From positions 496,001 to 560,000 of the forward strand of contig NZ_NPKQ01000001.1 of NCBI RefSeq assembly GCF_008329525.1: a stretch of DNA of 64,000 nt. The letters run 5' to 3'. Source of the DNA: Tardiphaga sp. P9-11 (GTDB lineage: Bacteria; Pseudomonadota; Alphaproteobacteria; Rhizobiales; Xanthobacteraceae). The notes under the pieces were generated by a model. It worked only from the letters and a program-made list of their open reading frames with translations, searched no databases and was not told the DNA's origin. The position numbers and the translations under genes were made by a program. Position 1 is the first letter of the stretch. Each line of letters begins with the position of its first letter. Positions 1-64,000 of the stretch are shown piece by piece.

Positions 1-837
1 GTGGCGGAAGAATCGCAGCATCGGCATCATCCGATCGATGGCATTCAGCAACGCGGGTGGCGGCGCTATATTACGTGCAGCAAAGGTCTGCCGCAGTGGC
101 AGCAGATCGATCAGCAGCTCGATCAGTGCACCGGGATTGCGCGAGATGTGTCCGCCATCGGGGAGGATCTGACGCTGCAATTCGTCGGAGAGTTTGCGCG
201 TCGCGGTGCGGATCTGGCGCGCCTGGTTGGCAAGGCAGAGCGAGGCGTAACACAGCGCAATGAGCACCTGCAGCTTCGGCACGCCATCGGGGGCGTGCGA
301 CAGCGCGTAGCGAAGCGAGCGGATCTCGCGGCTGAGCGAGCGCAGATAGCGGCGATAGAATTTGCCGTCGGTGTCGCCGAGCACCAGCGGCGCCTGCGAC
401 AGCAGCGAAATCACGCGGCGGGCGATGACATCGGCACGGCGGCCGATGGGGCGCTTGCGCGACGGATTCGACATCCAGTCATCGATCAGCGAACGCGCAT
501 TGGCGCGCGTGATGGCGGTGTCGGCGGCGCGCAGATGGCGCAGCCAGCCGAAGCCGAGTAGTGAGACTTCCCAGTCTTCCGACGGCGGCTCCAAATCGAA
601 GATCGAGCGGCCGTGACAGGTAACGATCTTGCCGGCGAAGACGAAGCGCCCGGCGTAGATCTCGGCTGCACGAGTGGCGTCGGTGGTGCGCAGATCATGC
701 GGCGCGATGATTAGGCGATCGGTACGTCCGGGCCACAGCCTCGCCAGCGCTGCCGATCCTCCAGACGCGCGCGACATCGCGCTCCGCGCGAAGCGGCCGA
801 GGATTAGCCCCGAGATACGTCTGCGATGAGCGACCAC
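1..837 (-). CDS. heparinase II/III family protein, N-terminal part
   Basis: The reading frame on the minus strand is open from about 837 to the left edge, so the C-terminal part lies outside the window. The visible part contains TDRLIIAPHDLRT and then an alpha-helical stretch (EVSLLGFGWLRHLRAADT), which I recognise from Bradyrhizobium heparinase II/III-like proteins. Such proteins are predicted polysaccharide lyases, but the catalytic toroid and beta-sandwich are not visible here. The start is uncertain. A GTG at 837 (AAGG 5 nt upstream) gives the usual length before the conserved block. An ATG at 777 with GGAG 4 nt upstream is the alternative. It lies downstream of rsmB on the same strand. 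Confidence 0.7.
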   Translation of the reverse strand, partial: MVAHRRRISGLILGRFARSAMSRASGGSAALARLWPGRTDRLIIAPHDLRTTDATRAAEIYAGRFVFAGKIVTCHGRSIFDLEPPSEDWEVSLLGFGWLRHLRAADTAITRANARSLIDDWMSNPSRKRPIGRRADVIARRVISLLSQAPLVLGDTDGKFYRRYLRSLSREIRSLRYALSHAPDGVPKLQVLIALCYASLCLANQARQIRTATRKLSDELQRQILPDGGHISRNPGALIELLIDLLPLRQTFAARNIAPPPALLNAIDRMMPMLRFFRH

Positions 838-959
838 GCGCGCCTTGAACTGGAGAGAAAGGGTTATTGCGAATCCTTTTAGCCGGAAACGCGGTCCGCA
901 CACAGTACAAGGAGGCCCCCTGTGGAAGCCTCGCGAATCGGGAGATTACTCTGTGAATA

Positions 960-2300
960 TCAGGATTTAATCAGTCGCGCCGCATAGAAGCCGTCGAGCC
1001 CGCCGAGCCGGGGGTCGGCATGGGGCATATGGCTCGGCAAAGTGCGCAGATCGCCCTCGGGGGTGACGATCTCGGCCAAGCCTGCCACTTCGCTGGCGTC
1101 GGCCGGGGCGCGGCGCATGCTGGAGTCCTTGGCCAGCAGGTCAGCGATGGCCTGTTCGCCTTCTTCGGGCTCCAGCGAACAGGTGCAATAGACTAGGGTT
1201 CCGCCGGGCCTCAGGATGGAGGCGGCCTTCTGCAGCAGCCGCCGTTGCAGCGCAGTCAGCATGACGATGTCGGAGTCCTGTTTCAGCCAGGCGACGTCCG
1301 GATGCCGCCGGATGGTGCCGGTCGAGGAGCAGGGCGCGTCCAGCAACACCGCGTCGAAGCCCTCGCCGGGAAATTCAGCGCCATCGACGACGACGGTCTC
1401 GGCTTCCAGCGACAGCCGCGCCAGATTTTCGCGCAGCCGCGCCACCCGGTTCGGCGAGCGGTCAACGGCAGTGACCTGCGCGCCGCCCTGGACCAATTGT
1501 GCAGTCTTGCCACCCGGTGCGGCGCAGAGATCGACGATGCGTTTGCCCTTGAGGTCGCCGAACAGCCGAGCTGGGAGTGCCGCCGCTGCGTCCTGCACCC
1601 ACCATTGGCCGTCATCGAAGCCGGGCAGCATGGTCACCGACCCCTGCAGCAAGGTTCGGACGGAACCCGTTGGAAGCACTTCGCCGTGCAGGCGTGTAGC
1701 CCAGGCATCGGCTTCGGATTTCACGGTGAGGTCGAGACATGGCTCATGGCTCAGTGCCACGGCCATTTCCTTCGCGGCCGTCTCGCCGTAATGCGCCGTC
1801 CAGCGCGCCATCAGCCATGGCGGGATGTCGAGAGTCTGGGCGGCCACTTCGTCGATCAGCGGCTGCCCTTCACGCGCACAGCGCCGCAATACGGCATTGA
1901 CCAGTCCGGCATATTTCGCGGCACGGCGATCGGACTGTACCATGCGGACCGACAGATCGACGGCGGCATGATCCGGCACATCCATCCAGAGGATCTGGGC
2001 CGCGCCGATCAGGAGCGCACTTTGCGCACGCGGGGCATCGGTGGGAACACCACGGTCGAGCAGGCGGGAGAGAATATGCCCGAGCGTGCCGAGCCGGCGT
2101 AGGATCGTCGCAACCAGACGTCGCATCAGCGCGCGGTCGCGGTCGGATAAGGTTTTCAGACCGGGATGGGCGGCCGCACCTTCGAGCTGGTCGTCGAGGG
2201 TCCGATGCTTGTGCAACACGCCGTCGAGAATATCCGCCGCAATCCGTCGCGCGGCGAGGCCGGGGACCTCGGTTGGCGGTGCGTATCTTACTTGCGACAT
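960..2300 (-). CDS. rsmB: 16S rRNA m5C967 methyltransferase RsmB
   Basis: This cytoplasmic enzyme uses S-adenosylmethionine to methylate C5 of cytosine 967 in 16S rRNA. Of 446 residues, roughly the first 150 form the NusB-like RNA-binding domain. The Rossmann methyltransferase domain follows, with the SAM loop CAAPGGKT (259-266), the DAPCSSTGT motif carrying Cys324, and YCTCS with the catalytic-pair Cys374. Both cysteines needed for the covalent mechanism are present. The length fits the family. The heparinase-like gene lies about 120 bp downstream on the same strand, an association common in this group. Confidence 0.95.
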   Translation of the reverse strand: MSQVRYAPPTEVPGLAARRIAADILDGVLHKHRTLDDQLEGAAAHPGLKTLSDRDRALMRRLVATILRRLGTLGHILSRLLDRGVPTDAPRAQSALLIGAAQILWMDVPDHAAVDLSVRMVQSDRRAAKYAGLVNAVLRRCAREGQPLIDEVAAQTLDIPPWLMARWTAHYGETAAKEMAVALSHEPCLDLTVKSEADAWATRLHGEVLPTGSVRTLLQGSVTMLPGFDDGQWWVQDAAAALPARLFGDLKGKRIVDLCAAPGGKTAQLVQGGAQVTAVDRSPNRVARLRENLARLSLEAETVVVDGAEFPGEGFDAVLLDAPCSSTGTIRRHPDVAWLKQDSDIVMLTALQRRLLQKAASILRPGGTLVYCTCSLEPEEGEQAIADLLAKDSSMRRAPADASEVAGLAEIVTPEGDLRTLPSHMPHADPRLGGLDGFYAARLIKS

Positions 2301-2423
2301 GCTAAAACATCACGACGGAGGGCGGGCAATGGCGCTGGCAGGCTCAGCATGCGGCCACTGGATGGGAGCGATTCTGTCGCATGCGAATATGCCAAATGTA
2401 AGAATCGCCCTTATATGCTCATA

Positions 2424-2444
2424 GTCGAACGGCAACTGTTCGAC
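2424..2444. repeat. 7-bp inverted repeat upstream of the SdhAF4 gene
   Basis: GTCGAAC and GTTCGAC form perfect arms around a 7-nt spacer. They lie about 50 bp before the start of the small gene at 2496 and between two divergent genes. It could be an operator or a leader hairpin; nothing distinguishes these. Confidence 0.4.
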
Positions 2445-2495
2445 ATTGATTTATGTAACGCGTGCCGCCCTTGCCGGTTCAGCAGGAAACCTGAG

Positions 2496-2726
2496 ATGAA
2501 CGACATTCCTTCCGAGTCCGCAACGTCTTTGCCCGAGCCTGAGCCGGCACCGAAGAAAGTTTTGACGCCCGCCGCGCAGCGCGCACTGGCCGAGGCAGAA
2601 GAACGTCGGGCTGCAGCTGCAGCGGCACATACTGCGGCGAAAGCGAAAGAGTTTCAGGGACCTGAAGGCCCGGAGCCCACGCGCTTTGGCGACTGGGAGC
2701 GTAAGGGCATTGCGTCCGACTTCTAA
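2496..2726 (+). CDS. SdhAF4-type succinate dehydrogenase assembly factor (DUF1674)
   Basis: The 76-residue protein ends in PEPTRFGDWERKGIASDF, the signature C-terminus of the DUF1674/SDHAF4 family. Members of that family bind the flavinated SdhA subunit and help assemble succinate dehydrogenase. The N-terminal half is Pro/Ala/Glu-rich and probably disordered. A longer frame opens at 2166, but the ATG at 2496 matches the normal size of the family and puts the start just after an AGGAAA stretch. No sdh genes are in the window. The assignment rests on the C-terminal motif and length. Confidence 0.85.
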   Translation: MNDIPSESATSLPEPEPAPKKVLTPAAQRALAEAEERRAAAAAAHTAAKAKEFQGPEGPEPTRFGDWERKGIASDF

Positions 2727-2741
2727 CTCTTCGGATCACTG

Positions 2742-2759
2742 AGCCAGATTCTTCTGGCT
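2742..2759 (+). terminator. possible weak terminator after the SdhAF4 gene
   Basis: AGCCAGA and TCTGGCT form a 7-bp perfect stem with a TTCT loop, 16 bp after the stop codon. The following tract (GGTTGTTT) is only partly T-rich, so termination may be leaky and could let transcription run into the thermonuclease gene. Confidence 0.35.
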
Positions 2760-2789
2760 GGTTGTTTCGACTCACATTATCGCAGGACG

Positions 2790-3353
2790 ATGACCCCAGC
2801 ATCGCGCATTCACCGTGCGTCGCCGTGGCGATCCCGCATGTCTGCGGCGATGCCGTGGGTATTCGTGCTTGGCCTGGCCGCCGGCACCACGCTGCCGGTG
2901 AAGCGTTGGCTGCCGTTCCTGCCCGGCGTGGATCAGACCGAGGCCGCCCGCGATTCCGAGGCGATCATCAGGCGCGCCGGCAATGCCGAGGCGCGCTACC
3001 CGATCGAGATGCGCTATGCCATCGACGGCGATACTTTTGGCGCGCGCGTTCACCTTGGCTCGGGTGAAGACGTCAGCGTACGCATTCGTTTGCGGGGCAT
3101 CGATGCGCCGGAGCTGAAGGGGCAATGTGCGCGCGAGATTCAGAAAGCAGAAACCGCGACGGGCGCACTGACCAAGTTGCTCCGCGAGGGAAGCCTCACG
3201 ATCTACAATATCGGGGCTGACAAATATCCCGGCCGCGTGGTCGCCGATGTAGCGACCAGGCAAACGCCAAACGTGTCTGCAGCAATGCTCAACGCAGGGC
3301 ACGCGCGCCCGTATGGTGGTGGTCATCGCAGCGGCTGGTGCACTGGAAACTGA
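2790..3353 (+). CDS. exported thermonuclease-family (SNase-like) protein
   Basis: The 187-residue protein has an N-terminal hydrophobic segment (about 20-32), so it is probably exported or membrane-anchored. A staphylococcal-nuclease-like OB fold follows. Visible active-site elements are the Asp in YAIDGDTF (about 79-81), the RLRGIDAPE block (100-108) that supplies an Arg, Asp and Glu, and a second Arg in DKYPGRV (149). The C-terminal GHARPYGGG..GWC is also typical. Family members cut phosphodiester bonds in DNA or RNA with Ca2+; activity here is inferred. An in-frame ATG at 2838 is an alternative start. Confidence 0.8.
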   Translation: MTPASRIHRASPWRSRMSAAMPWVFVLGLAAGTTLPVKRWLPFLPGVDQTEAARDSEAIIRRAGNAEARYPIEMRYAIDGDTFGARVHLGSGEDVSVRIRLRGIDAPELKGQCAREIQKAETATGALTKLLREGSLTIYNIGADKYPGRVVADVATRQTPNVSAAMLNAGHARPYGGGHRSGWCTGN

Positions 3354-3373
3354 ATGCCCGCGTCACGCCAAGA

Positions 3374-3399
3374 AAAAGCCGCGCATATGCGCGGCTTTT
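3374..3399. terminator. bidirectional Rho-independent terminator
   Basis: A perfect 26-bp palindrome has GC-rich core GCCGCGCATATGCGCGGC flanked by AAAA on the left and TTTT on the right. It lies between the convergent thermonuclease gene and L,D-transpeptidase gene and can end transcription in both directions. Confidence 0.9.
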
Positions 3400-3422
3400 C
3401 AGAATGGCGAAGCTGACAGCAA

Positions 3423-3938
3423 TCAACGCTGGGTGACGATCACCGGCGTGCCGACGGTGACCCGTGAAAAGAGGTCGGTGATGTCTTCGTTATACATGCG
3501 CACGCAACCGTAAGAGACATAGCCGCCGATCGAATTAGGCCGGTTGGTGCCGTGGATGGCATATTCGCCGCCGGCGAGGGTCATCGCAGCAACGCCCATC
3601 GGATTGGCTGGCGAGCCGCCAGCGATCACGTCCGGGATGCTCGGATTGTCGCGCTTGACGTCGGCGGGCGGAGCCCAGGCCGGCTGACGGTACTTGCCAT
3701 CGATCTTGGTGGCGCCGGCCCACTGTTTGCCGGGTTTGCCGACGCCGACGGGATAGCGCACCGCCTGACCCTGTTCGAGCACAAGATAGAGCTTACGCTC
3801 GTTCGTCTTCACGACGATGGTGCCGGGTGCATAATCACCGTGGAAGCCAACCAGATTGGGCGCCGCCTGCGCGGCAGGGATCATCAGGGCGCCAACGACA
3901 ACGGTGGCTGCCAGCGCACCTGCAATCTTCAAGGACAT
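3423..3938 (-). CDS. periplasmic L,D-transpeptidase (YkuD domain)
   Basis: The 171-residue protein begins with a Sec-type signal peptide that ends near AAQAA (about residue 26). The catalytic YkuD motif is complete: His129 in YAIHGTNRP and Cys145 in SYGCVRM. L,D-transpeptidases make 3-3 peptidoglycan cross-links or attach proteins to peptidoglycan in the periplasm. It has no LysM or other binding domain, so it is a minimal single-domain member. It is separated from the Kelch gene by about 270 bp, which should contain its promoter (about 3939-4208); no clear -35/-10 pair could be assigned. Confidence 0.9.
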   Translation of the reverse strand: MSLKIAGALAATVVVGALMIPAAQAAPNLVGFHGDYAPGTIVVKTNERKLYLVLEQGQAVRYPVGVGKPGKQWAGATKIDGKYRQPAWAPPADVKRDNPSIPDVIAGGSPANPMGVAAMTLAGGEYAIHGTNRPNSIGGYVSYGCVRMYNEDITDLFSRVTVGTPVIVTQR

Positions 3939-4208
3939 CGAGCTCTCCAGTTCGGCCCGGCCGTTGTGGCCGACGAGGTCGTGCCGCCCTCAAGGCGGCG
4001 AAAACAATTGCACACGGGAAATTCTCAACCAGTCGCGTAAACAACCGGTCTCTGCCGGCGCGAGGGACCGCGCCAACGAGGGCCTAAAGAGGAAATCTGC
4101 TGAACAAAGTAAATGCCCGGAAAACAACACTCGCCCTAAAATGGCCGGGCGGCGGCCATACGGCCCTGACAATCGCGTGAGAGCAGCGATGCGATGCGTT
4201 GCAGGTCA

Positions 4209-5333
4209 CTAGGCTAACGTGAAGGCCTCATGGACCGCGGATTGTACCGCGCCGCCGAGGACGGCACCGCCGCCAGCCACATAGATCCAGTCGCCAATGA
4301 CCGTGGCGCCGACCGCATGGCGCGGGGTCAGCATCGGTGCGTGGCTCTGCCAGGTGTCGGAGACCGGATCGTAGCTTTCCATCTGTCCGTACACCTTGCC
4401 CTGGGTGAGCTGGCCGTTCTGTACCACGCCGGATTCGCCGCCCATGGCGAACAGCCGGTCGCGATACACGACAAGGCCATGGCCTGAACGGGTCGTCGGC
4501 AGTGCAGCGCGCAGCTCCCATGTGTCGCGCTCAGGCAGATACACATGATGCAAATCGGTATTGTACTCGAACGTATTGAAACGCCCGCCGATCACATGGA
4601 TTACGCCGCGGGTGGCAACGCAGCCGACATGGTCGCGCGCGCCGGGCAGTGCCTTGCGGGTCTCCCATTTATCGGTCTTGGGATCATAGACCTCGTGCCA
4701 GCTGACACTGGCGCGCTCGGCCGCCGGTTCCGACGCGCCGCCGATCAGATGGATCTTGCCATTCAGCGCAACGGCGGCACCGGCACCGCGTGGTCGCGGC
4801 AAAGGCGCGATATTGTCCCAGCGGTTGGCGGCTACATCGTAGGCATAAGCGTTCTGATCCGAGCCGCGGTTCTGCTGCATGAAGCCGCCAAGCGCATAGA
4901 CGCGTCCGGCATCGGCTGCGACTGAGACATGGTTGGCGCCGCGCGGCAGCGGCGCGGCGTCGAGCCATTGATCCGAAGCGGGATTGTAGACGTGGTGATA
5001 GGGGCGGTCGACGCGGCCTTCGCCATAGCCGCCGACGATATGCATGCGATCGGCCCATGAAGTCGCCCAGGCCATCTCGCTGCGCGGCAAGGGCAGCGCC
5101 GCACGCGATATCCACTTGCCTTGCGGCCCTTTCGGCGCCGGACTCTCCGTGACGCGTTGTGCTTCCTGCTCGGGCGTCATGTGATGCGGCACGCCACCTT
5201 GCAATTTGGCGTAGGGCTCTTTCGACGACGGCGCCGCAGGCAATGCTGGATGACCAGCATGTTGCGCGCGGGCGGAGACTCCGCCCGCGACAACTGCAGC
5301 ACTTCCCAACACGAATGACCGACGGTCCATCAC
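4209..5333 (-). CDS. Tat-exported Kelch-repeat beta-propeller protein
   Basis: The 374-residue protein starts with a twin-arginine signal (RR at residues 4-5 followed by SFVLGSAAVVAGG), so it is probably exported folded. The rest contains repeated Kelch blades with the hallmark Gly-Gly and spaced Trp/Tyr residues, for example MHIVGGYGEG, VYALGGFMQQ, IHLIGGASEP, IHVIGGRF and LFAMGGESG. Five to six blades can be picked out. No catalytic residues of galactose oxidase could be assigned, so it may be a binding scaffold. Substrate and partner are unknown. It lies 50 bp downstream of acsA and could be cotranscribed with it. Confidence 0.8.
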   Translation of the reverse strand: MMDRRSFVLGSAAVVAGGVSARAQHAGHPALPAAPSSKEPYAKLQGGVPHHMTPEQEAQRVTESPAPKGPQGKWISRAALPLPRSEMAWATSWADRMHIVGGYGEGRVDRPYHHVYNPASDQWLDAAPLPRGANHVSVAADAGRVYALGGFMQQNRGSDQNAYAYDVAANRWDNIAPLPRPRGAGAAVALNGKIHLIGGASEPAAERASVSWHEVYDPKTDKWETRKALPGARDHVGCVATRGVIHVIGGRFNTFEYNTDLHHVYLPERDTWELRAALPTTRSGHGLVVYRDRLFAMGGESGVVQNGQLTQGKVYGQMESYDPVSDTWQSHAPMLTPRHAVGATVIGDWIYVAGGGAVLGGAVQSAVHEAFTLA

Positions 5334-5369
5334 ATCGCTCCGTGTTTGCCGGTCAGCGTGGGCGTTAGT

Positions 5370-7319
<1,950 letters not shown>

Positions 7320-7672
7320 CATCCCCTCCACCACCGTGCGACCGCTGCGCGAATTCGCCGCCAGCCGGTTCTCGTTGCGCGCAATATGCGCCGGGGCGAG
7401 ATAGCGGGACAAGCCGGAACGGACTAGGCCTTTGGTCGGTCTGCAAGGTCGCGGTCCCGATCACGTTCGCGTTTCACCGGCCTCCAAACCTTCATCATAA
7501 AGCCAATTCACGGCAAAAACGGTAGCCGGCAACCGGAGGTGCGTGCCTGTGGACTCGCAATAGTTGCGGGAAGCCCCTAAATCGCCCTCGCACGGATGGG
7601 CGAGCCGGCCCGGAACCAAAAATCAATAAACGGCATTAGCAGAGACACAGGGCCGACGAGGCAGATAACGCT
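7320..7672. other. intergenic region between acsA and topoisomerase IB
   Basis: About 350 bp separate two divergent genes, so both promoters should lie here. I see no convincing ORF, tRNA or long inverted repeat. A GAGG at 7658-7661 is a weak Shine-Dalgarno for the gene at 7673. Confidence 0.5.
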
Positions 7673-8782
7673 ATGATGGAACAGCAGAATTTCGCGCCTT
7701 CTCGGGCCGCTTCCGCCCGTTCCCTCGTGCGGCCAGCTCGTATGTCCACCAAGCCAAGCCCCGCAAGTGTGGAGGTCTTGGCCCGTGAAATGGGCCTGAC
7801 GCTTGGAGATCAGTCCGAGCTGACGATCCGCCGGCTTAAGCGCGGAAAATCTTATTCCTTCGTCAGGGCCAACGGCACCCCGATCAAGCATATCGGCACG
7901 ATCAAGCGGCTGAACTCCATGGCGGTGCCCCCGGCCTATGCCGAGGTCCGCTATGCCGTTGATCCTACATCGCATTTGCAGGCCGTAGGCCGCGACGCGG
8001 CCGGCCGGCTGCAATACCGCTATCACTCGGACTGGGAGAAGGTCCGCGAGCAACGCAAGGCGCATCGGCTGGCCAAGCTGGTGGCGGCACTGCCGAAGAT
8101 TCGCCGCAACGTCTCGGCCCTGTTGGCTGGTGATGAACCGACGCGGGAGTTTGCGCTGGCAACCGTGATCGAGCTCGTGACACGCACGGCAATTCGCGCC
8201 GGCAACGAAAGCCATATGAAGGTCAGCGGCACCCGCGGCGCCACCACGCTGATGAAATCGAATGTGCAGCTCGAAGATGACTGCATCGTGCTGAGCTTCA
8301 AGGCTAAGGGCGGCAAGGCGGTGCGCAAGGAAACCAACGCTACAAAGCTGGTCCGCGCCATCGGCATCCTGCACGACGTGCCGGGCAAGCGCCTGTTCCA
8401 GTATCGCGACAATGCGGGTCGCATTCACAAGGTCAACACGGCGGCAGTGAACGCGTTTCTGCGCGATATAGCTGGCATCAAGATTTCGCTGAAGGATTTC
8501 CGCACGCTGATGGCGTCGGCGACGGTGGTTGAGACGCTATCGCGGATCGAGCCGGCAGCAAGCGCACGTGGTCGCAAGAAGCAGGTACTCGACGCCGTGC
8601 GTTCAGCGGCGGACGAGTTGCAAAATACGGCGGCGATCTGTCGCAAGAGCTATGTGCATGACACCATCGTCACCGCTTTCGAGGATGGTCTTCTCGCCCG
8701 CCTCGCTGCGACGCAGACGGGTTATCGCTCGCAATCGAAGCGCGAGCACCTTCTGGCGCAGGTGGTGGCAGAGGCGGGGTAG
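7673..8782 (+). CDS. type IB DNA topoisomerase (poxvirus-like bacterial family)
   Basis: The 369-residue protein relaxes supercoils by a 3'-phosphotyrosine intermediate. An N-terminal beta-rich DNA-clamp domain (RRLKRGKSYSFV, VPPAY.EV) precedes the catalytic domain, where AIRAGNESH, SFKAKGGKAVRK, LKDFRTLMA and CRKSYVHDT carry the expected Arg, Lys, Arg and the nucleophile Tyr327. These enzymes are scattered in alphaproteobacteria and share ancestry with eukaryotic and poxviral enzymes. Its stop codon abuts that of the convergent methyltransferase with no intervening base. An ATG at 7742 is an alternative start. Confidence 0.9.
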   Translation: MMEQQNFAPSRAASARSLVRPARMSTKPSPASVEVLAREMGLTLGDQSELTIRRLKRGKSYSFVRANGTPIKHIGTIKRLNSMAVPPAYAEVRYAVDPTSHLQAVGRDAAGRLQYRYHSDWEKVREQRKAHRLAKLVAALPKIRRNVSALLAGDEPTREFALATVIELVTRTAIRAGNESHMKVSGTRGATTLMKSNVQLEDDCIVLSFKAKGGKAVRKETNATKLVRAIGILHDVPGKRLFQYRDNAGRIHKVNTAAVNAFLRDIAGIKISLKDFRTLMASATVVETLSRIEPAASARGRKKQVLDAVRSAADELQNTAAICRKSYVHDTIVTAFEDGLLARLAATQTGYRSQSKREHLLAQVVAEAG

Positions 8783-9466
8783 TTACGCCAGCGTCCAAAC
8801 CGCCGTATTCTTGATCTCGGCATCTTCGAGATCGCGTGTCACCGGCACCTTGTACTCGGCCAGCTTGCGCAGCTTGTCTTTCGGCAGATAGGTACGGCCG
8901 GGGTCGCCGATCAGCACTGTCGTGCCCCGCATCGCTTGCGCGGACAGAAAAGCGAAAGCGCGCTCTGCGGTGTCGCGTTCGTAGAAAATATCTCCCGCCA
9001 GAATCGTTTGTGTATCGGGCGCAGATGAGCCGTCAAGCAGGTCATCGCCACGCGGTTCGATCGCAACACCATTCTCAGTAGCGTTCAGCACGATCGCTGT
9101 TCGTGCGAAGGCATCGATGTCATAGGCGAAGACGCGGTTAGCCCCAGCCTTCATCGCAGCGATAGCCACAAGCCCCGAACCTGACGCGAGATCGATGATA
9201 GTTTTGCCGGCAACATGCTTGTGATGATCGAGGATGTAGCGGGCCAGTGCTTGACCGCCCGCCCAGGCGAAGGCCCAGAATGGCGGAGGCAGTCCGGCTT
9301 CGCCGAGTTCCTCCTCCGTCTTGCTCCATAGCGGCACGGCTTCGTCGGCCGTGTGTAGCACAATGTCCGGCACCAGGGGCACCGGCAGCAGGCGCGTATT
9401 GGCGCGGATGAAAGCAACGGGATCGGTGATCGCAGGTTTAGCCGCGCCGTTGGCGCTCATGACCAT
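8783..9466 (-). CDS. class I SAM methyltransferase, ETF-beta lysine methyltransferase-like
   Basis: The 227-residue protein has a seven-strand methyltransferase fold with the glycine-rich SAM motif IDLASGSGLVAIAA and acidic strand-2 residue in VFAYDIDAFA. The upstream PPFWAFAWAGGQALARYI and the late GDPGR resemble the METTL20/ETFBKMT family, whose bacterial members methylate lysines of ETF-beta and of ribosomal protein L7/L12. Automated annotation often calls these proteins nicotinamide N-methylase-like. The substrate is inferred. It is last in a minus-strand run tsaD-gpsA-EVE-methyltransferase with gaps of 10, 7 and 25 bp. ATG at 9460 is an alternative start. Confidence 0.75.
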   Translation of the reverse strand: MVMSANGAAKPAITDPVAFIRANTRLLPVPLVPDIVLHTADEAVPLWSKTEEELGEAGLPPPFWAFAWAGGQALARYILDHHKHVAGKTIIDLASGSGLVAIAAMKAGANRVFAYDIDAFARTAIVLNATENGVAIEPRGDDLLDGSSAPDTQTILAGDIFYERDTAERAFAFLSAQAMRGTTVLIGDPGRTYLPKDKLRKLAEYKVPVTRDLEDAEIKNTAVWTLA

Positions 9467-9491
9467 GCCGAACGAGCGCGTATGCGCGCGG

Positions 9492-9905
9492 TCACAATCC
9501 GCCCATCTTGCAGACGAGTTTCCATTCTTCCGGTGTCACGGGCTGCACCGACAATCGCGACAGTTTCAGCAGCGCCATTTCGCTGAGGCGCGGTTCGGCC
9601 TTTACGGCGACCAGCGTCACCGGCGTCTTCAGGGGCTTGTCGGCGGCGATATCGACGCAGACGAACTTGCCGGATTCATCGGTCGGATCGGGATAGTGCT
9701 CTTTCACGATCTCGGCGATCCCGACGACTTCCTTGCCTTCGTTTGAGTGATAGAAAAAGGCGCGATCGCCCTTCTTCATGGCCATCATGTTGAGTTTGGC
9801 GCTGTGGTTGCGCACGCCGGTCCAGGCTTCGCCCTTTTTGCCCTTCGCGACCTGCTGATCCCACGACCACACCGAAGGCTCGGATTTCACCAGCCAGTAT
9901 TTCAT
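9492..9905 (-). CDS. EVE domain protein
   Basis: The 137-residue protein is a single EVE domain of the PUA-like fold, as in thymocyte nuclear protein 1. It starts MKYWLVKSEPSVWSW and has WTGVRNHSAKLNMM and GDRAFFYHSNEGKEVVG, the residues that build the cage for a modified base. EVE domains are thought to read modified cytosines in DNA or RNA. It lies 7 bp downstream of gpsA and is almost certainly cotranscribed with it. This placement is common in alphaproteobacteria. Confidence 0.9.
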   Translation of the reverse strand: MKYWLVKSEPSVWSWDQQVAKGKKGEAWTGVRNHSAKLNMMAMKKGDRAFFYHSNEGKEVVGIAEIVKEHYPDPTDESGKFVCVDIAADKPLKTPVTLVAVKAEPRLSEMALLKLSRLSVQPVTPEEWKLVCKMGGL

Positions 9906-9912
9906 CCCGTCT

Positions 9913-10893
9913 CTAACCTTCTGCCTTGAATGGTCGCGTCAACAGGCCTTCGATGACCTGATCGATGGTCGCTCCGCCGGCCAGAATTGCCGCCACGGCT
10001 TTTGCCACCGGCATATCGACGCCCTTCGATGTTGCAAGCTCGATTAGCACCGGCGCCGTGAATTCACCCTCGGCGAGTTTGTCGCGCGCCGGCTGTTCGC
10101 CGCGGCCGAGCGCGACGCCGAGTGAAAAATTGCGCGATTGCGCGCTTGAACAGCTCAGGATCAGGTCGCCCAATCCTGACAGGCCCGACAGCGTCTCGGT
10201 GCGCGCGCCACATGCGATGCCTAGTCGCAGCAATTCGCTGAAGCCGCGCGTGGTCAGTGCCGCGAGGGCCGAGGCGCCGAGCTGTTTGCCCGCGACAATG
10301 CCGGCAGCAATAGCCAGCACGTTCTTGGCCGCGCCGCCGATCTCGACGCCGCGCACATCGGTGGAGTGATAGGGACGGAACGTCGCCGAACCCAAAGCCT
10401 GTACGAGTGCGATAGCGATGTCCTCGTCGGCGCAGGCGAGTGTTACTGCTGTGGGTAGACCAGCCGCGACATCGTTAGCGAAATTCGGTCCCGACAGGAT
10501 GGCCGGGATCGCCTGCGGCGCGACGTCGGCGATGACTTCCGTCATGAATTTGTGGCTGCCGCGCTCGATGCCCTTGGCGCAGGCGACCACCGGAATGCCC
10601 GCCGGCAATAAAGGCACGAACGCGGTCAGTGCCTCGCGCAACTGCTGCGATGGGACCGCGAGCAAAATGATATCGGCGCGCGCCGCCAGCGAAAGGTCGG
10701 CGGTGACGAAGACGGAGTCGTCGATGGCAGTGCTGGGTAGTCGCGGGTTGGCACGCGACGACTGCATCAGCTCCGCGGCTGCAGCGGAGCGTGCATAGAG
10801 CACGACCTCGCGGCCAGCACGTGCAGCGACATCGGCCAGCGCTGTGCCGTAAGCACCAGCGCCGATTACCGCCACTGAGTTGAAGTCGGCCAT
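9913..10893 (-). CDS. gpsA: NAD(P)H-dependent glycerol-3-phosphate dehydrogenase
   Basis: GpsA reduces dihydroxyacetone phosphate to sn-glycerol-3-phosphate for phospholipid synthesis. The N-terminal Rossmann motif [12 protein letters not shown] starts at about residue 7. The substrate-domain signatures [16 protein letters not shown] and [15 protein letters not shown], with its catalytic Lys, are intact, as is [11 protein letters not shown]. The frame extends upstream to 10950, but the ATG at 10893 gives the usual 326 residues and leaves a 10-bp gap to tsaD. Confidence 0.95.
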
Positions 10894-10903
10894 GGTGTGT
10901 CCG

Positions 10904-11995
10904 TCAGTAAGCCGCGCGGGATTTGGAATGGCCGGCCGGCGCCTTGGCATCGGCGTCGAGCAACCAGCGCGCGCGAGGCGGTGCTTCCATCGTGTCGGTC
11001 AGTCCCAATGCCAGACGCTCAGCCCCGGCCCAAGCGATCATCGCGCCGTTGTCGGTGCACAGTGCCGGCGGTGGAATGATCAGCGTCGTCTGCGCTTTGG
11101 CTGCGACTGCCTGCAGCGCGCCGCGGATGGCCTGGTTGGAGGCGACGCCGCCGGCCGCGACCAGCGCATGCGACGGGCCGAATTGCGCTTCGAACAATTT
11201 GAGGCCGACGCTCAATCGATCCGCCGTCGATTCCAGCGCCGCCGCCTGAAAACTGGCGCAGAGGTCGGCGATGTCCTGCTCTTCCAGCGGGATCAGCCGG
11301 CTCGCCTCGTTGCGGACAGCAGTTTTGAGACCCGATAGCGAGAAATTCGCGTCCGGCCGGCCGAGCATCGGCCGCGGAAAGGCAAAGCGTTTGGGATCGC
11401 CGCCCGATGCGGCGCGTTCCACTTGTGGGCCGCCGGGATAGGGCAGGCCGAGCATCTTGGCGACCTTGTCGAAGGCTTCGCCCATGGCGTCATCGACGGT
11501 GGTCCCAAGCCGGACATATTGGCCGACGCCGAGCACCGCGACGATCTGGGTATGACCGCCGGACACGAGGAACAGGCAATACGGAAACGCCAGCGCGGTG
11601 GTCAGCCGCGGTGTCAGCGCATGGGCTTCGAGATGGTTCACGGCCACCAGTGGGGTATCATGCACCATCGCGATCGCTTTTGCGGTGGTGAGACCCACGA
11701 TCACGCCGCCGATCAGGCCGGGCCCGGCGGCCGCAGCGACGCCGCTCAATTGCGCGAAATTGACGTCGGCGTCCTTCATGGCGCGGCCGACAATGCCGTC
11801 GAGCAGATCGATATGGGCGCGCGCAGCGATTTCCGGGACCACGCCGCCATAGGGCGCGTGGTCGTCGGTCTGCGAATAGACGATATTGGACAGGATCTTG
11901 CCGCTGCCGTCGGGCTGGCGTTCGATGACGGCGGCTGCGGTTTCATCGCAGGTCGTCTCGATTCCCAGCACCAGCATCGGTTGGTCGGTGGTCAC
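10904..11995 (-). CDS. tsaD: tRNA t6A37 threonylcarbamoyltransferase TsaD
   Basis: TsaD transfers the threonylcarbamoyl group to A37 of ANN-decoding tRNAs with TsaB and TsaE. The 363-residue protein begins with the ASKHA phosphate loop [14 protein letters not shown] and has the metal-binding His121 and His125 in [16 protein letters not shown] and the Asp of [10 protein letters not shown] are further family landmarks. It is the first gene of the minus-strand run and is divergent from hemD across 124 bp that must carry both promoters. Downstream gpsA follows after 10 bp. Confidence 0.96.
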
Positions 11996-12119
11996 TATCG
12001 GTCCTTGCTAAATCAGCCAAATCCGGGCTTTTTCTGTCCCCGGCGTAGCATTGCGGGGTCGCAAGGTGCAATCACTCGATGCCCTATGGCCTGCGAGCCC
12101 CTGAAACCGGACCTCAGAT

Positions 12120-12866
12120 ATGGCTATTCTTGTCACTCGCCCGCAGCCGGACAATACGAGTACCGCCGCCGCCTTGCGCGCGCGGGGCGCCGCCGTGTTG
12201 GCGGCGCCGATGCTGCGCTTCGAAAAGGTGATGCTATCCATCGATACGGACGCGGATTTCGGGGCCGTGATCGTGACCTCGGCCAATGCGCTGCGCGCGC
12301 TCGCCGATCAGCCGGTGCAGGCAACCCTGCTTCATCTGCCGTTATTCGCGGTCGGCGACAAGACCGCCCTGGCCGCGCGCGATCTTGGCTTCGCCAAGGT
12401 CCTGTCGGCTGATGGTGATGCCGCGGCGCTGCGTGAGCTCCTGACGGAGAGCAGCAAGAGCAGGCTTCTGAACAAAGACCGTCCGCTTCTGTATCTGGCG
12501 GGCGCCGATCTGGCGCGGGATCTCGCCGGTGAACTCGGCGCGCGGGGTTTTACGGTGGTGACACAAACCACCTACCGGATGATGCCGGTGGCCGATCTGC
12601 CCGATGATGTCGCCGCGGCCTTCGTGGCCGGCAAGGTGGAGGCCGTCCTGCATTATTCGCGGCGGAGCGCTCGGGCATTCTTCCAGGCGGCGGGGCTTTC
12701 GGGCGTCGAAATCGCCGCGCTCGCAGTTCCACATTATTGCCTGTCGGCTGCCGTCGGCACGATCGCGCATGATGCGGGGGCCACTCAGGTTGTGGTGGCG
12801 CAGACCCCGGACGAAAATGCCCTGTTCGCGGCACTGGACCGTGCCATCGCGCCATTATCGCGTTAA
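12120..12866 (+). CDS. hemD: uroporphyrinogen-III synthase
   Basis: HemD closes and inverts the linear tetrapyrrole to uroporphyrinogen III in heme, siroheme and cobalamin synthesis. The 248-residue protein has two similar alpha/beta domains. It starts MAILVTRPQPDNTSTAAALR and shows VIVTSANALRAL, FAVGDKTALAAR, LLYLAGADLARDL and VLHYSRRSARAF, all expected in this poorly conserved family. The neighbouring HemY-N gene supports the call. No hemC lies next to it in this window. Confidence 0.93.
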   Translation: MAILVTRPQPDNTSTAAALRARGAAVLAAPMLRFEKVMLSIDTDADFGAVIVTSANALRALADQPVQATLLHLPLFAVGDKTALAARDLGFAKVLSADGDAAALRELLTESSKSRLLNKDRPLLYLAGADLARDLAGELGARGFTVVTQTTYRMMPVADLPDDVAAAFVAGKVEAVLHYSRRSARAFFQAAGLSGVEIAALAVPHYCLSAAVGTIAHDAGATQVVVAQTPDENALFAALDRAIAPLSR

Positions 12867-12922
12867 GACTGCTGTGACCAAATCCCGCTAGGGATCGGGC
12901 ATGTCACAAGGAAACCGACGCC

Positions 12923-14083
12923 ATGGTCGACGATAACGAGACAGGATCGTCTCTGGGTGCGGGCCGGCCCAAGCGCCCGCCGCCGACCATCGAATTGACC
13001 GCGGGCGAGGTCACCGAGCGCCCGGCTGCTGGGGAGCCCGCGACACCGGAAACGCTATCTGAGCCAATCGATACCGCGCCGTCGGACATGCCGCCATTCG
13101 AGCCCGCTGAAGAAGCTGCAGCCGAAGCGCGTAAGCCCGCGGCGCCTGCGCGAGCACCTGTCCTGGTTCCCGCAGCCGTTGGCGCCGTCGCCGGTGCGCT
13201 TGTGGCGGGGATTGCGTGGTTCGGCTTGAGTGGCCTCGACTTGAGCGACAAGGCTGACGTCGATGCGCTGGCCTCTCGCGTTGCGCAGATCGAAACGCGT
13301 CCGGTCGCCGCGCCGGACAGGAGTCTGGCGACGCGGATCGATACGCTCGAGAAATCTATCGCTGTCTTGCGCGGCGAGCTTGCTGCCGCGAAGACGCAAT
13401 CGGATCGTGTCGTTGCCGATCTCAATCAACTCAAATCCGCGCCGCGCACGGCGGATGGGGTGGTCGATCTCGAGCCGATCAATGAGCGGCTCGGACAGAT
13501 CGAACGTACCGCCAGCGAGCTGAAGTCAGCGGCTGCGCAACAGAATGCTAAGCCGGTCGATGACGCCGCCTTGCGTCGTGTCGTTGCGGCGTCGCTGCTC
13601 GATACGTCGGTGCGCCAAAGCGAGCCGTATGCGGCAGCCCTTGCGGCCGTCAAACCGCTTGCAAGCAATGCCAATCAGCTAAAGCCACTCGATGCGTTTG
13701 CAACGACGGGCGTGCCGAATGCAGCTGCGCTCAGCCGCGAGCTACTCGCATTGCTGCCGAAGCTCACGCCCGCTCCGACGGCCGCATCTGCCGCGGGCGC
13801 AGGTTTCATGGATCGTCTGCAGACCGGTGCGGCAAAGTTGGTCCGCATCGAGCGCACCGACGCTGTCGGCGCAGGTAACGGCGGCGCCGTTGCGCGCGCG
13901 GCGGCCGCTGCGCGTAGCAATGATATCGCCGCGGCCAGGCGTGAATTGCTCACACTGTCGCCGGCAGATCGCGCGGCGGTTCAGCCCTGGCTCGATAAAG
14001 TCGATATGCGCGATGCAGCGCTGGCGGCTTCACGTCAATTCGCAGCCGACGCGATGGCGGCGCTCTCCAAACCGGCGCCGTAG
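12923..14083 (+). CDS. alphaproteobacterial mitofilin (Mic60) homologue
   Basis: The 386-residue protein has a Pro/Ala/Glu-rich disordered N-terminus, one transmembrane segment (about 73-95, VLVPAAVGAVAGALVAGIAWF), a coiled-coil periplasmic region (about 100-200) and a helical C-terminal domain (about 220-386). This layout and its place between hemD and hemY match the bacterial Mic60 family. Mic60 shapes mitochondrial cristae and is linked to intracytoplasmic membranes in alphaproteobacteria. AAGGAAA lies 8 nt before the ATG. The role here is inferred from family and context. Confidence 0.8.
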   Translation: MVDDNETGSSLGAGRPKRPPPTIELTAGEVTERPAAGEPATPETLSEPIDTAPSDMPPFEPAEEAAAEARKPAAPARAPVLVPAAVGAVAGALVAGIAWFGLSGLDLSDKADVDALASRVAQIETRPVAAPDRSLATRIDTLEKSIAVLRGELAAAKTQSDRVVADLNQLKSAPRTADGVVDLEPINERLGQIERTASELKSAAAQQNAKPVDDAALRRVVAASLLDTSVRQSEPYAAALAAVKPLASNANQLKPLDAFATTGVPNAAALSRELLALLPKLTPAPTAASAAGAGFMDRLQTGAAKLVRIERTDAVGAGNGGAVARAAAAARSNDIAAARRELLTLSPADRAAVQPWLDKVDMRDAALAASRQFAADAMAALSKPAP

Positions 14084-14090
14084 GAATCCG

Positions 14091-15809
14091 ATGTTTCGCA
14101 TCATTCTGTTTCTTGTGTTGATAGCGCTTGCGGCCGCGGGTGCCGCCTGGGTCGCCGATCAGCCCGGCGATGTCGTGATATCGTGGGGCGTCTGGCGCGC
14201 CTCACCGTCGGTGCCGGTGTTCGTGCTGGTGCTTGGCCTGACAATCGTCGCGGCGGTGCTCGCCTGGTCGCTCCTGCGTGGTTTGTGGCGTGCGCCGCAG
14301 CGGATGCGCCGGCGCCGTCACGAGAAGCGTCAGGCGCGCGGGCGTCATGCCATCACTCATGGTTTGCTGGCGATCGGGCAGGGCGATGGTCATGCCGCGC
14401 GGCGTCATGCCGATGTCGCCAAGCGTCTGACGACTGACGATCCGCTGGCTCTGTTGCTGCATGCCCAGTCAGCCCAGCTCGATGGCGACCGCGACGGTGC
14501 GCATCGCGCCTTTCAGGCGATGGCCGAGCGTGGCGATACGCGGCTGCTGGGTCTGCGCGGCCTGTTCATCGAGGCGCAGCGCAGCGATGATCCCGTTGCC
14601 GCCGTCACGATCGCTGAAGAAGCGCTGAAACTGTCGCCGGCATCGACATGGGCCTCGCAGGCCGTGCTCGGCTTCCGCTGCGCGCAGAGCGACTGGACCG
14701 GCGCGCTGAAGATTCTCGACAACAATTTCGCCTCTGGACTGATCGATCGCGCGACATTTCGTCGGCAGCGCGGCGTGCTGCTGACGGCACGTGCGTTGGA
14801 GCTCGAGACAGCGGATCGCGACCTGTCCCGTGAGAGCGTGACGGAGGCGATCAAGCTGGCGCCGACCTTGGTGCCAGCCGCAGTGCTTGCAAGCCGATTC
14901 CAGAGCGAGGCGCATCAGATCCGCCGCGCGATGAAGATCATCGAGACGGCGTGGCTGGCGCAGCCGCATCCGGATCTCGCCGATGCCTATGCGCATGTGA
15001 AACTCGGCGATTCCGCGCGGCAGCGGCTGGTGCGCGTCGAGACGCTGGCGTCGAAAGCGCCCGGTCATATCGTAGGCGCATTGGCGATTGCCCGCGCCGC
15101 CATCGATGCCGCCGAATTCACGCGCGCGCGCGAAGCGCTGGCGCCATTCACGGCCGACTCCACCCAGCGCGTCGCGATGCTGATGGCGGAAATCGAGCGT
15201 ACCGAACACGGCGACAGCGGCCGGGCCCGCGCCTGGACGCTGCGGGCCGTGCGCGCGCTGCACGATCCGGTCTGGACTGCGGACGGCTACGTGTCCGATC
15301 GCTGGCGGCCGGTGTCGCCGGTCACCGGCCGGATCGATGCATTCCAGTGGCAGACGCCGCTGGCGGCATTGCCTTCGTCGGACAGAGCCTCGACCATCGA
15401 GACCGAGATTTTGCGCGAAACCGTGCTAGCCCCACCGCCCGCGATGCCGAAGCCGGCGGTGCCGGTGCCGCCCGAAGTCATGCCCGTTGCGCCGGTTCAG
15501 GAACCCGCGCAGGAACCTGAGGCTGCAATACAGTCCGAACCAGCCGCCGAAGCCGCGCTTGAACCTGCCGAAGTGCCGCCACCGCCGCCGAAACCGGCCC
15601 CCGCTCCGCCGCCGTTGTTCCGCGACCGCAGCGATATCGCCAGTGCCGCCAGGTCCGCAGTTACCATTCCGGCCGTCATTCCCATCGTCCGGCCTCCGGA
15701 CGATCCCGGCGTTGATGAGGCGGACGATTATCGCGATGAATTTGCCGAACTGAATGCAGGTCAGCAACAGGGCGGTTGGCGCGGTTTCCTGCGTCGTTGG
15801 GGCGGCTGA
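14091..15809 (+). CDS. HemY N-terminal domain, TPR-like membrane protein
   Basis: The 572-residue protein starts with two transmembrane helices (about 3-22 and 40-62). A TPR-like helical region follows (RHAITHGLLAIGQGD, AHRAFQAM, WTGALKIL), as in the HemY_N family. The C-terminal quarter is a Pro/Ala-rich, probably disordered tail ending in RGFLRRWGG. HemY proteins are linked to protoheme synthesis by gene context, but no enzymatic role is established. The ATG at 14091 has AGGA overlapping the Mic60 stop codon and only 7 bp separate the genes. Longer frames reaching upstream overlap Mic60 and are spurious. Confidence 0.88.
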   Translation: MFRIILFLVLIALAAAGAAWVADQPGDVVISWGVWRASPSVPVFVLVLGLTIVAAVLAWSLLRGLWRAPQRMRRRRHEKRQARGRHAITHGLLAIGQGDGHAARRHADVAKRLTTDDPLALLLHAQSAQLDGDRDGAHRAFQAMAERGDTRLLGLRGLFIEAQRSDDPVAAVTIAEEALKLSPASTWASQAVLGFRCAQSDWTGALKILDNNFASGLIDRATFRRQRGVLLTARALELETADRDLSRESVTEAIKLAPTLVPAAVLASRFQSEAHQIRRAMKIIETAWLAQPHPDLADAYAHVKLGDSARQRLVRVETLASKAPGHIVGALAIARAAIDAAEFTRAREALAPFTADSTQRVAMLMAEIERTEHGDSGRARAWTLRAVRALHDPVWTADGYVSDRWRPVSPVTGRIDAFQWQTPLAALPSSDRASTIETEILRETVLAPPPAMPKPAVPVPPEVMPVAPVQEPAQEPEAAIQSEPAAEAALEPAEVPPPPPKPAPAPPPLFRDRSDIASAARSAVTIPAVIPIVRPPDDPGVDEADDYRDEFAELNAGQQQGGWRGFLRRWGG

Positions 15810-15962
15810 AGCCCTGTTTCAGGCCGAAATGCCTGGTTTCGGTGGAAGGTTCGTCGCGCTTTTCGGTCGCCGGAGACGTCTCGGCTTCTTGCAAAGCGGA
15901 GCCCCGGGCGATATCAGATGCCCCAGCGTTTTCGGCCGAAAAGCCGAATCGCCGCTTGGTTC

Positions 15963-16038
15963 GCCGCAATAGCTCAGTTGGTAGAGCACGTCATTCGTAA
16001 TGACGGGGTCACAGGTTCGAGTCCTGTTTGCGGCACCA
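15963..16038 (+). tRNA. tRNA-Thr(CGU)
   Basis: The 76-nt sequence folds as a complete cloverleaf with CCA encoded. Acceptor GCCGCAA pairs with TTGCGGC, the D arm is AGCTCAGTTGGTAGAGC, and the anticodon stem CGTCA/TGACG encloses TTCGTAA with anticodon CGT at 15996-15998. The T arm is ACAGG-TTCGAGT-CCTGT. It reads ACG (Thr) codons and, as an ANN-decoding tRNA, is an expected target of the TsaD pathway encoded nearby. Confidence 0.98.
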
Positions 16039-16094
16039 TTTGCGCTCCGGCGCCACCCGTCTAAATCGCAACAATTAGCCGTAGCCTTGGCACC

Positions 16095-16910
16095 TTACGC
16101 AGCCGTGGCAGGCATTTCCAGATCGGCCCAGATTTTCGCGAAATAGGCCTGAAAAGCAGCGTCGGTCCGTAGCGCGACGGGATCGCGACCTGCTTTGGGC
16201 AGGTCGATGACATGCAGTGCCCGCACCGTCGCCGGACGTGCGCTGAGCACCAGAACGCGGTCGGCCATCGCAATGGCCTCGCCGATGTCATGGGTGACCA
16301 GAATGGCGCTCTTGCCGTTTTCGGCGATGATGCGTGACACGTCGGCCTGCAGCAGCAATCGGGTCTGGAAGTCCAGTGCCGAGAACGGCTCGTCCAGCAG
16401 GATCACCTGCGGATCGAACGCCAGCGTGCGCATGATCGCGACGCGCTGGCGCATGCCGCCTGACAGCGTTGCCGGCTTGGCATGTTCGAAGCCGGCGAGG
16501 CCATAGGCGCGGATCAATTTCATGGCGATGTCGCGTGAGGTCTGTCGCGGCGCGCCGCGCACCTCCAAGCCGAGCATCACATTGTCGATGACGGAACGCC
16601 ACGGCAGCAGCAGATCCTTCTGAAGCATGTAGCCGACGTGCCCTGCGGCGTCATCGACGCGGATGCCTGCGACCTCGACATGGCCGCGCGTCGGCTTCAG
16701 CAAACCGGCGATGACATTGAACAATGTGGACTTGCCGCAGCCAGATGGGCCGACAATGGCCAGGGTTTCGCCTTGCCGCAATTCAAAACTGACGTCGCGG
16801 ATGGCCTCGACATATTGCTTGCCGGTTCCGAACGATGCGCCGACCTGTTCGGCCCTGAGCACAGCGGATGCGGTCGACGACGATGGTGCAATTGGTGTCA
16901 TGGCGTTCAT
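16095..16910 (-). CDS. ABC importer ATP-binding subunit (nitrate/taurine class)
   Basis: The 271-residue protein powers the importer encoded in the same operon. It has Walker A GPSGCGKST, the signature LSGGMRQR, Walker B VILLDEPFSALD and the switch His in LVTHDIGEA. It resembles SsuB/TauB/NrtD-type ATPases, which serve small nitrogen or sulfur compounds. Its ATG overlaps the rutD stop codon (ATGA), so the two are translationally coupled. An ATG three codons in (16901) is possible. It is the last gene of the operon. Confidence 0.93.
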   Translation of the reverse strand: MNAMTPIAPSSSTASAVLRAEQVGASFGTGKQYVEAIRDVSFELRQGETLAIVGPSGCGKSTLFNVIAGLLKPTRGHVEVAGIRVDDAAGHVGYMLQKDLLLPWRSVIDNVMLGLEVRGAPRQTSRDIAMKLIRAYGLAGFEHAKPATLSGGMRQRVAIMRTLAFDPQVILLDEPFSALDFQTRLLLQADVSRIIAENGKSAILVTHDIGEAIAMADRVLVLSARPATVRALHVIDLPKAGRDPVALRTDAAFQAYFAKIWADLEMPATAA

Positions 16911-17707
16911 GCGTCAACCTCGCTGCAGAAGCCGAGCAGCATGTCATTGAAAACATCGGGGGTTACGGCGGTGAAGGCATGGGCGCCCCATTCTACTTCG
17001 CGTACGCGCGCGCCAGGAATGGCGGCGGCGAGTTGTCGCGTGAGATAGGCCGGTACCAGGCTGTCGTCTCGCGACGAGGCGAGCAGTGTGGGCGTAGCAA
17101 TGGTCGCGAGAGCGTCGCCGGGGTCGAAGGCGAGAAACATGTCGATGCGCGCATTCATCGTCGCCGCTGCCGGGAAGTGCGCGAGGATGCGCTCTTCTTC
17201 CGCGTCGAGCCGCGCGGCGTTGTCGGAAATCCATTGTGGCGGATAGAGAAACAGCGGCTGTGCCCGCACATAGGCTTTCGGACCAGACTGATTCAGTATC
17301 TGTTTGCGGACCTCAAAGCAGCGCCGCAGGAACGGATCGGCCCGGCCCCAGCCGTTCACCACCACCAGGCTGCGCAGGCGCGCGGGATCGCGCAGGGCAA
17401 GTTCAATTCCGACGATGCCGCCGATGGCATGGCCCACCACATGCGCATTTTCGATGCCGGCGTGGTCGAGCACATGCGTGATGTCATCGGCCATGCCGGC
17501 GATCGATCGCGATGGCGCAGTGTTATCGGCACTACGGCCGGTGCCGACGTGATCGTAGAGGATGACCTGGTGACGCTGCGCGAGTGCTGCGACCTGTGGC
17601 GTCCAGAACGACCCGCTGCCGCCCATGCCGGCAGACATGAGGATCGCCGTACCGTGTCCATGGGTTTCGTAATAGATATCGGCGTTGCCGCCGCTTGCAT
17701 AAGGCAT
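16907..17707 (-). CDS. rutD: RutD-type aminoacrylate hydrolase (alpha/beta hydrolase)
   Basis: RutD speeds conversion of aminoacrylate to malonic semialdehyde in the uracil-degrading Rut pathway. The 266-residue protein matches E. coli RutD as I recall it in several blocks: MGGSGSFW, VVGHAIGG, VNGWGRADPF.RRCFEVR and AQPLFLYP. At the nucleophile elbow the residue is Ala94 (GHAIG) rather than Ser, and E. coli RutD also has Ala there (GHALG). This supports RutD over a generic esterase. It sits between the permease and ATPase genes, overlapping the latter by 4 bp. Confidence 0.85.
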   Translation of the reverse strand: MPYASGGNADIYYETHGHGTAILMSAGMGGSGSFWTPQVAALAQRHQVILYDHVGTGRSADNTAPSRSIAGMADDITHVLDHAGIENAHVVGHAIGGIVGIELALRDPARLRSLVVVNGWGRADPFLRRCFEVRKQILNQSGPKAYVRAQPLFLYPPQWISDNAARLDAEEERILAHFPAAATMNARIDMFLAFDPGDALATIATPTLLASSRDDSLVPAYLTRQLAAAIPGARVREVEWGAHAFTAVTPDVFNDMLLGFCSEVDA

Positions 17708-17737
17708 GACTGGTCTTGCAGGTTCGAGCGATGGAAA

Positions 17738-18550
17738 TCAGAAGCGGAGGCGCCGTTCGATCACGTCGATCGCGCCGTACATCAGCAGTGCTACCGCCAT
17801 GAGCGCAGCGATGCCGACCCAGACGGCATTCAGATCGTAGAGCACGCCGGCGTAGTAGATCATGTAGCCGAGGCCCTCTTTCGAGGCGATGTACTCGCCG
17901 ACCACTGCGCCGATCAGCGCGAAGCCGACATTGAGACGGAAGGCGGACACGATCCACGGCATGGCGCCAGGAATGACAACAGTGCGCCAGGTCTTCCATC
18001 GGCTGGCGCCGAGCGAGCGCATCAACTTGATCAGGTCGCTATCGACTTCCTTGGCGCCCTGCTGCGCGGTGATGACTGCGACGATGAAGGTGATGATGGC
18101 GGCGATGGCGATCTTAGACGAGATGCCGATTCCGAACCACACGATGATCAAGGGCGCGAGTGCGATCTTCGGCAGGCCGTTGAGCGCGATGAGATAGGGG
18201 CGCAGCACGGCTGCGCTGGTTGGAAATAGCCAGAGCAGCAGGCCAGCCGCACTGCCAGCGATAGTGCCGATCAGGAATCCGGCGATGGCTTCCCAGGCAG
18301 TCAATGCGGAGTCGCGCAGGAGTTCGCCGTTGGCGATCAGGATGGAAGCTTTGGCGAAGATGCCGCTGGGACGCCCATAGAGATAGACGGCGATCCATTT
18401 GAAGTGGATCGCAATTTCCCAGGCTGCAAGTAACAGAGCTAGCAGTGCCACTTGCAGCAGCGCGATCCGCAGGACCGGCGGCATCAGCCGCCGTTCGACA
18501 TTGGCCTGGGTGGCTTCGATAGCCGTCACATCAAGCTCGCTTATGTGCAA
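17738..18550 (-). CDS. ABC importer permease (nitrate/taurine class)
   Basis: The 270-residue inner-membrane protein has about six hydrophobic segments. It carries the cytoplasmic EAA-type loop [20 protein letters not shown] that contacts the ATPase. It belongs to the SsuC/TauC-like BPD_transp_1 group and has one copy in the operon, so a homodimer is expected. Its ATG at 18550 lies inside rutC and overlaps its end by 20 bp, implying tight coupling. The substrate cannot be read from the sequence; the flanking rut genes point to a pyrimidine-derived compound. Confidence 0.92.
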
Positions 18551-18917
18551 TCGACGCGATTTCGACGAGACAATCCGGTTTCACCAATCCGCACTGGATG
18601 CAGTAGCGGGCTGGCTTCTCGCCGGGGAAGTATTCGGCATAGACTTTATTGACGGCACCGTAATTGGCCCAGTCGGTCACGAAGATGGAGTTGAAGGTGA
18701 CGTCGGCCATCGTCGCGCCGGCGGCGGTCAGGACACTCTTGATGGTTTCGAGGATGTGCCGGGTCTGCGCAGCCGCGTCGCCGACATGAACGACGTCGTT
18801 GTTCTTGTCGAAGGCCAGCGTGCCGGACACATAGATCACGCCATCGGCCATCATGCCGGGTGAGTAAGGTGCGAGCGGTGGATGAGTGCCGGGCGGAATG
18901 ATCGCGCGATCTGTCAT
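18531..18917 (-). CDS. rutC: RutC, aminoacrylate deaminase (RidA family)
   Basis: The 128-residue protein is a YjgF/YER057c/RidA-fold enzyme. Long stretches agree with E. coli RutC from memory, including [44 protein letters not shown] and [15 protein letters not shown]. RutC was proposed to reduce peroxyaminoacrylate and was later shown to act as a 3-aminoacrylate deaminase. The ATG at 18917 has GAGGA placed over the rutB stop codon, 7 bp away. The frame continues upstream to 19007, but that part lies within rutB. Confidence 0.93.
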
Positions 18918-18924
18918 GGGATCC

Positions 18925-19653
18925 TCAGGCTTTCGTGGATGGTTCGGTCTGCGCGAATGCGCGGCGGAAATCGGCCGTGCTGGAAACCCAGCCGAAGAAG
19001 GTTTCAATGTTGAAGACGGCCGCCTTCTGGACGTAGTCGGGGCCGGCCTGGTGCGTGGCGTCTTCGAGCATCACGCCGAAATATTCGAGATGGAAGCCGT
19101 CGCGCAGGGTCGATTCCACGCAGACATTGGTGGCAACTCCGCAGAACACGAGATTGCGGATGCCGCGCGCGCGCAGGATGCTGTCGAACTGGCTGTTGAA
19201 GAAGCCGCTGTAGCGCGGCTTCGGCACCACGATGTCGCCGGGCTGCGGCTGGAGTTCATCGATCAGCGCATAGTCCCAGCCACCCTTGGCGAGCAGGCTG
19301 CCTTGTAATTCCGGGCGCGCGCGCATGGTTTTGAGGGCGTTCGATTTGTGCCAGTTCGGGGATCCCGGACCGCCGGCCTCGACATAGTCGGCGTCCCAGC
19401 CGTTTTGGAAATAGATCACGGTGACACCGGCCTCGCGCGCGACCTCCAGCGTTTCCTTGACGGCCACGATCGCAGCCTTGGCGCCGGTGACGTCGAAGCC
19501 CGCGAGATCCAGATAGCCGTTCGGCGACGCGTAGGCGTTCTGCATGTCGACGACGATGACTGCGGTCTCCTCGACCGCGAGCCGCAACGGCTCGGGGCGG
19601 GCGGGCAACGTCACATAGCGCCGTTCTGGCGGAAAGCTGGTTGAAACCGACAT
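18925..19653 (-). CDS. rutB: RutB, ureidoacrylate amidohydrolase
   Basis: RutB hydrolyses (Z)-3-ureidoacrylate (or its peroxy form), releasing carbamate and aminoacrylate. The 242-residue isochorismatase-fold protein keeps the catalytic triad Asp36 (VVDMQNA), Lys145 (PKPRYSGFF) and Cys178 ([11 protein letters not shown]), each offset by 12 from the E. coli positions I recall (24, 133, 166). [20 protein letters not shown] and EDATHQAGP are further RutB-specific stretches. Its ATG at 19653 overlaps the stop codon of the binding-protein gene (TGATG). The frame extends to 19773 but the upstream part lies inside that gene. Confidence 0.94.
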
Positions 19654-20666
19654 CACGCCAATCCGAATTCTTTGGTCGCTTTCTCGGCAAAGCGATTGTC
19701 GACCATCTGCGTATAGGGAAGCGTCGTGGAGACGGCGCCGCCGCCCTGTTCGAGCAACATCGCGCGATCCCATTCCTCGGTGGAGATGGTCGGGTTTTTC
19801 GGGATCGCCGTCTTGCTGCCGAAGAAGTTCTTTGTCGCGCTACCGACCACCGACGGTGAGACTTTCGGGAAGTACTTCTCTGCGACCTCGGTGAAGACGG
19901 CATTGTTCTCGTGCATCATCTTCTGCGCCTCGGCGATGGCATTACAGAAGCCCTGCACCGCCTCCGGGTTGGAGGCGATCACGTCTTCGGTGGCCATGGC
20001 TGTGGTGAAACACAGCGGGCCGAGCAGATCGGCGAATGACAGTGACGGCACGAGACCGAACTGTTCGGCGCCGATGCTGATGTCCCATTCGAATGCGGTG
20101 GCGATGTCGGCGCGGCCATCCTTGACGGCTGCGGCCTGGGCGCCCGGCGGCAATTCCAGGAAGGTGACGCCGGCTTCCTTGGGATCGAACTTGCCAACCG
20201 TCTTCATTGCATAGGTCGGGACCTGGATCGTCGAGGACGGGAATTTCAGCGTCGCGATGGTCTTGCCGCGCAGATCATCGATAGTGGTGATCTTGGTGTC
20301 CGGACGGGTCATCCCCCACATCGACACGCCGCCGACGATCTTGGCGATGTTCTTGATCTTGCCGCCTTCGCGCGTGGCATTGACCGACATGCCGGGGCTG
20401 GTGACGCCGATCTGGCCGCGGCCGGACAGGAGGATAGGCACCGGCAGGGCGATGCCGCCGGCAGTCGAGAGATCCGTGTCGAGGCCGTGTTTGGCGAACA
20501 GCCCCTTGTCGGCGGCGACATAGAGCGAGGCATACATGCCGAGCCGGATGGCTTCCGACACCAGAACCTTGCGGCCGGCGGCGAAGGCCGGACCGCCCAG
20601 GCCTGCAAACGGTGCCGTCGCGGCGCCGATGAGCGAATATTTGAGTAGGTTGCGCCTGTCGATCAT
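19653..20666 (-). CDS. ABC importer substrate-binding protein, Tat-type signal
   Basis: The product from the ATG at 20666 is 337 residues. It starts with a twin-arginine signal ([20 protein letters not shown]) and belongs to the NMT1/SsuA/THI5-like periplasmic binding family, as shown by [20 protein letters not shown] and the later [19 protein letters not shown]. It should capture the operon's substrate in the periplasm. It is the first gene of the operon SBP-rutB-rutC-permease-rutD-ATPase. A longer frame starts at 20741, but it adds residues ahead of the signal. Substrate unknown; the rut neighbours suggest a uracil-related ureido compound. Confidence 0.9.
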
Positions 20667-20752
20667 GCCTCTGTCCCTCGCCGCCATTGCCGATGTCAGA
20701 TGGTGTACTGCATAGTTTTTAACCGCAGTATTTCGTCGCATAAAATTGTTGC

Positions 20753-20775
20753 ACTCGTTAATTTCATTAACAAGT
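20753..20775. promoter_or_regulatory. candidate operator 1 in the rut-like/lysR divergent promoter
   Basis: ACTCGTTAAT and ATTAACAAGT form 10-bp arms (9 of 10 paired) around TTC. The site is in an AT-rich stretch between the divergent binding-protein gene and lysR, where a LysR-type regulator would bind. It contains T-N11-A spacings typical of such sites. Confidence 0.55.
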
Positions 20776-20783
20776 CAGGAAAA

Positions 20784-20801
20784 ACAGATATATTTATCTG
20801 T
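20784..20801. promoter_or_regulatory. candidate operator 2 abutting the lysR start
   Basis: ACAGATA-TATT-TATCTGT is a perfect 7-bp inverted repeat ending one base before the ATG at 20803. It could be an autoregulatory site or a hairpin hiding the lysR ribosome binding site; no good Shine-Dalgarno is visible. Confidence 0.5.
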
Positions 20802-20802
20802 A

Positions 20803-21723
20803 ATGCTTATGAATATCGACCTTCGGCAACTCCGTGGCTTCGTCGAGGTGGTTCAGGCTGGTAGCTTCAGCCGGGCCGCGCGGAAACTGGGTGTCTCCCA
20901 GTCTGCGCTCAGCCAGGCCGTTCGCCAGCTTGAGGACGAGTTGCAGGTCCGACTGCTGGACCGGACGACGCGCAGCGTTCAGCTCAGCAAGGTCGGCGTC
21001 GAATTCCTGCCGGGGATCCAGCGCCTGCTGGCCGATCTCGATCACCAGCTTCAGGATTTACGCGATCTGCGCGAGCATCGCCGCGGCCATGTTACGGTGG
21101 CCTGCGTGCCGTCGGTGGCGCTGCGCCTGATGCCGGAAGTGTTGGCGAATTTCCAGCGCGAATATCCCATGGTGAGCGTGACGCTCAAGGAAGTGTCGCG
21201 ACATCAGATCATTGCCGGGCTGCGCAGCGGCGATGCCGAGCTCGGTATTGCCAATGTGCCCGGGGAAGACGCCGATCTCGACGCGACGAAGCTGCTGACC
21301 GACCGTTTTGCGCTGGTGATGCGGCGGGACCACGCGCTGGCGTCACAAAGCGCGGTGAGCTGGATGGACGGTGTGGCCGCAGGCATGGTCGCGATGGCGA
21401 CCGGCACCGGCATCAGGCTTGAAATGGAACGTGGACTGCAGGAACTGGGGCGCAGCAGCCCGCTGCATGAGGCCGAACATCCGGCGACCTTGCTCGCCAT
21501 GGTCGAAGCCGGCGTCGGCGTGGCGCCGCTACCCGGTCTGGCGTTGCCGGCGACGGACCACCCCGTGCTGACCTTCCGCAAGCTGCTGGACCCGGTCATC
21601 GAGCGTGATCTGTATCTGATCCGGCGTGTGGGGCGTGACCTGTCGCCGGCGGGGCGGGCGCTTTACCGCGGCATCCAGCTCGTCGCGCAATCGATCCGGG
21701 AGCGCACCGCCGCCGGATGGTAG
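20803..21723 (+). CDS. LysR-family transcriptional regulator
   Basis: The 306-residue protein has an N-terminal winged helix-turn-helix (LRQLRGFVEVVQAGSFSRAA, then VSQSALSQAVRQLED) and a C-terminal periplasmic-binding-like effector domain (about 90-300). It is divergent from the binding-protein gene and probably controls the rut-like operon, which differs from the TetR-type RutR control known in E. coli. The frame opens at 20746. ATGs at 20803 and 20809 are the likely starts; neither has a strong ribosome binding site. Confidence 0.92.
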   Translation: MLMNIDLRQLRGFVEVVQAGSFSRAARKLGVSQSALSQAVRQLEDELQVRLLDRTTRSVQLSKVGVEFLPGIQRLLADLDHQLQDLRDLREHRRGHVTVACVPSVALRLMPEVLANFQREYPMVSVTLKEVSRHQIIAGLRSGDAELGIANVPGEDADLDATKLLTDRFALVMRRDHALASQSAVSWMDGVAAGMVAMATGTGIRLEMERGLQELGRSSPLHEAEHPATLLAMVEAGVGVAPLPGLALPATDHPVLTFRKLLDPVIERDLYLIRRVGRDLSPAGRALYRGIQLVAQSIRERTAAGW

Positions 21724-21799
21724 CGAACACGCTTTGACGTTGCTCCCATGAGTCCCTATTTTAGGAAGAATAATCCTATTCCGCTAGTTTGAGCCCCAT

Positions 21800-23092
21800 A
21801 TGACCGCCTCGCTGAAAGCCATCGACGGATCGGCTGACTTGCCCGTCCTGATGAACGACCTCGCCCAGAGCGCCCGTGCGGCTGCGCGTGCGTTGGCGGT
21901 GGCCCCAACGGAGCAGAAGAACCGGGCGCTTGCGGCCATGGAGCGCGCGATCCGCGCCGGTGCGCCGGCGATTCTGGCGGCCAACGCCGAGGATGTCGCC
22001 GAGGTCCGCGCCAATGGCGCGACGTCGGCCTTTATCGACCGGTTGACCCTGACCGACGCGCGCGTGCAGGCGATGGCCAATGGCATCCGTGTCATCCATG
22101 ACATCGCCGATCCCGTCGGCAGCATCACCGAGAGCTGGCAGCGGCCAAACGGCATGACCATCGAGCGCGTGCGCGTGCCGCTTGGCGTCGTCGCGGTGAT
22201 CTTCGAAAGCCGTCCGAACGTCGCCGCCGATGCCGGTGTGCTGTGCCTGAAATCGGGCAATGCGGTGATCCTGCGTGGCGGTTCGGACAGCTTCCGCTCC
22301 TGCCGTGCCATCCATGACTGCCTGGTGCAGGGCTTGCGCGAAGCCGGTCTGCCCGAGGCCTGCATCACGCTGGTGCCGACGCGCGATCGCGCGGCAGTCG
22401 GGCTGCTGCTGACCGGCCTCAATGGCGGCGTCGATGTGATCGTGCCGCGTGGCGGCAAGAGCCTCGTCGCCCGCGTCGAGGCTGAAGCCCGCGTGCCGGT
22501 GTTCGCACATCTCGAAGGCGTCAATCACGTCTATGTCGATCACGCCGCTTCGCTCGAGATGGCGAAGTCGATCGTGCTCAATGCGAAGATGCGCCGTCCC
22601 GGCGTTTGCGGTGCGACCGAAACGCTGCTGGTCGACCGCGCGGTGGCGGGTACGCATCTGAAGCCGCTGGTGGAAATGCTGATCGATGCAGGCTGTGAAG
22701 TGCGCGGCGATGACGCCGTGCAGAAAATCGACGCGCGCGTAAAGCCTGCAACGGAAGCCGATTGGGACACCGAATACGAGGACGCGATCATCTCGGCGCG
22801 CGTTGTCGACGGCGTCGATGATGCGCTTGCGCACATCCGCGATCACGGCTCACACCATACCGATGCGATCGTGACCGAGGACATCGTGGTGGCCACGAAG
22901 TTTCTCAACGAGGTGGATTCCGCGATCGTGCTGCATAACGCCTCGACGCAGTTTGCCGATGGCGGCGAGTTTGGCTTCGGTGCGGAAATCGGAATTGCGA
23001 CCGGCAAATTCCATGCACGCGGCCCGGTCGGCGCCGAGCAGCTCACCAGTTTCAAATATCGCATTCACGGCACCGGACAGACCCGGCCGTGA
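21800..23092 (+). CDS. proA: gamma-glutamyl phosphate reductase
   Basis: ProA reduces gamma-glutamyl phosphate to glutamate-5-semialdehyde in proline synthesis. The 430-residue protein is an aldehyde-dehydrogenase-fold enzyme. It shows [39 protein letters not shown] and the catalytic-Cys segment [16 protein letters not shown], followed by [20 protein letters not shown] near the C-terminus. No proB lies in the window. The nadD gene begins 18 bp downstream, so the two are probably cotranscribed with rsfS and rlmH. Confidence 0.96.
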
Positions 23093-23110
23093 TGATGAGC
23101 GCGCGGGCGC

Positions 23111-23752
23111 GTGGAGACTGAATTGGAGTCGTATTCAGTCCCGCCGGCGCAGGGCATACCGCCGCATAGTCCCGGCATGCGGATCGGTCTGCTCGGCGGA
23201 TCGTTCAATCCGCCGCACGCCGCACATCGGGCCATCAGCTTGTTTGCGATGAAACGGCTGCAGCTCGACCGCGTCTGGTGGTTGGTGTCGCCGGGCAATC
23301 CGCTCAAGGATCAGCGCAATCTGCACGATCTCGCCGAGCGCGCGACCGCTGCGAAGGCAATGGCCGATCATCCGCGCATCGATGTCACCTGTCTCGAGAG
23401 TGTCATCGGTACGCGCTATACCGTCGACACGATCAGCTACCTCCGACGTCGATGTCCGCAAGCACGATTTGTCTGGATCATGGGCGCCGACAATCTCGCC
23501 CAGTTTCACCGCTGGGAGAGCTGGCAGGTCATTGCCGGGGAGGTGCCCTTTGCGGTCATCGACCGGCCGCCGCAGAGCTTTCAGGGACTGGCGTCGACCG
23601 CCGCCCACGCACTCGGCCGCTACCGGATACCGGAGCAGGAGGCTGGGTCACTGGCCGACCTGAAGCCCCCCGCATGGGTATTTTTGACCGGTTTGAAGCT
23701 GAATCTGTCGTCTACCCGGCTGCGGAACCCGGATGGCAGCTGGAAGACGTAA
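23111..23752 (+). CDS. nadD: nicotinate-nucleotide adenylyltransferase
   Basis: NadD forms deamido-NAD from nicotinate mononucleotide and ATP. The 213-residue frame starts with GTG at 23111. It has the nucleotidyltransferase motif [14 protein letters not shown] (from about residue 26) and the late ISTRLR-like LSSTRLRN near the end. An N-terminal extension of about 22 residues precedes the core, and the ATG at 23177 would give the bare domain. I kept the longer start because relatives in this group, as I recall, carry a similar Pro-rich lead. Confidence 0.9.
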
Positions 23753-23896
23753 TTCCACAACACTCACCCGATAAGTGCTATAGGGCGGGCGCTGGAATAT
23801 TGAATCCGGCATTCCCACATGCATACTTGATCTCACCGGGCGCCGGATTCGGCGTCCCAATACAGTGAAAGGAATGGTCCTCTGGCCACTTCTGTA

Positions 23897-24505
23897 TTGA
23901 CCAAAACGGGCGCCAAGAAAGCCTCGTCCAAGGCCGCTTCCTCCAAACCGGCCGCCTCGCCCAAGAAGCCCGCTTCGGTAAAGAAGGCTACCGCGCCCAA
24001 AAAGGCTGCCGCGTCAAAATCCGCAAAGCCGAAGGCCGCAAGCAAGCCTGCAGTCACGAAGCCTGTTGCTGCCAAGGCCCCACCGAAGCCTGCCATTCCG
24101 AAGAAGGTTGCTTCGCCCAAGGCGAAGAAGCCTGCAGCGGTGCGCGATAGCGCGGCCGAAACCCTCAGGCTCGTTCTCGCTCGCCTCGAAGATATGAAGG
24201 CCGAGGAAACGGTGACGATCGACCTGCGCGGCAAGTCGGCGTTCTCCGACTATATGGTCGTGACCACCGGTCGCTCGAACCGCCATGTCGGCGCAGTCGC
24301 CGAGAATGTCGCCAAGGGTCTCAAGGAAGCCGGTCAGAAGAAGCTACATGTCGAGGGCCTGTCCAATTGCGATTGGGTTCTGATCGATACCGGCGAAGTC
24401 ATCCTGCATGTGTTCCGGCCAGAGGTTCGTGAGTTCTACAATCTTGAACGGCTGTGGACGCAGAGTCCGTCGGATGAACCGCGGATCGATCTCAAGGCTG
24501 TTTGA
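23897..24505 (+). CDS. rsfS: ribosome silencing factor with long basic N-terminal extension
   Basis: RsfS binds L14 of the 50S subunit and blocks subunit joining under starvation. The conserved domain occupies about residues 85-202 (KSAFSDYMVVTTGRSNRHVGA, GLSNCDWVLIDTG, EVREFYNLERLW). The first 80 residues are almost only Lys, Ala, Pro, Ser and Thr in PKKA-like repeats, resembling a histone H1 tail. The start is unclear: TTG at 23897 has no Shine-Dalgarno. A CTG at 23882 lies 9 nt after AAAGGA and would add LATSV. It sits between nadD and rlmH, a common order. Confidence 0.88.
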   Translation: MTKTGAKKASSKAASSKPAASPKKPASVKKATAPKKAAASKSAKPKAASKPAVTKPVAAKAPPKPAIPKKVASPKAKKPAAVRDSAAETLRLVLARLEDMKAEETVTIDLRGKSAFSDYMVVTTGRSNRHVGAVAENVAKGLKEAGQKKLHVEGLSNCDWVLIDTGEVILHVFRPEVREFYNLERLWTQSPSDEPRIDLKAV

Positions 24506-24551
24506 GCCAGCAGGCATTCGGCAACGGCGCGACACATGCTAGTCTGCGCCG

Positions 24552-25034
24552 ATGCATCTTCTTGTGATTTCTATCGGCAAGCTCAAGCAGGGTCCGGAAC
24601 GCGAACTGGCGGAACGGTACCGTGATCGTTTCGACGATATCGGCCGCAAGCTCGGTTTCCGCGGCCTGGCGATTCATGAAATTTCGGAAAGCCGCGCACG
24701 TGACGCGTCGACCCGGATCAATGAGGAAGCCGCGGCGATTTCGGCGCTGATTCCGGAAAAGGCTGTGGTCGTAGCGCTTGACGAGCGCGGCAGCAGTGTC
24801 GACAGCGCTAGTTTCGCTCGCCATATCGGTAAGTGGCGGGACGAATCAGTGCCACATAATGTTTTCGTCATTGGGGGGGCGGACGGACTTTCGCCCGAAT
24901 TGCGGCGCAAAGCCAAATTGAGCATTGCATTCGGCTCGGCGACCTGGCCGCATCAAATGGTTCGCGTCATGCTTCTGGAACAGATTTACCGGGCTGCTAC
25001 AATTCTGGCAGGCCACCCGTATCACCGCGTTTAG
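24552..25034 (+). CDS. rlmH: 23S rRNA m3-pseudouridine-1915 methyltransferase
   Basis: RlmH methylates N3 of pseudouridine 1915 in helix 69 of 23S rRNA in assembled ribosomes. The 160-residue SPOUT-fold protein starts MHLLVISIGKLKQGPE. It has LDERGSSVDSASFA, the knotted SAM site FVIGGADGLSPELR and the C-terminal WPHQMVRVMLLEQIYRA that forms the dimer active site. It lies 46 bp after rsfS. Confidence 0.96.
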   Translation: MHLLVISIGKLKQGPERELAERYRDRFDDIGRKLGFRGLAIHEISESRARDASTRINEEAAAISALIPEKAVVVALDERGSSVDSASFARHIGKWRDESVPHNVFVIGGADGLSPELRRKAKLSIAFGSATWPHQMVRVMLLEQIYRAATILAGHPYHRV

Positions 25035-25088
25035 CTCTTACTTTACCAAGCTTAACGCGTTTTGAAACAAGGCGTTGTCGAAACCACG

Positions 25089-26483
25089 ATGCTGTCACCG
25101 CGGTCCATTCCATCTGAACACGCCGCCGTTCGCCGCGGGATGTCGGGCGCTTCGTCGCTGTCGATGATGGTGCTATCAGCAACTTTTATACCGGTGACTG
25201 TTGCAGGTTTAATGACGAGCTCGGTCCGGGCGCAAACCGCTGCACCCGTCCAGCAGGCTAATGCGCCATCGCCCGATATCATTCGCCAGCGCGAGCAGGA
25301 GCTCGAAGCGATCCGCGCGCAACAAAAGAGCGCCGCGGAGCTGCAGGCAAAACTGAAAGCCGATATTGCGGCGATCGGACAGGACCGCGGCAAGCTCAGT
25401 CAGCAGCTAATCGATATTGCCGCCCGCGTGCGCGGCGTTGAATCCCGCATTGACGATGCCGAGGTGCGGCTGCGTCCGCTGGATGCGCGCGAGCAGAAGA
25501 TACGCGGCACGCTGGAATCGCGCCGCGGCGAGATCGTCGAAGTGTTGTCGGCTTTGCAGCGCGCCGGACGCCGTGCGCCGCCGGCGTTGCTGGTACGTCC
25601 CGAAGATGCGCTGAAGTCGCTGCGTACCGCGATGCTGCTCGGCTCCGTTGTGCCCGAGATGCGCGCGCGCGCTGAGCAGCTCGTGGCCGACCTCAGTGAG
25701 CTCGTGAATCTGCGCAAGGCGATTTCGACCGAGCGCGATCAGCTTGCCGGCGATCGCGACAAGCTCAAGGAGGAACAGACGCGCCTCGCATCCTTCACAG
25801 ACGAACGCCAGAAGCAGCAGTCGGCTGCGGAAAAGGACATGGAAGCGGAAGCCGCGCGTGCGCTGACGCTGTCCCGTCAAGTCGACAGTCTGCAGGGCCT
25901 GATCGCGAAGATGGAGCAGGACTCCAAGGCGGCGGCGAAGGCAGCAGCCACGGCCAGTCTGCAGGGCACGCCAGCGGCGCTCAGCAACGGCAAGCCGAAT
26001 ATCGGTGCCTTCAAGGATCCTGGCCGGCTCAGCCCGGCGATCGCCTTTGCCGCGGCGAAGGGTATGTTCGCACTTCCGGTCAATGGGGTTAAAATTCGCA
26101 ATTTCGGCGGTTCCGACGGTGTCGGTGGCGTCGAAAAAGGCATCTCGTTGGCCGCGCGAGCCGGTGCGCAGGTCACAACACCGTGTGACGGCTGGGTTGT
26201 TTATTCAGGTCCGTTCCGTAGCTATGGACAACTCTTGATCCTCAACGCTGGGGGCGGGTATCATGTCTTGATCGCCGGGATGGAGCGTATTTCGGTGAAC
26301 ATTGGTCAGTTCGTCCTTACCGGGGAACCGATCGCTGTCATGGGATCAACATCCCGGGTAGCATCCGTCCTTGCGGCCAATGCCAGCCAGCCTGTGCTTT
26401 ATATCGAGTTCCGGAAAGACGGGACTCCCATTGATCCAGGCCCATGGTGGGCCGCTAACGAAGGCGAAAAGGTTCGCGGATGA
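25089..26483 (+). CDS. EnvC-like murein hydrolase activator (coiled coil plus M23 domain)
   Basis: The 464-residue exported protein has a signal-like hydrophobic segment (about 20-45), long coiled coils (about 60-280) and a C-terminal LytM/M23 domain (about 330-460). Several metal ligands of active M23 peptidases seem degenerate: the domain has YHVLIAGMERI where active enzymes have HxH. As in E. coli EnvC, this suggests an activator of amidases. A TTG at 25062 could start translation 9 codons earlier. The next gene, ctpA, overlaps its stop by 4 bp. Confidence 0.85.
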   Translation: MLSPRSIPSEHAAVRRGMSGASSLSMMVLSATFIPVTVAGLMTSSVRAQTAAPVQQANAPSPDIIRQREQELEAIRAQQKSAAELQAKLKADIAAIGQDRGKLSQQLIDIAARVRGVESRIDDAEVRLRPLDAREQKIRGTLESRRGEIVEVLSALQRAGRRAPPALLVRPEDALKSLRTAMLLGSVVPEMRARAEQLVADLSELVNLRKAISTERDQLAGDRDKLKEEQTRLASFTDERQKQQSAAEKDMEAEAARALTLSRQVDSLQGLIAKMEQDSKAAAKAAATASLQGTPAALSNGKPNIGAFKDPGRLSPAIAFAAAKGMFALPVNGVKIRNFGGSDGVGGVEKGISLAARAGAQVTTPCDGWVVYSGPFRSYGQLLILNAGGGYHVLIAGMERISVNIGQFVLTGEPIAVMGSTSRVASVLAANASQPVLYIEFRKDGTPIDPGPWWAANEGEKVRG

Positions 26484-27856
26484 TGCGCAAGACTTCCATA
26501 ATTCTGCTGAGTGCTGCCACTGGCGCCGCCTTGACGCTCTTCGTGACCCAGCCACGCGCCGTGTTCATGGGCACCAGCGCCCGCGCTGCGACCTCGGACA
26601 CCTACCGCCAGCTCAACCTGTTCGGCGATGTGTTCGAACGCGTGCGCAGCGACTATGTCGAGAAGCCCGACGACAGCAAGCTGGTCGAGTCGGCGATCTC
26701 CGGCATGCTCACCGGCCTTGATCCACATTCCAGCTACATGGACGCCAAGAGCTTCCGCGATATGCAGGTGCAAACCCGTGGTGAGTTCGGTGGTCTCGGC
26801 ATCGAAGTCACGATGGAAGACGGCCTGATCAAGGTAGTGTCGCCGATCGACGATACCCCGGCATCGAAGGCCGGCATCATGGCCAACGACATCATCACCA
26901 GCCTCGACGAAGAAGCGGTGCAGGGTCTCACTTTGAACCAGGCTGTCGAGAAGATGCGCGGCCCGGTCAACACCAAGATCAAGTTGAAGATCATCCGCAA
27001 GGGTCAGGACAATCCGCTCGACGTGACCCTCGTGCGCGACAACATTCGTGTCCGTTCGGTGCGTGCGCGCGTTGAGAGCGATGATATCGCTTATATCCGC
27101 GTGACGACATTCAACGAGCAGACCACTGAAGGCTTGAAGCGCGAGATCGCGGCCCAGACCGCGGCGATCGGTGCCGACAAGCTCAAGGGCTTCATCATCG
27201 ACCTCCGCAACAATCCGGGCGGTCTGCTTGAAGAAGCCGTTACCGTTTCTGACGCGTTCCTTGAGCGCGGTGAGATCGTTTCGACCCGCGGTCGTAACGC
27301 TGAAGAAACCCAGCGTCGCACGGCGCATGCCGGCGATCTGACCAAGGGCAAGCCGGTGGTTGTGTTGATCAATGGCGGTTCAGCTTCGGCATCGGAAATC
27401 GTCGCTGGCGCATTGCAAGACCACAAGCGTGCGATCACCATCGGTACGCGCTCGTTTGGCAAGGGCTCGGTGCAGACGATCATCCCGCTGGGCTCCGGCA
27501 ACGGTGCGCTGCGTCTAACCACGGCGCGTTACTTCACGCCGTCGGGCAAGTCGATCCAGGCAAAGGGCATCGTCCCGGACATCGAGATCGTGCAGGATGT
27601 GCCGGATGAGCTGAAGTCCCGCGACATCAAGGGCGAAGCCTCGCTGCGTGGCCATCTGAAGAACGATGGCGATGAGAAGACCGGTTCGCAGTCCTACGTG
27701 CCGCCGGATGCCAAGAACGACAAGGCGCTGAAGGCAGCAGCCGATCTGCTCCATGGCATCAAGGTGACATCGAATACAACCGTCACGCCGCCGGCAGCCG
27801 CTGCTGCTGCTGCAGATAAGCCGGCCGACGACAAGCCCGCTGCCAAGCCGAACTGA
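26480..27856 (+). CDS. ctpA: carboxyl-terminal processing protease, S41 family
   Basis: The 458-residue periplasmic serine protease has an N-terminal signal or anchor (about 5-25), a PDZ domain (about 100-180) and the S41 catalytic domain. The Ser-Lys dyad is visible: Ser303 in GGSASASEIVAGAL and Lys328 in SFGKGSVQT. The C-terminus is a Lys/Ala/Pro-rich tail. CtpA enzymes trim or degrade envelope proteins, including peptidoglycan hydrolases and their regulators, which fits its coupling (ATGA overlap) to the EnvC-like gene. A strong terminator follows. Confidence 0.95.
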   Translation: MMRKTSIILLSAATGAALTLFVTQPRAVFMGTSARAATSDTYRQLNLFGDVFERVRSDYVEKPDDSKLVESAISGMLTGLDPHSSYMDAKSFRDMQVQTRGEFGGLGIEVTMEDGLIKVVSPIDDTPASKAGIMANDIITSLDEEAVQGLTLNQAVEKMRGPVNTKIKLKIIRKGQDNPLDVTLVRDNIRVRSVRARVESDDIAYIRVTTFNEQTTEGLKREIAAQTAAIGADKLKGFIIDLRNNPGGLLEEAVTVSDAFLERGEIVSTRGRNAEETQRRTAHAGDLTKGKPVVVLINGGSASASEIVAGALQDHKRAITIGTRSFGKGSVQTIIPLGSGNGALRLTTARYFTPSGKSIQAKGIVPDIEIVQDVPDELKSRDIKGEASLRGHLKNDGDEKTGSQSYVPPDAKNDKALKAAADLLHGIKVTSNTTVTPPAAAAAAADKPADDKPAAKPN

Positions 27857-27882
27857 TCGGCGACGGAACATCAGTTCTGCGG

Positions 27883-27912
27883 AAAGGGCGGCCTTCGGGT
27901 CGCCCTTTTTGT
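27883..27912 (+). terminator. Rho-independent terminator after ctpA
   Basis: An 11-bp stem built from AAAGGGCG plus GCC and its complement closes on a C(TTCG)G tetraloop and is followed by TTTTT. It begins 27 bp after the ctpA stop codon. Confidence 0.92.
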
Positions 27913-28000
27913 TGCAACTCTTCCAACGGATATAGCACCCTTCCGGGTGCGGCGGCCGAGACCGGGCGTGTTATTGTCCACTCGGCTGATTCGGAGATCC

Positions 28001-29206
28001 ATGGCAGTGTCGGCGGACGACCTAAGCGCCCCGCTTGGACAAAAATCGACGCGTAAGCGGCGGTTCCGGCTGCCTTTTTCCGGAACGCAGGCGCTTGCCA
28101 CGATTCTGGCATTGTTGCTGATCGGTTTTGGCGGGGTGGCCATTTTCAATAGCAATCCGATGGGCGGCGAGCCGGTTGCGCGTGTCGCCATCAAGGTGCC
28201 AGTTGCGACCGAGGAAAAGGCTGCTGCGAAGCCGCCGGTCGAGGTCAAGCATGGCATGCCCGAGACCGCCAAGGCGCCCGAGGCTCCCGGCCAGAAGACC
28301 ATCACCATCATCGATGGCTCCAGCGGCGCCCGTAAGGATGTCGTGGTGTCGAGTGACGGCTCGGATAGCGCGGCGCCCGACGCGCCGTCGCCGGTCATGA
28401 CGGGAATTGATTCGAAACTGCTGGAGAAATCCCGCCACGGCATGGTGCCGATTGCCATCGGTGCGTTGAAGCCGGTCACGGCCTATGCGGCAGGCTCCGA
28501 AGCCGAGCGCGCAAGGGCGATGAAGATGCCGAGCGTTTCGATCGTCATTGGTGGCCTCGGCGTCGGCGCGGCCAAGACCACTGATGCCATCATGAAATTG
28601 CCGCCCGCGGTGACACTGGGCTTCACGCCCTACGGCTCGGATCCCGGCAAGCTGGTCGAGCGCGCCAGGGCGCAACGCCACGAGGTGCTGCTGCAGCTCC
28701 CGATGGAACCGTTCGATTATCCCGACAACGATCCCGGCCCGCAGACGCTGCTATCCTCTGCTACGGCCGAGCAGAACCTCGATCGTATGATGTGGCATAT
28801 GAGCCGCTTTCAGGGCTATGTCGGGGTCGCCAATTTCATGGGTGCACGCTTCATCGCCACGGACTCGGCCATGCAGCCGATTGCGCGTGAAGCCAGCAAG
28901 CGCGGGCTCGCATTGTTCGACGATGGCTCGACGCCGCGCAGTGTCGCTGCTGCGGCCGCCGAAGGGCAGGGCATGCCCTTCGCACGCTCCGATGTCGCCA
29001 TCGACGCAGTGCCAACCTCCGCAGATATCGACAAGGCGCTGGCACGACTCGAGGGGCTGGCCAAGGAACGTGGTGTGGCTGTCGGCGTCGCTTCGGCGCT
29101 GCCGATCTCCATCGAACGCATCAGCGCCTGGGCTAAAACCCTTGAAAGTCGTGGAGTCATGCTAGTGCCATTGACAACCGCGATGCTGAAATCAAAATCA
29201 AGCTAG
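28001..29206 (+). CDS. divergent polysaccharide deacetylase (YibQ/DUF610 family)
   Basis: The 401-residue protein has an N-terminal transmembrane anchor (about 30-47), a Pro/Ala-rich linker (about 60-150) and a C-terminal NodB-like fold (about 175-400) seen in SVSIVIGGLGVGAAKTTDAI, VTLGFTPYGSDP, EVLLQLPMEPFDYPDNDPGP and NFMGARF. YibQ-type proteins follow envC-ctpA in many proteobacteria and are thought to act in the envelope. Canonical metal-binding residues of active deacetylases are not evident. The ATG at 28001 is preceded by CGGAG; the frame extends to 27947. Confidence 0.87.
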   Translation: MAVSADDLSAPLGQKSTRKRRFRLPFSGTQALATILALLLIGFGGVAIFNSNPMGGEPVARVAIKVPVATEEKAAAKPPVEVKHGMPETAKAPEAPGQKTITIIDGSSGARKDVVVSSDGSDSAAPDAPSPVMTGIDSKLLEKSRHGMVPIAIGALKPVTAYAAGSEAERARAMKMPSVSIVIGGLGVGAAKTTDAIMKLPPAVTLGFTPYGSDPGKLVERARAQRHEVLLQLPMEPFDYPDNDPGPQTLLSSATAEQNLDRMMWHMSRFQGYVGVANFMGARFIATDSAMQPIAREASKRGLALFDDGSTPRSVAAAAAEGQGMPFARSDVAIDAVPTSADIDKALARLEGLAKERGVAVGVASALPISIERISAWAKTLESRGVMLVPLTTAMLKSKSS

Positions 29207-29311
29207 CGTCTTTGGGCTAGGCTGAATTCGGCGCCGCCGAATCGTTGCGATTCTGCGAAGTCGAATCGCTGCGTAAAGAGTGCTCGAACGGACGCGAGAG
29301 GCATTGACGGA

Positions 29312-29815
29312 ATGGCGCGCTACGAAGACCTGCCCTATCGAACTTGCGTCGGAATGATGCTGATCAACCCGCAAGGGCTCGTCTTTATCGGCCGCCGCGC
29401 CGGCGGTGTCGAGCACGTCGATGACATGCATGTCTGGCAGATGCCGCAGGGCGGCGTCGATCCCGGTGAGGACACCTGGGAGGCCGCCAAACGCGAGCTC
29501 TATGAGGAGACCGGCGTCCAATCGGTCGAGAAGCTCGGTGAAGTGCCGGACTGGCTGATCTACGACATTCCCCGCACGGTAGCCGGACGCGCCTGGAAGG
29601 GTCGCTATCGCGGCCAGCGGCAGAAATGGTTTGCCGTGCGCTTCACTGGGGATGACAAGGAGATCAACGTCACGCATCCGCCGGGTGGCCACAAGGCCGA
29701 ATTCGTCAATTGGCGCTGGGAGCCGATGAAAAACCTTCCGGAATTGATCGTGCCGTTCAAGCGCCCGGTTTATGAGCGGGTGGTGAAGGAATTTGCCAAA
29801 TTGGCGGACGGCTAG
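29312..29815 (+). CDS. rppH: RNA pyrophosphohydrolase (Nudix), first copy
   Basis: RppH removes pyrophosphate from 5'-triphosphate RNA and starts mRNA decay. The 167-residue protein begins [17 protein letters not shown]-like and carries the full Nudix box [22 protein letters not shown], quoted here in two parts as [10 protein letters not shown] and [23 protein letters not shown] and the late FVNWRWEPM are typical RppH features. The second copy starts 7 bp after its stop. Confidence 0.93.
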
Positions 29816-29822
29816 TTCTGGA

Positions 29823-30317
29823 ATGACGGATAATCGGCCCTATCGTCCCAATGTGGGCGTCGCACTGTTCAATGCAGACGGCAAGGTTCTGATCGGCCGC
29901 CGCTTCAAGGACGACGGGCCGGAGATCGTACTGCCGGGCCTGGAGTGGCAGATGCCCCAGGGCGGCATCGATGCCGATGAAGACCCTCGCGTCGCCGTCA
30001 TGCGTGAATTATGGGAAGAGACCGGCGTCAGCCACGCGACCTATCTCGGCGAGACCGGCTGGATGACCTATGACTTCATCCCGTTCGAGGATCCCACTCA
30101 CCGCTTCGCGCAGTTTCGCGGGCAGCGGCAGAAGTGGTTTGCGCTGAAATTCACTGGGGAAGATGCCGAAGTCGATCCGCTGACACCGCGGAATGGCCAG
30201 CCGGCGGAATTCGATGCCTGGCGCTGGGAGCGGCTAGATCGCGTCGCCGATCTCGTGGTGCCGTTCCGGCGCGATATCTATCGCGCGGTGGCAGTAGAAT
30301 TTGCGAGATTCATCTGA
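29823..30317 (+). CDS. RNA pyrophosphohydrolase (Nudix), second copy
   Basis: The 164-residue protein is a paralogue of the preceding rppH, sharing [42 protein letters not shown] and FDAWRWERL. The Nudix box is intact (Gly, Glu and the REL-EETG core), so it is probably active. It may prefer other capped RNAs or dinucleoside polyphosphates; RppH-type enzymes are known to accept these. The frame opens at 29793 within the first copy; the ATG at 29823 aligns with the family start. Confidence 0.9.
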   Translation: MTDNRPYRPNVGVALFNADGKVLIGRRFKDDGPEIVLPGLEWQMPQGGIDADEDPRVAVMRELWEETGVSHATYLGETGWMTYDFIPFEDPTHRFAQFRGQRQKWFALKFTGEDAEVDPLTPRNGQPAEFDAWRWERLDRVADLVVPFRRDIYRAVAVEFARFI

Positions 30318-30335
30318 AGCGAAGCCCTGATGAAG

Positions 30336-30364
30336 CTAAGCGCTATCCGGGCTATAGCGCTTAG
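30336..30364. terminator. 11-bp inverted repeat between the convergent Nudix and atpC genes
   Basis: CTAAGCGCTAT and ATAGCGCTTAG pair perfectly around a 7-nt loop. The right arm contains the atpC stop codon. There is no clear T-tract, so it may terminate inefficiently or protect RNA 3' ends from nucleases. Confidence 0.5.
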
Positions 30365-30768
30365 TGCATCGCCGTCGAGACGACGTGTTGCTGGATCGTC
30401 TTGAAGTGGTCGAGACGCTCAATAGCACGGTCCAGGGCGGAGCCCTCCTTCTCGGCCAGCTTCTCTTCCATCGCAGCGATGTCGCTGGCGAAGGCTTCAC
30501 GGTCGAGATCCTGCAGCGAGGTGGCGACGTCGGCCAGTACGGTGAGGCCCTTGTCGGAGACTTCAGCGAGGCCGCCGAGCACGATGATCTTTTGCGTCGA
30601 ACCACCCGATGTGATGGTCATGATGCCTGGACGAAGTGCGGCCACCATCGGTGCGTGGCCCGCCATCACACCGAGATCACCCTCGGTGCCCGGGATGTCG
30701 ACCTGATCGACCTCGCCCGTGAAAGCGAGCTTCTCCGGCGAGACGAGATCGAAATGAAAGGTGGCCAT
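30361..30768 (-). CDS. atpC: F1 ATP synthase epsilon subunit
   Basis: The epsilon subunit joins the gamma shaft to the c-ring and can inhibit ATP hydrolysis. The 135-residue protein has the N-terminal beta-barrel ([36 protein letters not shown]) and a short C-terminal helical region. It is the last gene of atpHAGDC. It is separated from atpD by about 130 bp containing a long-looped inverted repeat. Confidence 0.96.
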
Positions 30769-30835
30769 CGTAACTACTCTCTTGGCTGTTCTCCGCGAGT
30801 GTTGCCCGCGGTCTATCAGTCAGAATGTCAAAACT

Positions 30836-30885
30836 CATTGCCGGGCTCGTTAGCGAAGATGCATTTCGCGTCAGGCCCGGCAATG
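30836..30885. repeat. inverted repeat in the atpD-atpC spacer
   Basis: CATTGCCGGGC and GCCCGGCAATG are perfect 11-bp arms 28 nt apart. In the atp mRNA it would form a stem just after the atpD stop codon. Possible roles are partial attenuation or 3'-end stabilisation that adjusts subunit ratios. Confidence 0.55.
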
Positions 30886-30898
30886 ATGATTCTAGATC

Positions 30899-33294
<2,396 letters not shown>

Positions 33295-33346
33295 TCTCAG
33301 TCCACCCCGGCGATCGAATGCTTGATCCGATCGCAATCATCTCATT

Positions 33347-33436
33347 CGTCATGCCCGGCCTTGTGCCGAGCATCCACGTCTTCAGTTCGATTCACATCCA
33401 AACATGTCGATGGCCGGAGCGGGTCCGGCCATGACG
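33347..33436. repeat. palindromic intergenic repeat between atpA and atpG
   Basis: The spacer begins CGTCATGCCCGGCC and ends GTCCGGCCATGACG, imperfect inverted ends (12 of 14). A perfect inner hairpin GGCCGGA/TCCGGCC (33412-33430) follows directly after the atpA stop codon. This form (CGTCATGCCCGG...) resembles the dispersed palindromes I recall from Bradyrhizobium genomes. Confidence 0.6.
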
Positions 33437-33440
33437 TGTC

Positions 33441-35536
<2,096 letters not shown>

Positions 35537-35641
35537 GAATTACGCTCTTCAGGCTGTCAAACTCGCAAGGGAATAACTATCGCCCGAATGAGGCGCCTAG
35601 CGATCCAAGTCCTTGGAATTCAAGCGGGACTTCGATTTTGA

Positions 35642-35664
35642 GGTCACAACAAAATGTCGTGACC
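35642..35664. promoter_or_regulatory. candidate operator upstream of the F1 ATP synthase operon
   Basis: GGTCACAACA and TGTCGTGACC form 10-bp arms (9 of 10 paired) around AAA, 106 bp upstream of the atpH start. The symmetry and spacing look like a dimeric regulator site rather than an RNA stem. Confidence 0.5.
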
Positions 35665-36026
35665 CGTTCAAATCGCGGCTTTGCTAACATAGCGCGCGCG
35701 CGGGTGCAACGCGACGAAAGCGTTTGATGATGCCTTGTCGCAGGCCCTCGCAAAGAATCATTTCAGGGAGATGCGGTGCGTCGATTGAGGCTCGAGGGGC
35801 AACTTCGTCGCGGGTCTCCGAGGCGGAATTTTTAATTCCGCATGACGGTACTAAGGCGCCGATTTTCACCGGATGCGCAATGCGCGTGGTGGCGTGGTTC
35901 ACAAGGGGGTGGCGGGCGGCGGCGCGTGGTCGGTCCGCGACCGATCACCGTTTTCCGACTGCTTAACATTTACTTACCGAATGCTATCCATGCGTGACGA
36001 TCACTTTGCTATTCAGTATATCAATG

Positions 36027-36043
36027 TAATATATAGTATATTA
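36027..36043. promoter_or_regulatory. AT-rich inverted repeat upstream of rlpA
   Basis: TAATATA-TAG-TATATTA is a perfect 7-3-7 inverted repeat in an AT-rich block about 190 bp upstream of the rlpA start. AT-rich upstream elements of this kind bind H-NS-like or MucR/Ros-type proteins in rhizobia; binding here is a guess. Confidence 0.4.
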
Positions 36044-36192
36044 ATCAGTTAATAAATTGTTAAAGGCCTTGCTTAGCCTTGTTGTGTTCCATCACAAGAT
36101 ATTTCATCTGGTCATGGAACGATTACGTTGCCTATTTTACGCCTCATTACGTGGGCAAACGCTCAGTCAGTGAAATTGGGACGGGGGTCCAC

Positions 36193-36210
36193 TTACCGCC
36201 TTCGCGGTAA
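36193..36210 (+). promoter_or_regulatory. leader hairpin before rlpA
   Basis: TTACCGC-CTTC-GCGGTAA is a perfect 7-bp stem with a 4-nt loop, ending 23 nt before the rlpA ATG. The Shine-Dalgarno GAGGG (36219-36223) lies just after it, so it may affect translation or mRNA stability. Confidence 0.45.
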
Positions 36211-36233
36211 TACTGTCTGAGGGACAACAACTT

Positions 36234-36725
36234 ATGCTGCGTTACGGAAAATCGGCGCTGAGCGCTATCGCTCGGCCGCGTACGGCAATCGCTGTCATGA
36301 CTGCCGCTCTTGTTCTCGGGGGAACGGTTTCAGAGGCTTCGGCCAAATCCCGGCACCATCGCCATCATCACAAGCATCACGCTCATCAAGCCAGCCAGCC
36401 GTCGCTGTTCGAGGCCAACGCATCGATCGCTCCGACCACCGGCGGTCGCAGCTTCTCGGGCGTTGCATCGTACTACGGCAGTGAGTCGGGCAGCCGCACT
36501 GCGTCGGGTCAGCGCTTCAATCAGAATGCGATGACCGCCGCACATCGTTCGCTGCCGTTCGGCACCAAGCTCCGCGTCACTCACGGCGGTCGCAGTGTTG
36601 TCGTCACCGTCAATGATCGCGGACCATTCATCCGTGGCCGCGTACTCGACCTGTCCAAGGGTGCAGCGAGCGCGATCGGTCTGACCAGCCGTGGTGTCGG
36701 CCGTGTCGTTGCGGAAGTCATGTAA
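36234..36725 (+). CDS. rlpA: RlpA-family septal ring lytic transglycosylase, His-rich
   Basis: The 163-residue exported protein has a signal peptide (about 1-37, ending TVSEASA), a very His-rich linker (about 38-52) and a double-psi beta-barrel domain (about 70-163). The barrel carries the RlpA motif VASYYGSESGSRTASGQRFN, TAAHRSLPFGTKLRVTH and VNDRGPFIRGRVLDLSKGAA. RlpA enzymes cut naked glycan strands at division sites. There is no SPOR domain and no lipobox Cys, so it is a minimal soluble form. A strong terminator follows. Confidence 0.88.
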   Translation: MLRYGKSALSAIARPRTAIAVMTAALVLGGTVSEASAKSRHHRHHHKHHAHQASQPSLFEANASIAPTTGGRSFSGVASYYGSESGSRTASGQRFNQNAMTAAHRSLPFGTKLRVTHGGRSVVVTVNDRGPFIRGRVLDLSKGAASAIGLTSRGVGRVVAEVM

Positions 36726-36792
36726 GCGCAGAAATACGCTGCGATACTGATCTCTCAAGTTTAGTAAGCGTTGCGTTGTGTCCGCGTTCAGT

Positions 36793-36830
36793 AAAAGCCT
36801 GTTGTCAGCAATGACGGCAGGCTTTTCTTT
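36793..36830. terminator. terminator between rlpA and priA
   Basis: AAAAGCCTG and CAGGCTTTT pair around a 16-nt loop and are followed by CTTTT on the plus strand, with A-rich sequence on the other side. It can serve both convergent genes. Confidence 0.85.
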
Positions 36831-36850
36831 TATCTGTCATCGGGCGTTTC

Positions 36851-39049
36851 TTACAGAAAGCTTTGTGGATCGACATCTACTTCGAGCTTGAGATTGCCCG
36901 TCGTCTTCGGGCCGTGCGCCAGCCAGTCGCGAAGATAGTGCGACAGGTCGACATTGCGGGCTGACTTCACCAGCAGGCGAAAACGATAGCGGCCTTTGAT
37001 CACGGCAAGCGGCGCTTCGGCCGGGCCGAGCACCATGATGCGCTCGTCGATCGGCGCCACGGCAGCGAGCTTGCGTGCATAGCCTGCGGTGGTCGGCCGG
37101 TCGCCGCCTGAAATGATCAGGCTCGCCAGCCGTCCGAAGGGCGGATAGCCGGCGCGTTCGCGGGCCTCGATTTCGCTGGCGTAGAACGCTTCGCGATCGT
37201 TTGCGACCAGCGCCTTCATCACGGGATGCTCCGGCTGATGGGTTTGCAGATAGCCGATGCCGCGCCCCTGTTCACGTCCGGCGCGCCCAATTACCTGGTT
37301 CAGCATCTGATAGGTGCGCTCGGCCGCGCGCGGATCGCCGTTGCCGAGGCCCAGATCCGCGTCGATGACCCCGACGAGATTGAGCCGCGGGAAGTTATGG
37401 CCCTTGGCGACGAGCTGCGTGCCGATGATGACATCGACGCGACCCTCGGCGATCTCCGTCAGTTCGGTCCGCATCGCATCGATCGAGGTGATGAGGTCGC
37501 TCGACAGCACCATTGTGCGCGCATCCGGAAACAGGCTCGCCGCCTCCTCCTGCAGTCGCTCGACGCCCGGCCCGACAGCGACCAGCGACTCTTCGGCCTG
37601 ACAATGGGGGCATTGATGCGGGCGGTGCATCGAGAAACCGCAATGGTGGCAAACCAGCCGCTGACGAAAACGATGATCGACCAGCCACGCATCGCAGATC
37701 GTGCAGGCGAATCGATGCCCGCAGCCGCGACATAGCGTCAGCGGCGCATAGCCGCGGCGATTGAGGAACAGCAGCGCCTGCTCCTTGCGCTCGATGGCGA
37801 TCTGGATCTTCTCGGCAAGGCGCGGTGCGATGAAGCGACCGCGCATCGGGCCTTCGCGGCGCAGATCGATGGCTTCGATATGCGGCATGTGCTGGCCGCC
37901 GAAACGCGACGGCAGTGCGATGCGCTGGTAGCGCCCCTTGCGCGCATTGACCTCGGACTCGACCGACGGCGTAGCCGAAGCCAGCACGATGGGGATTCTT
38001 GCGATTGATGCCCGCACCACGGCCATGTCGCGGGCGTGGTAATGCGCGCCTTCGTCCTGCTTGTAGGCCTGATCATGCTCTTCATCGACGATGATGAGGC
38101 CGAGTTTCGCGTAAGGCAGAAACAGCGCCGAGCGCGCGCCGACGATGACATGGGCCTCGCCATTGGCGATCGACGCCCAGTTGCGGGCGCGGGTACGAGG
38201 CGTCAGTTCGGAATGCCATTCCAACGGGCGTACTCCGAAGCGTTTTGAGAAGCGCTCAAGAAACTGCCCGGTCAGCGCGATCTCCGGCATCAGGATCAGC
38301 ACCTGCTCGCCGCGCCGGATGATCTCGGCAACCGCCTCGAAATAGACCTCTGTCTTGCCGGAGCCGGTGACGCCGTCGAGCAGGGCGGCATGGAAATCAC
38401 CCTTGGCGGCGAAGGTTCGCATGGCTTCGGCCGCAACGGCCTGGTCCGGCGAGAAGTCCGGTTCGGCGAAAGTGGGATCGGGCGCCGGCGGCGGCAAGGC
38501 GCGGGGCATGACCTCGATCGCAAGCGTGCCCTCATCGACCAGCCCGTCGATCACACCGGCGCTGACGCCGGCTTCCTTGGCAGCTTCGGATTTCGCGTGC
38601 AGCAGGCCGTCCGACAGAATTTTGATCAGCCGTGCGCGCGCAGAGGTCATGCGCTTCGGCACTTCGCCGACCAGACGGACGCCCATCCGCACCCGCTCCG
38701 GGCCGAGATGCTCGCCCATACGCAGCGTCATCTTCATGACCATGCCGCGGGCGGACAAAGTGTAATTCGCCACCCAGTCGACCAGGTTGCGCAATTCCTG
38801 CTTCAGCGGCGGGACGTCGAATTTTTCGCCGACTTCCTTGAGCCGGTTATGCAGTCGCGGATCGGGATTGGCGTTTTCCGCCCAGACCACGCCGATGACC
38901 TCACGAGCGCCCAGCGGCACGCTGACGATATCGCCGGGTTGCAGGTCGACGCCACGCGGCACGCGATAGGAATAGGCCTGGTTCAGCGCGACCGGCACCA
39001 GCACGTCGACGACGCCAGACGTTGATTTGATGCGCGCAGCTTCGTCCAT
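36851..39049 (-). CDS. priA: primosomal helicase PriA
   Basis: PriA restarts stalled replication forks. The 732-residue protein has an N-terminal DNA-binding part (PVALNQAYSYRVP), helicase Walker A DGVTGSGKTEVY, the DEEHD box, and a zinc-binding insert with paired cysteines (CRGCGHRF, CTICD, CHHCG, CPHC). LVAKGHNFP and QVIGRAGRE are the late helicase motifs. It is convergent with rlpA and divergent from the CMD-fold gene, with xerC beyond it. Confidence 0.96.
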   Translation of the reverse strand: MDEAARIKSTSGVVDVLVPVALNQAYSYRVPRGVDLQPGDIVSVPLGAREVIGVVWAENANPDPRLHNRLKEVGEKFDVPPLKQELRNLVDWVANYTLSARGMVMKMTLRMGEHLGPERVRMGVRLVGEVPKRMTSARARLIKILSDGLLHAKSEAAKEAGVSAGVIDGLVDEGTLAIEVMPRALPPPAPDPTFAEPDFSPDQAVAAEAMRTFAAKGDFHAALLDGVTGSGKTEVYFEAVAEIIRRGEQVLILMPEIALTGQFLERFSKRFGVRPLEWHSELTPRTRARNWASIANGEAHVIVGARSALFLPYAKLGLIIVDEEHDQAYKQDEGAHYHARDMAVVRASIARIPIVLASATPSVESEVNARKGRYQRIALPSRFGGQHMPHIEAIDLRREGPMRGRFIAPRLAEKIQIAIERKEQALLFLNRRGYAPLTLCRGCGHRFACTICDAWLVDHRFRQRLVCHHCGFSMHRPHQCPHCQAEESLVAVGPGVERLQEEAASLFPDARTMVLSSDLITSIDAMRTELTEIAEGRVDVIIGTQLVAKGHNFPRLNLVGVIDADLGLGNGDPRAAERTYQMLNQVIGRAGREQGRGIGYLQTHQPEHPVMKALVANDREAFYASEIEARERAGYPPFGRLASLIISGGDRPTTAGYARKLAAVAPIDERIMVLGPAEAPLAVIKGRYRFRLLVKSARNVDLSHYLRDWLAHGPKTTGNLKLEVDVDPQSFL

Positions 39050-39192
39050 CGGGGGGATTCAGACTCGAATTGAGGTACCCGCTAACTTAAGCTCGCGATG
39101 CGGCCCGGACCAGTGCCGGCTGGTGGCCCGGTCTTATGACCGACGCGCGGCTACGACAATGAAGCAAGAACATAAGTCAAAGGGAGAACCAT

Positions 39193-39825
39193 ATGGGCCA
39201 CAGGCTAGCCGGGGCAGCCGCCTCATTCATTATGCTTTCGGCCTTTGCAGGAGCTGCGCTGGCGCAGGACCGGATGCCGCCGATCCCGGCCGACAAATAC
39301 ACCGAAGCGCAGAAGAAAGCCGCTGAGGAATTCGCCGGCGGGCGCGGCTATGAGGTTCGCGGCCCCTTCGTGCCACTGATTCGCAGTCCGGAAGTGATGC
39401 TCCGTGCCAAAGCGATGGGCGATCATCTCAGGTTCAAGAGCGTGCTCACTCCGCGGCTCAGCGAAATGATCGTCCTGATCACTGCGCGCGAATGGACCCA
39501 GCAATATGAGTGGGTTGCCCATCATGACATCGCGATGAAGGCCGGTTTGCGCAAGGACATCGCTGATGCGATTGCCGACGGTCGTCGCCCCGTCGGCATG
39601 GCCGATGACGAAGAAGCGGCTTACGATATGTCGACCGAGATCCAGCGTACCAAGCGTGTCAGCGATCCGACCTGGAACAAGGCCATTGCCAAATTCGGCG
39701 AGCAGGGTGTCATCGATCTGCTCGGGATCAACGGCTATTACACCTTTCTGGCCATGGCGATGAATGCGGCCCGAACGGGCCTATCCGCAGGCGTGGCAGA
39801 GCCGTTGAAGCGGTTCCCGGATTGA
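39193..39825 (+). CDS. exported carboxymuconolactone decarboxylase-fold protein
   Basis: The 210-residue protein has a clear signal peptide (about 1-24, ending GAALAQ) and a CMD/AhpD-like helical domain with LTPRLSEMIVLITAREW, QYEWVAHHDIAMKAG and a late helical bundle. CMD proteins act on ring-cleavage lactones or, with a CXXC motif, as peroxidases. This one contains no cysteine at all, so an AhpD-type thiol role is excluded. Export is unusual for the family and the function is unknown. GGGAG precedes the start. Confidence 0.8.
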   Translation: MGHRLAGAAASFIMLSAFAGAALAQDRMPPIPADKYTEAQKKAAEEFAGGRGYEVRGPFVPLIRSPEVMLRAKAMGDHLRFKSVLTPRLSEMIVLITAREWTQQYEWVAHHDIAMKAGLRKDIADAIADGRRPVGMADDEEAAYDMSTEIQRTKRVSDPTWNKAIAKFGEQGVIDLLGINGYYTFLAMAMNAARTGLSAGVAEPLKRFPD

Positions 39826-39909
39826 CGAGGCCAGCGGTTCACCAAAGTGAAACGAGCAGGGTGTGATAATCTTCGCCCGTTCGCACAACGCGAACCGCAG
39901 GGCATTCCG

Positions 39910-40893
39910 ATGGCCAAGCTTTCCGACAAGAAACCAAGCTCACCCGCACCTATCGACCTCATTTGCGCCGATACCGATGTTTCGCTGCAGATGACGCGCT
40001 GGCTGTCGCATTTGCGTGCCGAGCGACGGCTGTCACCCAAGACGCTCGAAGCCTATACGCGCGATGTCCGGCAGTTCCTGACATTTCTCGCCGAACACTG
40101 GGGCGCGCTCGTCTCGCTGCCGCGCTTCGCCAAACTGGAAGCCAGCGATGTCAGAGCCTTCATGGCGGCGCGGCGCGGCGATGATATTGGTGGCCGTTCA
40201 TTGATGCGCGCCCTGGCCGGTCTGCGCTCGTTCGGGCGATTTCTGGAGCGCGAAGGCAAGGGCACCGTCGGTGCGCTCAGTGCGATTCGTGCCCCGAAAA
40301 TCGGCAAGAGCCTGCCGAAGCCGCTGCAGATGGCATCCGCCAAACGCCTTGCCGACGCCGACGAACGTGCCGGTGAAAACCGCGATCCGTGGATTTGGGC
40401 GCGCGACGCCGCGGTCATGGCGCTGCTTTATGGGTCGGGCCTGCGTATCTCCGAAGCGCTTGGCCTGAAGCGCCGCGATGTGCCGGCGCCCGGTGCTGGA
40501 GATGTGCTGATCGTCAACGGCAAGGGCAACAAGACCCGTATGGTACCGGTGTTGCAGAACGTGCTGGAATTGATCGCCGACTACGCCGCGCAGTCTCCGC
40601 ACCCATTACCCGCCGATGGTCCGATGTTTGTCGGTGCCCGCGGCGGCCCGCTCAGCCCGCGGATCATCCAGCTGACCATGGAGCGGATGCGCGGGTCGCT
40701 CGGCCTGCCCGACAGCGCCACGCCGCATGCCCTGCGCCATTCCTTTGCGACGCATCTTCTGACTCGTGGCGGCGATTTGCGCGCGATCCAGGAGCTGCTC
40801 GGCCATGCCTCGCTGTCGACCACACAGATCTATACCGGCATCGACACCGAGCGGCTGTTCGAGGTCTACAAGACAGCACACCCGCGAGCGTAA
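39910..40893 (+). CDS. xerC: tyrosine recombinase XerC
   Basis: XerC with XerD resolves chromosome dimers at dif. From the ATG at 39910 the protein is 327 residues, with an N-terminal SAM-like core-binding domain (about 25-125) and a catalytic domain. The catalytic residues are all present: Arg179 (GSGLRISE), Lys205/208 region (GKGNKTR), His273 and Arg276 (HALRHSFATHLL), His299 (LGHAS) and Tyr308 (QIYTG). The frame opens upstream at 39847 with GTG. The priA-xerC association is conserved, so this is housekeeping rather than an island integrase. Confidence 0.94.
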   Translation: MAKLSDKKPSSPAPIDLICADTDVSLQMTRWLSHLRAERRLSPKTLEAYTRDVRQFLTFLAEHWGALVSLPRFAKLEASDVRAFMAARRGDDIGGRSLMRALAGLRSFGRFLEREGKGTVGALSAIRAPKIGKSLPKPLQMASAKRLADADERAGENRDPWIWARDAAVMALLYGSGLRISEALGLKRRDVPAPGAGDVLIVNGKGNKTRMVPVLQNVLELIADYAAQSPHPLPADGPMFVGARGGPLSPRIIQLTMERMRGSLGLPDSATPHALRHSFATHLLTRGGDLRAIQELLGHASLSTTQIYTGIDTERLFEVYKTAHPRA

Positions 40894-40997
40894 GGCCAGG
40901 CAAGCCCCAGCTGTAGTAGAAGTGTCATTGAGCTGCCCCTTGCGAAGTCGCCGCGGTTCGGTCAAATCGACACATCGACCAACCGGAGGGGATCACC

Positions 40998-41588
40998 ATG
41001 AGCGCACACGAAAGTATGGAGCATGCGGAGCATGCCGAGCATGCGTCTGGCTCGAACAAGAAGATCGCACTGCTCATTGCGGTGATCGCGCTGTTTCTCG
41101 CGCTGTCCGAGACCCTCGGCAAGGGCGCGCAGACAGAATCGATCAGCAAGAACGTCGAGGCGTCGAACCTCTGGGCGTTCTTCCAGGCCAAGAGTATCCG
41201 CCGCACGGTTGTTCAGGCGACGTCGGACCAGGCCAGACTTAGCCTCGGTCAGATGGGCGACGATGCCGCCAAGGCGGCGCTATCCAAGCAAATCGACGAA
41301 TGGAAGAAGACGGCAGATCGCTATCGTTCCGAACCGGAAACCGGTGAGGGCTCCGAACAGCTCGCCGCCCGGGCGAAGGAGGCCGAGCACGCGCGCGACC
41401 TCTCGATGGCGCGGTATCATCACTATGAAGTGGCGTCCGCCGCATTCCAGATCGGTATCGTGCTGGCGTCGGCCACGATCATCACCGGCATGATTGCGCT
41501 GGCCTGGGTGTCAGGTGCACTCGCGCTGGCCGGCATCGTTTTCACCGCGATCGGCCTGTTCGCGCCGCATGCAGTGCATATTATGTAG
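40998..41588 (+). CDS. DUF4337 membrane protein
   Basis: The 196-residue protein has a His/Glu-rich start (repeated EHAEHA), one transmembrane helix (about 23-42), a charged helical middle (about 60-140) and two C-terminal hydrophobic segments (about 148-196). This is the layout of the DUF4337 family, whose function is unknown. GGAGGGG lies 6 nt before the ATG, a strong ribosome binding site. Its stop is 4 bp from that of the convergent hydrolase. Confidence 0.82.
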   Translation: MSAHESMEHAEHAEHASGSNKKIALLIAVIALFLALSETLGKGAQTESISKNVEASNLWAFFQAKSIRRTVVQATSDQARLSLGQMGDDAAKAALSKQIDEWKKTADRYRSEPETGEGSEQLAARAKEAEHARDLSMARYHHYEVASAAFQIGIVLASATIITGMIALAWVSGALALAGIVFTAIGLFAPHAVHIM

Positions 41589-41592
41589 CGGT

Positions 41593-42495
41593 CTACGCCG
41601 AAGCGGTTCGGCATAGTTGCAGGACCGCTTCGGCAAATTCCTTGGGCGCTTCCTGCGGCACGTTGTGGCCGACGCCGGGAATCACACGGCGCTCATAATC
41701 CGCCGTAAAATACTGGCCGTGATTCTCCGAGTTTTCCGCCGGCCCCACGCCGTCGTCGGCGCCATGCAGCACAATGGTCGGGACATCTATCTTCGGCTGC
41801 GCCGCCAATTGTATTTCCAGAAAAGCGTAATTCGGATCGCCGAGGACACTGCCAGTGCGATGCATGTAGGAATGCACCACCACATCGACGAAATCGTCAT
41901 TGTCGAAAGCAAGCGCCGACCGTTCGAAGGTCGCGTCGTCGAAAACCCAACTGGGCGACCACATCTGCCACAGCAGCTTGGCTAAAGCGTTGCGGTTCTG
42001 GATCAGGCCGTTACGGCCACGCTCGGTATGGAAGTAATACTGATACCATTGCCGTGCCTCCTGCTTGGGCGCGAATGGCCGCACCGCATTCGTCAGGTCC
42101 TGGATATTGTAACCGGTGCAGCTGACGAGACCGTGTACGCGTTCGGGCCATAGCGCCGAGACGACGCAGGCCGCGCGACCGCCCCAGTCGTAGCCAGCAA
42201 CCACGGCCTTGCCGATGCGCAGTGCGTCCATCAGCTCCAACAGATCCTGCCCAAGCGCGGCCTGTTGCCCGGAGCGTATGGTCGCGCTGGAAAGAAACCG
42301 CGTCGGCCCATAGCCACGCAGATAGGGTACGATGGTGCGAAAGCCGGCGGCGTTGATGATGTCGACCGCGTGGTCATAGCCTCTGACGTCATAGGGAAAA
42401 CCGTGCATCAACAGGGCGGGGAGGCCGCCTTCCGGTCCGCTCTGTTCATAGGCAATGTCGAGAAGGGGAGTCTGGATGCGTGCCAGTTCAGCCAA
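41593..42495 (-). CDS. alpha/beta hydrolase of the epoxide hydrolase/dehalogenase type
   Basis: The 300-residue protein has oxyanion motif HGFPYDVRGYD and nucleophile elbow AGYDWGGRAA with Asp103 as nucleophile, not Ser. This points to epoxide hydrolase, haloalkane dehalogenase or related chemistry. The late GVGHNVPQE supplies the catalytic His. The substrate cannot be told. It lies 19 bp downstream of the small membrane protein gene. Confidence 0.85.
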   Translation of the reverse strand: MAELARIQTPLLDIAYEQSGPEGGLPALLMHGFPYDVRGYDHAVDIINAAGFRTIVPYLRGYGPTRFLSSATIRSGQQAALGQDLLELMDALRIGKAVVAGYDWGGRAACVVSALWPERVHGLVSCTGYNIQDLTNAVRPFAPKQEARQWYQYYFHTERGRNGLIQNRNALAKLLWQMWSPSWVFDDATFERSALAFDNDDFVDVVVHSYMHRTGSVLGDPNYAFLEIQLAAQPKIDVPTIVLHGADDGVGPAENSENHGQYFTADYERRVIPGVGHNVPQEAPKEFAEAVLQLCRTASA

Positions 42496-42514
42496 GTTGC
42501 TCCCCCATTGAAGT

Positions 42515-43045
42515 CTACCGCGCCGAATGCGCCCGATGACGCAACCGCTGTACCAGCCGCATCCAACGCGATGATGAATTGGAACGGAATATCGCCATCG
42601 TCGCTTTTATACTTGCGATCACGGGCGCGACCAATTCGCCGGCGCGGCGGCGGATGTCGAGAACGAATTCGTAGAGCTTCCGAAACCAGTTCATCTGCAG
42701 CAGCTTCGGCCGCGTCACATCGAAGATGAACGCGGCGACGCCGACGCCGAGAAACTTGCTGAACACGATGAGCGCGAAAGCGCTGATCCAATACTGCCGC
42801 ATGAGCAGCCAGGCGCCGGCCAGTTTTAACGGAAAAAGCAGGATCGCCGGAACAACGAACACGATCAGCGTCAACATCGGCGATAGCCGAGCGACTCGCG
42901 CGGCCAGCCATTCCTTGAAAGCGCGCAGCGGAATCACTGCAACGATGCGCGCAACGACCGGTTCGAGATGGTCCCACAGCCACGCTTCGATCAAGAAGAC
43001 CAAAGCGAGAAGGAACCATACCGGCTGCAGCACGCGTCGCATCAT
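42515..43045 (-). CDS. small membrane protein, unknown function
   Basis: The 176-residue protein has hydrophobic segments at about 9-24, 55-80 and 85-110, with basic intervening and C-terminal regions. I recognise no domain. It lies 38 bp downstream of lpdA on the same strand and may be the tail of the TCA transcript. Composition matches the neighbours, and a ribosome binding site is plausible, so it is likely real. Confidence 0.7.
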   Translation of the reverse strand: MMRRVLQPVWFLLALVFLIEAWLWDHLEPVVARIVAVIPLRAFKEWLAARVARLSPMLTLIVFVVPAILLFPLKLAGAWLLMRQYWISAFALIVFSKFLGVGVAAFIFDVTRPKLLQMNWFRKLYEFVLDIRRRAGELVAPVIASIKATMAIFRSNSSSRWMRLVQRLRHRAHSAR

Positions 43046-43083
43046 AGCGTTCGTCTCCCAACCGGCTCAGCGCCGGCCGTGAC

Positions 43084-44487
43084 TCACATATGGATAGCGC
43101 GCTTGGCTACTGCAAATGCCGCTTCCTTCACCGCCTCAGAACGGGTCGGATGGGCATGGCAGGTGCGGGCCAGGTCTTCGGCCGAACCGCCGAATTCCAT
43201 CAGTACGCACGCCTCGTGGATCATTTCGCCGACTTCGCGGCCGATCATATGCACGCCCAGCACGCGGTCCGTCTTCGCATCTGCGAGAATCTTTACGAAA
43301 CCATCGGTTGTCTGATTGACCTTGGAACGGCCGTTGGCGGTGAAGGGGAACTTGCCGACATTGTAAGCGATACCGGCTGCCTTGAGCTCTTCCTCCGTCT
43401 TGCCGACCGCAGCGACTTCCGGCGTGGTGTAAACGACGCCCGGGATCACGTCATAGTTCACATGGCCAGCCTGACCTGCGAGAATCTCTGCGCAGGCAAC
43501 GCCCTCGTCTTCCGCCTTGTGAGCGAGCATCGGGCCGGCGACGACGTCGCCGATGGCGTAGACGCCCTTCACATTGCTGGAGAAGTGATGATCGATCTTG
43601 ACGCGGCCGCGCGCGTCGAGCTCGACGCCGGCTTCCTTGAGACCAAGCGCTTCGGTGTAAGCCACGCGGCCGATCGCCACGAGGATCACGTCGGCTTCGA
43701 GTGCTTCAGGAGCGCCCCCTGCAGCCGGCTCGATCTGTGCCTTCAGCGTCTTGCCCGACGTATCGACGCCGGTGACCTTGGCACCGAGCTTGAACGTCAT
43801 GCCCTGCTTCTCGAGCATGCGCTGGAACTGCTTGGCCACTTCGCCATCCATGCCGGGCAGGATGCGATCGAGGAATTCCACCACGGTGACTTCAGCGCCG
43901 AGGCGGCGCCACACCGAGCCAAGTTCGAGGCCGATGACGCCGGCGCCAACCACGATCAACTTTCCTGGCACCTTGTCGAGGGACAGCGCGCCGGTGGACG
44001 ATACGATACGCTTCTCGTCGATCTCGATGCCCTTCAGTTTCGCGACGTCAGAGCCGGTAGCGATGACGATGTTCTTGGTTTCCAGCGTCTGGGCCTTGCC
44101 GTCAGTGCCAGTGACTTCGACCTTGCCGGTACCGAGCACGCGGCCGGTGCCCATCACGACGTCGATCTTGTTCTTCTTCATCAGGAATTCGACGCCCTTG
44201 ACGTTGCCGTCGATGCCCTGCTGCTTGAAGTTCATCAGCGCGGGAAGATCGAGCGTCGGAGCGGATACCTTGATGCCCATCTTGGCGAAGGAGTGGCCGG
44301 CTTCCTCAAAAAGCTCCGACGAATAGAGCAAAGCCTTCGAGGGCATGCAGCCGATGTTCAGGCAGGTGCCGCCCAGCGTGCTGTTCTTCTCGACGACGGC
44401 GACCTTCATGCCGAGCTGCGCCGCGCGAATCGCGCAGACATAACCGCCGGGTCCAGTGCCGATAACAACGAGGTCGTAAGAAGCCAT
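43084..44487 (-). CDS. lpdA: dihydrolipoyl dehydrogenase (E3)
   Basis: E3 reoxidises the lipoyl group of 2-oxoacid dehydrogenase complexes and reduces NAD+. The 467-residue flavoprotein has the FAD motif [13 protein letters not shown], redox cysteines 42 and 47 ([16 protein letters not shown]), NAD-binding [14 protein letters not shown] and the C-terminal base in CHAHPTRSE. Its place after sucA, sucB and an SDR gene ties it to the 2-oxoglutarate dehydrogenase complex. Confidence 0.97.
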
Positions 44488-44532
44488 GATGGAGTCCTGT
44501 ATTGTCTTCAGATGATATGGGGTGTCAGGGCC

Positions 44533-45279
44533 TCAGCGGCCACCGGACACGTCGAGAATGGTGGATGTGACGTAAGAAGCCTCGTCCGACAGCAACCAGA
44601 CGATGGCATTGGCAACTTCATCCGCAGTGCCGACGCGCTTCATAGGCACGTTGACGGAAAGACGATGTGCGCGATCGGGCTCGCCGCCTGACGCGTGAAT
44701 ATCAGTATCGATCAAACCCGGCCGAATGCCGGCGACGCGAATGCCTTCGGCTGCGACTTCGTGTCCCAATCCGATGGTGAAGGAATCGATCGCGCCCTTC
44801 GAGGCGGCATAGTCAACATAGGTGTTCGGCGCGCCCAGTTTGGCGGCTACCGATGACAGATTGACGATGACGCCACCGTTGCCGCCGTGTTTGGTCGACA
44901 TGCGCTTCACGGCCTCGCGGGCGCAGAGAATGCTGCCGGTGATGTTCACGGTCATCATGTTGGCGATGCGTTCGGCAGTCATCTGATCGACGCGGATGGA
45001 AGGGCCGACGATACCGGCATTGTTGACCAGCGCACCGAGCGGTCCGAAGGCGTCGGCAGCCTTGAACAGCGCGAGAATGTCAGCCTCGGAGCCGACATCG
45101 CATTTCACCGCGATAGCCTTGCCGTTGGTCGCTTCGATCTTCGAGACGACCTCGTTGGCGGCAGCTTCGTTGCTGGCATAGCCGACCACGACCTTGAACC
45201 CGCGCGCCGCCGCCAGAAGTGCAGTGGCGCGGCCGATGCCGCGGCTGCCGCCGGTGACGATCACAACGCTGTCGGTCAT
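44533..45279 (-). CDS. short-chain dehydrogenase/reductase
   Basis: The 248-residue classical SDR has the cofactor motif TGGSRGIGRA, NNAGIVG and the catalytic YVDYAASKG (Tyr-x3-Lys). A Ser lies upstream in IVNLSSVAA. Its substrate is unknown. It sits inside the sucAB-lpdA run with 45-bp and 122-bp gaps to its neighbours, a position I recall in related genomes but without an established metabolic link to the complex. Confidence 0.93.
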   Translation of the reverse strand: MTDSVVIVTGGSRGIGRATALLAAARGFKVVVGYASNEAAANEVVSKIEATNGKAIAVKCDVGSEADILALFKAADAFGPLGALVNNAGIVGPSIRVDQMTAERIANMMTVNITGSILCAREAVKRMSTKHGGNGGVIVNLSSVAAKLGAPNTYVDYAASKGAIDSFTIGLGHEVAAEGIRVAGIRPGLIDTDIHASGGEPDRAHRLSVNVPMKRVGTADEVANAIVWLLSDEASYVTSTILDVSGGR

Positions 45280-45401
45280 GTCCTGCTCCAGCTTCGCTGA
45301 GGTGCCAAGACTTCAGGTATCGAGGCTTCGGATATCAAGGCTTCTTGGTCATCAACCGGCAGCGCCGCCGCCGCCGGTTGACAGGAGGAAGTATAGAAAG
45401 A

Positions 45402-46643
45402 TCAGAGATCCAGAACGAGACGGGCCGGATCTTCCAGGCTTTCCTTGACGCGGACGAGGAAGGTCACGGCTTCCTTGCCGTCGATCACGCGGTGGTCGTA
45501 GGAAACCGCCAGATACATCATCGGGCGGATTTCGATCTTGCCGCCGACCACGACCGGACGTTCCTGGATCTTGTGCATGCCGAGGATGGCGGACTGCGGT
45601 GCGTTCAGGATCGGCGTCGACATCAGCGAGCCGTAGATGCCGCCATTGGTGATGGTGAAGGTGCCGCCCTGCATTTCGTCGATCTTGAGCTGGCCGTCAC
45701 GGGCGCGCTTGCCGAAGTCCGCAATGGTCTTTTCGATGTCGGAGATCGACTTGGTATCGCAATCGCGTACCACGGGGACCACGAGGCCCTTGTCGGTGCC
45801 GACGGCCACGCCGACGTGATAGTAATTCTTGTAGATCAGGTCGGTGCCGTCGATCTCGGCATTCACGGCCGGAATATCCTTCAGCGCCTGCACGCAGGCC
45901 TTGGTGAAGAAGCCCATGAAGCCGAGCTTCGCGCCGTGCTTCTTCTCGAACACATCCTTGTACTGCGAGCGCAGTGCCATCACGTTGGTCATGTCGACCT
46001 CGTTGAAGGTCGTCAGCATCGCGGCGGTATTCTGCACGTCCTTGAGGCGGCGCGCGATGGTCTGGCGCAGACGCGTCATCTTCACGCGTTCTTCGCGGGC
46101 GGCATCGTCAGCGGGCGACGGCGCGCGAACCTGCACGGCAGCGGCAGGCTGATTGATCGGCGTCGGTGCCGACGCAGCCTTCTCGATCGCAGCGAGCATG
46201 TCGCCCTTGGTCACGCGGCCATCCTTGCCCGAGCCGGGCACGGTGGCGGCATCGATGCCACTCTCGGCCGAGATCTTGCGGACCGACGGCGCCAGCGGCG
46301 CATCGACGGGTGCGGACTTCTGAGCGGGAGAAGGTGCAGCAGCAGGTGCTGCGGCTGGAGCCGGAGCAGCGGGCTTGGCGGGTGCAGAAGCCGGCTTGGC
46401 GCCACCTGCACCATCGGTGATCTGGCCGAGCAGCGCGCCGACGGCGACGGTCTCGCCATCCTTGGCAACGATCTCGCCGAGCACGCCGGCGGAGGGGGCC
46501 GGCACTTCGATGGTGACCTTGTCGGTCTCGAGCTCAACCAACGGTTCGTCCACAGCGACGGCGTCGCCGGCCTTCTTGAACCAGCGGCCGATGGTAGCTT
46601 CCGTCACGGACTCGCCGAGCGTGGGAACGCGAATTTCAGTCAT
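45402..46643 (-). CDS. sucB: 2-oxoglutarate dehydrogenase E2 (dihydrolipoyl succinyltransferase)
   Basis: E2 moves the succinyl group from E1 to CoA and forms the core of the complex. The 413-residue protein has one lipoyl domain (1-75, Lys42 in ETDKVTIE), an Ala/Pro-rich linker, an E3/E1-binding domain (about 115-150, [16 protein letters not shown]) and the catalytic domain with active-site His in [11 protein letters not shown]. All key residues are present. Confidence 0.97.
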
Positions 46644-46720
46644 TGTCTACTTCCTCTTGTGGCGTGGCGACCCGCTCGGTCATCCCTGCCTGAACTTGAA
46701 ATCAATGCGGATATGCGAAC

Positions 46721-46738
46721 GCCCCGCGGGTGCGGGGC
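46721..46738. repeat. GC-rich hairpin in the sucA-sucB spacer
   Basis: GCCCCGC-GGGT-GCGGGGC forms a strong 7-bp stem 21 bp after the sucA stop codon. It lacks a T-run on the transcribed strand, so it is more likely a processing or stabilising stem than a full terminator. Confidence 0.55.
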
Positions 46739-46759
46739 ATTCGCCAATGGGATGGGGGC

Positions 46760-49717
46760 TTAGCCGAGCGCTTCGTCGAGGAAGGCCTTGAGCTGGGCGA
46801 GATGCTTGGACATCAGGCCGGTAGCAGTCGCCGCCGACGCAGCACGGCCGGCGTAACGCGGGCGCTTGTGGGTGGCGTTGATCTGGTTGAGCACCCATTC
46901 GAGATACGGCTCGATGAAGTGCCAGCCGCCCATGTTGCGCGGCTCTTCCTGGCACCAGACGAATTCCGCACCCTTGAAGCGGGTCAGCTCCTGCACCAGC
47001 GTCTTCAGCGGCACCGGATAGAGCTGCTCGATGCGCATCAGATAGACGTCATCGATGCCGCGCTTCTCGCGCTCCTCATAGAGATCGTAATAGACCTTGC
47101 CGGAGCACAGCACGACGCGACGGATCTTGTTGTCGGCGGTGAGCTTGATCTTCTCGTCCGGCAGCTTCTCCGCGTCGTCGAACAGCACGCGATGGAACGA
47201 GGTGTCGGCACCGAGTTCGCTCAGCTTCGACACCGCACGCTTGTGGCGCAGCAGTGACTTCGGCGTCATCACGATTAGCGGCTTGCGGATCTCACGTTTG
47301 AGCTGGCGGCGCAGCATGTGGAAGTAGTTCGCCGGAGTGGTCGGATAGACCACCTGCATGTTGTCTTCCGCGCACATCTGGAGAAAGCGCTCGAGGCGTG
47401 CGGAGGAATGCTCCGGTCCCTGGCCTTCATAGCCATGCGGCAGAAGGCAGATCAGGCCCGACATGCGCAGCCACTTGCGCTCGCCCGACGAGATGAACTG
47501 GTCGAACAGCACCTGAGCGCCGTTGGCGAAGTCGCCGAACTGCGCTTCCCAGATCGTCAGCGCCTTCGGCTCGGCCAGCGAGTAGCCGTATTCGAAACCG
47601 AGCACCGCTTCTTCGGAGAGCAGCGAGTTGATGACCTCGTAGTGGCCCTGATCGGGCTTGAGGTGATTGAACGGCGTGTAGCGGCTCTCGTCTTCCTGAT
47701 CGAACAGCACCGAATGTCGCTGCGAGAAGGTGCCGCGCTCCGAATCCTGGCCGGAAAGGCGAACGTGGTGGCCTTCTTCCATGAGCGTGCAGAACGCGAG
47801 CGCTTCGCCGGTTGCCCAGTCGATGCCTTCGCCAGTGTTGATCGCCTTGGCGCGGGTGTCGAGGAAGCGCTGCACCGTGCGGTGAACGCGGAAGCCATCG
47901 GGCACCTTGGTGATCTTGGCGCCAATCGCCTTCAGCGTGTTGACGTCGACACCGGTGATGCCACGGCGGGGATCTTCCTCCTGGTCGGCATATTTGAAGC
48001 CGGCCCACTTGCCGTCGAGCCAGTCGGCCTTGTTCGGCTTGTAGCCTGCGCCGGCTTCGAGTTCTGCGTCGAGACGGGCGCGCCAATCGGCCTTTGCCTT
48101 ATCGACTTCGCCCTCGGTCATCACGCCATCGGCGATGATGCGCTTGGCATAGATATCCAGCGTCGACTGATGTGCGCCGATCTTCTTGTACATCACGGGC
48201 TGGGTGAACGCTGGCTCATCGCCTTCGTTATGGCCGTGGCGGCGATAGCAGAACATGTCGATGACGACAGGCTTGTGGAACTTCTGCCGGAACTCGATCG
48301 CGATCTTGGCGGCGAACACCACCGCTTCCGGATCGTCGCCGTTCACATGGAAGATCGGAGCATCGATCATCTTCGCCACATCGGACGGATAGGGCGACGA
48401 GCGGGAGTAACGCGGATAGGTGGTGAAACCGATCTGATTATTGACGATGAAGTGGATCGAACCGCCAGTGCGATAACCCTTGAGGTCCGACAGCGCAAAG
48501 CATTCCGCGACCACACCCTGACCTGCGAAGGCCGCATCGCCATGCATCAGCAGCGGCAGCACGGAAATGCGCTGATCCGGCGGATCACCATTCTGATCCT
48601 GCTTGGCGCGGACCTTGCCGAGTACCACCGGATCGACGATTTCGAGATGCGACGGGTTCGCCGTCAGCGACAGATGGATCTTGTTGTTGTCGAACTCACG
48701 ATCCGACGACGCGCCGAGGTGATACTTGACGTCGCCGGAGCCTTCGACTTCGTCCGGATTGGCCGAGCCACCCTTGAATTCGTGGAACAGCGCGCGGTGC
48801 GGCTTGCCCATCACCTGGGTCAACACGTTGAGGCGACCGCGATGTGGCATGCCGACGACGATGTCACGGACACCGAGGCTGCCGCCGCGCTTGATGATCT
48901 GTTCCAGCGCCGGGATCAGCGATTCGCCACCGTCGAGGCCGAAGCGCTTGGTACCGGTGAACTTGACGTCGCAGAACTTCTCGAAGCCGTCGGCTTCGAT
49001 CAGCTTCTGGAGAATGGCGCGGCGGCCTTCCGGCGTGAAGCTGATTTCCTTGTCCGGGCCTTCGATACGTTCCTGGATCCACGCCTTCTGTGCGCGGTTG
49101 GAAATGTGCATGAACTCGACGCCGAGCGTCTGGCAGTAGGTGCGCTGCAGGATCGCAACGATCTCGCGCAGGGTGCCGTATTCGAGGCCGATGACGTTAT
49201 CGAGAAAGATCTTGCGGTCGTAGTCGGCATCGGTGAAGCCGTAGGAGCGTGGATCGAGCTCCTCGTGATCCTTCTGGCCTTCGATGCCCAGCGGATCGAG
49301 ATTAGCGTGGAAATGGCCGCGCATGCGGAAGGCGCGGATCAGCATCAAGGCGCGCACAGAGTCCCGGGTCGCCTGATTGATGTCGCCGGTCGGGGCCGCA
49401 GCACCGGGCTGCGCGGTCTTGGCGGCGAGCTTGGCGCCCATCACCTTCTCGACCTGGGCCCAGTTGCCGTCCATGGCGGAGGTCAGGTCGTCCTTGGGCG
49501 TCAGTGGCCAGTTGGCCTTCTCCCAGGACGGGCCTTCGGCGTTCTTCTGAACGTCGGCGGGCGAGTCTTTCAGGCTCTTGAAGAACTCCTGCCACTCGGC
49601 GTCGACCGAGGAGGGGTCCTTTTCGTAACGGGCGTAAAGTTCGTCGATGTAAGTGGCGTTTGCGCCCTGCAGAAATGAGGAGAGTGCAAAGGCGGCGTTC
49701 GCGTCCTGGCGAGACAT
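46760..49717 (-). CDS. sucA: 2-oxoglutarate dehydrogenase E1
   Basis: The thiamin-diphosphate-dependent E1 decarboxylates 2-oxoglutarate. The 985-residue protein has the N-terminal peptide that binds E2/E3 (about 10-50, LQGANATYIDELYARYEKDP), the ThDP/Mg site LMHGDAAFAGQG..AE and IHFIVNNQIGFTT, and the transketolase-like C-terminal domains. The length is normal. It begins after a 174-bp gap from the TetR gene that contains its promoter and a leader inverted repeat. Confidence 0.97.
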   Translation of the reverse strand: MSRQDANAAFALSSFLQGANATYIDELYARYEKDPSSVDAEWQEFFKSLKDSPADVQKNAEGPSWEKANWPLTPKDDLTSAMDGNWAQVEKVMGAKLAAKTAQPGAAAPTGDINQATRDSVRALMLIRAFRMRGHFHANLDPLGIEGQKDHEELDPRSYGFTDADYDRKIFLDNVIGLEYGTLREIVAILQRTYCQTLGVEFMHISNRAQKAWIQERIEGPDKEISFTPEGRRAILQKLIEADGFEKFCDVKFTGTKRFGLDGGESLIPALEQIIKRGGSLGVRDIVVGMPHRGRLNVLTQVMGKPHRALFHEFKGGSANPDEVEGSGDVKYHLGASSDREFDNNKIHLSLTANPSHLEIVDPVVLGKVRAKQDQNGDPPDQRISVLPLLMHGDAAFAGQGVVAECFALSDLKGYRTGGSIHFIVNNQIGFTTYPRYSRSSPYPSDVAKMIDAPIFHVNGDDPEAVVFAAKIAIEFRQKFHKPVVIDMFCYRRHGHNEGDEPAFTQPVMYKKIGAHQSTLDIYAKRIIADGVMTEGEVDKAKADWRARLDAELEAGAGYKPNKADWLDGKWAGFKYADQEEDPRRGITGVDVNTLKAIGAKITKVPDGFRVHRTVQRFLDTRAKAINTGEGIDWATGEALAFCTLMEEGHHVRLSGQDSERGTFSQRHSVLFDQEDESRYTPFNHLKPDQGHYEVINSLLSEEAVLGFEYGYSLAEPKALTIWEAQFGDFANGAQVLFDQFISSGERKWLRMSGLICLLPHGYEGQGPEHSSARLERFLQMCAEDNMQVVYPTTPANYFHMLRRQLKREIRKPLIVMTPKSLLRHKRAVSKLSELGADTSFHRVLFDDAEKLPDEKIKLTADNKIRRVVLCSGKVYYDLYEEREKRGIDDVYLMRIEQLYPVPLKTLVQELTRFKGAEFVWCQEEPRNMGGWHFIEPYLEWVLNQINATHKRPRYAGRAASAATATGLMSKHLAQLKAFLDEALG

Positions 49718-49762
49718 GATGGCGTCCTGATTTGGTATCGCGCGGAAATTTTAACGAGGGCC

Positions 49763-49779
49763 GATCCGGTTGCCGGATC
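49763..49779. promoter_or_regulatory. inverted repeat in the sucA leader
   Basis: GATCCGG-TTG-CCGGATC is a perfect 7-3-7 inverted repeat 46-62 bp upstream of the sucA start. It may be an operator or form a leader stem in sucA mRNA. Confidence 0.5.
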
Positions 49780-49891
49780 ATCCTAAAGTCGAGCGAGCTT
49801 CTACCCTATTTAATCCGAATGTGCGCCCTGAAAAGCACGAAGAACTGAATATTTCGTCAATTCTTTGTGCGCGAGATTTTGTCCGCTGATT

Positions 49892-50575
49892 TCAGTCGAC
49901 GACACTGAGGTCTTCCTTGGCCAAAGCGGCAGCGCCTCCTTGCAGTCCGGCGCGCCGGGTGCGGCGGATTTTGGGCGGTCCGCAGGCCTCGTCAAGCAGG
50001 GCATTGGCGGCCATTCCGGCAGCGTCCGCAACCGAGGGATCGCGGGTCACCATGGCGGCGACGATGGCGCCGTCCATCAAGAGGCCGATCTGGTGCGCGA
50101 GAAAGTCCGGCTTCTTGGCGCCGGCAGCCTCGGCCAGTCCGGAAATGTGCTTGAGAATGAACGATTTGTGCCGGATCGTGATGTCGCGCAGCCGGGTCTC
50201 GTCCTTGGAGTGCTCGCCGACTGCATTGATGAAAACACAGCCATAATAGGTCTCTTCGGCAAACCAGCTCTTCAGCGCGGGGAAGATCGAATCCAGCTTT
50301 TCGCGCGGAGTTGTGGCGCGTTCCACGGCTGCAATGAACCAGCCACGCCAGGTCTCGCTCTCTGCCCTGAGCACGGCGTCGACCAGATCGTCCTTGGATT
50401 TGAAGTTCTTGTAGAGCGTGGTTTTGGCCGTTCCGGCCTCGCTTACGATGGCGTCGATGCCGGTGGCATTGATGCCATTTTTGCAGAACAGCCTTGTCGC
50501 TGCGACCATCAGCCGCTCGCGCGGCGTCACCTGCGGATTACTGCTGTCGACGGCCTGCGGCATCGCATCGGTCAT
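49892..50575 (-). CDS. TetR/AcrR-family regulator
   Basis: The 227-residue protein has an N-terminal TetR helix-turn-helix (RERLMVAATRLFCKNGINAT, then TAKTTLYKNFKSKDDLVDAVL) and an all-helical ligand domain with a Cys in YYGCVFINAVGE, a feature of the AcrR subgroup. It is divergent from the osmC-flavoprotein-rhodanese operon and is its most likely repressor, through the palindrome at 50760-50791. The effector is unknown. Confidence 0.92.
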   Translation of the reverse strand: MTDAMPQAVDSSNPQVTPRERLMVAATRLFCKNGINATGIDAIVSEAGTAKTTLYKNFKSKDDLVDAVLRAESETWRGWFIAAVERATTPREKLDSIFPALKSWFAEETYYGCVFINAVGEHSKDETRLRDITIRHKSFILKHISGLAEAAGAKKPDFLAHQIGLLMDGAIVAAMVTRDPSVADAAGMAANALLDEACGPPKIRRTRRAGLQGGAAALAKEDLSVVD

Positions 50576-50759
50576 GCCCTGTCATATGTCATGCGGCGCG
50601 CGACGCGCAAGCGGTCATCGGTTCCTGACCAATATTCGAGCCGGCAAGCGCCGATTTGGCGCGTTAAGCGGCAACTCAGCCGCTGCACGTTTCTTCACCA
50701 TGCGCCCAACTCACTGATATCGCGATGTTTTATCCATTAGCGGGCGCTGGCACGCTTTC

Positions 50760-50791
50760 TGCAAAGCTACAGAACGTTCTGTATCTTTGCA
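50760..50791. promoter_or_regulatory. 32-bp near-perfect palindrome, candidate TetR operator
   Basis: Two 16-bp arms (TGCAAAGCTACAGAAC and its partner) meet at the centre with 15 of 16 pairs. The core TACAGAACGTTCTGTA has the size and form of TetR-family operators. It ends 21 bp before the osmC ATG, where bound repressor would block initiation or early elongation. Confidence 0.75.
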
Positions 50792-50812
50792 CCTTTCCAA
50801 GGGAGAAAACCA

Positions 50813-51355
50813 ATGACTGCTGTTGCCGCCAAAACCGCCCTGACCGGCTGCCTCGCGCCGATCGACAAAGGCGGACTCGAACAGCTGATCGCCAACGGCA
50901 AAGCCAATCCCAATGTCATCAAGACGCTGAAGTGCAAGACGGTGGCCGAGGGCAAGTTCCGCCACGCCAACTACATCCGCAACCTGCCGCCCTACATCGT
51001 CGATGAGCCGCCAGCCCTGCTTGGCGACGACACCGCGCCAAATCCGTCGGAAGCGTCCTTGGCTGCGCTTGGTTCCTGCATCGCCGTCGGCCTGCACGCC
51101 AATGCCGTGCATCGCGGCTGGACCGTCAACAAACTCGAACTGCAGCTCGAAGGCGATCTCAACATCACGGCTGTCTGGGGCACCGGCGATATCAGCGAGA
51201 AGCCGGTCGGCTTCACCGATGTGCGCATCAAGGTCGACATGGAATGCGAAGGCGTTCCGCAGGCCGAGATCGATGCGCTGATCACCCACGTCAAGAAATG
51301 GTCGCCCGTCGCCAACACGTTTACGCGCCCGGTCAATCTCGAAGTCTCTGCCTGA
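50813..51355 (+). CDS. OsmC-family protein lacking the second active-site Cys
   Basis: The 180-residue protein has the OsmC fold with ASLAALGSCIAVGLHANAV placing Cys89 at the N-terminus of the central helix. In peroxidase members a second Cys occurs in a CPVxNT motif; here it reads KWSPVANTF with Ser164. A two-Cys peroxidase cycle is therefore unlikely. YhfA-like OsmC relatives have been linked to other thiol chemistry. AGGGAG precedes the ATG. It is the first gene of an operon with a flavoprotein and a rhodanese. Confidence 0.88.
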   Translation: MTAVAAKTALTGCLAPIDKGGLEQLIANGKANPNVIKTLKCKTVAEGKFRHANYIRNLPPYIVDEPPALLGDDTAPNPSEASLAALGSCIAVGLHANAVHRGWTVNKLELQLEGDLNITAVWGTGDISEKPVGFTDVRIKVDMECEGVPQAEIDALITHVKKWSPVANTFTRPVNLEVSA

Positions 51356-51367
51356 ATGTGAGTTAGC

Positions 51368-51389
51368 GCGGCCGCAGCGATGCGGCCGC
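51368..51389 (+). repeat. hairpin in the osmC-flavoprotein spacer
   Basis: GCGGCCGC-AGCGAT-GCGGCCGC is a perfect 8-bp GC-only stem 12 bp after the osmC stop, followed by a pyrimidine-rich stretch. It may attenuate transcription or protect the osmC message, making osmC more abundant than the downstream genes. Confidence 0.6.
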
Positions 51390-51422
51390 AGTCTCTCTTC
51401 CTTGTGCGTGACGGAGATCGAC

Positions 51423-52562
51423 ATGACCACGACGGCAGTGCTGCGGAAATCTGACGATATTGAAGCGGCGGGCGACACACCGTCGCTTGTCGAACGAATA
51501 GCCGCCGTCGCGCGCACCGATCTTTCACCGATCGCTCTGGAGATCGACGAAGGCGCGATCTATCCAGATCGGGCGCTACGTCATCTCGGCGATGTCGGTG
51601 CCTGGTCAGCACACGCGGATCTCGGCGAGACGATCGCGGGCATCACCACCATCGGCGAAACCTGCGGCTCCACGGCCTTCATGGCGTGGTGTCAGAACAC
51701 GCTGGTCTGGTACATTCTCAATTCCGACAACGCCGCGCTGAAGGCGAAATATCTGAGCGATGCCGCGAGCGGCAAGCTGCTCGGCGGCACCGGCCTGTCC
51801 AATCCGATGAAGAGCTTCTTTGGCATCGAGAAGCTCAAGCTGAAAGGTCGCCGCACCAACGGCGGTTACATCGTCCGCGGTGCTCTGCCATGGGTATCGA
51901 ATCTTGGCCTCTACCATATGTTCGGCACCATCTTTGAACTCGATGACGGCTCCGGCGAGAAGGTGATGTTCCTCGCCGACTGCGCCGACGAGAATCTCTC
52001 GCTGACGCCATGCAAGCCGTTCCTCGCGATGGACGGCACCGGCACCTACGCCGTGCAATTTCGCGATGTCTTCATCCCAGACGATCAGGTGCTCGCGGCA
52101 CCGGCGATGCCGTTCGTGAAGAGGATCCGCGCCGGCTTCATCCTGATGCAGATGGGCATGGGCCTCGGGCTGGTGCGCGATTGCATTGCCATCATGGACA
52201 GCGTCAAGCCGTCGCTCGCCCACGTCAATTGCTTCCTGCCACAGCAGCCCGAGGATTTCGCCGGGCTTCTCGCGAAGATGGAAGCCGAGACGATGATGCT
52301 CGCGGCCACACCCTTTGATACCAGCAACGCCTATTGGCGCAGCGTCGTCGAGCTGCGTCTGCGCGCGGGTGACGCCGCCGTTGCCGCAGCCCATGCAGCG
52401 ATGCTGCATTGTGGCGCACGCGGCTACCTCAAATCGCACCGCGCCCAGCGCCGGCTGCGCGAGTCTTACTTCGTGGCGATCGTCACCCCCGCCACCAAGC
52501 AGCTCAGAAAAATGCTCGCAGACAATGCGCGCGAATATCAGGGAGACCAGGGCGGGGCGTGA
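51423..52562 (+). CDS. acyl-CoA dehydrogenase-fold flavoprotein, possible monooxygenase
   Basis: The 379-residue protein has the three-domain ACAD fold: helical N-domain (IGETCGSTAFMAWCQNTLVW), beta middle domain (GGTGLSNPMK, LKLKGRRTNGGYIVRGALPWVSN) and helical C-domain. In the region where medium-chain enzymes have YEGTSQ with the catalytic Glu, this protein reads VTPATK, so the base seems absent. DszC-like flavin monooxygenases share this loss. It may thus oxygenate its substrate rather than dehydrogenate an acyl-CoA. The ATG at 51423 has GGAG 6 nt upstream. Confidence 0.82.
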   Translation: MTTTAVLRKSDDIEAAGDTPSLVERIAAVARTDLSPIALEIDEGAIYPDRALRHLGDVGAWSAHADLGETIAGITTIGETCGSTAFMAWCQNTLVWYILNSDNAALKAKYLSDAASGKLLGGTGLSNPMKSFFGIEKLKLKGRRTNGGYIVRGALPWVSNLGLYHMFGTIFELDDGSGEKVMFLADCADENLSLTPCKPFLAMDGTGTYAVQFRDVFIPDDQVLAAPAMPFVKRIRAGFILMQMGMGLGLVRDCIAIMDSVKPSLAHVNCFLPQQPEDFAGLLAKMEAETMMLAATPFDTSNAYWRSVVELRLRAGDAAVAAAHAAMLHCGARGYLKSHRAQRRLRESYFVAIVTPATKQLRKMLADNAREYQGDQGGA

Positions 52563-52669
52563 TTCCGATCATGCGAACGCAAAGCGAATTGACTTAAGTC
52601 ACGGCGAAACGACAGGCGATCCAGCACAAACGGTTCAACAACGACGGTTCAACACAGTGGAGGCTTTCA

Positions 52670-53548
52670 ATGGCTGAAGTTCTCATTTCCGCAGACGACC
52701 TCGTCACGTTCATGAAGTCAGAGCCTTGTGTCATCATCGACACGCGCAATCCCGACGCCTATGCGGCGGGGCATATCCCCGGCGCCGTCAATCTCCATGA
52801 GATCTTTACGTTCCTCGCCACCTCGACGCCCGAAGGCATGGACGAGTTGAAGAAGAAGTTCGCTGCCGCCTTCGGCGGTGCCGGCCTGTCCGGCAGCGAG
52901 ACTGCGGTGATCTACGAACAGTCGATGAATTCGGGATTCGGCCAGTCCTGTCGCGGCTACTTCCTGCTGGAGTTTCTCGGCTATCCCAGGATCAAGGTTC
53001 TGCATGGCGGCTATGAAGCCTGGACCATGAAGGGCCTGCCGACCACCACGGATGTTCCGACGCCCACGGCAGCTTCGTTCGCCATCAAGCCGGAAGCCGG
53101 TTCGATCCTGATCGATGCCGCCACCATGCAGGGCGCGCTCGGCAATCCGTCGATCGCCATCCTCGACGTGCGCGATGTCGATGAATGGATCGGCGAAAGC
53201 TCGTCGCCCTATGGCCGGGATTTCTGCCCGCGCATGGGCCGCATTCCCGGCGCCGTCTGGATCGAGTGGTACCGCATGATGAAGCCGACATCAGAAGGCC
53301 CGCGCTTCAAGTCGAAGAACGAGATTCTCGCCGAATGCGCGACTGTCGGGATCACGCCGTCGACCACGGTGTATCTCTACTGCTTCAAGGGCGCGCGTGC
53401 GTCGAACACGTTCCTTGCGCTGAAGAATGCCGGCGTTGCTGACGTCAGAATGTACTTCGGATCCTGGAATGAATGGAGCCGCGATGTGAAATATCCGATC
53501 GAGGAAGGCTTGCCGCTGGTGGGTGAGAAGCAGGCCGTGGCGGCGTAG
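52670..53548 (+). CDS. two-domain rhodanese sulfurtransferase
   Basis: The 292-residue protein has two rhodanese domains. The first (about 5-125) has IIDTRNPDAYAAGHIPGAVN but no Cys in the active loop position (YEQSMNSGFG). The second (about 145-285) has ILDVRDVDEWIG and the active loop YCFKGARASN with Cys238. It can transfer sulfane sulfur to cyanide or thiols. It starts 107 bp after the flavoprotein gene and probably shares its transcript. Confidence 0.92.
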   Translation: MAEVLISADDLVTFMKSEPCVIIDTRNPDAYAAGHIPGAVNLHEIFTFLATSTPEGMDELKKKFAAAFGGAGLSGSETAVIYEQSMNSGFGQSCRGYFLLEFLGYPRIKVLHGGYEAWTMKGLPTTTDVPTPTAASFAIKPEAGSILIDAATMQGALGNPSIAILDVRDVDEWIGESSSPYGRDFCPRMGRIPGAVWIEWYRMMKPTSEGPRFKSKNEILAECATVGITPSTTVYLYCFKGARASNTFLALKNAGVADVRMYFGSWNEWSRDVKYPIEEGLPLVGEKQAVAA

Positions 53549-53557
53549 GATTGACGC

Positions 53558-53668
53558 CGTTATTCCGAGGGCGCCCTTGCACAAGCTCGGAATCCCGATG
53601 TGAGTCACACCGCGAGATTCCGGGCCCGGTTCTGTCGCCTCTGGCGCCAGTCCCGTCCTGGAATGACG
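53558..53668. repeat. palindromic intergenic repeat after the rhodanese gene
   Basis: CGTTATTCC at the left and GGAATGACG at the right are inverted (one mismatch). Internal GGAATCCCG and GAGATTCCGG are again inverted copies. This CGTCATTCCGG type of element resembles dispersed palindromes of Bradyrhizobium intergenic regions. Confidence 0.6.
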
Positions 53669-53686
53669 AGTGTAGAACGCAAAGCA

Positions 53687-53714
53687 AAAGGCCCGCTCTC
53701 GCGAGCGGGCCTTT
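53687..53714. terminator. bidirectional terminator between rhodanese gene and sucD
   Basis: AAAGGCCCGCTC and GAGCGGGCCTTT form a perfect 12-bp stem with a TCGC loop. It is flanked by A-rich and T-rich sequence and lies between convergent genes. Confidence 0.93.
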
Positions 53715-53741
53715 CTTATTCTCAAGTCTGTCGAGCTTGGC

Positions 53742-54626
53742 TTAGCCCTTCAGTACATCCACCAGCGTGGTGCCGAGGCGCGCCGGCGACGGCGAGACGC
53801 GGATGCCGGCGGCTTCCATGGCTGCGATCTTCGACTGGGCGTCGCCCTTGCCGCCCGAGACGATGGCGCCGGCATGGCCCATGCGGCGGCCGGGAGGTGC
53901 GGTGACGCCGCCGATGAAGCCGACCATCGGCTTCTTGCGGCCGCGCTTGGCTTCGTCCTTGATGAACTGTGCCGCGTCCTCTTCCGCCGAACCGCCGATT
54001 TCGCCGATCATGATGATCGAGGTGGTCTTGGGGTCGGCCAGGAACATCTCGAGCACGTCGATGAATTCGGTGCCCTTGACCGGATCGCCGCCGATGCCGA
54101 CCGCCGAGCTCTGGCCGAGGCCAGCCTGGGTGGTCTGGAACACGGCTTCATAGGTCAGCGTGCCGGAGCGCGACAGGATGCCGACGCTACCAGGCTTGAA
54201 GATGTTGGCCGGCATGATGCCGATCTTCGACTCACCAGCGGTGACGACGCCCGGGCAGTTCGGCCCGATGAGGCGTGACTTGGAGCCGGACAGCGAACGC
54301 TTGACGCGCACCATGTCGAGCACCGGAATGCCTTCGGTGATGCAGACGATCAGCGGAATCTCCGCATCGATTGCTTCGCAGATCGCGTCTGCTGCGCCCG
54401 GCGGCGGCACGTAGATCACCGACGCATCGGCGCCGGTCTTGTCACGGCACTCGGCGACGGTGTCGAACACTGGCAGGTCCAGATGCTTCGAGCCGCCTTT
54501 GCCCGGCGAGGTGCCGCCGACCATCTTGGTCCCGTAGATGATCGCCTGTTCGGAGTGGAAGGTGCCGTTCTTGCCGGTGAAGCCCTGGCACATCACCTTG
54601 GTATTCTTGTCGATGAGAACTGACAT
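53742..54626 (-). CDS. sucD: succinyl-CoA synthetase alpha subunit
   Basis: With SucC this subunit converts succinyl-CoA to succinate and makes ATP or GTP. The 294-residue protein has the CoA-binding [16 protein letters not shown], the swinging loop [12 protein letters not shown] and the phosphorylated His in [12 protein letters not shown]. It starts 4 bp after the sucC stop codon. A strong terminator follows, so sucA needs its own promoter. Confidence 0.97.
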
Positions 54627-54630
54627 CGGC

Positions 54631-55827
<1,197 letters not shown>

Positions 55828-55883
55828 AAGTTGCTCCCGAACCCCGGTTGGTGAACTTGGAATTCACGTCGTTTTCTTTGAAC

Positions 55884-55917
55884 TGGCATACCGTATACCA
55901 AGCATGCTGCATGTCAA
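55884..55917 (-). promoter_or_regulatory. putative sucCD promoter with overlapping 17-bp operator
   Basis: On the minus strand a consensus -35 TTGACA (55917-55912) is followed by AT-containing sequence with possible -10 elements near 55888-55897. The same stretch holds TGGCATAC-C-GTATACCA (55884-55900), an inverted repeat with 7 of 8 pairs. Its TGGTATACCA-like form resembles GntR/FCD-family sites. Confidence 0.5.
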
Positions 55918-55995
55918 AGCCGACGATAATTCCGCGTGGCGGACGAATTGGCTGAAGGGTTCGTTGCAGTGTTTGCCAACGTCGTCAAATGCAAA

Positions 55996-56018
55996 ACCGG
56001 CACCCCTAGGGTGCCGGT
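55996..56018 (-). terminator. terminator after mdh
   Basis: ACCGGCACCC and GGGTGCCGGT form a perfect 10-bp stem with a 3-nt loop. On the minus strand the stem is followed by TTTT. It starts 16 bp after the mdh stop codon. Confidence 0.92.
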
Positions 56019-56033
56019 GAAGTGAACTTGATC

Positions 56034-57206
<1,173 letters not shown>

Positions 57207-58391
57207 TCAGGTTTCGACCAGTCCGGTGGTGGCGCCAGACGCCGTGGAATCGCTGCGGCCGTGGGGTAGGGCCAGATATGTTTCTGAACCCATCTCGAAC
57301 AGCCGCGACGCGGTCCGCGCGAATTCCATTGCCTCGAAACCTTCGCTGGCCTGATACAGCGCGTGCGGTTCGCCGGCGGCCGAGGCCATCAGCTTCACGG
57401 CATTGTCATAGAGCGTGTCAATCAGCGCGATGAAGCGCTTGGCAGCGTTGCGGTCGCCGTAGTCCATCATCGGAATGTGCTCGATGAACAGCGTGTGATA
57501 GTCGTGCGCCAGTTTCAGATAGTCGGACGCGCCGAGCGGCTTCTCGCAGAGGTCGCCGAATGAAAAGCGCGCAACGCCCTGTGCCTCCAGGGGAACATGC
57601 AGCGTGCGACCCTTGATCGAAATGTCACGCGACCTGGCCGGCGCGCCGCCGGTGAGTTTCGCCCAGGCTTGGTCTAGCGCTGCCTTCGCAGCATCGTCGT
57701 CCGGTACCAGCCAGCTCTTCACGCCAGCGAGTTTTTCCAATCGGTAATCGGTGCGCGAATCCAGTTTACGCACCTCCATGTGATCTTCGATCTGCTTGAT
57801 GAACGGTAGAAACAGTGCGCGGTTGAGGCCGCCTTTGTAGAGATTGACGGGTTCGACATTGGATGTTGCGAAGACGACGGTGCCGAGTTCGAACAGCCTT
57901 GCGAACAGCCGGCCGAGGATCATCGCGTCAGCGATATCGGTGACATGAAATTCGTCGAAGCACAAAAGCCAGGCTTCGTCGAAGATCGAATTCGCCGTCA
58001 GCGCGATGACATCACCTTCCGGGATTTCGCCGCTCGCGATTTTCTGGCGGAAATTGTAGATGCGTTCATGGGTGTCGGCCATGAATTCGTGAAAATGTGC
58101 GCGTCGCTTGTGCGAGACCGAACTGGCTTCGAAGAACAGGTCCATCAGCATGGTCTTGCCGCGGCCGACCTCGCCGTGGACGTAAAGACCGCGCGGTGGC
58201 TGCGCATCCTTATCGCTAAACAGGCGTCCGAAGAAGCCCTGCTTGCGCTGTGGCCTGTAGGTGGACAGCGCGGCGTCGAGCGCGGCAATAGCCTCGACGG
58301 CGCCGGCCTGCGCCGGGTCAGCCTCGATGGCGCCGGAGGCTACGAGGGCTTGATATTGTTCGCGGAAGGATTGCGGAGGGCTGGACGACAT
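57207..58391 (-). CDS. zapE: cell division protein ZapE (AFG1-like ATPase)
   Basis: ZapE is an AAA-like ATPase that influences FtsZ rings; its eukaryotic relative AFG1 works in mitochondrial protein quality control. The 394-residue protein has Walker A GEVGRGKTMLM, Walker B LCFDEFHVTD, the arginine-containing ATSNVEPVNLY and the late FGDLCEKPLGASDYL. It is upstream of mdh on the same strand, separated by about 200 bp without other features. Confidence 0.94.
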   Translation of the reverse strand: MSSSPPQSFREQYQALVASGAIEADPAQAGAVEAIAALDAALSTYRPQRKQGFFGRLFSDKDAQPPRGLYVHGEVGRGKTMLMDLFFEASSVSHKRRAHFHEFMADTHERIYNFRQKIASGEIPEGDVIALTANSIFDEAWLLCFDEFHVTDIADAMILGRLFARLFELGTVVFATSNVEPVNLYKGGLNRALFLPFIKQIEDHMEVRKLDSRTDYRLEKLAGVKSWLVPDDDAAKAALDQAWAKLTGGAPARSRDISIKGRTLHVPLEAQGVARFSFGDLCEKPLGASDYLKLAHDYHTLFIEHIPMMDYGDRNAAKRFIALIDTLYDNAVKLMASAAGEPHALYQASEGFEAMEFARTASRLFEMGSETYLALPHGRSDSTASGATTGLVET

Positions 58392-58456
58392 GGGGCCCTA
58401 ACGGCCCCATGCGCCCGGAAAATGCAAGATGCGAATTGGTCGAAGCGGATATGCAC

Positions 58457-58993
58457 TCACGCACTGAGCGCGTAGGAATCTTCAACCAGATAGGGGCCGC
58501 CACCCGTGGACGCCCGCGACGAGAACAGAACGAAGCGCGAGGCGGTGAAGATCTTCGTCGGGAAGTAGCCGCGCACCGAAAGATAGTCGGCGACGTCGCG
58601 ATCGCAGGAATCGCGCAGCCGCGCCAGCGTCACATGAGGCGTGAATTTGCGGCCTTCGGGTTCAAGCCCGCAGCGGCGCACGAGGCGTTCGAGTTCGGAT
58701 TGCAGCTCGATCAATGGACGGCTCGGCTCTACCGCCGCGACAACGGCGCGGGGCTTCTTGCCGCCGAAACTCGACAGGCCGCGGACCGCGACCTCGAAAG
58801 GCCTGCGCTCGACACGCGACATCAGATCGGCGATCTCGTTGGCGGAGACGCCATCGATGTCGCCGATGAAGCGCAGCGTGACATGATAATTTTCGGGGTC
58901 GATCCAGCGTGCGCCTGGCAGGCCACCACGCAAATTGGCCAATGTCTGGCCTATCTCGGCTGGTATCTCCAGTCCGGCGAACAAACGCGGCAT
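58457..58993 (-). CDS. thpR: RNA 2',3'-cyclic phosphodiesterase
   Basis: ThpR (LigT) opens 2',3'-cyclic phosphates in RNA to 2'-phosphates. The 178-residue 2H-superfamily protein has both catalytic motifs, HVTLRFIG and HVTLARL. The ATG at 58993 has GAGGAG 6 nt upstream, so the longer frame to 59059 is rejected. No tRNA ligase gene lies nearby. Confidence 0.93.
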   Translation of the reverse strand: MPRLFAGLEIPAEIGQTLANLRGGLPGARWIDPENYHVTLRFIGDIDGVSANEIADLMSRVERRPFEVAVRGLSSFGGKKPRAVVAAVEPSRPLIELQSELERLVRRCGLEPEGRKFTPHVTLARLRDSCDRDVADYLSVRGYFPTKIFTASRFVLFSSRASTGGGPYLVEDSYALSA

Positions 58994-59221
58994 AGTCAGC
59001 TCCTCTTTGCCGGGGCGCGATTTTCGCCGAAAGGTGCTGACTACGGTGTGCTTGCGCACGCCCGCACCCCTCGGCGAAAATCATGCCCGAACAAACGAGC
59101 CGGTGACGAATCACCGATGTCTTTTTTTACCCGACTTCTGTGACTCTGCGAAGCAGATGCCGCAGTCGGCGCATGAACGTTCCGTGAAAATCGACTGGTT
59201 AAGTTTGAGATTGCCCGTTTT

Positions 59222-59941
59222 TCAACTGCGTTGCCCAGCGATCGTACCGACAAATGCTTCGACGCTGGGCAGGATGTTTTTCACGACGATGTCGACGCCC
59301 TCTGCTGTCGGATGCATCGCGTCAGCCTGATTGAATTTGCTGTCGCCGGCGACGCCTTCGAGGAAGAACGGATAGAGCGGCACGCCGAATTGCCTGGCGA
59401 GGTCCGGATAGATCGAATTAAACTTTTCCGCATAGTCGGCGCCGTAGTTCGGCGGTGCCACCATGCCGCAGAGAAGCACAGCGATGTTGCGGGCCTTCAG
59501 TCGCGTCAGAATCTCGGTGAGCGCCGCCCGTGGGACTTTCGGATCGGTACCGCGGAGCGCATCGTTGGCGCCGAGCTCGACGATCACGCCCTGCGTCCCC
59601 TCAGGGATCGACCAGTCGAGCCGCCCGAGGCCGCCCGAGGTGGTGTCTCCGGATACGCCGGCATTGATCATCTCGACCTCTATCCCCTTGTCCTTCAGGG
59701 CTTTTTGCAGCCGGACCGGAAATGCGGCCGGGGCCGGCAGCCCGTAACCGGCGCTCAGGGAGTCGCCGAGCACCACCAGCTTGACGGGCTTGGCCGGCGT
59801 GGTGGTAGTCGTCTGTGCCGTGGCGGCGGGGATCGGAAGTGCGACCATCAGTCCCGCCGCGACCAGCCACATAAACGTGCGCAACAGCCCCTCGACCGCC
59901 GCAAACGAAGTGCCATATGAAGCTCGCATGGATACTTTCAT
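59222..59941 (-). CDS. TesA-type arylesterase/lysophospholipase, SGNH family
   Basis: The 239-residue protein has a signal peptide (about 20-42, ending AATAQ) and the SGNH blocks VVLGDSLSAGYGL (Ser nucleophile), NAGVSGDTTSGG, ELGANDALRG and DAMHPTAEG (Asp-x-x-His). It is periplasmic and cleaves esters or thioesters. The ATG at 59941 has GAGG 5 nt upstream and overlaps the divergent ABC gene's start by 14 bp. Divergent tesA and ybbA-ybbP genes also occur in E. coli. Confidence 0.9.
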   Translation of the reverse strand: MKVSMRASYGTSFAAVEGLLRTFMWLVAAGLMVALPIPAATAQTTTTTPAKPVKLVVLGDSLSAGYGLPAPAAFPVRLQKALKDKGIEVEMINAGVSGDTTSGGLGRLDWSIPEGTQGVIVELGANDALRGTDPKVPRAALTEILTRLKARNIAVLLCGMVAPPNYGADYAEKFNSIYPDLARQFGVPLYPFFLEGVAGDSKFNQADAMHPTAEGVDIVVKNILPSVEAFVGTIAGQRS

Positions 59942-60668
59942 TGAAGCCTCATCATCGGCCGGCATTGCGCCGGACACCATTTCAATCTCGAACATCAACC
60001 TCTCGCTCGGCACTGGTGCCGCGCGCGTGCACATCCTCAAGGATATCAGCCTGCGCGTCGGCTCGGGTGAAGCGATCGGGCTGATTGGCCCGTCGGGCTC
60101 CGGCAAGTCCACGCTGCTGATGGTGATGGCGGGGCTGGAGCGTCCTGACTCAGGTCAGGTGGTGGTCAATGGCACCTCTTTCAATGATCTCGACGAGGAC
60201 GGATTGGCGCGGTTTCGCGGCCGCCATGTAGGCATCGTCTTCCAGTCCTTTCACCTGATCCCGACTATGACGGCGCTGGAGAATGTCGCGGTGCCGCTGG
60301 AACTGGCCGGTCATCCCGATCCGGCCGGCCGTGCGGCGCGCGAGCTGGAAGCGGTCGGCCTTGGCGCCCGTCTGCATCACTATCCGACCCAGCTTTCTGG
60401 TGGCGAACAGCAGCGCGTCGCGCTTGCGCGCGCATTGGCACCGGATCCTGCGATCCTGGTCGCCGACGAGCCGACCGGCAATCTCGATGAATCCACCGGC
60501 GGCCAAATCGTCGATCTCCTGTTCGCGCAGCACGCCCAGCGCGGCATGACGCTGGTGCTGGTGACCCACGACAACACGCTGGCGCAGCGATGTGACCGCG
60601 TGGTGCGATTACGTTCCGGCCGGATCGATGGGCCCGCCACCGAGCGCAACTGGGTCGAGACGGCCTGA
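59928..60668 (+). CDS. YbbA-type ABC transporter ATP-binding protein
   Basis: The 246-residue ATPase has Walker A GPSGSGKST, LSGGEQQRVALARAL and VADEPTGNLDE, the LolD/MacB-like class. It pairs with the large permease gene that starts 4 bp downstream. This class drives mechanical work across the inner membrane rather than simple import. The ATG at 59928 lies inside the 5' end of the divergent esterase gene, so its promoter must lie within that gene. Confidence 0.93.
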   Translation: MDTFIEASSSAGIAPDTISISNINLSLGTGAARVHILKDISLRVGSGEAIGLIGPSGSGKSTLLMVMAGLERPDSGQVVVNGTSFNDLDEDGLARFRGRHVGIVFQSFHLIPTMTALENVAVPLELAGHPDPAGRAARELEAVGLGARLHHYPTQLSGGEQQRVALARALAPDPAILVADEPTGNLDESTGGQIVDLLFAQHAQRGMTLVLVTHDNTLAQRCDRVVRLRSGRIDGPATERNWVETA

Positions 60669-60672
60669 TCCG

Positions 60673-63243
60673 ATGACCACCATCACCGATACTGCTCACA
60701 ATAGCCGCGGCCCGTCGCTGGCGCTGCGTTACGCTTTCCGCGAAATGCGCAGCGGCCTGCGCGGCTTCTATGTTTTCATCGCCTGCATTGCGCTGGGTGT
60801 CATGGCTATTGCCGGCGTCGGTTCGGTCGCGGCTAGTCTCGGCGAGGGCGTGGCGCGCGAAGGCCGTACACTGCTCGGCGGCGACGTGGCATTCTCGCTG
60901 ATGCAGCGCGAGGCCAAGCCGGAAGAACTCGCCTTTCTGCGCTCACGCGGCGTGGTGTCCGTCGCCGCAACGCTGCGCGGCATGGCGCGCGCGCCAGACG
61001 GCAATCTCGCTCTGGTCGAGATCAAGGCGGTCGATGGCAGCTATCCCTTGCTCGGCAAGGCGACCCTGGCGCCTGACATGCCGATGAACGATCTGCTCGC
61101 CGAACGCGACGGCGCCTATGGCGCCGCAACGGATACGACACTAATGGCGCGGCTCGGCCTCAAGATCGGCGACCGCCTCACGGTCGGTAATGCGACGTTC
61201 CAGATACGCAGCGAGATTTCGGCGGAGCCGGACAAGCTCGCCGGCGGCGTCGGTTTCGCGCCGCGCTTCCTCACCAGCGAGGACGCCTTGCGCGCCACCA
61301 AGCTTCTGCAGCCCGGCAGCCTGGTGCGTTGGATCTATCGTGTTCGCCTGCCGGACACGGTGTCGGGCGATCGCGCTGCCAAGGCGCTGGCCGACGATGC
61401 GCGCGCGCAATTGCCACAAGCGGGCTGGGAAATCCGCTCGCGCGACAATGCGTCGCCTCAACTTGAGCGCACGATCACGCGGTTCACCCAGTTCCTCACT
61501 CTGGTCGGCCTCGCATCGCTGCTGGTCGGCGGCGTCGGTGTCGCCAATGCCGTGAAGAGCCATATAGATCGCCGCCGCGACGTCATCGCGTCGTTGAAGG
61601 CGCTTGGCGCGACCGGCCGTGACGTGTTCGCGATCTATCTCACCCAGGTGCTGGTGCTGGCGGTTATCGGTTCGCTGATCGGCATCGTAGTCGGCGCATC
61701 GCTGCCGTTCGCCATTGTCGGCCTGTTCGGCAAGCTGCTGCCGCTACCGGTGGTGCCGGCCATTCATTTCGGCGATCTGGCATTGTCGCTGCTGTATGGG
61801 CTGCTGACGGCGCTCGCTTTCGGGCTGTGGCCGCTGGCGCGCGTGCATGACGTTCCGGTCGCGGCGCTGTTCCGTGATGCGGCTCTGACCGAATCGCACC
61901 GGCCGAAGCTGCGCTACATGCTCTGGATGGCACTTGTCGTTGGCGTGCTGATCGCCGTGGTGGTCGGGCTCGCTTACGACAAACGCGTCGCTGCCGTGTT
62001 CGTGGTGTCGTCGATGGTGGTGTTCGCCCTGCTGCGCGGTATCGCCGGCGCACTGATGGCTTTTGCACGCAAACTGCCGCGGCCAAGGATGACCATGCTG
62101 CGGCTGGCCATCGCCAATATCCACCGGCCGGGCGCGCTGACGTCGTCGGTGGTGATGTCGCTCGGGCTCGGCCTGACGGTGCTGGTGACCGTCACCCAGA
62201 TCGACGGCAATCTGCGCCGGCAGTTCATGGCAGCGCTGCCGGAGAAGGCGCCGTCGTTCTATTTCATTGATATTCCCTCTACCGAGGCGGACCGCTTCAG
62301 CGCGTTTCTCAAGGAGAAGCAGCCGCAATCGACCGTCGAGGATGTGCCGATGTTGCGGGGTCGGATTGTCGCCGCGCGCGGCGTCAAGGCAGAAGACCTC
62401 AAGCCGTCATCCGATGCCGAATGGGTACTGCAGAGCGACCGCGGCCTCAGTTACACCAACGAGGTTCCGCGCGGTTCCAAGCTGGTCGAGGGCGAATGGT
62501 GGGCACCCGACTATAGCGGGCCGCCGCTGGTGTCGTTCGAGAAGAAGCTGGCCGACGGGCTCGGGCTCAAACTTGGTGACGAGGTCGTGGTCAACGTGCT
62601 TGGCCGCGATATCGCCGCCAGGATCGGCAACATGCGGTCCGTCGACTGGCAGAGCCTCGGCATCAATTTCGTGCTGGTGTTCTCGCCCAATGCCTTCCGC
62701 GGTGCGCCGCATACCCATATCGCCACGCTGACCGAATCGAAGTCGGATCCGTCCCAGGATGCCGGTCTGGTCAAGGCGGTGGCCGACGCATTCCCGATGA
62801 TCACCACCGTGCGGGTTCGGGAGGCGCTCGATACCGTAGGATCCGTGGTCACCAACCTCGTGCTGGCGATCCGCGGCACCAGCGCCGTCACGCTGCTGTC
62901 GGCGATCCTCGTGCTGGGTGGCGCGCTGGCCGCTGGTCATCGGCATCGCGTTTATGACGCGGTGATCCTCAAGACTCTCGGTGCCACCCGGGCGCGGCTG
63001 CTTGGTGCTTACGCGCTCGAATATCTGATGATTGGCCTGGCCACGGCGGTGTTTGGCGTCATGGCCGGTTCGGTGGCGGCGTGGCTGATCGTCACGCGTC
63101 TGATGACGCTGAGCTTCGTCTGGCAGGCCGGCAGTGCTGCAGGAGTGGTTCTGGCGGCGCTTATTGTCACAGTCGGGCTAGGTCTGGCGGGTACGCTGGT
63201 AGCCTTGAACCAGAAGCCTGCCACCGTGTTGCGGAATTTGTGA
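60673..63243 (+). CDS. YbbP-type FtsX-family ABC permease
   Basis: The 856-residue inner-membrane protein has an N-terminal transmembrane helix (about 28-50), a large periplasmic part (about 55-250), four central helices (about 260-420), further helices (about 430-500), a second periplasmic part (about 510-720) and a three-helix C-terminal FtsX domain (about 730-856). This two-FtsX-domain layout is that of YbbP. Partner ATPase and divergent TesA-like esterase suggest a role in envelope lipid or lipoprotein handling, which is not established. Confidence 0.92.
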   Translation: MTTITDTAHNSRGPSLALRYAFREMRSGLRGFYVFIACIALGVMAIAGVGSVAASLGEGVAREGRTLLGGDVAFSLMQREAKPEELAFLRSRGVVSVAATLRGMARAPDGNLALVEIKAVDGSYPLLGKATLAPDMPMNDLLAERDGAYGAATDTTLMARLGLKIGDRLTVGNATFQIRSEISAEPDKLAGGVGFAPRFLTSEDALRATKLLQPGSLVRWIYRVRLPDTVSGDRAAKALADDARAQLPQAGWEIRSRDNASPQLERTITRFTQFLTLVGLASLLVGGVGVANAVKSHIDRRRDVIASLKALGATGRDVFAIYLTQVLVLAVIGSLIGIVVGASLPFAIVGLFGKLLPLPVVPAIHFGDLALSLLYGLLTALAFGLWPLARVHDVPVAALFRDAALTESHRPKLRYMLWMALVVGVLIAVVVGLAYDKRVAAVFVVSSMVVFALLRGIAGALMAFARKLPRPRMTMLRLAIANIHRPGALTSSVVMSLGLGLTVLVTVTQIDGNLRRQFMAALPEKAPSFYFIDIPSTEADRFSAFLKEKQPQSTVEDVPMLRGRIVAARGVKAEDLKPSSDAEWVLQSDRGLSYTNEVPRGSKLVEGEWWAPDYSGPPLVSFEKKLADGLGLKLGDEVVVNVLGRDIAARIGNMRSVDWQSLGINFVLVFSPNAFRGAPHTHIATLTESKSDPSQDAGLVKAVADAFPMITTVRVREALDTVGSVVTNLVLAIRGTSAVTLLSAILVLGGALAAGHRHRVYDAVILKTLGATRARLLGAYALEYLMIGLATAVFGVMAGSVAAWLIVTRLMTLSFVWQAGSAAGVVLAALIVTVGLGLAGTLVALNQKPATVLRNL

Positions 63244-63553
63244 CCCGTTTTGACACGAAGCGGCCTTTGCGCTGGCTGATTCGTGCCAAAAGACTGAGAA
63301 ACCGCCAAGCTTGCGTCAGGCTGTAAGTTTACCAGGTTGCCTAATGCAAATCGGAGCGACATTCCGCCACGCGTGGAAGCTTGCAGCGAATGTGTTAGTT
63401 TACCACATACCCTATGGGTCAGGCATCGAGCGCAGATGACATCGATTTTTTATGAAATCGAATTTAGTGTCAGGAAGCGCAGATATCTGGGATACAATTC
63501 GAACCGGCGACGCGAACCCTTTGCGATCAGCCGGACAACACGAGGTTTCGACC
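63244..63553. other. 310-bp intergenic region with a direct repeat
   Basis: No gene is seen. A 12-bp direct repeat GTAAGTTTACCA/GTTAGTTTACCA occurs at 63323-63334 and 63394-63405 (one mismatch, 71 bp apart). A hairpin CGATTT/AAATCG lies near 63443-63460. The right part should contain the promoter of the Bax-inhibitor gene, with GATACAATT near 63490 as a possible -10. Confidence 0.5.
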
Positions 63554-64000
63554 ATGTCGGATCTAGACCGTAACTATGTTTCTCCCTTTGGCCGTGCGGC
63601 CGCGCGCGATACCGCCGCGGTGGACGCAGGTCTGCGCTCCTACATGCTGCGCATCTACAACTACATGACGATCGGTCTGGCCATCACCGGCTTCGCCGCG
63701 CTCGGCGTGTACATGGCAGCCGTGACTGCGGATCCTTCGGGCGCCGCGGCCCGGATTGGCAGCTCCTATCTGACGCCGTTCGGCTACGCGATGTTCGTGA
63801 GTCCGCTGAAGTGGGTGTTCATCCTTGCGCCGCTGGTCATGGTGTTTGCCATCTCGTTCGGCATCAACCGGCTAAAGCCGGCCACCGCGCAGTTGCTGTT
63901 CTGGGCCTTCGCGGCTCTGATGGGCATCTCGCTGTCGTCGATCTTCCTGGTGTACACGCACACTTCGATCGTACGGGTGTTCTTCATTACCGCGGCCTCG
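63554..64000 (+). CDS. Bax inhibitor-1/YccA family membrane protein, N-terminal part
   Basis: The window ends inside this gene after 149 codons. The visible part starts MSDLDRNYVSPFGRAAARD, then LRSYMLRIYNYMTIGLAITG, and has at least three to four transmembrane helices, as in alphaproteobacterial Bax-inhibitor-1 (TMBIM) proteins. These act as pH-gated calcium channels or FtsH-linked membrane proteins in other organisms. GAGG lies 8 nt before the ATG. The conserved C-terminal aspartates are outside the window. Confidence 0.92.
   Translation, partial: MSDLDRNYVSPFGRAAARDTAAVDAGLRSYMLRIYNYMTIGLAITGFAALGVYMAAVTADPSGAAARIGSSYLTPFGYAMFVSPLKWVFILAPLVMVFAISFGINRLKPATAQLLFWAFAALMGISLSSIFLVYTHTSIVRVFFITAAS

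Follow-up and report, generated by a model that had tools for sequence, protein, structure and literature searches.

We identified in the soil bacterium Tardiphaga sp. P9-11 a compact operon in which the genes of an ABC importer are interleaved with rutB, rutC and rutD. We propose, with a probability of about 0.5, that the operon suffices by itself to take up and degrade a ring-opened pyrimidine, probably 3-ureidoacrylate or a close N-carbamoyl enamine acid. In the window, the whole 64,000-nucleotide stretch of DNA that we analysed, the minus-strand genes lie in the order binding protein, RutB, RutC, permease, RutD and ATPase, with a LysR gene divergent from them. Reading frames and profile scores confirmed these seven genes where the initial annotation had placed them, and the gene order its joining of an importer to RutB, RutC and RutD in one operon.

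19653..20666, minus strand: substrate-binding protein, NMT1/THI5 (SsuA/TauA) type, 337 aa (Pfam PF09084, 79.7 bits)
18925..19653, minus strand: rutB, ureidoacrylate amidohydrolase, 242 aa, ATG at 19653 (TIGR03614, 421 bits; cut-off 378)
18531..18917, minus strand: rutC, Rid-family 3-aminoacrylate deaminase, 128 aa (TIGR03610, 230 bits; cut-off 169)
17738..18550, minus strand: ABC permease, BPD_transp_1, TTG start, with an alternative ATG at 18484 (PF00528, 104.7 bits)
16907..17707, minus strand: rutD, alpha/beta hydrolase whose nucleophile elbow, GHAIG, carries Ala (TIGR03611, 303 bits; cut-off 238.5)
16095..16910, minus strand: ABC ATPase (PF00005, 116 bits)
20809..21723, plus strand: divergent LysR-type regulator, ATG at 20803 or 20809 (PF00126 and PF03466)
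20762..20799, minus strand: 38-bp box conserved in the LysR-operon intergenic region, putative LysR operator (gap-free alignment block)

The binding-protein and RutB genes overlap by 1 nt and the RutD and ATPase genes by 4 nt, while RutC and the permease overlap only with the permease TTG start at 18550; short gaps lie at the RutB-RutC and permease-RutD junctions. Overlaps had been described for most junctions, and two are sure and a third depends on the start, which makes two or three of five and not clearly most. We revised the start of the binding protein inward, from the open reading frame at 20741 to about 20666, and that of LysR to 20803/20809, the listed TTG start at 20746 running through the DNA box. 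The revised starts leave ~140 bp between the two genes, with the 38-bp box inside.

Catalytic residues and proposed pathway

RutB, RutC and RutD of the window each scored above the cut-off of their NCBIfam equivalog family, and the identities first given to rutC and rutD hold (TIGR03610 and TIGR03611). The triad already recognised in RutB (Asp36, Lys145, Cys178) is intact and corresponds by alignment to D24, K133 and C166 of the E. coli enzyme; among the operon RutB proteins, the Asp and Lys are kept in 51 of 51 and the Cys in all 50 that are untruncated. RutB aligned without gaps over 223 residues to the E. coli RutB structure 8bkd, and the best solved relatives of RutC and RutD were the E. 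coli proteins 3v4d and 3v48, the latter sharing the GHAIG elbow. In a RutB tree the window clade joined canonical RutB, with support that was not strong (91/54). A role of RutB as a biuret hydrolase was rejected, the protein reaching 117.6 bits on the BiuH model NF050097 (cut-off 370) against 421 bits on that of RutB. RutC of the window keeps Arg104, a residue found in 50 of 50 operon RutC proteins compared, and no locus of sufficient length (the window and 49 others) lacks the rutC gene. Since RutC is present throughout, the product of RutB should be an enamine, which would point to an unsaturated ureide rather than 3-ureidopropionate. E. coli RutB and RutC have been assayed together on ureidoacrylate (PMC8113886).

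In the pathway that we propose, the compound taken up by the binding protein, permease and ATPase would be 3-ureidoacrylate or a closely related N-carbamoyl enamine acid, for example the thymine-derived 2-methyl form. RutB would cleave the imported ureide to carbamate and 3-aminoacrylate, RutC would deaminate the enamine to malonic semialdehyde, and RutD may assist a late hydrolysis, perhaps of carbamate. The end products would be malonic semialdehyde, ammonia and CO2, with two ammonia as the gain for the cell, and the LysR protein would probably control the operon through the 38-bp box. We infer the ligand of the binding protein, the LysR regulation and each reaction in this organism, whereas gene content and order, family membership, catalytic residues and the lack of RutA in most genomes searched are observations.

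Conservation of the operon and of the 38-bp box

The survey of relatives that had been suggested for the six-gene order gave a uniform answer. Binding-protein orthologues (at least 53% identity) were found in 13 of 100 family genomes, all 13 with the same order, which is also that of the window and of 49 of 50 named loci, the remaining locus ending at a contig end. The named loci were collected with two binding-protein peptide patterns, so that loci without a binding protein could not appear among them, and their genomes partly repeat the family set, so that the two counts are not additive. A survey of gene adjacency across the order, covering 397 genomes, is free of the bias of binding-protein-based sampling: the binding protein occurs in eight of them, with the RutB gene adjoining in all eight, while RutA adjoins RutB in 10 other genomes and no locus holds the binding protein and RutA together. 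A chance neighbourhood was rejected on account of the same genes in the same order in family genomes and named loci, and of the RutB adjacency in the 397-genome survey. Across the 50 loci the six proteins show correlated pairwise distances (0.93-0.98), as for genes inherited together, although shared species history contributes to these values.

To either side of the 50 loci we clustered all frames of at least 110 aa. Apart from the six genes, the regulators, an additional RutD (some loci) and frames that overlap others or run antisense to them, none of the 70 largest families was widely shared, and a hidden ring-opening enzyme next door was rejected on this basis. An FAD monooxygenase and a tripartite-transport-type binding protein, both named from sequence, lie near seven Bradyrhizobium loci only and were judged to be local synteny.

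The regulator beside the operon is of the LysR type (PF00126 and PF03466), in agreement with the view that LysR stands in the place of RutR. A divergent LysR relative (at least 46% identity) is present in 33 of the 50 named loci (L081-L113). The 38-bp box is free of gaps in the window and in 28 of these 33 loci, the 28 that were aligned, where it occurs in 21 distinct versions scoring at least 57.7 bits; it is a probable LysR operator.

RutA, RutF, RutG and PreA in genomes with the operon

The absence of rutA that had been noted is true at the locus and not of the genome, in which a complete rutA stands alone ~209 kb from the operon (692.8 bits, cut-off 498.3; 74% identity to E. coli RutA). 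Of the rutA-rutF pair under the same LysR that had been set as refuting the first reading, this genome holds the first gene alone: no RutF in this genome passed the cut-off (best match 133 bits against 254.75), and the 38-bp box was not found at this lone rutA or at four other lone-rutA loci (best scores -5.4 to -0.6 bits). For want of a matching box we rejected the idea that the same LysR controls the lone rutA. Flavin reductases related to RutF are present, and a general one could stand in for it. No RutG/UraA-type symporter matched in this genome at E<=1e-60, a level at which the E. coli control was found, and this fits the earlier suggestion that the importer takes the place of RutG. We relied on this level because the cut-off of the RutG model is unusable, no control genome passing it, E. 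coli included.

Across genomes the operon mostly occurs without RutA. RutA passed the cut-off in only seven of the 46 searchable operon genomes, which include some metagenome assemblies (L086, L090, L100 and L110 are outside this count); in the other 39 no RutA passed it, and 38 had no match even at E<=1e-40. Of the 13 operon-bearing family genomes, nine lack a RutA match at E<=1e-60, eight of these being at least 91% complete. In two of the seven RutA-positive genomes, those of Variovorax UMC13 and Bradyrhizobium BR 10289, a complete rutABCDEF stands apart from the operon, so there the module is not just the route for uracil. In two hand-picked samples, seven of 32 operon genomes had PreA, a protein of the reductive route (six over the cut-off), 19 of the 32 having neither PreA nor over-cut-off RutA, and 16 of 50 had a RutG/UraA-type match at E<=1e-60. 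The idea that an already opened ureide is taken up without RutA agrees with the 39 genomes and less well with the lone rutA of Tardiphaga sp. P9-11. Taken over all genomes, import of such a ureide would be the simplest account of the module; the operon would not need RutA, while in this genome and in its sister species intracellular uracil, opened by the lone RutA, could be a further source of substrate.

This leads to an explanation that we regard as unlikely but serious, a split rut regulon in which the ABC system imports uracil or thymine instead of RutG, the lone RutA opens the ring with a general flavin reductase, and the operon RutB, RutC and RutD finish the pathway. The lone rutA is intact in five of the six distinct Tardiphaga-type genomes searched, including this one, which has no second RutB over the cut-off, and RutA present with a RutG-type symporter absent is the pattern expected of a uracil-importing ABC system; the RutF-related reductases would supply the remaining part. 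The fold of the binding protein leans the same way. Its best matches were 4nmy (thiamin-bound), 3qsl, Thi5 and 3ix1 (a formyl-aminopyrimidine binder), with sulfonate and taurine binders slightly behind and identities of only 11-22% among the 50 matches listed; a sequence search of solved structures returned only remote binding proteins. A pyrimidine base fits these matches no worse than ureidoacrylate does, which is a point against our favoured ligand and keeps uracil uptake alive as a rival. In addition, E218-W219-D220 (numbering of the 362-aa frame) is invariant in 28 orthologues, and if this stretch forms part of the pocket, acids such as E218 and D220 would disfavour a carboxylate ligand. 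Against a split regulon stand the 39 of 46 operon genomes lacking over-cut-off RutA, the failure to find the box in the lone-rutA stretches, and the position of rutA, which adjoins the operon in none of the 50 flanked named loci and in none of the eight genomes of the order with the binding protein.

Relation to known systems

The operon resembles E. coli rutABCDEFG in the equivalog families of RutB, RutC and RutD, in their catalytic residues and in the Ala elbow of RutD; it differs in having no rutA, rutE, rutF or rutG, in the interleaved ABC importer and in a LysR instead of RutR. Three marks of a complete Rut uracil pathway are missing here: rutA in the operon, an over-cut-off RutF in the genome and a RutG-type symporter at E<=1e-60. 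BiuH and TrtA are isochorismatase-family hydrolases that act on ureides in biuret and triuret pathways. The window RutB belongs to the same superfamily and has the Cys-Asp-Lys triad, but neither a decarboxylase nor an allophanate hydrolase was recognised in the operon (sequence scores covering BiuH only). ThiXYZ is an importer with an NMT1/THI5-type binding protein. The window importer shares component types and fold with SsuABC, TauABC and ThiXYZ, while it falls below the curated cut-offs listed and is genetically linked to rutB, rutC and the gene of a RutD-type hydrolase. A search of the open-access literature, with subscription papers and preprints outside it, found no description of this operon, which we consider a new variant of a known pathway.

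RutB, RutC and RutD are regarded as the enzymes that complete uracil breakdown after RutA. In the present operons the three come repeatedly with an importer of their own, mostly without over-cut-off RutA and often without PreA (25 of 32), and an automatic 'pyrimidine utilization' label may therefore misrepresent what these bacteria can feed on. If the scavenging reading is true, ureidoacrylate would circulate in the environment, either escaping from neighbours that have RutA or arising non-enzymatically, in amounts worth a high-affinity importer, and ring-opened pyrimidine might be a traded nitrogen source in soil and sea. To our knowledge, no large free pool has been reported in either, which counts against our favoured ligand. 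We put forward only tentatively that RutA-independent, transport-linked scavenging of ready-opened pyrimidine (3-ureidoacrylate and its methyl form) is widespread in Alpha- and Betaproteobacteria.

Type II loci and other substrates

Seventeen of the 50 complete modules carry a serine hydrolase (GHSTG) in the RutD slot; these are all 17 of the type II loci (L114-L130), and nine of them also carry an Ala-type RutD. The type II RutB proteins that were scored reach 309-317 bits and so miss the RutB cut-off of 378. The split into two subtypes rests on the hydrolase alignment, and the RutD cut-off of 238.5 does not separate them: two of three type II serine hydrolases scanned narrowly pass it (249.8 and 240.0 bits). 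A second importer cluster of this genome, beside a molybdenum hydroxylase, encodes RutB-like and RutD-like proteins below the cut-offs, the RutB-like copy reaching 280 bits.

Together these features speak for an explanation that we consider improbable, in which the substrate is a different N-carbamoyl or N-acyl enamine, derived from another heterocycle and suiting RutB and RutC, from which the type II serine hydrolase first removes a further group. A serine hydrolase in this slot hints that the substrate has one more bond to be cleaved, and together with the low type II RutB scores this speaks against ureidoacrylate as the ligand. E. coli RutB is reported to show gamma-lactamase activity (PMC12553813) and RutC to act on several imines (PMC8113886), so that both tolerate other substrates. 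The window RutB, however, passes the equivalog cut-off that the copy in the second cluster misses and aligns gap-free with the E. coli enzyme.

Importer components

The ABC parts are of the SsuA/TauA/NMT1-THI5 type, and none passed the cut-off of any model listed, those of taurine, sulfonate and nitrate importers included. The closest NCBIfam models were SsuC/TauC for the permease and the taurine ATP-binding subunit for the ATPase (among the best 25 of 188 models), all below cut-off. That an ordinary taurine-, sulfonate- or nitrate-type importer merely lies beside rutBCD with no shared substrate is very improbable: permease and ATPase do score best on sulfonate and taurine models, but no listed cut-off is passed, and throughout the conserved order rutB, rutC and the gene of the RutD-type hydrolase stand among those of the importer. 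Searching the plasmid collection for relatives of the binding protein at E<=1e-30 gave none. Finally, the N-terminus of the binding protein, MIDRRNLLK, resembles a Tat-type signal.

The operon and its products

Six genes on the minus strand form the operon, with a LysR gene alongside:

16095-20666, minus strand: six-gene operon, in transcription order NMT1/THI5-type binding protein, rutB, rutC, ABC permease, rutD and ABC ATPase
End at 21723, divergent from the operon: LysR gene

The gene set, order and Rut family assignments reported in the initial annotation hold. RutB, RutC and RutD all scored above their NCBI equivalog cut-offs (421 bits vs 378, 230 vs 169 and 303 vs 238.5, respectively), and the ABC components fell below the cut-off of every importer model shown (for the ATPase, the best 25 of 188). 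The alignment of RutB with the E. coli RutB structure runs gap-free through 223 residues. The catalytic residues Asp36, Lys145 and Cys178 of RutB and Arg104 of RutC are kept, and the nucleophile elbow of RutD carries an alanine both in the window (GHAIG) and in E. coli (GHALG). No description of the six-gene operon was found in the open-access literature searched.

Conservation of the six-gene module

We then surveyed relatives for this gene order. An orthologous binding protein (at least 53% identity) was present in 13 of 100 genomes of the family, all 13 with the six genes in the same order. A separate scan of named genomes yielded 50 loci in Nitrobacteraceae, Xanthobacteraceae, Phreatobacteraceae, Hyphomicrobiaceae, Paracoccaceae, Roseobacteraceae and Comamonadaceae, among other families; the order on one strand was identical in 49, and the remaining locus, L098, is truncated where its contig stops. 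Across the complete six-gene modules (n = 50, including the window) the inter-protein distances of the six products correlated at 0.93-0.98.

Eight of 397 genomes sampled across the order carried the binding protein, within 72 bp of RutB in every case. RutB adjoined RutA in 10 other genomes, and no locus held both the binding protein and RutA. Sixteen of these 397 genomes had a RutB above cut-off (10 RutA-linked, 4 module copies and 2 lone); four other module copies (in G345, G346, G353 and G362) and seven other RutB-like rows lay below it. Solitary RutB genes above cut-off lie at L150:9276-9950 (genome G338) and L151:9554-10231 (G508). The 19-kb stretches retrieved around them gave no sign of RutA, RutC or RutD, and searching the two genomes at E<=1e-75 yielded no RutA.

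The hydrolase between permease and ATPase outlined two subtypes. An alanine elbow was found in 33 of the 50 modules, comprising the window group and loci L109-L113, while all 17 type II loci (L114-L130) have a serine elbow (GHSTG) and retain Asp and His. In nine type II loci the ATPase is followed by a further RutD, of the Ala type, a position that in L115 coincides with the contig edge. Against the RutD cut-off of 238.5 bits, two of the three type II serine hydrolases scanned were narrowly above (249.8 and 240.0) and one below (217.2); the second hydrolase of L116, the only one of its kind scanned, reached 363 bits on the RutD model. All six type II RutB copies that were scored fell short of the RutB cut-off, at 309-317 bits; the copy in G050 was classed as type II from its gene arrangement.

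The Tardiphaga genome also has a second ABC importer cluster (L153:122-9784, on G000:C5) with a RutB-like protein (280 bits vs a cut-off of 378), a serine-type RutD-like protein (216 bits vs 238.5) and no detected RutC. It adjoins a xanthine-dehydrogenase-like molybdenum hydroxylase and a relative of EutA/arylmalonate decarboxylase.

Occurrence with or without RutA

Our results outline a conserved import-and-degradation operon that is mostly found without RutA. The RutA search covered 46 of the 50 module genomes: seven had a RutA above cut-off, one gave a further match of 171.6 bits, and 38 had none at E<=1e-40. Three of the seven belong to the group with a lone rutA, and two (Variovorax UMC13 and Bradyrhizobium BR 10289) carry a complete rutABCDEF apart from the module. 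Pseudooceanicola spongiae has its module at L109 and, elsewhere (L142), a tandem pair of rutA genes with no rutBCD within the 18 kb retrieved, and the last has rutA with rutE and rutF on the same stretch. The share was larger in the order-wide sample, where four of the eight module genomes had a RutA above cut-off. The reductive-route protein PreA turned up in 7 of the 32 module genomes tested (6 above cut-off), and in 19 of the 32 neither PreA nor an above-cut-off RutA was detected. That most of the module genomes searched gave no RutA above cut-off, and many no PreA, is the strongest support for the earlier proposal that the importer takes up an already opened ureido compound.

Tandem arrays of three or four RutA-family genes, each above the RutA cut-off, occur at G150:C34:29794-34320, G415:C44:540372-543764 and G474:C1:4016028-4019411, in genomes with no RutB reaching E<=1e-75.

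A lone rutA in the Tardiphaga genome

The central idea of the initial annotation survives in better form as regards the operon; a genome-wide absence of rutA does not hold. The assembly (6.16 Mb, completeness estimate 100%, window at C12:496001-560000) carries an intact, solitary rutA at C12:301536-302594, ~209 kb from the operon (692.8 bits vs a cut-off of 498.3). Its product and E. coli RutA share 74% identity. The closest named relatives of the window binding protein are from Tardiphaga robiniae strains. Within this Tardiphaga-type group RutA was above cut-off in five distinct genomes (the present one, G088/G100, G026/G101, G066 and G102) and was not found above cut-off in the sixth, the metagenome assembly G103. 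No further rut genes were detected around the lone rutA in five fetched stretches of 18-20 kb. The Tardiphaga genome showed no RutF above cut-off (best match 133 bits) and neither a RutG-type symporter nor PreA at E<=1e-60; RutG-type symporters are present in 16 of 50 operon genomes searched.

A 38-bp intergenic block aligned gap-free in the window and 28 aligned regions (21 distinct versions, at least 57.7 bits). Its best scores in the five lone-rutA stretches were only −0.6 to −5.4 bits and so, judging from sequence, the lone rutA is probably outside the control of the operon's LysR.

Substrate and ligand

In E. coli, according to PMC8113886, RutA/F yields ureidoacrylate, from which RutB releases carbamate and 3-aminoacrylate. 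RutC then deaminates the 3-aminoacrylate, and RutD may accelerate the breakdown of carbamate; PMC7662398 gives thymine as a source of 2-methylureidoacrylate. RutC retains its arginine in the window and in each of the 49 loci that extend far enough to include it, which argues for an enamine as the product of RutB and hence for an unsaturated ureide as the module substrate. The N72-G73-W74 stretch (E. coli RutB numbering) is common to all 51 module RutB rows and to 7 of 7 canonical or lone rows, whereas the four remoter relatives that align at this position all lack the complete stretch.

Alternatively, the ABC system could import uracil or thymine, with the lone RutA opening the ring and RutB, RutC and RutD of the operon finishing the degradation. 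The main evidence for this route, and against the ureidoacrylate reading, is the fold of the binding protein. Its predicted model (mean pLDDT 83.8) has thiamin-bound 4nmy, 3qsl, Thi5 and 3ix1 as nearest structures among the matches listed, followed by SsuA and TauA. Since the E-values are close together and identities are 11-22% among the 50 matches listed, the fold points only weakly to a heterocycle. We consider 3-ureidoacrylate or a near relative to be the most likely ligand of the operon.

Evolution of RutB

In the RutB tree, the window RutB is one of 28 members of a well-supported clade (99/99). This clade groups with canonical RutB at modest support (91/54), and the RutB proteins of L109-L113 and of the type II loci lie outside this grouping. 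Canonical rutB may have arisen among module copies, or the window clade may have acquired rutB from a canonical operon. An activity shared by module and canonical RutB would be compatible with both routes.
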